From contig NZ_QVMH01000016.1 of assembly GCF_010501035.1 (NCBI RefSeq), positions 1 to 39,916 of the forward strand: a stretch of 39,916 nucleotides of DNA, written 5' to 3'. Positions 1 through 39,916 of the stretch are shown piece by piece. Source of the DNA: Paludibacter sp. 221. GTDB taxonomy: Bacteria; Bacteroidota; Bacteroidia; Bacteroidales; Paludibacteraceae. Position 1 is the first letter of the stretch. Each line of letters starts with the position of its first letter. The notes beneath the pieces are model-generated. The model saw only the letters and a list, made by a program, of their open reading frames with translations, was not told the DNA's origin and ran no database searches. A program made the translations under genes and the position numbers.

Positions 1-223
1 TGATAGCAGCTGTCGCTTATAAAAATAATTTTAGGTCAAATAACGGATAATCATATTAAACATTAATAAACTAATAATTAATGTCACCGTGTCTTAGTGT
101 CTCCGTGTTTAAAACTTCTTATCTCTAACTTGTAACTCGTAACTATTAACTTGTAACTAAATAATAATTAACAATTAACCCCGTGTCTTGGAGTCTCCGT
201 GTTTAAAAGAAGAAAAAATTAAA
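1..223. repeat. Intergenic repeat mosaic before the GT39 gene
   Basis: No gene is seen here. The stretch holds three kinds of module that recur elsewhere in the window: AT-rich ATTAACAATTAA-like segments (about 48-83 and 160-180), a GTGTCTTAGTGTCTCCGTG-like segment (86-113 and again 181-204), and a CTTGTAACT...CTTGTAACT segment (about 126-158). All three lie in the leader of the following glycosyltransferase gene and recur together upstream of the DUF4292 gene (3135-3222). Confidence 0.7.
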
Positions 224-1927
224 ATGGCACAACAAGGATTAAAACAAAAAATAACCGCTATGAATTGGAAACAGCTTTTTGCTGTTATCCTTGCAGGGTG
301 GTTTATAGTCAACCTGCTTCAATCGCTTTTTACCGAAGTGATGAATGATGAGGCTTATTATGCGCTGTATGGTAAAAAGTTGGCATGGGGGTATTTCGAC
401 CATCCGCCTATGGTGGCTCTCACCACTTACCTTTCCGCTTTATTGTTCGGTGGTAATCTGTCGGTACGTTTTGTCACTATCCTGTTGCAGGTATTCACTA
501 TTGCCCTGATGTGGAAAGTATTGGAGGAAAAAGTGCCCGATTCCAAAAAGGTTGTTTTATTCTTCGTCCTTACCGCATCTATGATTATGTTCGCATCTTA
601 CGGCTTTGTCACAGCTCCCGATGTGCCCCTGCTGTTTTTTGCTACACTGTTTTTGTATGCTTACCAGCGTTTTCTGCAAAAAGATTCGTGGGTAAATGCG
701 CTGTTGCTCTGCATTTCCATGACCGGGATGATATACAGTAAGTACCATGCTTTTATTATCATAGGTTTCGTAGTACTTTCCAATTTCAAGTTGCTTGCTA
801 ACTTTAAAGCGTGGGTTGCAGTTGTTTTTACAGCCGTATTGCTCATTCCGCATATTATGTGGCAGGCAGATATGGATTTTATTACCTTCAGGTATCACTT
901 GGTCGGACGGAATTTTGGTTTCCAATGGGATGAGTTTCTGGGGCATTTCCCCAATCAGCTTGTAATGTTCAATCCTCTCACCTTAGGTGCGTTGATATAT
1001 GTACTCGTTAAATTCAGACCCAAAGATTTGTTCGAGAGGGCATTGTTTTTTCAGATAATAGGTTTTCAGGTATTGTTTTTCCTGATGACATTCAAAGGGT
1101 ATGTACAGCCTCACTGGACTGTGCCTACTACTATGGCTATGATTGTTTTGCTTTACCGGTACAGCCTTAAAGATGCCAAACTGCTTCGTTTTATAAAAAG
1201 GTGGGTTGCTCCTTCCATCCTGTTGATTTTTATTGTTCGTATCATATTGGTTACCGACCTGCTGCCCGAACGTTTAGGGTTTCATGGTAAAGAGAAAAGG
1301 GCGTTGGCTATAGAGCAGGTTTCGGGTGAGTTGCCTGTGGTGTTTACAGGCTCGTTTCAGCTTCCTTCTACTTTTCAGTATTTCACAGGTAACGAGGCTT
1401 TGTTGCTGAGTGGTGTCAACTCGCGTCAAACGCAGTTTGATATCTGGCAGCAGGAGCTTAAATATCAGGGCAAACCTGTGTTTATACATGGTTATGTGCA
1501 TGGCAGGTCGGAGGAGTATGATGTTGATGGTTATCAGTTTCACGGCATGGTGACAGATAATTTTCAGTCGGTAAACAGGGTAAGGATTAAGTACGAATTG
1601 CCTGTGGAAGAAGTATATCCCGGCGATGTTATTGAAATCCCGTTCGAAATAATAAATCCTTGCAATTTTGATATAGACTTCAACCATCCTGAGTTTCCGG
1701 TGAGATTTCTTATTACCTTTGCAAAAAAGAGGAAGATTGATTTCTCTGCGGGCGAGGTAAGCAAACAGTTTGATATATTGGCAGCAGGGGCTGAAGATAA
1801 GGCTTCTTTCTGTGTCGTAGTGCCCGATTTGGAGCCGGGTAAGTATCAGGTGGCATTGACTTTGGAAAATAAGATTTGCCCTGCCAAAAACAGCGATTTC
1901 GCTTCGTTGAGAATAAAAGGCAGGTAG
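224..1927 (+). CDS. GT39/ArnT-type integral membrane glycosyltransferase
   Basis: Probable polyprenyl-phosphate-sugar-dependent glycosyltransferase of the PMT/ArnT (GT39/GT83) superfamily, acting at the outer face of the inner membrane on lipid A, glycans or proteins. The first membrane helix is followed by the acidic loop motif NDEAYY and then YFDHPPM, both typical of this superfamily. About ten hydrophobic helices follow up to roughly residue 350. The C-terminal ~200 residues form a soluble periplasmic domain. I chose the ATG at 224 (567 aa); an in-frame TTG at 188 would place a dispersed repeat inside the protein. The next gene encodes a GtrA-like flippase, a common partner of such enzymes. 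The sugar and the acceptor cannot be read from sequence. Confidence 0.85.
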   Translation: MAQQGLKQKITAMNWKQLFAVILAGWFIVNLLQSLFTEVMNDEAYYALYGKKLAWGYFDHPPMVALTTYLSALLFGGNLSVRFVTILLQVFTIALMWKVLEEKVPDSKKVVLFFVLTASMIMFASYGFVTAPDVPLLFFATLFLYAYQRFLQKDSWVNALLLCISMTGMIYSKYHAFIIIGFVVLSNFKLLANFKAWVAVVFTAVLLIPHIMWQADMDFITFRYHLVGRNFGFQWDEFLGHFPNQLVMFNPLTLGALIYVLVKFRPKDLFERALFFQIIGFQVLFFLMTFKGYVQPHWTVPTTMAMIVLLYRYSLKDAKLLRFIKRWVAPSILLIFIVRIILVTDLLPERLGFHGKEKRALAIEQVSGELPVVFTGSFQLPSTFQYFTGNEALLLSGVNSRQTQFDIWQQELKYQGKPVFIHGYVHGRSEEYDVDGYQFHGMVTDNFQSVNRVRIKYELPVEEVYPGDVIEIPFEIINPCNFDIDFNHPEFPVRFLITFAKKRKIDFSAGEVSKQFDILAAGAEDKASFCVVVPDLEPGKYQVALTLENKICPAKNSDFASLRIKGR

Positions 1928-2216
1928 GTAAATGTGCCAATGTGCCAATATGCCAATGTGATTGATGTGACTAATTCTGCAAAGCAGAGCTTTGCTTTTA
2001 AAAGCAGTGTAGCGGGACGCTACGCTATGTGTTGCTCCTATCCCTCGTTGCAAACGAGAGGGAGAATGATAACAAATGTAGGGGCGAAACATCTTTCGCC
2101 CAATAAGAAGAAGAGAACAAAAGAATATTACCCGTAAAGCGGACTCGAAACTGCTATACGGAAACAAATAATAATTAAACATTAACAATTAATAATTAAA
2201 GAGGCAGGTGTTTGAT
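1928..2216. repeat. Palindrome mosaic block 1 (between GT39 gene and gtrA)
   Basis: A gene-free stretch built from recurring modules. In order: GTGCCAATGTGCCAATATGCC-like tandem (1933-1960); hairpin GCAAAGCAGAGCTTTGC followed by the REP-like palindrome GTAGCGGGACGCTAC (2009-2023), the same unit that flanks the RAYT gene near 37.3 and 38.0 kb; a CCCTCGTT/AACGAGAGGG hairpin (2042-2062); a GGGCGAAA/TTTCGCCC hairpin (2082-2101); CCGTAAAGCGG...CTGCTATACGG (2132-2161); and an AT-rich ATTAACAATTAATAATTAA segment (about 2168-2200). Most of these also occur in block 2 (2932-3222), in a different order. Confidence 0.75.
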
Positions 2217-2284
2217 ATGGCTGCTTTTCAAGCAGGACACGGACTGCAATTTCCGACCCGTCGGAATGTAGCATCCGCGCCGGC
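2217..2284 (+). repeat. 68-bp direct repeat, copy 1
   Basis: This 68-bp segment recurs at 2967-3034 in the same orientation with only two mismatches (2258 c/a and 2282 g/a). It contains two small hairpins, CTGCTT/AAGCAG and ATTCCGA/TCGGAAT. It is also open in one frame: ATG at 2217 to TAA at 2297 would encode 26 residues beginning MAAFQAGHG, and both mismatches are synonymous in that frame. The two copies bracket gtrA. Confidence 0.85.
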
Positions 2285-2285
2285 A

Positions 2286-2372
2286 GAGGTAAAATAAGCT
2301 ACTTTATACTTTTACCTTTCACTTTTTTGCTCATTCTTTTGTCTTGGCTCTTGATTCTTGTTTCTTGTTTCT
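2286..2372 (+). repeat. T-rich leader block, copy 1 (upstream of gtrA)
   Basis: A T/C-rich block including ACTTTATACTTTT, CCTTTCAC, GCTCATTCTTTTG and then CTTGGCTCTTGATTCTTG-like repeats. A clearly related block lies at 23853-23949 just before argS. Both end within about 50 bases of a start codon. The TCTTGATTCTTGGCTC motif alone also recurs near 23.62 kb and 38.09 kb. Confidence 0.65.
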
Positions 2373-2384
2373 AAAAAAACATGT

Positions 2385-2777
2385 ATGATTGATAAAATTT
2401 TTATATTGAAGTTTCTGAAGTTTTGTGTGGTAGGCTTTTCCGGAATGATTGTGGATTTCGGTGTCACATGGATTCTGAAAGAAAAGATGAAGCTAAACCG
2501 TTATATTGCCAACTCGTGTGGGTTTGTACTTGCGGCGTCTTCTAATTATATGCTGAACCGTATCTGGACTTTTGAAAGCCGGAATCCCGAAATTGCTACA
2601 GAGTACTTATCGTTTTTTATAATATCGCTTATTGGCTTGGGATTGAACAACCTGATTCTTTGGTTGTTTTCTGATAAATTGAAGTTGAATTTTTATTTGT
2701 CCAAAGTGTTGGCAACAGGTGTAGTTACCCTTTGGAATTTCGGGATGAATTTCCTGTTTACTTTTGCTGTTAAGTGA
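2385..2777 (+). CDS. GtrA-like family membrane protein
   Basis: A GtrA/DPMS-type small membrane protein (Pfam GtrA) of 130 aa with four predicted helices. Members help flip polyprenyl-phosphate-linked sugars or pair with glycosyltransferases. Visible signatures are FCVVGFSGMIVDFG in the first helix, the loop NSCGFVLAASSNYMLNRIWTF, typical of the family, and a last helix ending NFGMNFLFTF. I chose the ATG at 2385; the frame is open further upstream from a TTG at 2358, but that lies in a dispersed repeat. It follows the GT39-type gene, which it may serve. It is bracketed by repeat blocks 1 and 2. Confidence 0.85.
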   Translation: MIDKIFILKFLKFCVVGFSGMIVDFGVTWILKEKMKLNRYIANSCGFVLAASSNYMLNRIWTFESRNPEIATEYLSFFIISLIGLGLNNLILWLFSDKLKLNFYLSKVLATGVVTLWNFGMNFLFTFAVK

Positions 2778-3232
2778 TTATTTAATAACGGTTTTCGGCA
2801 ATAAAAACGCTTTTTTAGCGTACTAAATACTAACGTTTGTTTTTATTGTAAATCTTTCTGTGCGTTGCTCATAAAGGTAAATTAATAAATATAACTAAAT
2901 GGGAACTACGTTTAAAACGTAGAACCATTAACCTCTCGTTACAAACGAGAGGGAGGTTTGGATATTATGGCTGCTTTTCAAGCAGGACACGGACTGCAAT
3001 TTCCGACACGTCGGAATGTAGCATCCGCGCCAGCCAAGTGTAAATAAAATTTGTAGGGGCGAAAAATCTTTCGCCCGATAAAGAAAAGCGAACATAATTT
3101 ATCCGTAAAGCGGACTTTAAGCCGCTATACGGATACAAATAATAATTAACCATTAACAATTAATAATTAACCCCGTGTCTCCGTGTTTAAATTGTAACTC
3201 GTAACTAAAGACTTGTAACTACTGATATAATT
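2778..3232. repeat. Palindrome mosaic block 2 (between gtrA and DUF4292 gene)
   Basis: No standard gene is seen. Modules in order: ACGTTTAAAACGT hairpin (2908-2920); CCTCTCGTT/AACGAGAGG hairpin (2932-2952); 68-bp repeat copy 2 (2967-3034); GGGCGAAA/TTTCGCCC hairpin (3057-3076); CCGTAAAGCGG...CCGCTATACGG (3103-3132); ATTAACCATTAACAATTAA segment (3135-3170); CCGTGTCTCCGTGTTTAA (3173-3190); CTTGTAACT module (3191-3222) ending 10 bases before the DUF4292 start codon. Five of these units also occur in block 1, shuffled. Confidence 0.75.
2967..3034 (+). repeat. 68-bp direct repeat, copy 2
   Basis: Second copy of the 2217-2284 repeat, 750 bases downstream in the same orientation, with 66 of 68 identical positions. 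In the matching frame an ATG at 2967 runs to TAA at 3047 (26 residues, starting MAAFQAGHG), with the last codons diverging after the repeat ends. Recombination between the copies would delete gtrA. Confidence 0.85.
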
Positions 3233-4033
3233 ATGAAGAAGTTTTTTTTATTTTCTGTTATTTTAGGTGTAATGTTGTTTAGTGCATGTAAAAGTTCGCG
3301 TACGCTTCAGAGAGGGCAGAAAGCATCGTCTTTCAGCCATCTTATACAGCTTGTGGAGCAGGCACAACCGAGCTTTAAGTCGATGTCTGCTACAAAAATA
3401 GCAGTCGGGGTAAGCATGGATGGCAACCAGATGAGTGTTTCTGCCAACCTTAAAATTATTACCGATTCGGTCGTACAACTTTCTATTATCCCGTTTATGG
3501 GTATCGAGGCGTACTCGCTCGAATTGTATCCTGACAAATGGATATTGTACGATAAAATAAACCGCAAATATTACACCGATGGGTACGATTATTTTTATTA
3601 TACGATGGGTATTGACGCCGATTTTTACTCGTTGCAATCGTTGTTTTCCGCACGTTTGTTCAGTATTGGCAAACGCGAGGTGAATATAAAAGACCTGAAA
3701 TACACCCCGCTCGAAGATGGAAAAAACCAGATTTCTTTTGAATCGGCTCAGGTGAATCAAGAGACTTTTCTTACCAATACTCACGTAATAGAAAATGTTT
3801 TGCTGAAAGATAAAAAACAAGATAATACGCTGGTTACAAATTATAATGAATATGTGGAAACAAAAGGCATAAATTATCCCCGTAATATTGTTATCAGCCT
3901 TCTTAATAAAGAGGTTTCCGTATTTAGTTTGGATATGAAGTTGCAAAAAGTAGTGTTCGATTCGGAATTGAAACTCTCCTTGTCCAATATGGAAAGATAT
4001 ACAAGAGGAACGCTCGACCAATTAATGAAATGA
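3233..4033 (+). CDS. DUF4292 lipoprotein
   Basis: A 266-aa predicted lipoprotein: MKKFFLFSVILGVMLFSAC gives a signal peptide and lipobox with Cys19, so it should be anchored in an envelope membrane. The rest matches the DUF4292 family common in Bacteroidota (residues about 40-260, beta-rich, with the conserved SIIPFMGIEAYSLELYPD region). That fold resembles LolA/LolB-like lipoprotein-binding proteins, so a role in envelope lipoprotein or lipid handling is possible but unproven. Its stop overlaps the next start (ATGATGA, 4030-4033), so it is translationally coupled to the EnvC-like gene. Confidence 0.85.
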   Translation: MKKFFLFSVILGVMLFSACKSSRTLQRGQKASSFSHLIQLVEQAQPSFKSMSATKIAVGVSMDGNQMSVSANLKIITDSVVQLSIIPFMGIEAYSLELYPDKWILYDKINRKYYTDGYDYFYYTMGIDADFYSLQSLFSARLFSIGKREVNIKDLKYTPLEDGKNQISFESAQVNQETFLTNTHVIENVLLKDKKQDNTLVTNYNEYVETKGINYPRNIVISLLNKEVSVFSLDMKLQKVVFDSELKLSLSNMERYTRGTLDQLMK

Positions 4034-5262
4034 TGAAAAGATATTATTTATATACTGTTATTTTTTTTGTTAGCTTGGTGGTTTTTCCGCTAAGTGCTCA
4101 AAGCATTAAGCAACTCCAGAATGAGCGGAAAGCAATACAGCAAAAGGTACAAACAACGAATAAAATACTGAGCGAAACGCAGAAAAACCAGAAGAGTTCG
4201 TTGAACAAACTGAATATCCTTAGTGCTACTATTCAGGAGCAGAAAACCCTTATTAGTACGATGAATAGGGAAATTAATGAACTGGATGAGGAAATCAGGG
4301 ACTTGAATATGCAACGAACCGAGCTTGAGAAACAGCTCGAAACCTTGAAGGCTGATTATGCACGCATGATTCAGGAGGCGTATATTAACAGGAGTTTTTA
4401 TAACAAAATGATGTTTCTGTTTTCGGCCCAATCGTTCGACCAGTCGTTCAGGCGTTTGCGCTATTTGCAGGAGTACTCCTCGTACCGCAAAGAGCAGGTG
4501 AAGGAAATAGAAAGGGTAACTGCCGAAATTGATGAAAGAAGCAAGGCAGCCGAACAACATCGCCTTGCTAAACTTTCGGTAGTGCAGGAGAAGGAACAGG
4601 AATCAAGAAAACTGGCTCAAAACCAGCAGACGGAGAGGAAGATGCTGAATGACCTGAAAAAGAAAGAAAAAACACTCAGAGCCGAACTGAAAAAACAACA
4701 ACAGAAGGCCGCTGAACTGAATAAAAAAATTGATAAAATGGTGGCCGACCAGATAAAGAAAGAACAGGATAAAGCCAATAAAAATGCTCCCCAAACTCCT
4801 GCGGCATCTATTAATACGCTTACGAAAGAAGAAAAGCTGATAAGCGGCAATTTTGAGAGCAACAAGGGGCGTTTGCCATGGCCTGTGGAGCGTGGGGTGA
4901 TTGTAGGGAAATACGGCGTTCATAAACATTCGGTGTTCAATACGGTGACAGTAAACAATCAGGGGATTTATATCCAGAGTCCGGCAAACACCGAAGCCCG
5001 TGCCATATTCGAGGGCGAGGTTACGAGCTGTTTTCTTGTGCCGGGCAATAACTGGACGGTAATTGTAAAACATGGAAATTATCGGACGGTATATGCCAAC
5101 CTTACTCAGATGTATGTGAAAGAGGGTGATAAAATAAAAACGAAGCAACGAATAGGAAAGATATATACCGACGATGATAACGAGAATAAGACCGAACTTT
5201 ATTTCCAGCTATGGAAAGGGAAGGAGAAGCTCAACCCGGAGCCGTGGATTGCTAAAAGTTAA
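4030..5262 (+). CDS. EnvC-like murein hydrolase activator with degenerate LytM (M23) domain
   Basis: A 410-aa periplasmic protein: signal peptide (about residues 1-24), a long coiled coil (about 25-255) rich in Glu, Lys and Gln, and a C-terminal LytM/M23-like domain (about 280-405). The M23 zinc ligands are missing: the usual HxxxD region reads VNNQGIYI, the HLS position reads YANL, and the HxH position reads ELYFQ. This is the pattern of EnvC-type activators, which switch on cell-wall amidases during division instead of cutting peptidoglycan. It is coupled by a 4-base overlap to the upstream DUF4292 gene. The amidase partner is not in the window. Confidence 0.85.
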   Translation: MMKRYYLYTVIFFVSLVVFPLSAQSIKQLQNERKAIQQKVQTTNKILSETQKNQKSSLNKLNILSATIQEQKTLISTMNREINELDEEIRDLNMQRTELEKQLETLKADYARMIQEAYINRSFYNKMMFLFSAQSFDQSFRRLRYLQEYSSYRKEQVKEIERVTAEIDERSKAAEQHRLAKLSVVQEKEQESRKLAQNQQTERKMLNDLKKKEKTLRAELKKQQQKAAELNKKIDKMVADQIKKEQDKANKNAPQTPAASINTLTKEEKLISGNFESNKGRLPWPVERGVIVGKYGVHKHSVFNTVTVNNQGIYIQSPANTEARAIFEGEVTSCFLVPGNNWTVIVKHGNYRTVYANLTQMYVKEGDKIKTKQRIGKIYTDDDNENKTELYFQLWKGKEKLNPEPWIAKS

Positions 5263-5518
5263 GAAGTTGCTGTTGGCTGTGCAAGCGGGGTTAATCTTTT
5301 GGTTTTAATAGTTGTTGTTAAGCCGGTTGTAATTAAAAAGTTGTCAACATAGTTTACTGAATAATAGGAAAAAATATTAATTTTGTAGTTGAACGAGCTA
5401 TTTTAAATTGTTTTAAAATATAAAAGGATAGGCGTAAAGCGGACTTTATGCCGCTTGTTGGATGAAGATTAACTTGAAAAAAGTTATTAAAAACAGAAAA
5501 AAGTAATCGAAATAAAAT
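5263..5518. other. parE leader with a CCGTAAAGCGG-type element
   Basis: A 256-base gap. It contains one member of the palindromic GTAAAGCGGACTTTATGCCGC family (5432-5455), which also appears at 2132-2161, 3103-3132 and, inverted, 23689-23718. A candidate promoter lies just before it at 5378-5385. No gene is seen. Confidence 0.6.
5378..5385 (+). promoter_or_regulatory. Candidate -7 box for parE
   Basis: TAATTTTG fits the Bacteroidota -7 consensus TAnnTTTG; GTTTAC about 20 bases upstream is a weak -33 candidate. Transcription would begin near 5392, giving a leader of roughly 127 bases that includes the repeat at 5432-5455. Confidence 0.45.
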
Positions 5519-7381
5519 ATGAGTGAGATATTAGATAATTTGTCTACCGGAACATACGACGACAGTAACATTATTACCCTCGAAGGGTTGGAGCATGTGC
5601 GCCGCCGTCCCGGTATGTATATAGGTAAATTAGGCGACGGGAAGCATGCTGACGATGGTATTTATGTGCTCTTGAAAGAGGTGCTTGATAACTCTATCGA
5701 CGAATTTCGCATGGGTTTTGGCAAAACCATAGATATACGGTTGCAGGACAAAGAAGTAGAGGTGCGCGACTTTGGCCGTGGTATTCCGCTTGGCAAGATG
5801 GTGGAGGCGGTTTCCATTATGAATACCGGAGGTAAATATGACTCGAAGGCATTTAAAAAATCGGTAGGGCTGAACGGGGTCGGTACTAAAGCCGTTAATG
5901 CCCTTTCGGAACGGTTTGTAGTGCAGAGTTTTCGTGATGGAAAAACACGCCGTGCCGAGTTTCAGCAAGGCAAACTCACTGCGGATACGGGCATCGTAGA
6001 TGCCAATAATGCCGATAAAAACGGTACTTTTATCAGTTTTATTCCTGATAACGTGCTTTTCACCAACTTCGAGTATAAAGAAGAATACATAGAGACAATG
6101 TTACGCAACTACTCGTATCTGAATACGGGTTTGCAGATAAATTTCAATCAGAAAAAATTCTTCTCTAAAAACGGGCTGTTGGATTTGCTTAACGAGAATA
6201 TGACATCCGAGCCTCTTTACCCGATTATACACCTGAAAGGCGAAGACATAGAAATAGCCTTTACACATAGCGACCAGTATGGCGAAGAGTATTACTCGTT
6301 TGTAAACGGACAGCATACCACCCAAGGCGGTACGCATCAGAGTGCATTCAGAGAGTCGGTTGCAAGAACAATTAAGGAGTATTACTCGCGCAATATGGAA
6401 GTGGCTGATATCCGTAACGGTATGATTGCCGCTATTGCTATCAGTGTGGAAGAGCCTGTTTTCGAGTCGCAAACCAAAACGAAACTCGGCTCGCGCGATA
6501 TGTCGCCCGATGGTATTACGGTAAATAAATTTATATCCGATTTCTTGAAAAAAGAGCTGGATAACTTTATGCACCGGAATACTGAGACTTCTGAAATTAT
6601 GCTTCAGAAGATACTCGATTCGGAGAAAGAGCGTAAAGCGATAGCCGGTGTGACAAAACTGGCACGCGAACGGGCTAAAAAGGTAAGCCTTCATAACCGT
6701 AAACTACGCGATTGCCGTGTGCATTACAACGACTCTAAAGGCGATACCGAAAACTCGTCTATATTCATTACTGAAGGGGATTCAGCAAGCGGGTCGATTA
6801 CCAAAAGCCGTGATGTAAACACTCAGGCTGTATTTAGCCTTCGGGGTAAACCGCTGAACAGTTACGGGCTTACGAAAAAGGTGGTTTACGAAAACGAGGA
6901 GTTTAATTTGCTGCAAGCTGCCCTGAATATCGAGGATGGAATCGAAGGTTTACGGTACAATAAAATAATAGTGGCTACCGATGCCGATGTCGACGGGATG
7001 CACATCCGTTTGCTTCTGATAACTTTCTTCCTGCAGTTTTTTCCCGACCTGATTAAGAAAGGGCATGTTTATATATTGCAAACACCTTTGTTTCGGGTGC
7101 GTAATAAGAAAGAAACTATTTATTGTTACTCGGAGGAAGAACGCCTACAAGCTGTTAAAAAACTGGGTGCTAATCCCGAAATCACCCGCTTTAAAGGTTT
7201 GGGTGAAATCTCGCCCGATGAATTCCAGCATTTTATAGGAAAGGACATCCGTCTCGACCAAGTAACTCTGCGTAAAGGCGATGCGGTGTCCGACCTGCTT
7301 GCTTTTTATATGGGTAAAAATACTTCCGACCGTCAGAATTTTATTATTGAAAATCTGGTGGTAGAAGAGGATGTAGAATGA
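5519..7381 (+). CDS. parE: DNA topoisomerase IV subunit B (ParE)
   Basis: ATPase subunit of topoisomerase IV, the type IIA enzyme that decatenates chromosomes. It has the GHKL ATPase domain (Asn/Asp in [13 protein letters not shown], the GRGIP motif, and [11 protein letters not shown]), the transducer domain, and a TOPRIM domain with EGDSASGS and DADVDGMHI, ending in the RFKGLGE motif. At 620 aa it matches Bacteroidota ParE. It is distinguished from the gyrB at 17.4 kb by shorter length and by EGDSASGS, where GyrB has EGDSAGGT. No parC follows: a CotH-like gene begins 22 bases downstream. Confidence 0.92.
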
Positions 7382-7403
7382 TTTTTTATAATTTACCCGT
7401 TGT

Positions 7404-9254
7404 ATGGTAAAAAATAATATTCTTTTAATCTTCTTTTTATTCTTGTTCTCTACACTTTTTGTAGAAGCTGATGACAGTTTTTTGTTTTCCCCTAAAGGAG
7501 TCGCAGAAATCCATATTACTTTGCCCGATGGTATGAGTATAGGTGATATACAGAGAGAAGTGGATACAAAAGCCTTCATGGAAGTAAAAAACTCTTCTTC
7601 TTCTGTGTATATAATAGATGAATTGTATTCCGGTTATATCATCATCGAAGGGAGAGGTAATTCTACATGGGGCGACCCTAAAAAACCTTATAATATAGAT
7701 TTGATTGATGAGATTGGATTGGATAATCCGTCGTCTTTGTTAGGCATGCCCAAACATCATAAGTGGTGTTTGGTTACATACTATAATGATAAAAGCGCTT
7801 TGAGAATACCTTTGGCTTTTTATTTGGGACAAAAAATGGAGAATATACCATACACTCCTCGACTGAATTATATCGAATTGTATGTAAATGGAGAATATAG
7901 GGGTTTATATAGCTTGTGCGAAAAGATAGAACGGGATAAAAACAGGGTTGATGTTAAAAAGCTGACCGCCAACATCGAAGATCAGGAAGAGCCCCGCATT
8001 TCCGGAGGATATATTATCGAAGCAACTCCTGAAATTCGGTTAAAACCGGACCAAAAATATTTCACTTCGACTCATAAAAGGGTTATTTTTACATTTGCAT
8101 ATCCTAAAAGCAAGAATGTTACAGAGGAACAGATAAAATGGATAAAAAAATATATTGACGAGTTTGAATCGGTTTTGTATGGAGATGATTTTAAAGATGA
8201 ACAAAACGGTTTCAGAAAATATATTGACGAGGATAGTTTTATTGATTGGTATTTATTAAACGAATTAGCGAAAAATTTTGATGCGGTGATGTATGCAAGT
8301 GTTTACCTGCATAAGGATAGGAATGGAAAACTGCAAATGAGTGCTCCATGGGATTTTGATTTGGCATTTGGCAATGTATATGGAAATAATTGTTTTAGTG
8401 AAGATGAATTTTATATTGCTTATTTTAGAAATACATGGTTTGCCCGTCTTTTTGAGGATGAAAATTTCTTGAAAAAAGCATCAGAACGGTTTGATGAATT
8501 AATGCCGTTATTCAGTTCAATTCCGTTAATGATAAATGAAAATGTTGAACATCTTGAAAAACAGGGCTGTATACAGCGTAATTTTAATAGATGGCCTGTA
8601 CTGGGAGTAAAGCTTTGGCCTAATTACCCTCCCATCCCTGAGACATACGAAGGAGAACTACAACGACTTACAGAATGGATAGAGTCTCGTATGAGATGGA
8701 TGTATATTAATTTTTCTCAGACTAAAGAAGAACGAATACAAAGATTAAAATCAGTACGTCCAGTGATTCGTGTTTTAGAGCCTGAAAGATTAAAGAGAGG
8801 AGAAAGTACCCGGCTGGTTGTAACACCCGGATACTCTTACGTATGGACATATAACGGTCAAGAAACAATATTGAGTGATGTAGAATATCTACTGGAGAAT
8901 TCTGGTGAACATTTTGTACAACTGATGGATCAGGCGGGAAATAGGAGTTTACATTCTCTACCGATATCACTTGGGTCAGATACAGATGATAATACTCTTG
9001 TTAGAAATGAGGTAGTTATTTATCCTAATCCGGTTGATAAAGTATTATTTATTAATCTTTCCGGTTTAGATGACACAGAATATATATTGGCACTTTTTGA
9101 TATGAAAGGGGAGGTCGTTGATCGGCAATTTGTTGATAATACCTTGTCTTTGGTTCAAATGAATTTAGCCGAAATTGCGAATGGAATGTATATTCTCCAC
9201 TTGAAATCGGCAAATGGTTCTAATTACAGTTATAAAGTTTTTGTTTTGCATTGA
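7404..9254 (+). CDS. CotH-family protein with T9SS type A sorting domain
   Basis: A 616-aa predicted exported protein: signal peptide (about residues 1-22), CotH kinase-like domain (about 30-430), a short linker resembling an Ig-like region (about 455-525), and a C-terminal type IX secretion sorting domain (about 538-616) starting VIYPNPV and ending SYKVFVLH. CotH motifs visible include GRGNSTW, the LYVNGEYRGLY segment and the metal-binding SAPWDFDLAFGN. CotH of Bacillus is an atypical protein kinase; here the substrate is unknown. By T9SS logic the protein crosses the outer membrane and is surface-attached or released. By eye its codons are more A/T-rich than those of parE and tadA, possibly reflecting transfer. 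Confidence 0.85.
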   Translation: MVKNNILLIFFLFLFSTLFVEADDSFLFSPKGVAEIHITLPDGMSIGDIQREVDTKAFMEVKNSSSSVYIIDELYSGYIIIEGRGNSTWGDPKKPYNIDLIDEIGLDNPSSLLGMPKHHKWCLVTYYNDKSALRIPLAFYLGQKMENIPYTPRLNYIELYVNGEYRGLYSLCEKIERDKNRVDVKKLTANIEDQEEPRISGGYIIEATPEIRLKPDQKYFTSTHKRVIFTFAYPKSKNVTEEQIKWIKKYIDEFESVLYGDDFKDEQNGFRKYIDEDSFIDWYLLNELAKNFDAVMYASVYLHKDRNGKLQMSAPWDFDLAFGNVYGNNCFSEDEFYIAYFRNTWFARLFEDENFLKKASERFDELMPLFSSIPLMINENVEHLEKQGCIQRNFNRWPVLGVKLWPNYPPIPETYEGELQRLTEWIESRMRWMYINFSQTKEERIQRLKSVRPVIRVLEPERLKRGESTRLVVTPGYSYVWTYNGQETILSDVEYLLENSGEHFVQLMDQAGNRSLHSLPISLGSDTDDNTLVRNEVVIYPNPVDKVLFINLSGLDDTEYILALFDMKGEVVDRQFVDNTLSLVQMNLAEIANGMYILHLKSANGSNYSYKVFVLH

Positions 9255-9276
9255 AAAGATTTTAGAAACAACATGT

Positions 9277-9723
9277 ATGGACTTAAAAACAAATTTGGAT
9301 GAATATTACATGAAACAGGCTTTATACGAAGCCCAAAAGGCGCTTGAACGTGACGAAGTGCCTATTGGCGCTGTGATTGTTTGTCAGGACAGGATAATTG
9401 CCCGCGGTCATAACCTTACCGAAACGCTGACTGATGTTACAGCTCATGCCGAGATGCAGGCTATTACGGCAGCTTCACAATTTTTAGGGGGAAAGTATCT
9501 GACCGATTGCGTGCTATATGTTACAGTAGAGCCTTGTGTTATGTGTGCGGGGGCTATCGCGTGGGCGCAAGTGGGTAAACTGGTGTACGGTGGAGCAGAC
9601 GAAAAGCGTGGATTCCGGAAATATGCTCCTGATTCCCTCCATCCTAAAACCAACGTTATTTCCGGCGTTTTAGCCGATGAATGCGGGCAGTTGGTAAAAG
9701 ATTTCTTTAAGAAAAAACGCTAA
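9277..9723 (+). CDS. tadA: tRNA-specific adenosine deaminase TadA
   Basis: A 148-aa zinc deaminase that converts A34 to inosine in tRNA-Arg(ACG). It has His57-Ala-Glu59 (zinc ligand and proton shuttle) and PCVMC (Cys87, Cys90). The N-terminal YYMKQALYEAQKA helix and EVPIGAVIV are typical of TadA. I chose the ATG at 9277: the frame is open from 9214, but that would overlap the CotH gene and add an unrelated tail. It ends 17 bases from the convergent metallophosphoesterase gene. Confidence 0.92.
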   Translation: MDLKTNLDEYYMKQALYEAQKALERDEVPIGAVIVCQDRIIARGHNLTETLTDVTAHAEMQAITAASQFLGGKYLTDCVLYVTVEPCVMCAGAIAWAQVGKLVYGGADEKRGFRKYAPDSLHPKTNVISGVLADECGQLVKDFFKKKR

Positions 9724-9740
9724 CCTAACTTCCCCTTTTA

Positions 9741-10859
9741 TCAGTATTTAAGATTGATAATAACCAGTTCCGATTGTGTGCCTATACGGTATTGCGGTCC
9801 CCATATTCCCAAGCCTGACGAAATATAATAGTGTGTATTGCCTCTTGAAGAATATCCATGAGGATTTTCGTACATGCCACGCACTATAAGGTTGACAGGG
9901 AAGAATTGCCCGTCGTGCGTATGCCCTGATATTTGTAGGTCTATCCCGCTTGCTTCGGCTTCTTCTAAGTGGTAAGGCTGGTGGTCGAGCATGATGATGG
10001 GTTTCGAATTGTCTATATTGCTGGTTAGTGCGGCAACTGATTTACGGTTCGGGTTGCTCCTGTCGTCACGTCCTACAATATAAAAGTCATTGTCGACCAA
10101 TATGCCGGAATCGCGCAATGCTGTTATCCCTCCTTTTTTCAGGTAATCCATTGCGGCCGATATGTCGCCTCCAATGTATTCATGGTTTCCCGGTACAGCA
10201 TACACGCCTTTAGGGGCATTAATCCGGCGCAGGTCTTCATACATATTTTGTTTCACAACGGGAGCCAGTGAGTTGTCGAACACATCTCCTGCCAGTAAAA
10301 CAATATCGGGTTTTTGCTCATTTATCATGTTTACGTACTTCTGCAACCTTTTCTTGTTGATGGAAGTACCCAGGTGCACGTCGCTCGCAGCCACAATTCT
10401 TAATTCCTTGTTTTGGGTTGCTTTACCATTTACGCTCAAATCCATTTCTACAATCTTCGGGTGATTGAATTTGTAGTTCCCCACAATCATTACAATGGCA
10501 ATAATGGCAGTGCTACATGCAAATGCCCATTTGCGGAAAACCGGCATACCCTCAGGAGCAAAATGTACAAAATAGTTTACTACGCGTACAATGTCGGTCA
10601 GTAAAAACGATATGATGAGATAAATAAAGATAATAAGCGCGGTGTGGCCTATAAATGCAACGTATTTAGCTATAGGCGCGGTAGAAACCATTCCTATGAT
10701 AGTGCCTACAATCAGGAAAACATACATCACGATTGTTGTTACCAGATAGGCGGTACGTAGTGTGGGTAAATCTCTTAAAACCTGAAATCCCCGTAAAATA
10801 GCATAGGCAATGAGTGCCGAAAACACCGTAAGCATAACGATGAAGAAGCCGTATCGCAT
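9741..10859 (-). CDS. Membrane-anchored calcineurin-like metallophosphoesterase
   Basis: A 372-aa protein with about four to five N-terminal membrane helices (residues 1-130) followed by a metallophosphoesterase domain (about 150-372). Metal-binding motifs in order are ASDVHLG, LLAGDVFDN, VPGNHEYIGG, MLDHQPYH and ISGHTHDGQ. This resembles YkuE/YaeI-type membrane phosphoesterases, some of which act on UDP-sugar lipids or phospholipids; the substrate here is unknown. The gene is divergent from the hemerythrin gene and convergent with tadA. Confidence 0.88.
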   Translation of the reverse strand: MRYGFFIVMLTVFSALIAYAILRGFQVLRDLPTLRTAYLVTTIVMYVFLIVGTIIGMVSTAPIAKYVAFIGHTALIIFIYLIISFLLTDIVRVVNYFVHFAPEGMPVFRKWAFACSTAIIAIVMIVGNYKFNHPKIVEMDLSVNGKATQNKELRIVAASDVHLGTSINKKRLQKYVNMINEQKPDIVLLAGDVFDNSLAPVVKQNMYEDLRRINAPKGVYAVPGNHEYIGGDISAAMDYLKKGGITALRDSGILVDNDFYIVGRDDRSNPNRKSVAALTSNIDNSKPIIMLDHQPYHLEEAEASGIDLQISGHTHDGQFFPVNLIVRGMYENPHGYSSRGNTHYYISSGLGIWGPQYRIGTQSELVIINLKY

Positions 10860-10902
10860 AATAAACTTTGTTTTTTAGATTAACATTCCTTATTCGAGAA
10901 GG

Positions 10903-10910
10903 CAAAAGTA
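10903..10910 (-). promoter_or_regulatory. Candidate -7 box for the metallophosphoesterase gene
   Basis: On the minus strand this reads TACTTTTG, matching TAnnTTTG, about 45 bases before the start codon. A TTG lies about 17 bases further upstream and is a weak -33 candidate. Confidence 0.5.
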
Positions 10911-11119
10911 AATAAATAAAAAAATCAAGTTCCTGAAATTATGTTTTATATACCTATTCGTGGAGAATTTAAGATATTTTTAATCTTACTCTCTCCGTTA
11001 TGTATAGGAGAATGAAAAAAATACCTACTTATTGCGATTGTATGGTACTGAAAATTAAGCGAATTTTGTATCATTGAAATTTTAGTAAAATTTGTTTGTA
11101 TTAATTAGTATTTATTTCA

Positions 11120-11151
11120 CTGTCCGGATTAATTTTATTACATTCGGACAG
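11120..11151. promoter_or_regulatory. Inverted repeat upstream of the hemerythrin gene (possible operator)
   Basis: CTGTCCGGAT (11120-11129) faces ATTCGGACAG (11142-11151), a 10-base inverted repeat with one mismatch and a 12-base spacer, ending 21 bases before the hemerythrin start. It could be an operator, for example for the neighbouring LuxR-type protein, or a leader hairpin. The sequence alone does not decide. Confidence 0.4.
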
Positions 11152-11172
11152 TTTTATAATTTTTAGTATCGT

Positions 11173-11883
11173 ATGCTTCAAGGAAAGTTTTTGGCATCTC
11201 AGAAAATGAATGAGCTTATTAATGAGGATACTTCCTTGTTGCTCGTTATATCCAGATTCGGGCTGCCGTTGGGTTTTGAGAATAAGACTGTGGAAGAAAT
11301 CTGCAATCAGCATGGTGTGGACACCTATACCTTTTTGAGTGTTGTGAATTTCCTGTCCGAAGAAAATTTTGAAATGGACAACAGTTATGAGAAAATATCC
11401 ATCGAATCGCTGATAAGCTTTCTGAAAAACGGACACCAATACTTTCTCGGCTTTAAACTTCCCGCTATACGCAATAAACTACTAAGTGCCATCGAGCTAA
11501 CCGAGCCGGGTAATGCTTACAAAGACATATTCCTTAAGTTTTTTGACGATTATGTGGAGGAGGTCAACAGCCACATGTCGTACGAAGACGAGGTTGTTTT
11601 TCCTTATGTGCTGGAATTGTTGAAAGGCGATGAAGGAAATAATTACAATATTCAGGTTTTTGAGGACAGGCATAATCAGATAGACCAGAAAATGATGGAC
11701 TTGAAAAATATTCTTATCAAGTATTACCCGTCTAAAGGTAATTCGAACCTGCTGATTGATGTGTTGATGGATGTTTTGTCTTGCAGCAAAGAATTGTCCC
11801 AGCACAATAAGGTAGAGGATTACATGTTTATCCCCGCAATAGAGGCTATTGAGAATAAAAACAGAAGCACGTATGCAAAGTGA
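11173..11883 (+). CDS. Hemerythrin-like (HHE) protein with ScdA-type N-terminal segment
   Basis: A 236-aa protein with likely di-iron hemerythrin ligands: His88, His134 with Glu138 (HMSYEDEVVFP), His167 (EDRHNQ), and His211 with Glu215 (HNKVEDYMFIP). The spacing fits the HHE fold. The N-terminal part (about 38-62, VEEICNQHGVDTYTFLSVVNFL) resembles the DUF542/ScdA_N segment of Ric/YtfE/ScdA proteins, but its CPxC-type cysteine motif is not seen (only Cys44). Such proteins bind O2 or NO, or help repair Fe-S centres. The stop overlaps the following LuxR-type gene, so the two are translationally coupled and probably one sensory unit. Confidence 0.82.
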   Translation: MLQGKFLASQKMNELINEDTSLLLVISRFGLPLGFENKTVEEICNQHGVDTYTFLSVVNFLSEENFEMDNSYEKISIESLISFLKNGHQYFLGFKLPAIRNKLLSAIELTEPGNAYKDIFLKFFDDYVEEVNSHMSYEDEVVFPYVLELLKGDEGNNYNIQVFEDRHNQIDQKMMDLKNILIKYYPSKGNSNLLIDVLMDVLSCSKELSQHNKVEDYMFIPAIEAIENKNRSTYAK

Positions 11884-12502
11884 AGATAATCTGCTTAAAG
11901 TTCTGATAGCTGAGCCGTCCGCCATTATTCGCAATGGATTGTCTGTTACACTCAAGCGTATTCCCGGCAGTTGGATTCAACCTGTCGAAATCAGTTCTAT
12001 CGAAAATCTGGAGCATGTTCTCGAAACTAATAAGCCGGATGTGCTGATAATCAATCCCAATTTCTGGGGATATGTGGATATGACCACTGTCAGGGCATGG
12101 TCGGCTGCCTCTAAGTTGAAAATTATTGCTCTTGTTTCATCCTTATCGAGCGACGTAATACTTAAGAAGTATGACGAATCCATTAGTATTTACGATTCGC
12201 CGGAAGATATAAAAGAAAAGATATTCCGTCTTTTCGATACTTCTGATACAGAAAAGGATAAATCGTCGGAAGAAAGCGAAACCCTGAGCTCGCGTGAAAA
12301 AGAAATAGTTGTGCTTGTGGTTAAGGGGCTTACTAATAAAGAAATAGCACAAAAACTGTTTTTATCCACCCATACCATTATTACCCATCGGCGCAACATT
12401 GCCCGTAAACTCGAAATCCATAGTACGGCAGGCCTTACCGTATATGCTATAGTAAATAAACTGGTGGGGCTCGACGAAATAAAAGATAATTTTACCCTTT
12501 AA
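11873..12502 (+). CDS. LuxR-type regulator with pseudo-receiver domain
   Basis: A 209-aa NarL/FixJ-like regulator. Residues about 8-120 have the receiver fold pattern but lack phosphorylation chemistry: the usual acidic pair reads Glu14-Pro15 (LIAEPS), and the phospho-acceptor Asp is Asn61 (IINPNFWG). The C-terminal domain (about 143-205) is a clear LuxR helix-turn-helix: LSSREKEIVVLVVKGLTNKEIAQ, then STHTIITHRRNIARKL. I chose the ATG at 11873, which overlaps the hemerythrin stop (11881-11883); a TTG at 11849 is also in frame. Because the receiver looks unphosphorylatable, its input may come from the coupled hemerythrin protein (inference). Confidence 0.85.
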   Translation: MQSEDNLLKVLIAEPSAIIRNGLSVTLKRIPGSWIQPVEISSIENLEHVLETNKPDVLIINPNFWGYVDMTTVRAWSAASKLKIIALVSSLSSDVILKKYDESISIYDSPEDIKEKIFRLFDTSDTEKDKSSEESETLSSREKEIVVLVVKGLTNKEIAQKLFLSTHTIITHRRNIARKLEIHSTAGLTVYAIVNKLVGLDEIKDNFTL

Positions 12503-12526
12503 ACCTGTTTTTATCGTTATACTACT

Positions 12527-12674
12527 TAGAGCTTGTCTAAATTTTCCACAAAGAAACTGTTATAGTTTTACATATGTCTTTTTCGCAATAAAATTGGTGA
12601 TTCTTTAGGGAAAATTTCCCTAAAGAATCACCAATTTTTACTTTGTAAGCAAATTTCAAACAACGCTCTTAGCG
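12527..12674. mobile_element. MITE-like element with terminal inverted repeats and central palindrome
   Basis: The left end TTAGAGCTTGTCTAAATTTT (from about 12527) is an imperfect inverted copy of the right end, which reads in reverse complement TAAGAGCGTTGTTTGAAATTT (to about 12672). In between lies a 49-base perfect palindrome. A related arrangement sits at 37152-37335; both share CTTTTTCGCAATAAA (here direct, there inverted) and TTTAGGGAAA. No transposase is encoded, so this would be a non-autonomous element. Exact borders and any target duplication are not clear. Confidence 0.5.
12590..12638. terminator. 49-base perfect palindrome, probable bidirectional terminator
   Basis: Left arm 12590-12613 and right arm 12615-12638 are perfect reverse complements (24 bp) around a single A at 12614, flanked by A-rich sequence on the left and a T-run on the right. 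It lies between the convergent LuxR-type (+) and peroxiredoxin (-) genes, where it would stop transcription from both sides. It is also the core of the MITE-like element described above. Confidence 0.75.
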
Positions 12675-12679
12675 TTTTT

Positions 12680-13399
12680 TTACTTCTTTTTCAGAATCTC
12701 TTTTTCTACAGTTTCTTTTGGTAGTTTTTTAGTACAGAAAAACCAGTCGTAGCAGGTCATTCCTTCTTCAATGTTTTCCATACGTTTGTTGGCAGCATCG
12801 GTTGTTGATGGAGCAGGTACTACCACATCATCGCCCGGACGCCAGTCGGCAGGGAGAGCTACCTTAAACTTATCAGCGGTTTGTAGCCCGATTAATACCC
12901 GTTTCAGTTCGTCAAAATTACGTCCTAAGTTCAAAGGGTAGTAAATAATGGTACGGATAATGCCTTCGGGGTCGATATAGAATACAGCACGCACTGCTTT
13001 GGTGTCGCTTTCGCCCGGCTGAATCATGCCATACTTGTTGGCAACATCCATTTTGATGTCATCAATCAGGGGGAACTTTATATCAATATTTTTCATATCC
13101 TTATATTGAATACGTTCTTTGATAGTGCGCAACCATGCAATGTGGCTTGATAAACCGTCGATAGATAGCCCTACCAGTTGACAATTCAAGTCGTCGAACT
13201 CTTGCTGCATTTTCCCGAAAGTCATAAACTCCGAAGTACAGATTGGAGTAAAATCGGCCGGGTGGCTGAACAGGATTATCCATTTACCCTTATAGTCGGC
13301 CGGAAAATTGATTTTTCCTTGTGTTGTACTTGCTGTAAATTCCGGAGCTTTTTCTCCTATGCGCGGCATTGTGTATGTGCCTTGATTTATTGTTTCCAT
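12680..13399 (-). CDS. Prx6-type peroxiredoxin
   Basis: A 239-aa AhpC/TSA peroxiredoxin that reduces H2O2 and organic peroxides in the cytoplasm. The peroxidatic motif HPADFTPICTSE gives Cys54. The long C-terminal domain (about 160-225) with WRPGDDVVVP is typical of the Prx6 subfamily, and further cysteines lie at GMTCYDWFFCTK. The start at 13399 gives METINQGTYTMPRIG; starting at Met11 (MPRIGEKAPEF) is also possible. It probably belongs with the redox-related genes around it. Confidence 0.92.
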   Translation of the reverse strand: METINQGTYTMPRIGEKAPEFTASTTQGKINFPADYKGKWIILFSHPADFTPICTSEFMTFGKMQQEFDDLNCQLVGLSIDGLSSHIAWLRTIKERIQYKDMKNIDIKFPLIDDIKMDVANKYGMIQPGESDTKAVRAVFYIDPEGIIRTIIYYPLNLGRNFDELKRVLIGLQTADKFKVALPADWRPGDDVVVPAPSTTDAANKRMENIEEGMTCYDWFFCTKKLPKETVEKEILKKK

Positions 13400-13477
13400 A
13401 ATTTTATGTGTTGTTTATATATTTATTTTTTATTGTCAAAAATGTAATGCTTGTAACTGAATACTTGTCACTATTTA

Positions 13478-13762
13478 TTATCTTTTTCTTACTTCAGCGT
13501 AATCCGGATGGCGGTCGAACTCGGCACGGGCAAACGGACACAATGGCAATATGGTCAGTTGGTTTTCGCGTGCATAAATTACTGCGCTATTTACCAGTTT
13601 GCTGCCTACGCCTTGGTTTTGGTACTTTCCGTTAACACCTGTATGGTCAATAATAAAACTATCGCTTCCTGACCATACATAGCTCATTTCGCCTATTATC
13701 TTATCGCCGTCTTTTGCAAGGAAAATTCCTTTGTCTTCGTTGTTTCGTTGTTCTATTTTCAT
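13478..13762 (-). CDS. Small GNAT-like N-acetyltransferase (YjdJ/COG2388 type)
   Basis: A 94-aa single-domain acetyltransferase-like protein of the short COG2388 group. Visible features are GEMSYVW, IDHTGVNGKYQNQGVGSKLVNSAV (acetyl-CoA-binding loop) and the conserved end LPLCPFARAEFDRHPDYAEV. Its substrate is unknown. It lies 20 bases downstream of the Fe-S/CDGSH gene on the same strand. In E. coli, yjdJ (this family) is next to yjdI (the Fe-S domain of that neighbour), so the pairing looks conserved. Confidence 0.85.
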   Translation of the reverse strand: MKIEQRNNEDKGIFLAKDGDKIIGEMSYVWSGSDSFIIDHTGVNGKYQNQGVGSKLVNSAVIYARENQLTILPLCPFARAEFDRHPDYAEVRKR

Positions 13763-13782
13763 AATTAAAAAGTTTAAGAGGT

Positions 13783-14220
13783 TTATTTGTTTTCGAAAGG
13801 ATGTTGCATATGCGAGCCATCACAGTATGGCTGGTTCTTTGAATGTCCACAGCGGCAGAACGCCGTTCCCTGAGGATGTTCTTCGTCTTTTTTTCCTTCT
13901 TGTGTTACACAAATGCAGCTTTTTATGACAAGCGGCCCGTTGTGTATTACTTCTGCGCTTCCGCAGCTACAGTTTTTTGTTTCTTCCATATCTTCATTTT
14001 TTTTATCATTCATATAATGAGTCAATGCCCCCGACGGGCATCTTTTTACTTGCTGTATGATTCTTTCGGTGCCGACTCCTTTAGCATTTACCCAAGGACG
14101 TTTTTTAGGGTCGAATACTTCAGGCAACTCGCGCCAGCAGAAACTGGCATGTGTACATAAACTTGGTTTCCATACTATGGTTACTTCTCCGTTGGTATAT
14201 TCCTTAACAATATTTTTCAT
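13783..14220 (-). CDS. Fe-S fusion protein: YjdI-like Fer4_19 domain plus CDGSH domain
   Basis: A 145-aa protein. The N-terminal half (about 1-68) is a Fer4_19/YjdI-like domain with Cys22, Cys28 and Cys61 (SLCTHASFCWREL, KRCPSGAL). The C-terminal half (about 80-145) is a CDGSH iron-sulfur domain with the diagnostic FCRCGHSKNQPYCDGSH, a 2Fe-2S site with three Cys and one His. It is presumably a cytoplasmic electron-transfer or redox-sensing protein. It is followed on the same strand by the GNAT gene, matching the yjdI-yjdJ pairing known in enterobacteria. Confidence 0.9.
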   Translation of the reverse strand: MKNIVKEYTNGEVTIVWKPSLCTHASFCWRELPEVFDPKKRPWVNAKGVGTERIIQQVKRCPSGALTHYMNDKKNEDMEETKNCSCGSAEVIHNGPLVIKSCICVTQEGKKDEEHPQGTAFCRCGHSKNQPYCDGSHMQHPFENK

Positions 14221-14481
14221 ATTTCTTTTTTTCTTGTTTGTAGATATAACAAATTATTCCTGCAAATGTTTATTTTCTGTCAGGCAGTCTTGGTCGGAAG
14301 ATTTTTTTCGCTACGAAGTGGGAGAGGTTGTTTCTTGGTAGACCGATGGAACAATTCGCTTTGCGGTGTTAACAGGTTCGAGTGCAGCTCAATACTATAA
14401 TGGCTGTTTAGCACTGCTTCTGCGTGCCGTAGGTACGCTACTTCTTGCAGTAAGGGGACGTGCACCGATATATAAAAAAAG
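14221..14481. other. Gene-free stretch with a dispersed repeat
   Basis: No gene is supported between the Fe-S gene and the pnp terminator. It holds a copy (14328-14394) of the TTTCTTGGTA...GGTTCGAG repeat also found at 17048-17112 and 23736-23780. The remaining sequence is moderately GC-rich with no clear signal. Confidence 0.55.
14328..14394 (+). repeat. TTTCTTGGTA-type dispersed repeat, copy 1
   Basis: The segments TTTCTTGGTA, GATGGAACAATTCGCTTTGCG and AGGTTCGAG align closely with the reverse complement of 17048-17112, and in shorter form with 23736-23780. This copy keeps the middle GCTTTGCGGTG segment that is missing from the 23.7-kb copy. Confidence 0.7.
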
Positions 14482-14517
14482 AACAAGACCATTTCAGTAT
14501 TTTGAAATGGTCTTGTT
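14482..14517 (-). terminator. Intrinsic terminator of pnp
   Basis: A perfect 15-bp stem (14482-14496 against 14503-14517, AACAAGACCATTTCA and its complement) with a 6-base loop. On the minus strand it is followed by a TTTTTTT run (from 14480 down). It lies 27 bases after the pnp stop codon. Confidence 0.85.
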
Positions 14518-14543
14518 TTGCTTCTATATCAGGAAGAGTTTTA

Positions 14544-16688
14544 TTAATCTTCTTTCTTAGGTTTGTCTTCTCTTGGAGGACGTGGAAGAAGTGCTTTGCG
14601 CGACAGTTTGAATTTACCGGTCTTTTGGTCGATGTCGAGCAGTTTTACCTCTATCTTGTCGCCCTCTTTCAGTCCGGCCGATTCCATTGTCTCGATGCGT
14701 TTCCAGTCTATTTCAGAAATGTGTAGCAAGCCTTCTTTGCCCGGCATAAACTCAACGAAAGCGCCGTAAGGCATTACCGATTTCACGGTAGCCTGATATG
14801 TTTCGCCTACTTCCGGTATGGCTACAATGCCTTTTATCATCTGTATAGCCGAGTCGATAGATTGCTTGTTAGTACCTGCTATTTCCACACGTCCTTGATC
14901 GCCTATTTCTTCGATAGCGATATTAGCTCCTGTTTCGGCCTGCATGTTTTGAATGATTTTTCCGCCGGGGCCTATTACCGCACCAATCATTTCTTTCGGA
15001 ATGAACATTACTACGATGCGTGGAGCATGTGGTTTCAGGTCTTCGCGAGGTTCGGCCAGCGTTTCCTGTATTTTGCCAAGAATATGCATGCGTCCTGCTT
15101 TAGCCTGATTCAATGCAGTTTCCAGAATTTCGAACGAAAGCCCGTCTACCTTGATGTCCATCTGGGTAGCGGTGATACCGTCGCGTGTTCCGGTTACTTT
15201 AAAGTCCATATCTCCCAAGTGGTCTTCGTCTCCTAAAATATCTGAAAGCACGGCAAAGTTTTTTCCTTTATTTTCAGAAATCAGTCCCATTGCGATACCC
15301 GAAACCGGTTTCTTTATTTGCACACCTGCATCCATCAGTGCCAATGTTCCGGCACAAACCGTTGCCATCGACGATGAGCCGTTCGATTCCAAAATATCAG
15401 ATACAACGCGTACTACGTATGGATAATCTTCCGGCATCATTGGTTTCAATGCGCGGAAAGCAAGGTTTCCGTGACCAATTTCGCGACGTCCGATACCACG
15501 TGATGCACGGGCTTCGCCTGTCGAAAACGGAGGGAAATTGTAGTGCAACAAAAAGCGTTCTTTTCCCTGAACGAGCGATTCGTCTACTATTTTTTCATCC
15601 ATTTTAGTACCTAAAGTCACAGTAGTCAGCGATTGGGTTTCGCCACGTGTGAAAACCGCCGAACCGTGAGGGCCGGGCAGATAACCTACTTCCGACCAGA
15701 TAGGACGGATTTCGGTAGTTTTACGGCCATCCAAACGTTTTCCTTCGTCCAGAATAGCACGGCGCATAGCTTCTTTTTCTACATCGTGGTAATACTTGCC
15801 GATTAATGCTTTCTTTTCTTCGGCCACTTCCGGTTCCAGTCCGGCAACGTATTCTTCTTTTACTTTAGCAAAGTTTTCGGCACGCGAGTGTTTGTTGGCA
15901 TCGCAAGCAGTTGCTACTTTGTATACTTTGTCGTATGTTTTTGCCCAAACGTCTTTTTTCAGGTCTTCGTCGTTTTCTTCGTGGCAGTATTCGCGTTTTA
16001 CGGTTTTGCCTACAGCTTTCATCATTTCGAGCTGAGCCTGGCAGTGAACTTTAATAGCTTCGTGAGCTACCTTCATAGCTTCGAGCAAGTCTTCTTCGCT
16101 CACTTCTTTCATTTCGCCTTCCACCATCATGATGTTGTCCATAGTGGCTGCTACGATGATGTCCATATCGGCACCTTCCAATTGCTCGAAGGTAGGATTT
16201 ACTACGAATTTTCCGCCAATACGTGCTACACGTACTTCAGAGATAGGGCCGTTGAACGGAATGTCTGAAACAGCCAGTGCAGCCGATGCTGCCAACCCTG
16301 CCAATGCGTCGGGCATATCTACACCGTCGGCCGAATAAAGGGTTACGTTTACAAAAGTTTCAGCATGATAATCGTCCGGAAAAAGCGGGCGTAAAGCACG
16401 GTCGACCAAGCGCGATACTAATATCTCATAGTCGGATGGACGTCCTTCGCGGCGTGTGAATCCGCCGGGGAAACGGCCGTTCGACGCGAATTTTTCTTTA
16501 TAATCAACTGAAAGAGGCATGAAATCCGTTCCCGGATTTGCTTCTTGTGCCGACACTACTGTCGCCAATAGCATGGTTTCGCCCATGCGCAGCATTACCG
16601 CTCCGTCGGCTTGCTTTGCCAGCTTGCCTGTTTCGAGGGTAATAGTTCTTCCGTCGCCCAATGCGATGGTGTTTGTAACTACGTTCAT
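14544..16688 (-). CDS. pnp: Polyribonucleotide nucleotidyltransferase (PNPase)
   Basis: A 714-aa phosphorolytic 3'-5' exoribonuclease involved in RNA turnover. Domains in order: RNase PH-like 1 (about 1-140), helical linker, RNase PH-like 2 (about 310-540, with [16 protein letters not shown] and GRREIGHG), KH (about 555-615, with [12 protein letters not shown]), and S1 (about 625-700). I chose the start at 16688 ([13 protein letters not shown]); the frame is open to 16733, but that adds a non-homologous tail upstream of the probable transcription start. It is monocistronic, with a clear promoter and terminator. Confidence 0.95.
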
Positions 16689-16730
16689 AAAAATTACATT
16701 TTCTTTTTTTAAACTTCTTAATTTCGGGTA

Positions 16731-16738
16731 CAAAGGTA
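16731..16738 (-). promoter_or_regulatory. -7 box of pnp
   Basis: TACCTTTG on the minus strand is an excellent match to TAnnTTTG, 43 bases before the pnp ATG. It supports the start at 16688. No strong -33 TTTG is seen at the expected distance. Confidence 0.6.
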
Positions 16739-17047
16739 CTAATTTTTTGTGATTTGTTGCTAATGAGTTGATTAAAAGTGATATTTCTGTTTTTTCTGTT
16801 TTTGAATTTCAAATCGGATTTGTTTTGTGCTCTATTTAATATGTTGACATGCAGGTTGTTCTGTTTGTTATATCCTGTGTCGTTTTGTAAGTTAATGACT
16901 TGTTGTAGTATAAAATAATGATAATATGCTCTGTTGAAAGGTAGCCTCATCAAAATTACATATTAAGTAGCAAGTTTATCAGATATAGCTCTTTCGTCCT
17001 TAAGCCGACTACGGCCGATTTTAAAATCCGCTTATTAACAAGTTATT

Positions 17048-17112
17048 GGATTGCCGCTCGAGCTTGTTCGCACCGCAAAGCGGATTGTTCCATTGGCTTG
17101 CCAAGAAATCCG
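17048..17112 (-). repeat. TTTCTTGGTA-type dispersed repeat, copy 2
   Basis: Read on the minus strand this gives CGGATTTCTTGGCAAGCC, then AATGGAACAATCCGCTTTGC, then GAACAAGCTCGAGCGGCAAT. It is the most complete of the three copies; 14328-14394 shares the whole length and 23736-23780 shares the two ends. Confidence 0.7.
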
Positions 17113-17256
17113 ATGAGGCAAAGGACAGGAGTAAAATTTGCGTAATTTACATACTAAAAAGAGCTTTGATTTACCTTTTAAAAAGGGTTTTCGTATACGA
17201 AATGTTTTTTGTATATTTGCATAATATAGGATGCGCCTCAACATAGCTCAAACAAG

Positions 17257-17288
17257 TTTGGCTCTGTGTTCGGCTTTCACTATATTTG
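17257..17288 (+). promoter_or_regulatory. Promoter of gyrB
   Basis: TTTG (17257-17260), a 20-base spacer and TATATTTG (17281-17288) together match the Bacteroidota -33/-7 consensus and its spacing. Transcription would start near 17295, about 87 bases before the gyrB ATG. A second TATATTTG at 17212-17219 could be an additional upstream promoter. Confidence 0.7.
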
Positions 17289-17360
17289 TATGTTTTTAGA
17301 AAGGGAAAAGGCACGCTTTTTGTCTGTTCTAATAGGCTGTAAATAAAAACTAATCATTAG

Positions 17361-19340
<1,980 letters not shown>

Positions 19341-19500
19341 GCGCCTCCCCAACCCCTCCAAAGGAGGGGCTTTAAGAGAATTGTAAAATTGGTTTTTTTG
19401 AAAATAAAAAACATGGCTAATGAATGCAAATACCGATAATCAATCGCACTCGGCAGATCTCCCCTTAGGGGAGGGCCGGAGGGGCTTGAATTTAGAGGGG
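19341..19500. repeat. Two CCCCTCC/GGAGGGG-type palindromes around the LOG gene start
   Basis: One hairpin, CCCCTCC-AAA-GGAGGGG (19353-19369), lies just after gyrB. A second GC-rich segment (about 19456-19485) containing CTCCCC-TTA-GGGGAG and GGAGGGGC lies after the ATG at 19420 and is read in frame. Both resemble short GGAGGGG-type repeats dispersed in many bacterial genomes (recalled from general knowledge, not searched). Confidence 0.65.
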
Positions 19501-20040
19501 TTTGGAGTAAATGTTTGTGTTTTTTGTTCTTCAAGTAATAATATCGCCGAGGCCTATAAGCAATCCGCTTTTCGTCTCGGCGAATTAATTGCAGGAAGTG
19601 GCAATACGCTGGTGTACGGTGGTGCCGACGGAGGGTTGATGTCGGCTGTGGCCGGTGGTGCAAGTAGTAAAGGCGGTGATATCATAGGGGTGATAGCCGA
19701 GCCTATCGTCAGGATGAATCGTCAGAGCAAATTTCCGACACAGTTTATTACGGTAAAAGATTTGTCGGAGCGAAAACGGAAGATGAAGGAGATTGCCGAT
19801 TTATTCGTTGTTTTGCCCGGTGGATACGGAACCCTTGACGAAATGTTTGATGTGCTGGCATCGGGGTTGGTGGGTGAGCATGATATACCTTTATACCTGA
19901 TTAACGAAGATGGTTTTTTCGATTGTTTGCTGAACGAGATTGATGTAATGAAAGCAGAGAAATGTATAGCAGAGAACATAAGTTATAATTTTTATGTTTT
20001 AGATAGTGCCGAGTCTTTCTCTGTCCTTTCGGATTTATAA
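19420..20040 (+). CDS. LOG-family (TIGR00730) Rossmann-fold nucleotide hydrolase
   Basis: A predicted nucleoside-5'-monophosphate phosphoribohydrolase related to plant LOG proteins. Motifs are VCVFCSSS, LVYGGADGGLMSAVA and the signature PGGYGTLDEMFDVL. It has 206 aa from the ATG at 19420, but the first ~30 residues are encoded partly by a GC-rich palindromic repeat (residues 13-22, DLPLGEGRRG) and have no counterpart in the family. No other ATG lies before the conserved VNVCVFCSSS segment; a TTG at 19486 is the only obvious alternative. It is probably cotranscribed with gyrB. Confidence 0.87.
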   Translation: MNANTDNQSHSADLPLGEGRRGLNLEGFGVNVCVFCSSSNNIAEAYKQSAFRLGELIAGSGNTLVYGGADGGLMSAVAGGASSKGGDIIGVIAEPIVRMNRQSKFPTQFITVKDLSERKRKMKEIADLFVVLPGGYGTLDEMFDVLASGLVGEHDIPLYLINEDGFFDCLLNEIDVMKAEKCIAENISYNFYVLDSAESFSVLSDL

Positions 20041-20145
20041 TCAGTGAGACTGATATTTTATATGTGATTTTTTATCAATCTATCGTATCGTGTTGATTCT
20101 TTTTTAAATAATAGAAATATATTATTCTCAATTGTCTGAGAATAA

Positions 20146-20170
20146 GACTTGTAACCATTTACTTGTAACT
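20146..20170 (+). repeat. CTTGTAACT module before the GH16-like gene
   Basis: CTTGTAACCATTTACTTGTAACT-like double unit ending 4 bases before the start codon at 20175. It belongs to the same family as 126-158, 3191-3222, 22156-22187, 30760-30783, 39804-39829 and (13450-13472, shorter). Confidence 0.7.
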
Positions 20171-20174
20171 GCTT

Positions 20175-21155
20175 ATGAATTTATTTTGGAAAAAACTTTT
20201 TGGAAAGCTCACCTCTACCGCAAAATTCGAGACTGAACTCAATCAGTTTCAAACTGACATGGAGCGTTATTTTGCAGTAAAGGAATCGGTAGAGCTTTCG
20301 GAGTATAAAGACTTGTCGCGTACCTTAGGCTCGGTAAATATAAAAGAGGAAAAGAAAAAACTTGAAAAAGCAGGTTCGCAGGATACCGACGAATATAAGA
20401 AAATAGTAAGATTTGAAACCCTGAAAAACAATATTGATATTCAATTCTACCTCCGGCAAAAACCGGATAATTTTGAAACTTATTATCCTTTCAAGAAAAG
20501 TTTTTCAGAAGAGTTTGATTGGAACGTGTTGTCAAAATCCAATTGGAATTTCGGGTTTTATCAGAAATCTCCTTCTTTGATAGGAGATTATTCTTTGGTG
20601 AATGAGAAGCAGGCGAATAATTCGGGTGAAAATATATCCGTTTTCAACGGTGTTTTACGCCTTGCTACTAATCACGAAAAGGTGAAAGCCCGTGCATGGG
20701 ATGCTACAAAAGGATTTATTGAACGGGAATATGAATACACTTCTGACATAATGCAATCAGGGGCTAAATTCAGTCAGAAATATGGAATCTTCCAGGCTAA
20801 AATTCGTTGTACAGGTAAAATAAACCATGCTTTTTGGCTGGCTTCCGAAGACAGGTTGCCATTGGTCGAAGTTTTTCATTACGATGGCAAAGCAATTAAA
20901 TTGGGAGTAACTGATAAAAAAGGGAAAGCACAGCAAAAAATAGCAGGACTGAATCCATCCGGATTTTTTATATACACTCTGATGTGGTCGGAAAAAGAAA
21001 TGGTTTGGATGATTAATAATCAGGTTGTTTACCGTACATCCAATCATATACCTCACGAAAAAATGTACTTGGGATTCAATTCTTTCATTGCAGAAAAGCA
21101 GAAAGCTGCAAAAGGATTGCTTGAGGTGGACTGGGTGAGGGTTTATTCCAAATAA
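20175..21155 (+). CDS. GH16-like (concanavalin A-like) protein with altered catalytic motif
   Basis: A 326-aa protein. Residues about 105-326 resemble a family-16 glycoside hydrolase jelly roll: [69 protein letters not shown] and the final VDWVRVYSK. The GH16 catalytic motif ExDxxE is replaced by EVFHYD, so only the first acidic residue is in place. No signal peptide is visible; the N-terminus [15 protein letters not shown] is amphipathic and the next ~90 residues are charged and helical. It may be a carbohydrate-binding protein or an inactive relative. Confidence in the fold is moderate, in function low. Confidence 0.65.
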
Positions 21156-21181
21156 TAATAAATTATAGAAACATAAGAAAA

Positions 21182-22018
21182 ATGTTGATACCAACGCACG
21201 AAATAAACATATCCAATCGTTTTTCCATTGGTGGAAACGGGCGTTTTGCTCTCATAGCCGGTCCGTGTGCCATCGAAACGGAAGAAATGACAATGGAAGT
21301 TGCCCAAACCCTTAAAAGCATTTGTGAGGACTTGGGCATCAATCTTATTTTTAAATCATCGTTTGATAAGGCCAACCGCTCTTCCGTAAAATCGCCTCGT
21401 GGCGTAGGCATCAAGAGGGGGCTTGAAATTTTGCAACGGGTGAAGATGGAATTGGATTTACCCATTGTGACAGATGTACACGAATCGTGGCAATGTGAGA
21501 TAGTTGCGAAAGTGGCGGATGTCCTTCAAATACCTGCTTTCCTCTCGCGTCAGACTGATTTGCTGGTAGCTGCAGCTAAAACAGGCAAAGTGGTGAATGT
21601 GAAGAAAGGCCAGTTTATGGCTCCGTGGGATATGAAAAATGTGGTGGATAAACTGAGGGATTCGGGCAACGAGAGTATATTGCTTTGCGAGCGGGGCAGT
21701 AGTTTTGGTTACAACAATTTAGTGGTTGATATGACCGGACTGGTGGAAATGCGTAAATTTGGGTTCCCGGTTGTTTTTGATGCTACACACTCTGTTCAGA
21801 AACCCGGTGGACAGGGCGATTCTACAGGTGGTAACCGTGAAATGATTCCTTACCTGATGCGTGCGGCCTTGGCTGTGGGAGTGGATGCTGTTTTTGCCGA
21901 AGTGCACCCCGACCCCGACCATGCCTTTTCGGATGGGCCAAACCAGATTTACTTGTCTGATATTCGCGGTATATTGGAGCAGGCTATTTTGATTGATAAT
22001 ACTACAAAAGGAATTTAA
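21182..22018 (+). CDS. kdsA: 3-deoxy-8-phosphooctulonate (Kdo-8-P) synthase
   Basis: A 278-aa enzyme that condenses phosphoenolpyruvate with arabinose-5-phosphate to Kdo-8-phosphate for LPS. Typical segments are [70 protein letters not shown] and [15 protein letters not shown]. It lies upstream of kdsD, which makes its arabinose-5-phosphate substrate, so two successive Kdo steps are adjacent. Confidence 0.95.
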
Positions 22019-22191
22019 ATGTGCCAATACGGCTAATATGCCAATGTGCCAAAAGCTATAGAATATTAATCTCACCTTACCATGCGAAAGATTCGCGCGG
22101 TAACATTTGTAACCTGCGGACAAAATATTTTTTGAACAGCCTTATAGAATAAGACACTTGTAACTCGTAACTAATAACTTGTAACTATTGT
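22019..22191. repeat. Repeat-rich spacer between kdsA and kdsD
   Basis: It holds a GTGCCAATACGGCTAATATGCC-like tandem (22020-22053), which resembles 1933-1960, and a full CTTGTAACTCGTAACTA module (22156-22187) ending 4 bases before the kdsD start. A ready-made hairpin or gene is not seen. Confidence 0.6.
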
Positions 22192-23151
22192 ATGGATTTT
22201 GTAAAAAGGAGCAAGGAAATATTTCAGCTTGAAATAAACGAACTTGCCAAAACAGCCGATAAAATCGGGGAAGAAATGAACGAGGCCGTTGAACTTATAT
22301 ACAACTGCAAGGGTAAGCTGGTAATAATGGGTATTGGCAAAACGGGTATAATAGGGCATAAAATTTCGTCGTCTCTATCGTCTACCGGTACTCAAAGCAT
22401 TTTTGTAAATGCAGCTGAAGCCATGCACGGCGACTTAGGAATGATTACGAAAGATGACATTGTATTGTTGATATCAAATAGCGGTAGCTCGTCCGAAATA
22501 ATCAACCTGATTCCTCCCCTTAAGCGTTTGGGTTGTTACCTGATGGCAATGACCGGAAATCTGCAGTCGCCTTTAGCTAAAGGTGTATCACTTGTGCTGA
22601 ATGTTGGGGTCGAAAAAGAGGCTTGTCCGCTTGGGTTGGCTCCTACTACCTCCACTACAGCTACCTTGGTTATGGGCGACGCGTTGATGATTTGCCTGAT
22701 GGAACGCCGTAATTTCAAGGCAGAGAATTATGCGCTGTATCATCCCGGAGGGGCTTTAGGGCGACAGTTGTTGTCGCGCGTAAAAGACCAGATGACTACG
22801 GAAGTTCCTAAGGTTTATGAAAATACGCTGTTTAAAGATGTGATTTACGAAGTTAGTAACAAACGTTTGGGGATGACAATGGTTTACAATGCTCAGGAAC
22901 AGGTGACAGGGGTAATTACCGACGGTGATATACGCCGTGCCATTCAACGTTTCGACGACATAAAGCAACTGAAAGCCGTTGATTTTATGACAGCGGGCTT
23001 TAAACGCATTGCGAAAGACCATATGCTTACCGAAGCGCTCCAGATAATGGACAAAAATAATATCACCAATTTGGCGGTAACCGAGTCGGATGCGTCGGAC
23101 AAGGTTGTTGGCATTATATCAATCCATCATATTATCGATTTTCAAAAATAG
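22192..23151 (+). CDS. kdsD: Arabinose-5-phosphate isomerase (KdsD/KpsF/GutQ)
   Basis: A 319-aa enzyme converting ribulose-5-phosphate to arabinose-5-phosphate for Kdo synthesis. It has an N-terminal SIS domain (about 38-170: GIGKTGIIGHKISSSLSSTGT, HGDLGMI, ISNSGSSSE, PTTSTTATLVMGDAL) and two CBS domains (about 205-319). The family signature LYHPGGALGRQLL is present. It follows kdsA and precedes mgsA by 19 bases. Confidence 0.93.
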   Translation: MDFVKRSKEIFQLEINELAKTADKIGEEMNEAVELIYNCKGKLVIMGIGKTGIIGHKISSSLSSTGTQSIFVNAAEAMHGDLGMITKDDIVLLISNSGSSSEIINLIPPLKRLGCYLMAMTGNLQSPLAKGVSLVLNVGVEKEACPLGLAPTTSTTATLVMGDALMICLMERRNFKAENYALYHPGGALGRQLLSRVKDQMTTEVPKVYENTLFKDVIYEVSNKRLGMTMVYNAQEQVTGVITDGDIRRAIQRFDDIKQLKAVDFMTAGFKRIAKDHMLTEALQIMDKNNITNLAVTESDASDKVVGIISIHHIIDFQK

Positions 23152-23170
23152 AATTTAAATTGTAGTTGTT

Positions 23171-23614
23171 ATGAAAAGGAAACTTACTATCGCACTTGTT
23201 GCACACGACCGCCGTAAGGCTGATATGGTTGACTGGGCTTTGTATAATGCCGATATGTTATCAAGACATAAGCTTGTATGTACCGGAACTACAGGGGGAT
23301 TGATACAGAAGGCCATGCAGGAACGTGGTATTGAAGTGGATATTACCCGTATGAACTCGGGCCCGATGGGTGGCGATGCCGAGATAGCAGCATTGGTAGT
23401 CCGCAAGCAGATAGATTTGGCTATATTCCTTATCGACGATTTGAATGCCCAACCTCACGAGGCTGACATTCAGATGTTGCTTCGCCAGTGTCGGGTGCAT
23501 AATGTGCCTATTGCCTGCAACCGCTATAGTGCCGACCTGATGATTACCAGTGCGCTATGGGACGACGAGGATTATACTCCGAACGAACCATCTTATACGG
23601 TTTTCAACAGGTAA
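23171..23614 (+). CDS. mgsA: Methylglyoxal synthase
   Basis: A 147-aa enzyme that converts dihydroxyacetone phosphate to methylglyoxal, a bypass of lower glycolysis under phosphate limitation. Signatures are LVAHDRRKADM, CTGTTGGLI, SGPMGGDAEIAALV (with the catalytic Asp) and FLIDDLNAQPHEADIQMLLRQCRVHNVP. It lies 19 bases after kdsD and is probably cotranscribed with it. Confidence 0.95.
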   Translation: MKRKLTIALVAHDRRKADMVDWALYNADMLSRHKLVCTGTTGGLIQKAMQERGIEVDITRMNSGPMGGDAEIAALVVRKQIDLAIFLIDDLNAQPHEADIQMLLRQCRVHNVPIACNRYSADLMITSALWDDEDYTPNEPSYTVFNR

Positions 23615-23735
23615 ATCTTGGCTCTTGATTCTTTTTACGACACATAGGTTCAGTTAGGCTACACATAGGAACACATAGGTTTTTCTTTCCGTATAGCGGC
23701 TTAAAGTCCGCTTTACGGATAATGTCTTTGTCTTT

Positions 23736-23780
23736 CGGATTTCTTGGTAAACCAAGCGAACAAGTTCGAGCGGCAATCCG
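23736..23780 (+). repeat. TTTCTTGGTA-type dispersed repeat, copy 3
   Basis: CGGATTTCTTGGTAAACC, then AAGCGAACAAGTTCGAGCGG, ending CAATCCG. Relative to 17048-17112 it lacks about 20 bases of the middle. The CGGATT and AATCCG ends pair, so the whole element can fold into a long hairpin. Confidence 0.7.
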
Positions 23781-23852
23781 AAAGCTATTATCTGCGGATT
23801 TAAAATCCGCCATTAGTATATCATCGGATTGCAAATCCGATGAGACAAAGGT

Positions 23853-23949
23853 GAGAGGCAAGTAAGTAACTTTATACTTTTCCCTTTCACCTTTTTCCTC
23901 ATTCTTATTTCTTTTGTCTTGATTCTTGGCTCTTGTTTCTTGATTCTAA
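23853..23949 (+). repeat. T-rich leader block, copy 2 (upstream of argS)
   Basis: It aligns with 2286-2372 over nearly its whole length: ACTTTATACTTTTCCC, CTTTCACC, CTCATTCTT, then TCTTGATTCTTGGCTCTTG. It is followed by the argS promoter box and start. Confidence 0.65.
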
Positions 23950-23968
23950 TAATTCTAAATTCTTTTTT

Positions 23969-23976
23969 TATCTTTG
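23969..23976 (+). promoter_or_regulatory. -7 box of argS
   Basis: TATCTTTG matches TAnnTTTG, 24 bases before the argS ATG, which would give a very short leader. The expected -33 region falls at the end of the T-rich repeat block. Confidence 0.6.
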
Positions 23977-24000
23977 CAAACTCAATAAAAACAGCAAGGT

Positions 24001-25794
24001 ATGAATATTGACCAAACTATCGGGATGGTAACGGCTGATGCCGTGAAAGCGCTTTATAACGTAGATGTTGCTTCGGGCGAAGTACAGGTTCAAAAAACGA
24101 AGAAAGAATTTGACGGGGATGTTACAATAGTTGTTTTCCCGTTTGTAAAAGCGGCGCGAAAATCGCCCGAAGATGCGGGAAAAGAAATAGGCGAATATCT
24201 GGTTAAAAACCAGCCTTTTATCGTTGCTTACAATGTTATAAAAGGCTTTCTGAACCTTGTGATAAATAAATCTTTCTGGATAGGGGAGCTTAACTCTATC
24301 TATAGCAATGAGCATTACGGCATAAAGCAACCGGCTGACGATGCCCGACTGATGATGATAGAATACTCGTCGCCAAACACCAACAAGCCGCTTCACTTAG
24401 GACATATCCGCAATAACTTATTGGGTTACAGTATTTCTGAAATTCAAAAGGCAAATGGCTGGAAAGTGGTAAAGACAAATATCGTAAACGACCGTGGCAT
24501 CCATATTTGCAAATCGATGCTTGCGTGGAAACTTTTTGGTAATGGCGAAACTCCCGAAAGTTCGGGGCTGAAAGGCGACCATCTGGTGGGTAAGTACTAT
24601 GTGATATTCGATAAAAAATATAAAGAAGAAATAAAGCAACTCATGTCCGACGGTATGAGCGAGGAGGATGCAAAGAAAAATGCTCCGCTTATACTCGAAG
24701 CTCAAAATATGCTGCGGGCCTGGGAAAACGGCGACCTCGAAGTCCGTCAGCTTTGGGAAATGATGAATGGCTGGGTGTATGCCGGATTTGATGAAACTTA
24801 TAAGAAACTGGGAGTAGATTTTGATAAAATATATTACGAGTCGGAAACCTACCTCGAAGGAAAAAGCAAGGTAGAAGAAGGCTTGGAAAAAGGTGCTTTC
24901 TATCGCCGTGAGGATGGCTCTGTATGGGCTGACCTGACTGCCGAAGGCTTGGACGAAAAACTTTTGCTACGTGCCGATGGTACGTCGGTTTATATGACTC
25001 AGGACATTGGTACTGCAAAACTGCGGTACGACGATTATCCTATTGATAAAATGGTGTACGTGGTAGGAAACGAGCAGAATTATCATTTTCAGGTGCTTTC
25101 TATCTTGTTGGATAAACTTGGCTTCGAGTGGGGAAAGAGCTTGGTACACTTCTCGTACGGAATGGTGGAGCTGCCCGAAGGTAAAATGAAAAGCCGTGAG
25201 GGGACAGTGGTAGATGCTGACGATTTGGTGGAAGAAATGATAAGCACCGCACGCGAAACGGCAATAGAGCTTGGCAAGGTTGACAACAATAGCGAAGAAG
25301 AAATAGACAATGTAGCACGTGTGGTAGGGCTTGGTGCACTGAAGTATTTTATATTGAAGGTTGACCCTCGTAAGAATATGACCTTCAACCCGAAAGAGTC
25401 GATTGATTTTAATGGTAATACAGGCCCTTTCATACAATATACCCATGCCCGTATCAAATCAGTGTTGCGTAAGGCCGAAGAACAAGGAATAGCTCTTACT
25501 TCCGAACTTGACAAGGGATTGGAGATATCAGACAAGGAAAGCACTCTTATTCAGACATTGAGCGAATTTGAGACCGTTGTGCGTCAGGCAGGTGAGGAAT
25601 TTAGTCCGGCCTTGATAGCCAATTATGTGTACGACTTGGTGAAGGAATATAACCAGTTTTATCACGATTTCTCGATACTGCGCGAGGAAGATATGGAGCT
25701 AAAACGTTTCCGCTTGGTGCTGTCTGCTTGCGTAGCCCGTGTTGTAAAAGCCGGAATGAGCCTGTTAGGTATAGAAGTACCTGAGCGGATGTAG
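24001..25794 (+). CDS. argS: Arginyl-tRNA synthetase
   Basis: A 597-aa class I synthetase. N-terminal additional domain (about 1-85), catalytic core with the HIGH-type motif in SSPNTNKPLHLGHIRNN, the KMSKS equivalent EGKMKSREGTVV, and the C-terminal DALR anticodon-binding domain (about 475-597). It is complete, has the usual length, and ends VPERM. A terminator follows at 25928-25961. Confidence 0.95.
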   Translation: MNIDQTIGMVTADAVKALYNVDVASGEVQVQKTKKEFDGDVTIVVFPFVKAARKSPEDAGKEIGEYLVKNQPFIVAYNVIKGFLNLVINKSFWIGELNSIYSNEHYGIKQPADDARLMMIEYSSPNTNKPLHLGHIRNNLLGYSISEIQKANGWKVVKTNIVNDRGIHICKSMLAWKLFGNGETPESSGLKGDHLVGKYYVIFDKKYKEEIKQLMSDGMSEEDAKKNAPLILEAQNMLRAWENGDLEVRQLWEMMNGWVYAGFDETYKKLGVDFDKIYYESETYLEGKSKVEEGLEKGAFYRREDGSVWADLTAEGLDEKLLLRADGTSVYMTQDIGTAKLRYDDYPIDKMVYVVGNEQNYHFQVLSILLDKLGFEWGKSLVHFSYGMVELPEGKMKSREGTVVDADDLVEEMISTARETAIELGKVDNNSEEEIDNVARVVGLGALKYFILKVDPRKNMTFNPKESIDFNGNTGPFIQYTHARIKSVLRKAEEQGIALTSELDKGLEISDKESTLIQTLSEFETVVRQAGEEFSPALIANYVYDLVKEYNQFYHDFSILREEDMELKRFRLVLSACVARVVKAGMSLLGIEVPERM

Positions 25795-25927
25795 TGTTTG
25801 ATAGCACTCGTTAAATATTTGTGCTTAAAAAAACAAAGCCTTTACGGGCTATCCCACTATTACATTGCGTAATATACGCATCTATAAATATATTCAAGAT
25901 ATAAACTGAGAGCATATTGAAAAATAT

Positions 25928-25961
25928 AAAAAGCGTTTAGATTGCTATCTAAACGCTTTTT
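25928..25961. terminator. Bidirectional intrinsic terminator between argS and the aminotransferase gene
   Basis: A perfect 15-bp stem, AAAAAGCGTTTAGAT (25928-25942) with its complement at 25947-25961, and a TGCT loop. There is a T-run on the right and an A-run on the left, so it works for both convergent genes. Confidence 0.9.
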
Positions 25962-25991
25962 TTATACTGTTGTAATTGTGATGTTTTAAAC

Positions 25992-27185
25992 TTAACTCAA
26001 TTTGGCCAGTGTGTTTTTGATGCGTGCAAATGCTTCTTTCAGGTTTTCGTCCGAAGTAGCGTACGACATACGTATGCAGTTTGGAGCACCAAAAGCAGTT
26101 CCGCCCACACAGGCTACGTGTCCTTCTTCGAGCAGGAACATTGCCAGTTCTCCGGCATCGTTTATTTTTCGTCCGTTGTACGATTTTCCGTAGTATGCGC
26201 TACAGTCGGGAAAAATATAGAAAGCGCCTTTAGGCTCGTTCACTTTCAGTCCCGGAATCTGGCGTGCCAGTTCTACCACAAGGTTTTTGCGGCGTTCGAA
26301 TGCTTTGCGCATTTCTCCTACACAGGTTTGATCTCCGGTGTATGCAGCTTCAGCAGCTTTTTGAGCTACAGAGCATGGGCCTGAGGTGTATTGTCCTTGC
26401 AGTTTGTTGCAGGCAGATGCTACCCATTGTGGTGCAGCAATCCAGCCGATGCGCCATCCGGTCATTGCATATCCTTTCGAAACTCCGTTGATAATCACTA
26501 CACGTTCGCGTACGTTTTCAAATTGTGCGATACTTTCGTGTTTGTCCAAGTAGTTGATATGTTCGTATATTTCGTCGGCAATAATTACGATGTCCGGGTG
26601 TTTAGCCAGCACATCAGCCAATGCCTTCAATTCCTCTTTGGTATATACGCTCCCTGTAGGGTTCGACGGAGAGCAAAGGATGATAGCTTTCGTTTTAGGA
26701 GTGATGGCTTTTTCCAGTTGTTCGGGAGTAATCTTAAAATCCTGTTCGATGCCGGCATAGATGAAAACCGAAGTGCCGTCGGCTAGTTTTACCATTTCGG
26801 GGTAACTTACCCAGTATGGGGCAGGGATAATTACTTCGTCGCCTTTGCCGATTACGGCTAAAAGAACGTTGCAAACCGATTGTTTAGCTCCGTTTGAGCA
26901 GATGATTTGTTCCGGCTTGTAATCCAGATTATTCTCGTTTTTCAGTTTTGCACAAATTGCATTGCGTAGAGCAGGGTAGCCCTGAACCGGAGAGTAAAAC
27001 GAGAAGTTGTTGTCAACAGCTTGTTTTGCAGCTTCCTTAATATGGTCAGGTGTGTTGAAGTCGGGTTCGCCTACACTAAGGTTAATCACATCAATACCTT
27101 GAGCCTTTAGCTCATTACTTTTTTGAGACATAGCAAGCGTTTCGGATGGTGAAAGAGCTGCCAAACGTTCTGATACTGAAAGCAT
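25992..27185 (-). CDS. Aspartate aminotransferase (class I PLP enzyme)
   Basis: A 397-aa aminotransferase of fold type I, subgroup I-gamma/AspC-like. The PLP lysine lies in INGVSKGYAMTGWRIGW. Other signatures are INLSVGEPDFNTPDHIKEAA, ICSNGAKQ, CSPSNPTGSVY and the IIADEIYEH segment. It probably makes aspartate from oxaloacetate and glutamate; related enzymes also accept prephenate or aromatic acids, so exact specificity is uncertain. Confidence 0.9.
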   Translation of the reverse strand: MLSVSERLAALSPSETLAMSQKSNELKAQGIDVINLSVGEPDFNTPDHIKEAAKQAVDNNFSFYSPVQGYPALRNAICAKLKNENNLDYKPEQIICSNGAKQSVCNVLLAVIGKGDEVIIPAPYWVSYPEMVKLADGTSVFIYAGIEQDFKITPEQLEKAITPKTKAIILCSPSNPTGSVYTKEELKALADVLAKHPDIVIIADEIYEHINYLDKHESIAQFENVRERVVIINGVSKGYAMTGWRIGWIAAPQWVASACNKLQGQYTSGPCSVAQKAAEAAYTGDQTCVGEMRKAFERRKNLVVELARQIPGLKVNEPKGAFYIFPDCSAYYGKSYNGRKINDAGELAMFLLEEGHVACVGGTAFGAPNCIRMSYATSDENLKEAFARIKNTLAKLS

Positions 27186-27218
27186 AATTTATTTTATTGT
27201 TTTGTTGTAAATTCTCTA

Positions 27219-27226
27219 CAAAAATA
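27219..27226 (-). promoter_or_regulatory. Candidate -7 box of the aminotransferase gene
   Basis: TATTTTTG on the minus strand matches TAnnTTTG, 34 bases upstream of the ATG. The -33 element is not evident. Confidence 0.45.
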
Positions 27227-27284
27227 ATCAAAATTTTTAATCTTTGTTGAATTGATTGGCATTTTGTGCCTTTATCTTTGTTTT

Positions 27285-28079
27285 TTACTTTATTTTAGAC
27301 AGAAAATTGCTTTCTTCGATGATTTTTTTTGTAGATGTATATCCTACTTCAAATATCTCGTTGCCTTTTCCTACATCAAAAGTATCATAGTTGCCCATGT
27401 CGGTAGGCTCTATCAATATGTCGCATATCTCCTTATCATGAAGCGTGTTTGCTTTCATCATGAAGTGGTACGAGCGCATGGCTACGCTCATTATTCCGAG
27501 TTTATATTCGGCTGCCACCATCGGGCTTGCGTTGATGCCTATCAGCACGTCGCAATCTTCTCTGATGGTAGATACCGGAAAGTTTTTCAGCACTCCGCCG
27601 TCTACGTAGTTTATCCCGTCGATTGCTGTAGGTGCAAACAGTACGGGTACAGTGCACGATGCTATGATTTTTTGTAGCAAAGTGCCTTGCGAGAAGGTGA
27701 CGCTTTTTCCTTTATCCAAATCGGTAGCCACTATTTTCAGCTCTATCTGCAAATCTTCAAAGTTTTTGGCACGAAGCCTTTCGTCCAGAAAGTTTTCAAA
27801 CTCGTTTATCTTGAAAAAGCCGCCGTGCATTTCAATCTTTGTCATTTGCCTGAAAGTCACATTCCTGAAAAAATCTCCGATTTCATCGGGGCTATGCCCG
27901 TCGGCATACAAGGCTCCTACGATAGCTCCCGCACTCACGCCCGAAATAATATCCGGTTTTATCCCGTATTCTTCCAATGCTTTCAGGGCTCCGGCGTGGC
28001 ACAGGCCCTTTATTCCGCCTCCGCTAAGTGCTATGCCTATTCTTTGTTTAGGCATAACGGTGTGATTGATTTTTTCCAT
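27285..28079 (-). CDS. Patatin-like phospholipase/esterase
   Basis: A 264-aa protein with a full patatin catalytic set: oxyanion loop SGGGIKGLCHAGAL, nucleophile elbow GVSAG (Ser49), and the DGG motif VDGGVLKN (Asp160). It resembles RssA-type bacterial patatins and probably hydrolyses phospholipids or acyl esters in the cytoplasm; no signal peptide is seen. It is divergent from the DUF456 gene. Confidence 0.9.
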   Translation of the reverse strand: MEKINHTVMPKQRIGIALSGGGIKGLCHAGALKALEEYGIKPDIISGVSAGAIVGALYADGHSPDEIGDFFRNVTFRQMTKIEMHGGFFKINEFENFLDERLRAKNFEDLQIELKIVATDLDKGKSVTFSQGTLLQKIIASCTVPVLFAPTAIDGINYVDGGVLKNFPVSTIREDCDVLIGINASPMVAAEYKLGIMSVAMRSYHFMMKANTLHDKEICDILIEPTDMGNYDTFDVGKGNEIFEVGYTSTKKIIEESNFLSKIK

Positions 28080-28102
28080 ATACCCATCATGTTTTTGATG
28101 TT

Positions 28103-28110
28103 CAAAAATA
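28103..28110 (-). promoter_or_regulatory. Candidate -7 box of the patatin gene
   Basis: TATTTTTG on the minus strand, 24 bases before the start codon, fits TAnnTTTG. A CTTG about 17 bases further upstream is a weak -33 candidate. Confidence 0.45.
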
Positions 28111-28174
28111 GTGTTTATTTAATAAAACAAGTTAGAAAAAAGCATATTTTTATTGTATGTTAATGATAAAGTAA

Positions 28175-28182
28175 TACTTTTG
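28175..28182 (+). promoter_or_regulatory. Candidate -7 box of the DUF456/deformylase-like operon
   Basis: TACTTTTG with TTG about 20 bases upstream (28153-28155) fits the Bacteroidota consensus. It lies 86 bases before the chosen DUF456 start and precedes a small CCTTTTTT/AAAAGG hairpin (28206-28222). Confidence 0.5.
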
Positions 28183-28267
28183 ATTTCAATTTTTTAGTGA
28201 GTACTCCTTTTTTGATAAAAGGGGGGTGCTGATAAGTACAACATCTAATAAAAGTAGTCTGATTCTT

Positions 28268-28747
28268 ATGGATATATTTCTTATTATCGTTGCCGGAATA
28301 TTAGTGCTTTTGGGGTTTGCCGGTTGTATTTTGCCTATCATACCCGGTGTGCCGTTGAGTTATGTCGGTATCTTGTTGCTGCATTTTACTGATAAAATCC
28401 AGTTTTCGACTAATTTTCTTGTTATCTGGGCTATTATTGTGATTGCTATACAGGTGCTCGATTATTATATACCTATATGGGGCACAAAGCGTTTTGGCGG
28501 TAGCCGGTGGGGCACTATCGGCAGTGCTATAGGTGTGGTGGCAGGGCTGTTTTTTGCTCCTTGGGGAATTATTCTCGGCCCGTTTGTAGGGGCTGTGGTG
28601 GGCGAGTTGTTGTCGGGCCGTGCGAGTGCCGATGCTGTGAAAGCGGGCTTTGGTTCGTTTGTCGGATTTTTGGTAGGTACGGTGGCTAAGCTGGTAGTGG
28701 CAGGTTTCTTTATATATTATTATGTGGAAGCCTTGATTAAAATGTAA
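28268..28747 (+). CDS. DUF456 family membrane protein
   Basis: A 159-aa inner-membrane protein with four to five hydrophobic helices, rich in Gly. DUF456 features are LGFAGCILPIIPGVPLSYVGILLL, the loop DYYIPIWGTKRFGGSRWGTIGSAIG and GLFFAPWGIILGPFVGAVVGELL. The function of the family is unknown. I chose the ATG at 28268 because it opens directly on the first helix; a GTG at 28226 is in frame but adds a polar tail. It is 17 bases upstream of the deformylase-like lipoprotein gene, so the two are probably cotranscribed. Confidence 0.87.
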   Translation: MDIFLIIVAGILVLLGFAGCILPIIPGVPLSYVGILLLHFTDKIQFSTNFLVIWAIIVIAIQVLDYYIPIWGTKRFGGSRWGTIGSAIGVVAGLFFAPWGIILGPFVGAVVGELLSGRASADAVKAGFGSFVGFLVGTVAKLVVAGFFIYYYVEALIKM

Positions 28748-28764
28748 AATGTTTGGTGTTTTGA

Positions 28765-29373
28765 ATGAAGAAGCTGTTTTTTTTATTTGCATTTAGCTGT
28801 GTTTTATTTTCGTGTAGCAATAGCGATATGACTAAAAAAGAAAAAGATTTGATATATAGCGGCGATGCCGATACGCCTTTGCGTGTATTGCTTACAACTG
28901 ATGAGAAGGATTCTCTCTTTCTCAGGCAAAAATCCCTCGACATTAAAAAAGTAAAAGATAATGAGGCTTTACAACTGTTGGTTCAGCGTATGCGGGTTAC
29001 TCTTGAATTGGAAAATGGAGTGGGACTTGCTGCGCCTCAAGTGGGTATCGGGCGCAATTTGTTTCTTTTCGTACGTATCGACAAACCTGAATATCCGGTG
29101 GAGGTGGTTGTTAATCCTAAAATAACGGCTCATTCCGAAGATATGTTTTGTTTCGACGACGATGGTTGCTTGTCTGTTCCCGACGCTTCGGGTACTTCAT
29201 TAAGGTACAAGTGGATAGAGGTGGAATATCTGAACGAACAGGGTGAGACAATAAAAGAACATTTGCAGGGAGGCTCCCGTTTCGAGAATTTTATTGGTGT
29301 GATTTTCCAGCATGAGTACGACCACCTTCAGGGGACTTTGTTTACTGATAAACTGTGTGTAAACGAAGAGTGA
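28765..29373 (+). CDS. Peptide deformylase-like lipoprotein
   Basis: A 202-aa protein with an apparently intact peptide deformylase domain: motif 1 GVGLAAPQVG (about 85-94), motif 2 DGCLSVP with metal ligand Cys135 (Asp replaces the usual Glu), and motif 3 QHEYDHLQG with His183, Glu184 and His187. Unusually, the N-terminus MKKLFFLFAFSCVLFSC is a lipoprotein-type signal with Cys17, followed by SNSD. This predicts an envelope lipoprotein, whereas normal PDF acts on ribosomes. It may therefore not be the housekeeping enzyme. It follows a DUF456 membrane protein. Confidence 0.85.
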   Translation: MKKLFFLFAFSCVLFSCSNSDMTKKEKDLIYSGDADTPLRVLLTTDEKDSLFLRQKSLDIKKVKDNEALQLLVQRMRVTLELENGVGLAAPQVGIGRNLFLFVRIDKPEYPVEVVVNPKITAHSEDMFCFDDDGCLSVPDASGTSLRYKWIEVEYLNEQGETIKEHLQGGSRFENFIGVIFQHEYDHLQGTLFTDKLCVNEE

Positions 29374-29560
29374 TATCCGTGCCGACATAGATAGTTGTAC
29401 GCCGACAAAACGGAATGATACGGGAATATGGGTTTGCGCAAAATAATGCTGTAAAATATACTTTATTATTTTATCGTCTTGATTAGATTGTGTACTTTTG
29501 TAGGTGATTTATACAAGGTATAAAAATAAATTGCTACACTATTTAAACTATCACAGAAGA
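29374..29560. promoter_or_regulatory. pyrE leader with -7 box
   Basis: TACTTTTG at 29493-29500 matches TAnnTTTG, 61 bases before the chosen pyrE ATG. The rest of the spacer shows no repeat or hairpin of note. Confidence 0.5.
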
Positions 29561-30193
29561 ATGAAACCTTTAGAAAAGATTATTGCCGAAAAACTTTTGA
29601 AAATCAAGGCTGTAAAGCTGCAACCAAATAACCCGTTTACGTGGGCGTCGGGCTGGAAATCGCCTATTTATTGCGACAACCGCAAAACGCTGTCGTATCC
29701 GCTTACACGTTCTTTTATCAAACTGGAATTAAGCCGCCTGATACTCGAAATGTATCCTGATGTAGAGGTTATAGCAGGTGTGGCAACGGGGGCTATTGCA
29801 CAAGGTGCTTTGGTAGCCGACCAACTTGGATTGCCATTCATATATATACGTCCTACTCCTAAAGACCACGGATTGGAAAACATGATTGAGGGCGATTTGC
29901 GTCCGAAACAAAAAGTGGTGATTATTGAAGACCTTATTTCGACCGGAGGAAGCAGCCTGAAAGCTGCCGAGGCTATCAAGAATAACGGTGCAGATGTTTT
30001 AGGAATGATAGCTATCTTTACCTATGGTTTCCCCGAAGCAGAGCAACGTTTCAAACAAGCAAAGGTGAAGTTGACCACGCTTTGTAATTACGATGCTGTT
30101 ATAGCCGAAGCTCTGGCTACCAACTACATTGCCGAGAGCGACGTGGAAGCATTGAAAGAGTGGCGCAAAAGCCCCTCTACGTGGAAAGTATAA
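29561..30193 (+). CDS. pyrE: Orotate phosphoribosyltransferase
   Basis: A 210-aa enzyme that makes OMP from orotate and PRPP in pyrimidine synthesis. Signatures are FTWASGWKSPIYCDNR, IAGVATGAIAQGALVAD, and the PRPP motif VVIIEDLISTGGSS. I chose the ATG at 29561; the frame is open from 29504, but that would begin almost at the predicted transcription start. It is the first gene of a pyrE-SRPBCC-argH-exonuclease group. Confidence 0.95.
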   Translation: MKPLEKIIAEKLLKIKAVKLQPNNPFTWASGWKSPIYCDNRKTLSYPLTRSFIKLELSRLILEMYPDVEVIAGVATGAIAQGALVADQLGLPFIYIRPTPKDHGLENMIEGDLRPKQKVVIIEDLISTGGSSLKAAEAIKNNGADVLGMIAIFTYGFPEAEQRFKQAKVKLTTLCNYDAVIAEALATNYIAESDVEALKEWRKSPSTWKV

Positions 30194-30267
30194 TAATGCC
30201 TTTCTCCCTCTTTTTGGGGTACGTTGTAATGTACCGCCCGAAATAATGGGAACTATAAAATATATTT

Positions 30268-30696
30268 ATGACAACTTATGAAAGTGACATAAAAACCATT
30301 TCTTCGAATGAAGAAGTGGTTTTTAATCTTCTTAGCGACCTCACCAATCTGGAAAAACTGAAAAGCGCGGAAGGTGCGCCTGCCGAACTTAAAGATGTCC
30401 GTTTTGACAAAGATAGCTGCCATTTTACAGTGAATGGTTTGGGCGAAGTAGGGTTTCGTATTATCGAGCGCGAACCGAATAAAACCATAAAGCTGGAAAC
30501 CGAAAATATCCCTATCAGTATTAATGCGTGGATACAACTGAAAGAGGTTGCCGAAAATGATACCCGCATGAAACTCACCCTGAAAGCCGACCTGCCTGCC
30601 ATGGTGAAAATGATGGTGGATAAAAAACTGAAAGAGGGCATTAATATGGTGGCCGATGTTATAGCTAAGGCTGCGAGCAATACTGCTAACGGATAA
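30268..30696 (+). CDS. SRPBCC (START-like) family protein
   Basis: A 142-aa protein with the helix-grip SRPBCC fold: N-terminal strand followed by ISSNEEVVFNLLSDLTNLEKL, a beta-rich middle (CHFTVNGLGEVGFRIIEREPNKTIKLE), and a long C-terminal amphipathic helix (VDKKLKEGINMVADVIAKA). Such proteins bind hydrophobic ligands; none can be named here. It lies between pyrE and argH, an arrangement I recall from other Bacteroidales. Confidence 0.85.
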   Translation: MTTYESDIKTISSNEEVVFNLLSDLTNLEKLKSAEGAPAELKDVRFDKDSCHFTVNGLGEVGFRIIEREPNKTIKLETENIPISINAWIQLKEVAENDTRMKLTLKADLPAMVKMMVDKKLKEGINMVADVIAKAASNTANG

Positions 30697-30759
30697 AAAA
30701 GAGCTTGAAGTTAATATGCCAATTAATCAGACAGTTGGCCTAATGCTTATTCGCAAATA

Positions 30760-30783
30760 ACTTGTAACTTGTAACTCGTAACT
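30760..30783 (+). repeat. CTTGTAACT module before argH
   Basis: CTTGTAACTTGTAACTCGTAACT, the same family as upstream of the GT39, DUF4292, GH16-like and kdsD genes. It ends 12 bases before the argH ATG. A TATGCCAATTAATC-like segment (30715-30745) lies just before it. Confidence 0.7.
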
Positions 30784-30795
30784 ACTTAATTTATT

Positions 30796-32136
30796 ATGGC
30801 ACAAAAGCTGTGGGAAAAAAACATACAGGTTGATAAAAAGATAGAGCAGTTTACCGTAGGGATAGACCGTGAGATGGATTTGTATTTGGCAAAATACGAT
30901 GTACTTGGGTCGATGGCTCACATTACTATGCTTGAGTCGGTAGGCTTGTTGCAAAAAGACGAGCTTGTGTTGTTGCTAAGCGAGTTGAGGAATATATATC
31001 AGATTGCCGACGAAGGCAGTTTCGAGATAGAAGAAGGGGTAGAAGACGTTCATTCGCAGGTAGAGCTGATGCTTACCCGCAAACTGGGCGATGTAGGCAA
31101 AAAAATACATAGCGGACGTTCGCGCAACGACCAAGTATTGCTCGACCTGAAACTATTCTCGCGTGGCGAGATTGAAAAAACGGTGCAGGCTGTAGTTGAG
31201 CTTCTCTCGACGCTTATAAGCCAGAGCGACCGCTACAAGGGCGTGTTGATGCCCGGATATACCCACTTGCAGGTTGCTATGCCATCGTCGTTCGGACTTT
31301 GGTTTGGAGCTTATGCCGAAAGCCTTGCCGACGATTTGCAAATGCTCCTTGCTGCATGGAAAATAACTAACCGCAATCCTCTTGGGTCGGCGGCTGGCTA
31401 CGGCTCGTCGTTTCCGCTCAACCGTGGCCTGACTACCGAGCTTCTGGGCTTCGATACCATGAACTACAACGTGGTATATGCCCAAATGGGGCGTGGAAAG
31501 ATGGAACGCATTGTTTCTACCGCTTTGGCAAGTGTTGCGGCTACCGTTTCCAAGTTGGCTTTCGATGCCTGCATGTTTACTTCGCAGAATTTCGGTTTCA
31601 TCAAGTTGCCGGATGAATTTACCACAGGTTCGAGTATTATGCCTCATAAGAAAAACCCTGATGTGTTTGAACTGACCCGTGCCAAATGCAATAAAATACA
31701 ATCGCTACCTCAGCAAATTACGCTGGTTACCAATAATCTGCCGTCGGGATATTTCCGCGATTTGCAGATAACGAAAGAGATTTTCATCCCTGCCTTTGCC
31801 GAGCTGAACGCCTGCCTCGAAATGACAAATATGATGATGAGCAAGGTGGTGGTGAATGAAAATATATTGGACGACCCTAAATACGATGCTATTTTTAGCG
31901 TAGAAGAAGTAAATAACCTGGTGTTGGGCGGAGTGCCTTTCCGTGATGCCTACAAGCAGGTAGGGCTCGAAATCGAAGCCGGAAAATTTAAACCTGAGAA
32001 AGCAGTACGTCATACCCACGAGGGAAGCATCGGTAACTTATGCAATGACGAAATTGTGAATTATAAGAACGACATTCTGAAAGAGTTTTCTTTTGATAAA
32101 GTACACGAAGCAGAAAAAAAACTATTGAAACCCTGA
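30796..32136 (+). CDS. argH: Argininosuccinate lyase
   Basis: A 446-aa enzyme of the fumarase/aspartase superfamily that splits argininosuccinate into arginine and fumarate. Signatures are HSGRSRNDQVLLD, GYTHLQVAMP, the catalytic loop GSSIMPHKKNPD and NPLGSAAGYGSSFPLNR. Its TGA overlaps the following ATG (TGATG, 32134-32138), so the exonuclease gene is translationally coupled. Confidence 0.95.
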   Translation: MAQKLWEKNIQVDKKIEQFTVGIDREMDLYLAKYDVLGSMAHITMLESVGLLQKDELVLLLSELRNIYQIADEGSFEIEEGVEDVHSQVELMLTRKLGDVGKKIHSGRSRNDQVLLDLKLFSRGEIEKTVQAVVELLSTLISQSDRYKGVLMPGYTHLQVAMPSSFGLWFGAYAESLADDLQMLLAAWKITNRNPLGSAAGYGSSFPLNRGLTTELLGFDTMNYNVVYAQMGRGKMERIVSTALASVAATVSKLAFDACMFTSQNFGFIKLPDEFTTGSSIMPHKKNPDVFELTRAKCNKIQSLPQQITLVTNNLPSGYFRDLQITKEIFIPAFAELNACLEMTNMMMSKVVVNENILDDPKYDAIFSVEEVNNLVLGGVPFRDAYKQVGLEIEAGKFKPEKAVRHTHEGSIGNLCNDEIVNYKNDILKEFSFDKVHEAEKKLLKP

Positions 32137-32903
32137 TGAAACTGAATTTAAAAAACCCTATTGTTTTTTTCGATCTGGAAACAACCGGAACTAATATCGT
32201 ATACGATCGTATCGTCGAAATCTCTTATCATAAAGTATCTCCTAACGGAAGGGAGGAGACAAAGACCCTCCGTATTAATCCGCAAATACCTATAGCCCCT
32301 TCGGCTACCGAGGTGCATGGCATAACCGACGATGATGTGAAGGATTGCCCCACTTTCAAGGATGTGGCCAAAGAGATAGTGCGCGATATTGAAGGTTGCG
32401 ACTTGGCAGGGTATAACTCAAACAGGTTTGATATACCGCTTTTGGCCGAAGAACTTTTGCGGGCTGATGTTGATATAGACCTTATGAAACGTAAGTTTGT
32501 AGATGTACAGGTTGTTTTTCATAAAATGGAGCAGCGCACTTTGGGGGCAGCTTATAAATTTTACTGCGACAAAGACCTTGATAACGCCCATAGCGCCGAG
32601 GCCGATACGCTGGCTACCTACGAGGTGCTGCAAGCCCAGCTCGACCGTTATCCCGAACTTCAGAATGATGTGGAGTTTCTTGCCAAATTTACAGCCCATA
32701 CCGATAATGTGGATTTTGCAGGGCGTATTATCTACAATGAGCGAGGCGAGGAGGTCTTTAACTTTGGTAAATATAAGGGGCAGAAGGTGACCGAAGTGTT
32801 TGTAAAAGACATGGGATACTATGGCTGGATGATGAATAGCGATTTCTCGCTCCATACCAAAAAGGTGCTGACCAATATAAAGTTGCGGAATTTCAATAAA
32901 TAA
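32136..32903 (+). CDS. DnaQ-like 3'-5' exonuclease with C-terminal DUF3820-like region
   Basis: A 255-aa protein. The exonuclease domain (about 8-170) is of the DEDDh type: FFDLETTGT (Exo I), NSNRFDIPLLAEEL (Exo II) and HSAEADTLATYEVL (Exo III, with the His). The last ~60 residues (about 195-255, EEVFNFGKYKGQKVTEV...YYGWMM) resemble DUF3820. It is probably a stand-alone DNA or RNA exonuclease, not the polymerase III epsilon subunit itself. It is coupled to argH by overlap. Confidence 0.9.
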   Translation: MKLNLKNPIVFFDLETTGTNIVYDRIVEISYHKVSPNGREETKTLRINPQIPIAPSATEVHGITDDDVKDCPTFKDVAKEIVRDIEGCDLAGYNSNRFDIPLLAEELLRADVDIDLMKRKFVDVQVVFHKMEQRTLGAAYKFYCDKDLDNAHSAEADTLATYEVLQAQLDRYPELQNDVEFLAKFTAHTDNVDFAGRIIYNERGEEVFNFGKYKGQKVTEVFVKDMGYYGWMMNSDFSLHTKKVLTNIKLRNFNK

Positions 32904-32984
32904 TTTCTTTGTTTCCGTGTAGCTTTGAACTTTTCATTCTCCGGCTTGTTTTCTTTTTATGTAATAAACTAAAAAACAATAGCT

Positions 32985-33152
32985 ATGGGAAATAGACGCG
33001 AAGAACTGGAAAAAGAAATAAAAGAAGTTGAAGAAGTGATGCGCAATGCTCCGAAAGATACTCCAAAAGAAATAATAGATGCTTGGAGAAAAGAATATGA
33101 TAGCTTGTCTTTCGAGCTGAACAACTTGTACGACGACGACGAAAACGACTAA
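32985..33152 (+). CDS. Small acidic/charged protein (55 aa)
   Basis: A short ORF from ATG at 32985 to TAA at 33150-33152, encoding 55 residues: MGNRREELEKEIKEVEEVM, a middle NAPKDTPKEIIDAWRKEYDSL, and an acidic tail NNLYDDDEND. It is predicted to be almost entirely helical. Codon use looks coding and the frame is clean. It lies 81 bases after the exonuclease gene. I do not recognise a named family; it could be a small Bacteroidales-specific protein. Confidence 0.6.
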   Translation: MGNRREELEKEIKEVEEVMRNAPKDTPKEIIDAWRKEYDSLSFELNNLYDDDEND

Positions 33153-33177
33153 TTGTATAATAATATACAAGAAAGCA

Positions 33178-33600
33178 TTACAGCCCTCTACGCTCTCTGA
33201 CGATAAGTAGCGCTTCTTCTTTCAACTCGTCGGGGAGTTCTATTTGCCTCATTTGCAGGCTGCGCAGCCATCCGGCTACGTCGCTTTCGCGCAATGTGTA
33301 GAATACTTCGGAAAGTTGGTTTATTTGTTCTTTAGTAAAGGCCGAAGGGCTTTTTCCCGACAAGGCGTCTAATTCTTCATCATCATAATACACTACCTTG
33401 TTGCTTGAGTTGAGCAGGCTTTCTTTTTCACATACCTCGTGTGCCCCACAACACTCGCTGTCTACGGGTGTTATTTCTACCTCTTCGGTCTTGTTGCGGC
33501 GGTTCAGATAAGTAAATAAAAAAACGATAACTGCCAGAAATATTAATATGATGATAAGTATAAGCATCTTTTTAGGTTTTTTCCATGCAAAGTTAGCCAT
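33178..33600 (-). CDS. Single-pass membrane protein of unknown function
   Basis: A 140-aa protein with one N-terminal membrane helix (about 12-33, LILIIILIFLAVIVFLFTYL), then a Cys-containing stretch (SECCGAHEVCEKE, about 50-62), an acidic segment, and a helical C-terminal domain (about 85-140). The domain includes FTKEQINQLSEVFYTLRESDVAGWLRSL. The CC...C stretch could bind a metal, but no motif is diagnostic. It is divergent from porW by 109 bases, so the two may share a control region. Confidence 0.7.
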   Translation of the reverse strand: MANFAWKKPKKMLILIIILIFLAVIVFLFTYLNRRNKTEEVEITPVDSECCGAHEVCEKESLLNSSNKVVYYDDEELDALSGKSPSAFTKEQINQLSEVFYTLRESDVAGWLRSLQMRQIELPDELKEEALLIVRERRGL

Positions 33601-33617
33601 TACCGTGCAATTTTATT

Positions 33618-33625
33618 TATTTTTG
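33618..33625 (+). promoter_or_regulatory. Candidate -7 box of porW
   Basis: TATTTTTG fits TAnnTTTG and would start transcription near 33632, about 78 bases before the porW ATG. The -33 match is poor. Confidence 0.4.
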
Positions 33626-33709
33626 TAAGTTAAAATACAATAGAATAGCTTTTTTTGTGTTTTAAATATTACACATTTTTTAGAGGAGGCAAAAAGGCCT
33701 TTTTTATGT

Positions 33710-36700
33710 ATGGATAAAAAAATTAAAGTACTTTTCAGCATAAGTTTATTGTTATTCCTTTTTTACGGTTGCTCTACGAAAAAGAACACGTGGCTTACCC
33801 GTAATTTTCACTCTATGACAACGAAATATAACGTTGCGTTCAACGGGAGTGAGAGTTATAACGAGGGGTTGAAAAATATCCTGTCGGCAAATCAGGATGA
33901 TTATTCCACTATCATCCCTATGTATCCTATCAGCCGCCACTCCAATGCTACGGCAGGCACTTCCAACATGGATAAAACGATTGAGAAAAGCCGTAAAGCC
34001 ATTAAACTCCACTCGATAAAGGTGAAGCCCAAGCGCGATTTGAAAAAATGGAACGACCCCGAATATCAGGCTTTTTACAATCAGAACGAGTTTAATCCGG
34101 CACTTAAAGAGGCTTGGATGATGATAGGAAAAGCTGAATTTCATAAAGCCGACTTTTTAGGCTCGGTAGGTACGTTCTCTTATATTTCCAAATATTATTC
34201 TGCCGATAAAGACCTTGTGGCACAGTGCCAACTGTGGATGGTGCGGGCTTATGTAGAGATGGACTGGATTTACGAGGCCGAGCAAATGCTTGAAAAAGTG
34301 AATCAGGATGACCTGCGAAGCACAAGTATCGGGCTTTCGGCATCGGCCAACGCTGTACTTCTTCTCAAAAAAGGACAGTATAAAGATGCAATCCCTTTTG
34401 TAGAATTGTCTCTATCCCGCGAGCGGGATAAAGCCATGAAGCAACGTTTTACTTTTCTGCTGGCACAGCTTTACGAGCAAACGGGCGACAAGCAGGCTGC
34501 CACAAAAGCCTATTCGGATGTTATAAAGATGAATCCGCCTTATACAATGGACTTTAATGCGCGTATAAGCAAGGCGCAACTGGTGTCGGGCAGCGATAAG
34601 GAGAAAGTGCTGAAGGACTTGCGCAAAATGGCAAAAAACGCGAATAACAAGGAATATCTCGACCAGATATATTATGCTATTGGCAATATATATTTGCACG
34701 ATGGCGACACCGCGCGCGCTATAGAAAACTATGATTTATCGGTAGAATCCAGTACCCGCAAGGGGGTGGAAAAAGCGGTGACGCTTATTACTTTGGGCGA
34801 CTTGTATTACGGCCGGCGCGAATATGTGAAAGCACAGCCTAATTACGATGAAGCATCGAAAATACTTACGAACGAGAACAGCGATTATGCACGTGTTGCG
34901 AAGCTGGCAGAAGTATTGAGCGATTTGACGAGGGAGTATGAAGTAGTTGTGCTACAGGATAGCTTGCAGCATCTTGCTACTCTGCCTAAAGACAAGCAAC
35001 TGAAAATCATAGAAAAAGTGATTAAGGATAAAGCCGAAGCCGAGGAACGTGCAAAGCTGCAAGCCGAACAGCAGCAGCGTGATGAAGGTGACCGTTTTGT
35101 GCCACTCGGAGGGCCTATTGGTGCTAATGCCGGCAAGTGGTATTTTTACAATCCGAATCTAATACGTTCGGGTAAATCAGATTTCCAACGGCAGTGGGGA
35201 AACCGTAAGCTGGAAGATAACTGGCGACGCTCGAACAAATCGACAGCTATGTTTGCAGATAGCTCGTTTGATGCAATGGGTGACGGAACCGAAACAGGAG
35301 ACATAGAAAGCGGTGACGGAACAGCAGCCACTCCGGCAGCAATGGACGATACGAAGCCGGAATACTACTTGCGTCAGATACCTGCCACTCCGGAGCAAAT
35401 AAGCCGCTCGAATGCTGAGATAGCAGATGCACTGCTCAATATGGGTGCTATCTACAAGGACAGGCTCAACGACCTGCCTATGGCGATTGATACGTATGAG
35501 GATTTTATCCGCCGTTTTAGGTCTGACGAGCGTGTGCCCGATGCTTATTTCCAGCTTTATCTGGTGGAAACCAAACAGCAGAACACCGCCGGAGCTAATG
35601 CTTACAGAACAAGGATTATTAATAATTATCCTAAAAGCAAGTATGCACAAATACTCTCGCAACCTAATTATATAGAACAGTTCAACCGGATGCAGAAACA
35701 GCAGGATTCGCTGTATGCGGCCACTTATCAGGCTTATTCAAACAACGATTTCCGTACAGTTGTTCGGAATACCGGGTATGCTGAGAAGAATTTTCCACTT
35801 TCCAACCTGATGCCTAAATTTAAGTTCCTTAGTGCGTTGAGCATAGGAAAGACCGATACGCCTCAAAACTTTGAAACAGCCCTTAACGAGGTGGTCGAAA
35901 CCTACCCTCAGAGCGATGTGAGTGCAATGGCTAAAGATATTGTGGCACTTATCCGTCAGGGGCGCGAAGCGCAAACAGGAACCTCGCACGGAACTTTGCT
36001 TACTCGCCGGGGCGATGAGTTGAAGGCGGTAATGGAAGAAGAAGGCATTACGTCGGAAAAAGCATTTTCGCCCGAGATGCAAGGCAAACACCGTGTTATG
36101 CTTATAAGCAGTGCCGAACAGCAAGACATGTACCAACTGATGTATCAGGTGGCTGCGTTTAACTTTACACGCTTCATGGTGAAGGAGTTCGATTTGGTTC
36201 TGAACTTGCTGGATGATACCCAACAGGTGCTTTCGGTAACTAATTTTGAATCGTACGAAGAAGCGGTGTGGTATCTTAATTCTATCAATTCAGACCTGAC
36301 CATTGCCGACTGGGTGACACGGTTGGGTATTCAGGAGGTAATTATATCGGAAGAAAACTTTGCGCTGATTCGCATTTTAGGTCTGGACGATTATTTGTCG
36401 TTCCAAGCTCAGCATTTAGGAAAAATTCCGGCGAAGCCTACTACAAGCCGACCGAAAGAAACAAAACCTAAAGAAGAGGAAAAGAAAAAAGAAACTCCGG
36501 TACAACCCGAACGTCCTATAGCTCAGCAGCCTGAACAAAAACAGGAGGAAGCTAAGCAAGAGCAGCAACAGGAGGTTGTAGCGGTGCAAGAGCCGGAGAA
36601 AAAAGAAGAAGTAGCGGTGGTAGAACAGCCCGAAGCGGCAGAAACTCCGGTACAAGTTCAAGAGCCTGAGCCTGAGCCTGAAGAGGAGTTGGAATTGTAC

Positions 36701-37072
36701 AAGGGGCTGTTTGCTTATCAACCCGAAAAACCTCACTTTGTAGCAGTATATATTATGAGAGGCTCTGTGAATTTTGATAAGTTCAAGGCTGATGTGGATG
36801 CTTATAACTCTCAAAATTACGGTATGCTCAATTTGAATATATCGTTGGAAAATGTAGGCGACCAGCAGGTTATTATCATCGGTAGCTTTAATGATGCCAA
36901 CATTGCAAAATCGTATCTGATGAGGATAGTAAAAGAGCGTGAGTTGTTCGAGGGGCTTCGTGGAAGCAACTACCGTAACTTATTGGGTACTCAACGAAAC
37001 CTGAATGTAATGATGCAAAACAACGCTCTGAGTACTTATACCACATTTATGCAGGAGTATTATTTGAAGTAA
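33710..37072 (+). CDS. porW: PorW/SprE-type T9SS TPR lipoprotein
   Basis: A 1120-aa predicted lipoprotein (lipobox before Cys21 in LFLFYGCSTKKNTW) required for type IX secretion and, in gliders, motility (SprE). The segment after the cysteine, CSTKKNTWLTRNFHSMTTKYNVAFNGSESY, is the hallmark of this family. Tetratricopeptide repeats cover roughly residues 140-420 and again 570-760. A low-complexity region rich in Glu, Gln, Pro and Val spans about 905-1000, and a small C-terminal domain follows (about 1008-1120). It should sit in the periplasm bound to a membrane. It precedes porX, separated by a RAYT gene and repeats. Confidence 0.88.
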   Translation: MDKKIKVLFSISLLLFLFYGCSTKKNTWLTRNFHSMTTKYNVAFNGSESYNEGLKNILSANQDDYSTIIPMYPISRHSNATAGTSNMDKTIEKSRKAIKLHSIKVKPKRDLKKWNDPEYQAFYNQNEFNPALKEAWMMIGKAEFHKADFLGSVGTFSYISKYYSADKDLVAQCQLWMVRAYVEMDWIYEAEQMLEKVNQDDLRSTSIGLSASANAVLLLKKGQYKDAIPFVELSLSRERDKAMKQRFTFLLAQLYEQTGDKQAATKAYSDVIKMNPPYTMDFNARISKAQLVSGSDKEKVLKDLRKMAKNANNKEYLDQIYYAIGNIYLHDGDTARAIENYDLSVESSTRKGVEKAVTLITLGDLYYGRREYVKAQPNYDEASKILTNENSDYARVAKLAEVLSDLTREYEVVVLQDSLQHLATLPKDKQLKIIEKVIKDKAEAEERAKLQAEQQQRDEGDRFVPLGGPIGANAGKWYFYNPNLIRSGKSDFQRQWGNRKLEDNWRRSNKSTAMFADSSFDAMGDGTETGDIESGDGTAATPAAMDDTKPEYYLRQIPATPEQISRSNAEIADALLNMGAIYKDRLNDLPMAIDTYEDFIRRFRSDERVPDAYFQLYLVETKQQNTAGANAYRTRIINNYPKSKYAQILSQPNYIEQFNRMQKQQDSLYAATYQAYSNNDFRTVVRNTGYAEKNFPLSNLMPKFKFLSALSIGKTDTPQNFETALNEVVETYPQSDVSAMAKDIVALIRQGREAQTGTSHGTLLTRRGDELKAVMEEEGITSEKAFSPEMQGKHRVMLISSAEQQDMYQLMYQVAAFNFTRFMVKEFDLVLNLLDDTQQVLSVTNFESYEEAVWYLNSINSDLTIADWVTRLGIQEVIISEENFALIRILGLDDYLSFQAQHLGKIPAKPTTSRPKETKPKEEEKKKETPVQPERPIAQQPEQKQEEAKQEQQQEVVAVQEPEKKEEVAVVEQPEAAETPVQVQEPEPEPEEELELYKGLFAYQPEKPHFVAVYIMRGSVNFDKFKADVDAYNSQNYGMLNLNISLENVGDQQVIIIGSFNDANIAKSYLMRIVKERELFEGLRGSNYRNLLGTQRNLNVMMQNNALSTYTTFMQEYYLK

Positions 37073-37151
37073 GAAATAATAATTAGTAGCGCGCGAGGGG
37101 TAAGGAATAAAAGTAATGTCTGTCTCATCGGATTTATAATCCGATGATGTC

Positions 37152-37335
37152 TTAGAGGTTGTTTTAAATTTTACTCGCAAGATAAATTTTGGTAATTTTT
37201 TAGGGAAATTTTGACTTTATTTTACTCATTTAGCGGGCTAAATGAGTAAAATGAGAGGTGAAATTTAGCTACGCTCAATTTCGTGTCACAAAAAGGGACA
37301 TAATTTATTGCGAAAAAGATATATTCTATATTCAA
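37152..37335. mobile_element. MITE-like element, second copy type
   Basis: The left end is TTAGAGGTTGTTTTAAATTTT; the right end, read in reverse complement, is AGAGGGTTTTGAATATAG, an imperfect terminal inverted repeat. Inside are a TTTTAGGGAAA motif, a perfect 16-bp stem (37219-37234 with 37237-37252, around GG) and, inverted, CTTTTTCGCAATAAA near 37303-37320. The same ends and internal motifs occur at 12527-12674. It encodes no protein. Confidence 0.45.
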
Positions 37336-37343
37336 AACCCTCT

Positions 37344-37396
37344 GTTCGGCGTAGCGTCCCGCTACGTCGTTGCTAAAAGCAAAGCTCCTGCTTTGC
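37344..37396 (-). repeat. REP-like unit, left flank of the RAYT gene
   Basis: GTTCGGCGTAGCGTCCCGCT and following bases, containing the palindrome GTAGCG-TCC-CGCTAC (37351-37365), then AAAGCAAAGCTCCTGCTTTGC. It is a near-perfect inverted copy of 38005-38056 on the other side of the transposase gene. The same pair of hairpins occurs at about 1977-2025. Confidence 0.8.
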
Positions 37397-37427
37397 AAAC
37401 ACAAAACACAAAAGACAAGAATAAAGA

Positions 37428-37997
37428 ATGAGTACAGGATACCAGATAAAGGAACAAGATGGATTACATTTTGTAACATTTCAGATAGTAAGGTGGATTG
37501 ATATCTTCACGCGTCGTATTTATCGGGATATTGTAGTAGAAAGTTTATGTTTTTGTCAACAACAAAAAGGCTTGGAAATATATGCTTTTGTAATAATGAG
37601 TAATCACATACATTTAGTGATTCGCAGTTCAAAAGGAGATTTAAGCACAACGATAAAGGAGTTTAAAAGTTTTACTGCCAAACAGATATTGAAAGCGATA
37701 GACACTGAACCGGAAAGCAGACGTGATTGGATGTTGAACTTATTTGAGTTTTCGGCAAAACAACATAAACGCAATGAAAAACATCAGGTTTGGACACATG
37801 AAAACCATGCAGAAATAATTTACGAAGATAAATTTCTTCTTCAAAAAGTAAATTACATTCACGAAAATCCTGTTCGTGCAGGCATTGTAGAAAAGGCAGA
37901 AGATTATTTGTATTCAAGCGCAAGGAATTATGCCGGATTGTCAACTTGTTTAGATGTGATAGTAACACCATTATCGGGTAAAAAGATTAAACGATAG
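37428..37997 (+). CDS. REP-associated tyrosine transposase (RAYT, Y1 transposase family)
   Basis: A 189-aa single-domain HUH transposase. The metal-binding HUH motif is in FVIMSNHIHLVIRS (His-Ile-His, about residues 61-63). The family-typical LLQKVNYIHENPVRAGIVEKAEDYLYSSARNYAG lies near the C-terminus; its tyrosines include the likely nucleophile (about residues 142-166), and the NPVRAGIV segment is diagnostic of RAYTs. IS200-type enzymes are shorter and lack it. The gene is flanked by inverted REP-like hairpin units, as expected for a RAYT that processes REP DNA. The reading frame is intact. It sits between porW and porX. Confidence 0.9.
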   Translation: MSTGYQIKEQDGLHFVTFQIVRWIDIFTRRIYRDIVVESLCFCQQQKGLEIYAFVIMSNHIHLVIRSSKGDLSTTIKEFKSFTAKQILKAIDTEPESRRDWMLNLFEFSAKQHKRNEKHQVWTHENHAEIIYEDKFLLQKVNYIHENPVRAGIVEKAEDYLYSSARNYAGLSTCLDVIVTPLSGKKIKR

Positions 37998-38004
37998 AAG
38001 CATA

Positions 38005-38056
38005 CAAAGCAAGAGCTTTGTTTTTAATGGCGACGTAGCGGGACGCTACGCCGAAC
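38005..38056 (+). repeat. REP-like unit, right flank of the RAYT gene
   Basis: CAAAGCAAGAGCTTTG hairpin, then GTAGCG-GGA-CGCTAC (38035-38049), ending GCCGAAC. Inverted relative to 37344-37396 and in the same orientation as 1977-2025. It is followed by GAGAGGG and a CTTGATTCTTGGCTC segment (about 38093-38110). Confidence 0.8.
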
Positions 38057-38218
38057 GAGAGGGTCTGCAGTTTATAGTCTACTGACGACATAATCTTGAT
38101 TCTTGGCTCTAAAATCATTCTTGTAGCTTATTCACATTAATTCATCTTTTTTGGAAAATATGAATCCAACAAATCCCATTTTTATTCGTTAGTGTAGTAT
38201 AGTTTAAAATTGATTTTT
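38057..38218. other. porX leader
   Basis: Gene-free. It contains a TCTTGATTCTTGGCTC-type repeat (about 38093-38110) and AT-rich sequence. No convincing TAnnTTTG box is seen, so the porX promoter is not assigned. Confidence 0.4.
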
Positions 38219-39766
38219 ATGAAAAAAGATAAAATACTTTGGGCTGATGATGAGATTGATTTGTTGCGCCCTTACGTCCTGTTTCTGGAAGAAAAAGGAT
38301 ATGACGTAGTTACCGCCACTAATGGTAAAGATGCTATTGATTTTGCCCGGGAAGATAGTTTTGATATAATATTCCTGGATGAGAATATGCCGGGCCTGAG
38401 TGGTTTGGAAACTCTGGCACAGATAAAGGAAACAGACCCAAATGTGCCTGTGGTGATGATAACCAAGAGCGAGGAAGAAAATATAATGGATATGGCTATT
38501 GGCAATAAAATAGCCGACTACCTTACCAAGCCCGTCAACCCAAGCCAAATTCTGCTTACACTGAAAAAGAATATTCATAAGAAAGAGATTGTTACCGAGC
38601 ATACAACCTCTACTTACCGTTCGGAGTTTGGGCGTATAGGGATGCAGATAAATGATTCGCTGACCTATGAAGATTGGGTCGAGGTTTATAAAAAACTGGT
38701 GTATTGGGAGCTTGAACTTGCCGAAACCGATAATGGTATGGACGAAATGCTCCGTATGCAAAAAGACGAAGCAAACAGTACGTTCACTAAATTTATCAAG
38801 AAGAATTATCTTGATTGGTTCGAGCATCCGGAGAATCGTCCTTTGATAAGTCCGGAACTGTTTAAAACAAAGGTATTCCCTCTTTTGGATAAAGGAGAGA
38901 AAGTGTTCTTTATCCTGATTGACAATTTTCGTTACGACCAGTTCCGTATTATTCGCGAGATGCTTAGCGAGTTTTATCAGTTTGAGGACGAGAGCCTGTA
39001 TTGTAGTATTTTGCCTACTGCTACCCAGTATGCACGCAATGCCATTTTCTCAGGGTTGATGCCTTTGCAGATTCAGGAAATGTTTCCCGAACTGTGGGTT
39101 GAAGAGGAAGAGGATGAAGGTAAAAACCTGAAAGAAAAAGATTTGATAGAAACCCAGATAAACCGTTTTCGTAAAAACTACACATTTTCGTACCACAAGA
39201 TAAATGACTCAAACGCTTGCGAAAAACTGATTGAGCAACTGCCTCAGCTGGACAGCAACCAGTTGAATGTTTGTGTGCTGAATTTTATTGATATGCTTTC
39301 GCATGCCCGTACCGACTCGAAAATGATGCGTGAGTTGGCGAATGATGCTGAGGCTTACCGTTCGTTAACGCTTTCGTGGTTTAAACATTCGGCTACCTAC
39401 GAGCTTTTCAGGGCTATCTCGCGTCGTGGCTACAAGGTGATTCTGACTACCGACCACGGTACTATTCAGGTAGATAATGCAATAAAAGTAGTAGGCGACA
39501 GGAATACGAATGTAAACCTGCGCTATAAGGTGGGTAAAAACCTGAGTTACAATAAAAAAGAAGTGTTTGAAGTAACGCAGCCTTCCAAAATAGGTTTGCC
39601 AAGCCCCAATATAAGCTCAACATATGTATTTGCGGGGAATGACGATTTTTTTGCCTATCCCAATAACTACAATTACTATGTGAGTTACTATAAAAACACG
39701 TTTCAGCACGGGGGTGTTTCTATGGAAGAAATGCTTATCCCCATAATACAGATGGAACCCAAATAG
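38219..39766 (+). CDS. porX: T9SS response regulator PorX (receiver plus PglZ domain)
   Basis: A 515-aa two-component output protein that controls type IX secretion genes with the histidine kinase PorY and sigma factor SigP in Porphyromonas gingivalis. The receiver domain (about 4-120) is complete: acidic pair in WADDE, phospho-acceptor Asp54 (IIFLDENMPG), Thr in VVMITKSEEE and the Lys in YLTKPV. The C-terminal PglZ/alkaline-phosphatase-like domain (about 200-515) shows ILIDNFRYDQ, PTATQYARNAIFSGLMP and TTDHGTI, consistent with a metal-dependent phosphodiesterase site. I chose the ATG at 38219 over a TTG at 38210. No kinase is in the window. Confidence 0.93.
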   Translation: MKKDKILWADDEIDLLRPYVLFLEEKGYDVVTATNGKDAIDFAREDSFDIIFLDENMPGLSGLETLAQIKETDPNVPVVMITKSEEENIMDMAIGNKIADYLTKPVNPSQILLTLKKNIHKKEIVTEHTTSTYRSEFGRIGMQINDSLTYEDWVEVYKKLVYWELELAETDNGMDEMLRMQKDEANSTFTKFIKKNYLDWFEHPENRPLISPELFKTKVFPLLDKGEKVFFILIDNFRYDQFRIIREMLSEFYQFEDESLYCSILPTATQYARNAIFSGLMPLQIQEMFPELWVEEEEDEGKNLKEKDLIETQINRFRKNYTFSYHKINDSNACEKLIEQLPQLDSNQLNVCVLNFIDMLSHARTDSKMMRELANDAEAYRSLTLSWFKHSATYELFRAISRRGYKVILTTDHGTIQVDNAIKVVGDRNTNVNLRYKVGKNLSYNKKEVFEVTQPSKIGLPSPNISSTYVFAGNDDFFAYPNNYNYYVSYYKNTFQHGGVSMEEMLIPIIQMEPK

Positions 39767-39916
39767 TAGGAGCAGGTTGTCATTCTCAACTATAATAAAA
39801 TGGGACTTGTAACTGAATACTTGTAATTGTTAAGGGCAAGCGCATCAAAATATGCAGAATTGCTATTTTATTCTTTCGTAGTCGTAGCTAATCTTTCCGC
39901 CTCAGCTGGTGAGCGT
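39767..39916. other. Right edge: repeat module, no clear gene
   Basis: It contains a CTTGTAACTGAATACTTGTAATTG module (39804-39829), nearly identical to 13450-13472. On the minus strand a frame is open from the edge to TAA at 39868-39870 (about 15 codons, ending RLATTTKE), which could be the tail of a gene outside the window but is too short to judge. Confidence 0.4.

Follow-up and report, generated by a model that had tools for sequence, protein, structure and literature searches.

The stretch of DNA studied here, referred to as the window, comprises 39,916 nucleotides of a Paludibacter genome. Toward its right end, a gene for a RAYT (REP-associated tyrosine transposase) of 189 aa is located on the plus strand at 37428..37997, between two copies of a two-hairpin unit that both face it. 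The left unit (37344..37398, plus strand) begins with a GTT foot at 37344-37346, continues with hairpin 1 (37347-37369) and a linker, and closes with hairpin 2 (37379-37396). The right unit (38002..38056, minus strand) is inverted, its GTT foot being at 38056-38054 of the minus strand. Scored with a covariance model built for such two-hairpin units, they reach 72 and 67 bits, respectively. The first-pass annotation had described an intact RAYT ORF between two inverted units of ~52 bp, and this description stands: a repeat search returned the arms 37344-37395 and 38005-38056 as inverted stretches of 52 nt that are 88% complementary, and translation of 37428-37997 revealed no stop within the 189 codons.

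A third unit in the same arrangement had also been claimed. A unit is indeed present at 1978..2027 (minus strand; ~1986-2025 in the repeat search), 50 bp past the ORF at 188-1927, but it is degenerate. It scores 32 bits in the covariance model (E 6.8e-4) and has lost its 5' foot, reading ACAT where the RAYT-flanking units have a 5' GTTC foot. With one mismatch allowed, GTAGCGNNNCGCTAC has three matches in the window, versus 0.02 expected.

Each of the window units folds as two hairpins when treated as single-stranded DNA. On the GTT strand the folding z-score is -6.5 for the left and right units alike, and -3.6 for the degenerate third one. Hairpin 1 of the GTT strand has 10 pairs, one of them G.T, and a TCC loop; hairpin 2 has 7 pairs. 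On the complementary strand a C.A mismatch replaces the G.T pair and the units fold less well (-17.8 kcal/mol for the GTT strand vs. -16.1 for the complement, and -16.4 vs. -14.5). The GTAG of the window units lies within the hairpin 1 stem, where it is paired. The canonical GTAG REP has GT[AG]G at 0–2 nt 5' of its hairpin; the unit of this genome has no such motif in that position, and its foot is GTT.

The neighbors of the RAYT and its units are porW/sprE on the left (33710..37072, plus strand; 717 bits with the PorW/SprE model, cut-off 250) and porX on the right (38219..39766, plus strand; 843 bits with the PorX model, cut-off 300), and the location between two T9SS genes noted in the first pass is thereby borne out. 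The gap between porW and porX is 1146 bp in the window and ~100–130 bp in three genomes of the same genus, in which (at 87–89% completeness) we found no RAYT and no units. The empty site that was to be looked for in relatives is therefore present. Because neither the gene nor the units were detected in these three genus-mates and the gap is empty, the RAYT and its units are recent here on the scale of the genus, unless they have been lost in the genus-mates. Other repeats were noted at 12590-12638 and 37151-37212 of the window: a perfect 24-bp inverted repeat, and a 62-nt stretch (12611-12672 vs. 37151-37212, the latter just to the left of the left unit) that is inverted and 74% complementary.

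The RAYT protein and its relatives

The protein has the sequence features of a Y1 HUH enzyme, with an NHIH motif (H60, H62), the tyrosine Y143 in YIHENP and a YSSA tail. It scores 108.1 bits with the curated model REP_Tyr_transpos (NCBIfam NF047646; cut-off 80) and 32.7 bits with Y1_Tnp (cut-off 23), and its 25.8 bits with the IS200 transposase model are under that model's cut-off of 55. H60, H62 and Y143 are invariant across the relatives in alignments of 21 and 39 rows, the latter being the window RAYT and 38 of 44 intact relatives. From H60 to Y143 the spacing is 83 residues, as compared with 81–85 in Bacteroidota relatives in which both motifs were found. W122 is followed by T, not Q; relatives with WT and those with WQ group together within Bacteroidota.

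The structure predicted for the window RAYT has a mean pLDDT of 90.6. Its top PDB relative by profile comparison is 4er8, the E. coli RAYT complexed with a REP hairpin, and this entry was also rank 1 for the predicted fold by Foldseek (E 1.1e-8). Superposition on 4er8 gave a Z of 15.3, with 2.9 A over 140 residues, versus a Z of 11.0 for IS608. The curated model, the HUH pair and tyrosine, the 4er8 fold and the dispersed flanking units together support the identification of the protein as a RAYT/TnpAREP of the Y1 HUH type.

Several observations concern relatives of the gene in other genomes. At L019/L158, L159 and L180, RAYT relatives have one stop codon interrupting a reading frame that is conserved in all other respects, so that the gene may often decay while the repeats remain. 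A RAYT with units was also found at L152 on a contig labeled Defluviitaleaceae (Bacillota), although it is nested in the Bacteroidota group of the RAYT tree, and the label of that contig is probably a binning error. A search of viral contigs returned three weak relatives, with 25–26% identity.

Dispersal of the units in this and other genomes

The genome that contains the window (3.11 Mb in 102 contigs, 99.8% complete) has 10 exact copies of the palindrome, versus 0 in a reversed control, and the covariance model placed the two-hairpin unit at 19 sites at E<=0.1. The whole-genome search proposed in the first pass thus did reveal a dispersed unit, and confinement of the palindrome to three places, the finding that was to count against the proposal, is rejected by the 10 exact copies. 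Sixteen of the 19 units overlap no ORF of at least 120 aa and one more shares only 4 nt with an ORF of that size. The other two are the 1978 unit, which overlaps an ORF antisense to the preceding gene, and the weakest match (on contig C50, E 0.06), which is inside an ORF and is probably false. Over 11 aligned units the mean pairwise identity is 70%, but two of them, on contigs C31 and C39, agree at 98% across 56 aligned columns. For the first-pass reading of an active or recently active system, the general divergence and this one close pair point in different directions. The model identified one inverted REPIN pair in this genome, and further pairs were recognized by eye. Pyrimidines occupy positions -5 to -1 relative to the foot in 14–16 of 16 copies that had been preselected by a GTT-type start, and a weaker trend was observed in relatives (across 44 feet, C makes up 27–48% at these positions). 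Such a pyrimidine tract 5' of GTT would fit a cut there.

Pairing of the units was also assessed across six genomes, in which 42 pairs of neighbors were at most 100 bp apart: 40 were +/-, with feet outward, two were -/+ and none were tandem. In genome G025, REPINs that are 95–98% alike occupy four places, and these copies agree over the span bounded by GTT and AAC and at a few C-rich and G-rich edge bases, beyond which they diverge. Genome G121 has two full RAYT elements, 92% alike and 2.9 kb apart, and element ends at two further sites where the gene has been deleted at one common junction. Based on the G025 copies and the G121 deletion derivatives, RAYT elements and REPINs share their ends. 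The paired units of this genome and of its relatives class as REPINs, two inverted REPs forming a dispersed unit.

To what extent the units occur together with a RAYT was assessed in 199 genomes including this one, 34 of which have a strong RAYT match (E<1e-15). Five or more units at E<=0.001 were present in 17 of these 34 genomes vs. 7 of the 165 others; the remaining 17 strong-RAYT genomes have fewer than five units of this model. The association was weaker, at 6/23 vs. 7/165 (p 0.0017, in Fisher tests that ignore relatedness), once the 11 genomes that supplied sequences to the model were removed. With 28 candidates scored per genome, all of these unit counts are lower bounds. Whether the units are equally abundant in relatives that lack a RAYT, the other finding that was to count against the proposal, received a divided answer: G004 (a single contig), G005 and G026 have 11–13 units at E<=0.001, and even a profile search returned no close RAYT in them, G004 having only a distant match that is 27% identical, whereas the three genus-mates have no units. 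Units without a detectable close RAYT occur in other genomes as well. The RAYTs of G004, G005 and G026 could have been lost, or enzymes could be shared, but these genomes do weaken the link between RAYT and repeat. The proposed substrate link nevertheless gains from the gene-facing inverted units at many Bacteroidota RAYTs and from the compensated stems among the closer ones. As far as sequence comparison can establish it, the link is well supported, and it is very likely the window RAYT that spreads the repeats.

During our analysis we noted that the genome contains further repeats and Y1 genes. A second family of palindromes carries a genuine GTAG foot at its 5' end (GTAG-GGGCGAAA-NATN-TTTCGCCC). 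It is present in the window at 2078-2101 and 3053-3076, and 40 copies occur in the genome when up to two mismatches are allowed, compared with none in the reversed control. It looks closer to the canonical GTAG REP than the RAYT-flanking unit does. A third palindrome family, CGTATAGCGGCTTNNAGTCCGCTTTACG, is found in the window at 2133-2160, 3104-3131 and 23690-23717, with 66 copies in the genome at <=3 mismatches and 0 in the control. Two same-direction copies of CGTATAGCGGCTTNNAGTCCGCTTTACG flank a second RAYT-like gene on contig C44 (Y1 part at 15259-15606), an open frame of 208 aa that scores 43 bits with REP_Tyr_transpos, under the cut-off of 80, and that may be considered a candidate enzyme for the CGTATAGCGGCTTNNAGTCCGCTTTACG family. 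No exact copy of the first half of the GTAG-footed palindrome was found within the 3.4 kb around this gene. Four more Y1_Tnp genes are present on contigs C47 (L012), C24 (L013), C11 (L011) and C37 (L014), those on C47 and C24 being between inverted repeats of ~70 and ~81 bp that are 91% and 86% alike. Composite intergenic repeat blocks at 2069-2293 and 2948-3170 of the window, 83–89% alike, flank a short ORF (2358-2777), and parts of them recur at loci such as L005, L008 and L009.

Hairpin design and foot at related loci

The same unit frame was observed at RAYT relatives with 66–84% identity. In some close relatives (L019–L023) the GTAG of the stem is kept, and in others it reads ATAG, CAAG or GAAG (L017, L018, L019). 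Several stem changes are compensated: GGCATAGCG in L017, GGCCAAGCG in L018 and L019, and GGCGAAGCG in L018. An inverted-repeat search was without a match at E<=0.01 at 7 of 30 RAYT loci, two of which (L019, L026) show units in another search. Over 24 aligned units the covariation score was 0.440, vs. 0.211+-0.021 for shuffled alignments (reached by 0/500) and at most 0.127 for slid controls. Two-sided changes were found in 6/8 pairs of one helix and 6/7 of the other, while the count of further pair types was matched by 21/500 shuffles. Helix 2 pairs in just 67% of cells, partly through misalignment. The units of L005 and L007, which carry a bulge of one base, stand out of register in this alignment. 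The pair at columns 6 and 26 is G.T in 16/24 units, G-C in 8/24 and never A-T, where the G side was set by the selection pattern and the T side was free.

The 24 units were mostly picked by a pattern that required GTT together with G in column 6, and the conservation of GTT in that alignment is therefore by construction. Because of this we examined the foot by a search that began with the hairpin. At each of 49 named relatives the hairpin nearest the gene was taken without use of the foot in its selection; these were 49 of 66 loci, nearly all of the 17 left out being fragments, and some were from the genomes in which the motif was first seen. Of the 98 sides, 71 had a hairpin, and these belonged to 41 loci. 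A GTT foot was present on the outer side of hairpin 1 on 31 of the 71 sides and on the gene-facing side on three (sign test 8e-7), and it occurs at 11% of background hairpins in the same contigs. A second hairpin followed on the gene side in 42/71 and on the outer side in 12/71 (background 16%; sign test 9e-6), leaving 29/71 sides on which no hairpin 2 was found gene-side.

As applied to this RAYT, the argument from a GTAG at the foot of a hairpin, the site recognized by characterized RAYTs in E. coli, did not survive this analysis. GTAG is paired in the stem of the window units and within the 5' arm on 21/71 sides, and a GT[AG]G no more than 6 nt 5' of it was observed for only 1/71 hairpins.

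By the rule used, the foot is other than GTT on 40/71 sides. When assigned by eye, GTT feet were seen in Cytophagaceae, Prevotellaceae, Paludibacter and others, and other subclades had GCT (mainly Marinilabiliaceae), CTC or TCT, with GTG in Acidobacteria. Foot type tracks the RAYT tree, requiring 8 changes vs. 13.5 when shuffled (reached by 0/200), in a test on the 34 of 49 loci where feet could be assigned by eye after 15 unclear or broken loci were dropped.

A model for the element and comparison with known systems

We consider it highly likely that the locus represents a REPtron whose RAYT is subclass 2.6-like (Bertels group 5), in which the gene resides in the middle of a REPIN and its enzyme handles one strand of a GTT-footed, two-hairpin REP. 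The order of the element would be GTT-HP1-linker-HP2-[RAYT]-HP2'-linker'-HP1'-AAC. In this model, the GTT strand would become single-stranded, as it might in the template of lagging-strand synthesis, and the HUH/Tyr enzyme would bind hairpin 1 through its shape and the GTT foot, with hairpin 2 as an inward-facing accessory element. Y143 would then cut near the pyrimidine-rich stretch 5' of GTT, and the enzyme would join the ends, such that the REPIN could be excised, copied or inserted elsewhere. We infer binding, cutting and mobility, with the choice of strand and the cut position, from the family (PMC8266576, in the parts considered).

Other explanations of the locus have to be weighed against the REPtron. 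That the units are ordinary intergenic hairpins, such as terminators or RNA processing sites, among which a RAYT landed by chance, seems to us very improbable. The position of 17/19 units of this genome outside ORFs of at least 120 aa is as expected for terminators, but also for REPs, and neither the inverted, gene-facing units with compensated stems at many RAYTs nor the REPIN pairing is accommodated by it. With background hairpins in the same contigs representing random surroundings, terminators or chance were rejected on the foot enrichment (31 vs. 3 of 71) and on the +/- arrangement of 40/42 neighbors.

It is possible, if doubtful, that the unit-RAYT-unit segment moves as an autonomous insertion sequence similar to IS200/IS605, and that the REPINs are its MITEs. 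The empty site in the genus-mates would agree with this, as would the two full copies in G121 that are 92% alike and the deleted copies there with one junction at two sites, but the full copies, being 2.9 kb apart, could have arisen by local duplication. The score of 25.8 bits against the IS200 cut-off of 55, and the single full copy in this genome vs. its 18–19 units, also argue against such autonomy. We regard as rather unlikely, too, that the RAYT is domesticated, binding or processing hairpins for the host, with the dispersed units being immobile old relics; this is compatible with the REPtron reading save for present-day mobility. One full RAYT element copy is what this genome has and most of its units are diverged (mean pairwise identity 70%), consistent with domestication, and TnpAREP has been termed a domesticated transposase (in the parts of PMC8266576 considered). 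However, neither the gene nor the units turned up in three genus-mates whose porW-porX gap is empty, two units of this genome are 98% alike, and the near-identical REPINs in G025 and deletion derivatives in G121 point to movement elsewhere.

Taking the locus as a REPtron, we hypothesize further that the subclass 2.6 RAYTs of Bacteroidota may have their own substrate code, a proposal whose prospects we judge to be evenly balanced. A G[T/C]T foot (chiefly GTT) would replace GTAG, hairpin 1 would be read by shape and have a wobble pair that marks the active strand, the inward hairpin 2 would be obligatory, and the foot (GTT, GCT, CTC, TCT) would co-evolve with the enzyme along the RAYT tree. If true, a guide-to-cleavage rule would be readable from natural variation. 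An explicit rule of two hairpins and a GTT foot would make substrates searchable in any genome and would allow direct oligonucleotide tests of the match between foot and cut site.

Among published systems, RAYT biochemistry concerns groups 2 and 3, whose feet are GTAG, and the enzymes cut at CT, chosen through GTAG (PMC8266576, in the parts considered). The system described here is similar to E. coli TnpAREP (4er8) in its fold, its HUH/Tyr residues, its hairpin with a 5' foot and its inverted pairs, and differs from it in having GTT instead of GTAG as the foot and a second hairpin per unit (PMC8266576). Residues W94, Q95, E100, H101 and R104 are named around the GTAG site of the E. coli enzyme, where the role of W94 is called unclear (main text of PMC6006769). 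W94 is kept as W122 in the window RAYT, and Q95, E100, H101 and R104 align with T123, A128, E129 and Y132, in an aligned stretch that is weak alone.

Similarities to other repeats were also evident. The "double palindromic TIRs" reported beside some related genes, the TIRYTs (Di Nocera et al. 2013, PMC3733652, in part), are likened here by description, not by sequence, in that they are two-palindrome inverted repeats beside a Y1 transposase, some of them repeated in the genome. The CGTC REPs of the same source have a CGTC tag at one end and no adjoining transposase gene (PMC3733652). In many of our units the 3' base of hairpin 1 does have CGTC; there it is paired and variable (GCTG, GCCG, CCTT), and a transposase adjoins. 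Pseudomonas REPINs consist of GTAG-type REPs with one palindrome, and not of two ordered hairpins as here. The likeness to them lies in two inverted REPs serving as the mobile unit (PMC3116915, in part).

REPtrons of TnpAY1 subclass 2.6/RAYT group 5 have been described in Bacteroidetes (Quentin et al. 2018, PMC6006769, main text), with NH[LIV]H, YIH[QN]NP, an SS tail and a HuH-Y distance of ~82. The window RAYT matches this group in phylum, length, NH[LIV]H, YIHxNP, SS tail and HuH-Y spacing, and it shares with the group REP-like structures that lack GT[AG]G, both next to the gene and at other places in the genome; WQ is given there as a consensus motif with no stated requirement in the main text (PMC6006769). 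The REP structures of subclass 2.6 are termed "atypical" and "weaker", and the main text gives no rule for them (PMC6006769). A literature search that included main-text sections of that paper returned no statement of a GTT foot. The GTT foot, the two ordered hairpins, the stem covariation and the REPIN pairing defined here go beyond the published main-text description of subclass 2.6, but some of these features may already stand in its Table S1 (PMC6006769). The kind of system, a subclass 2.6/group 5 REPtron, is already published, and the substrate rule is the part that may be new.
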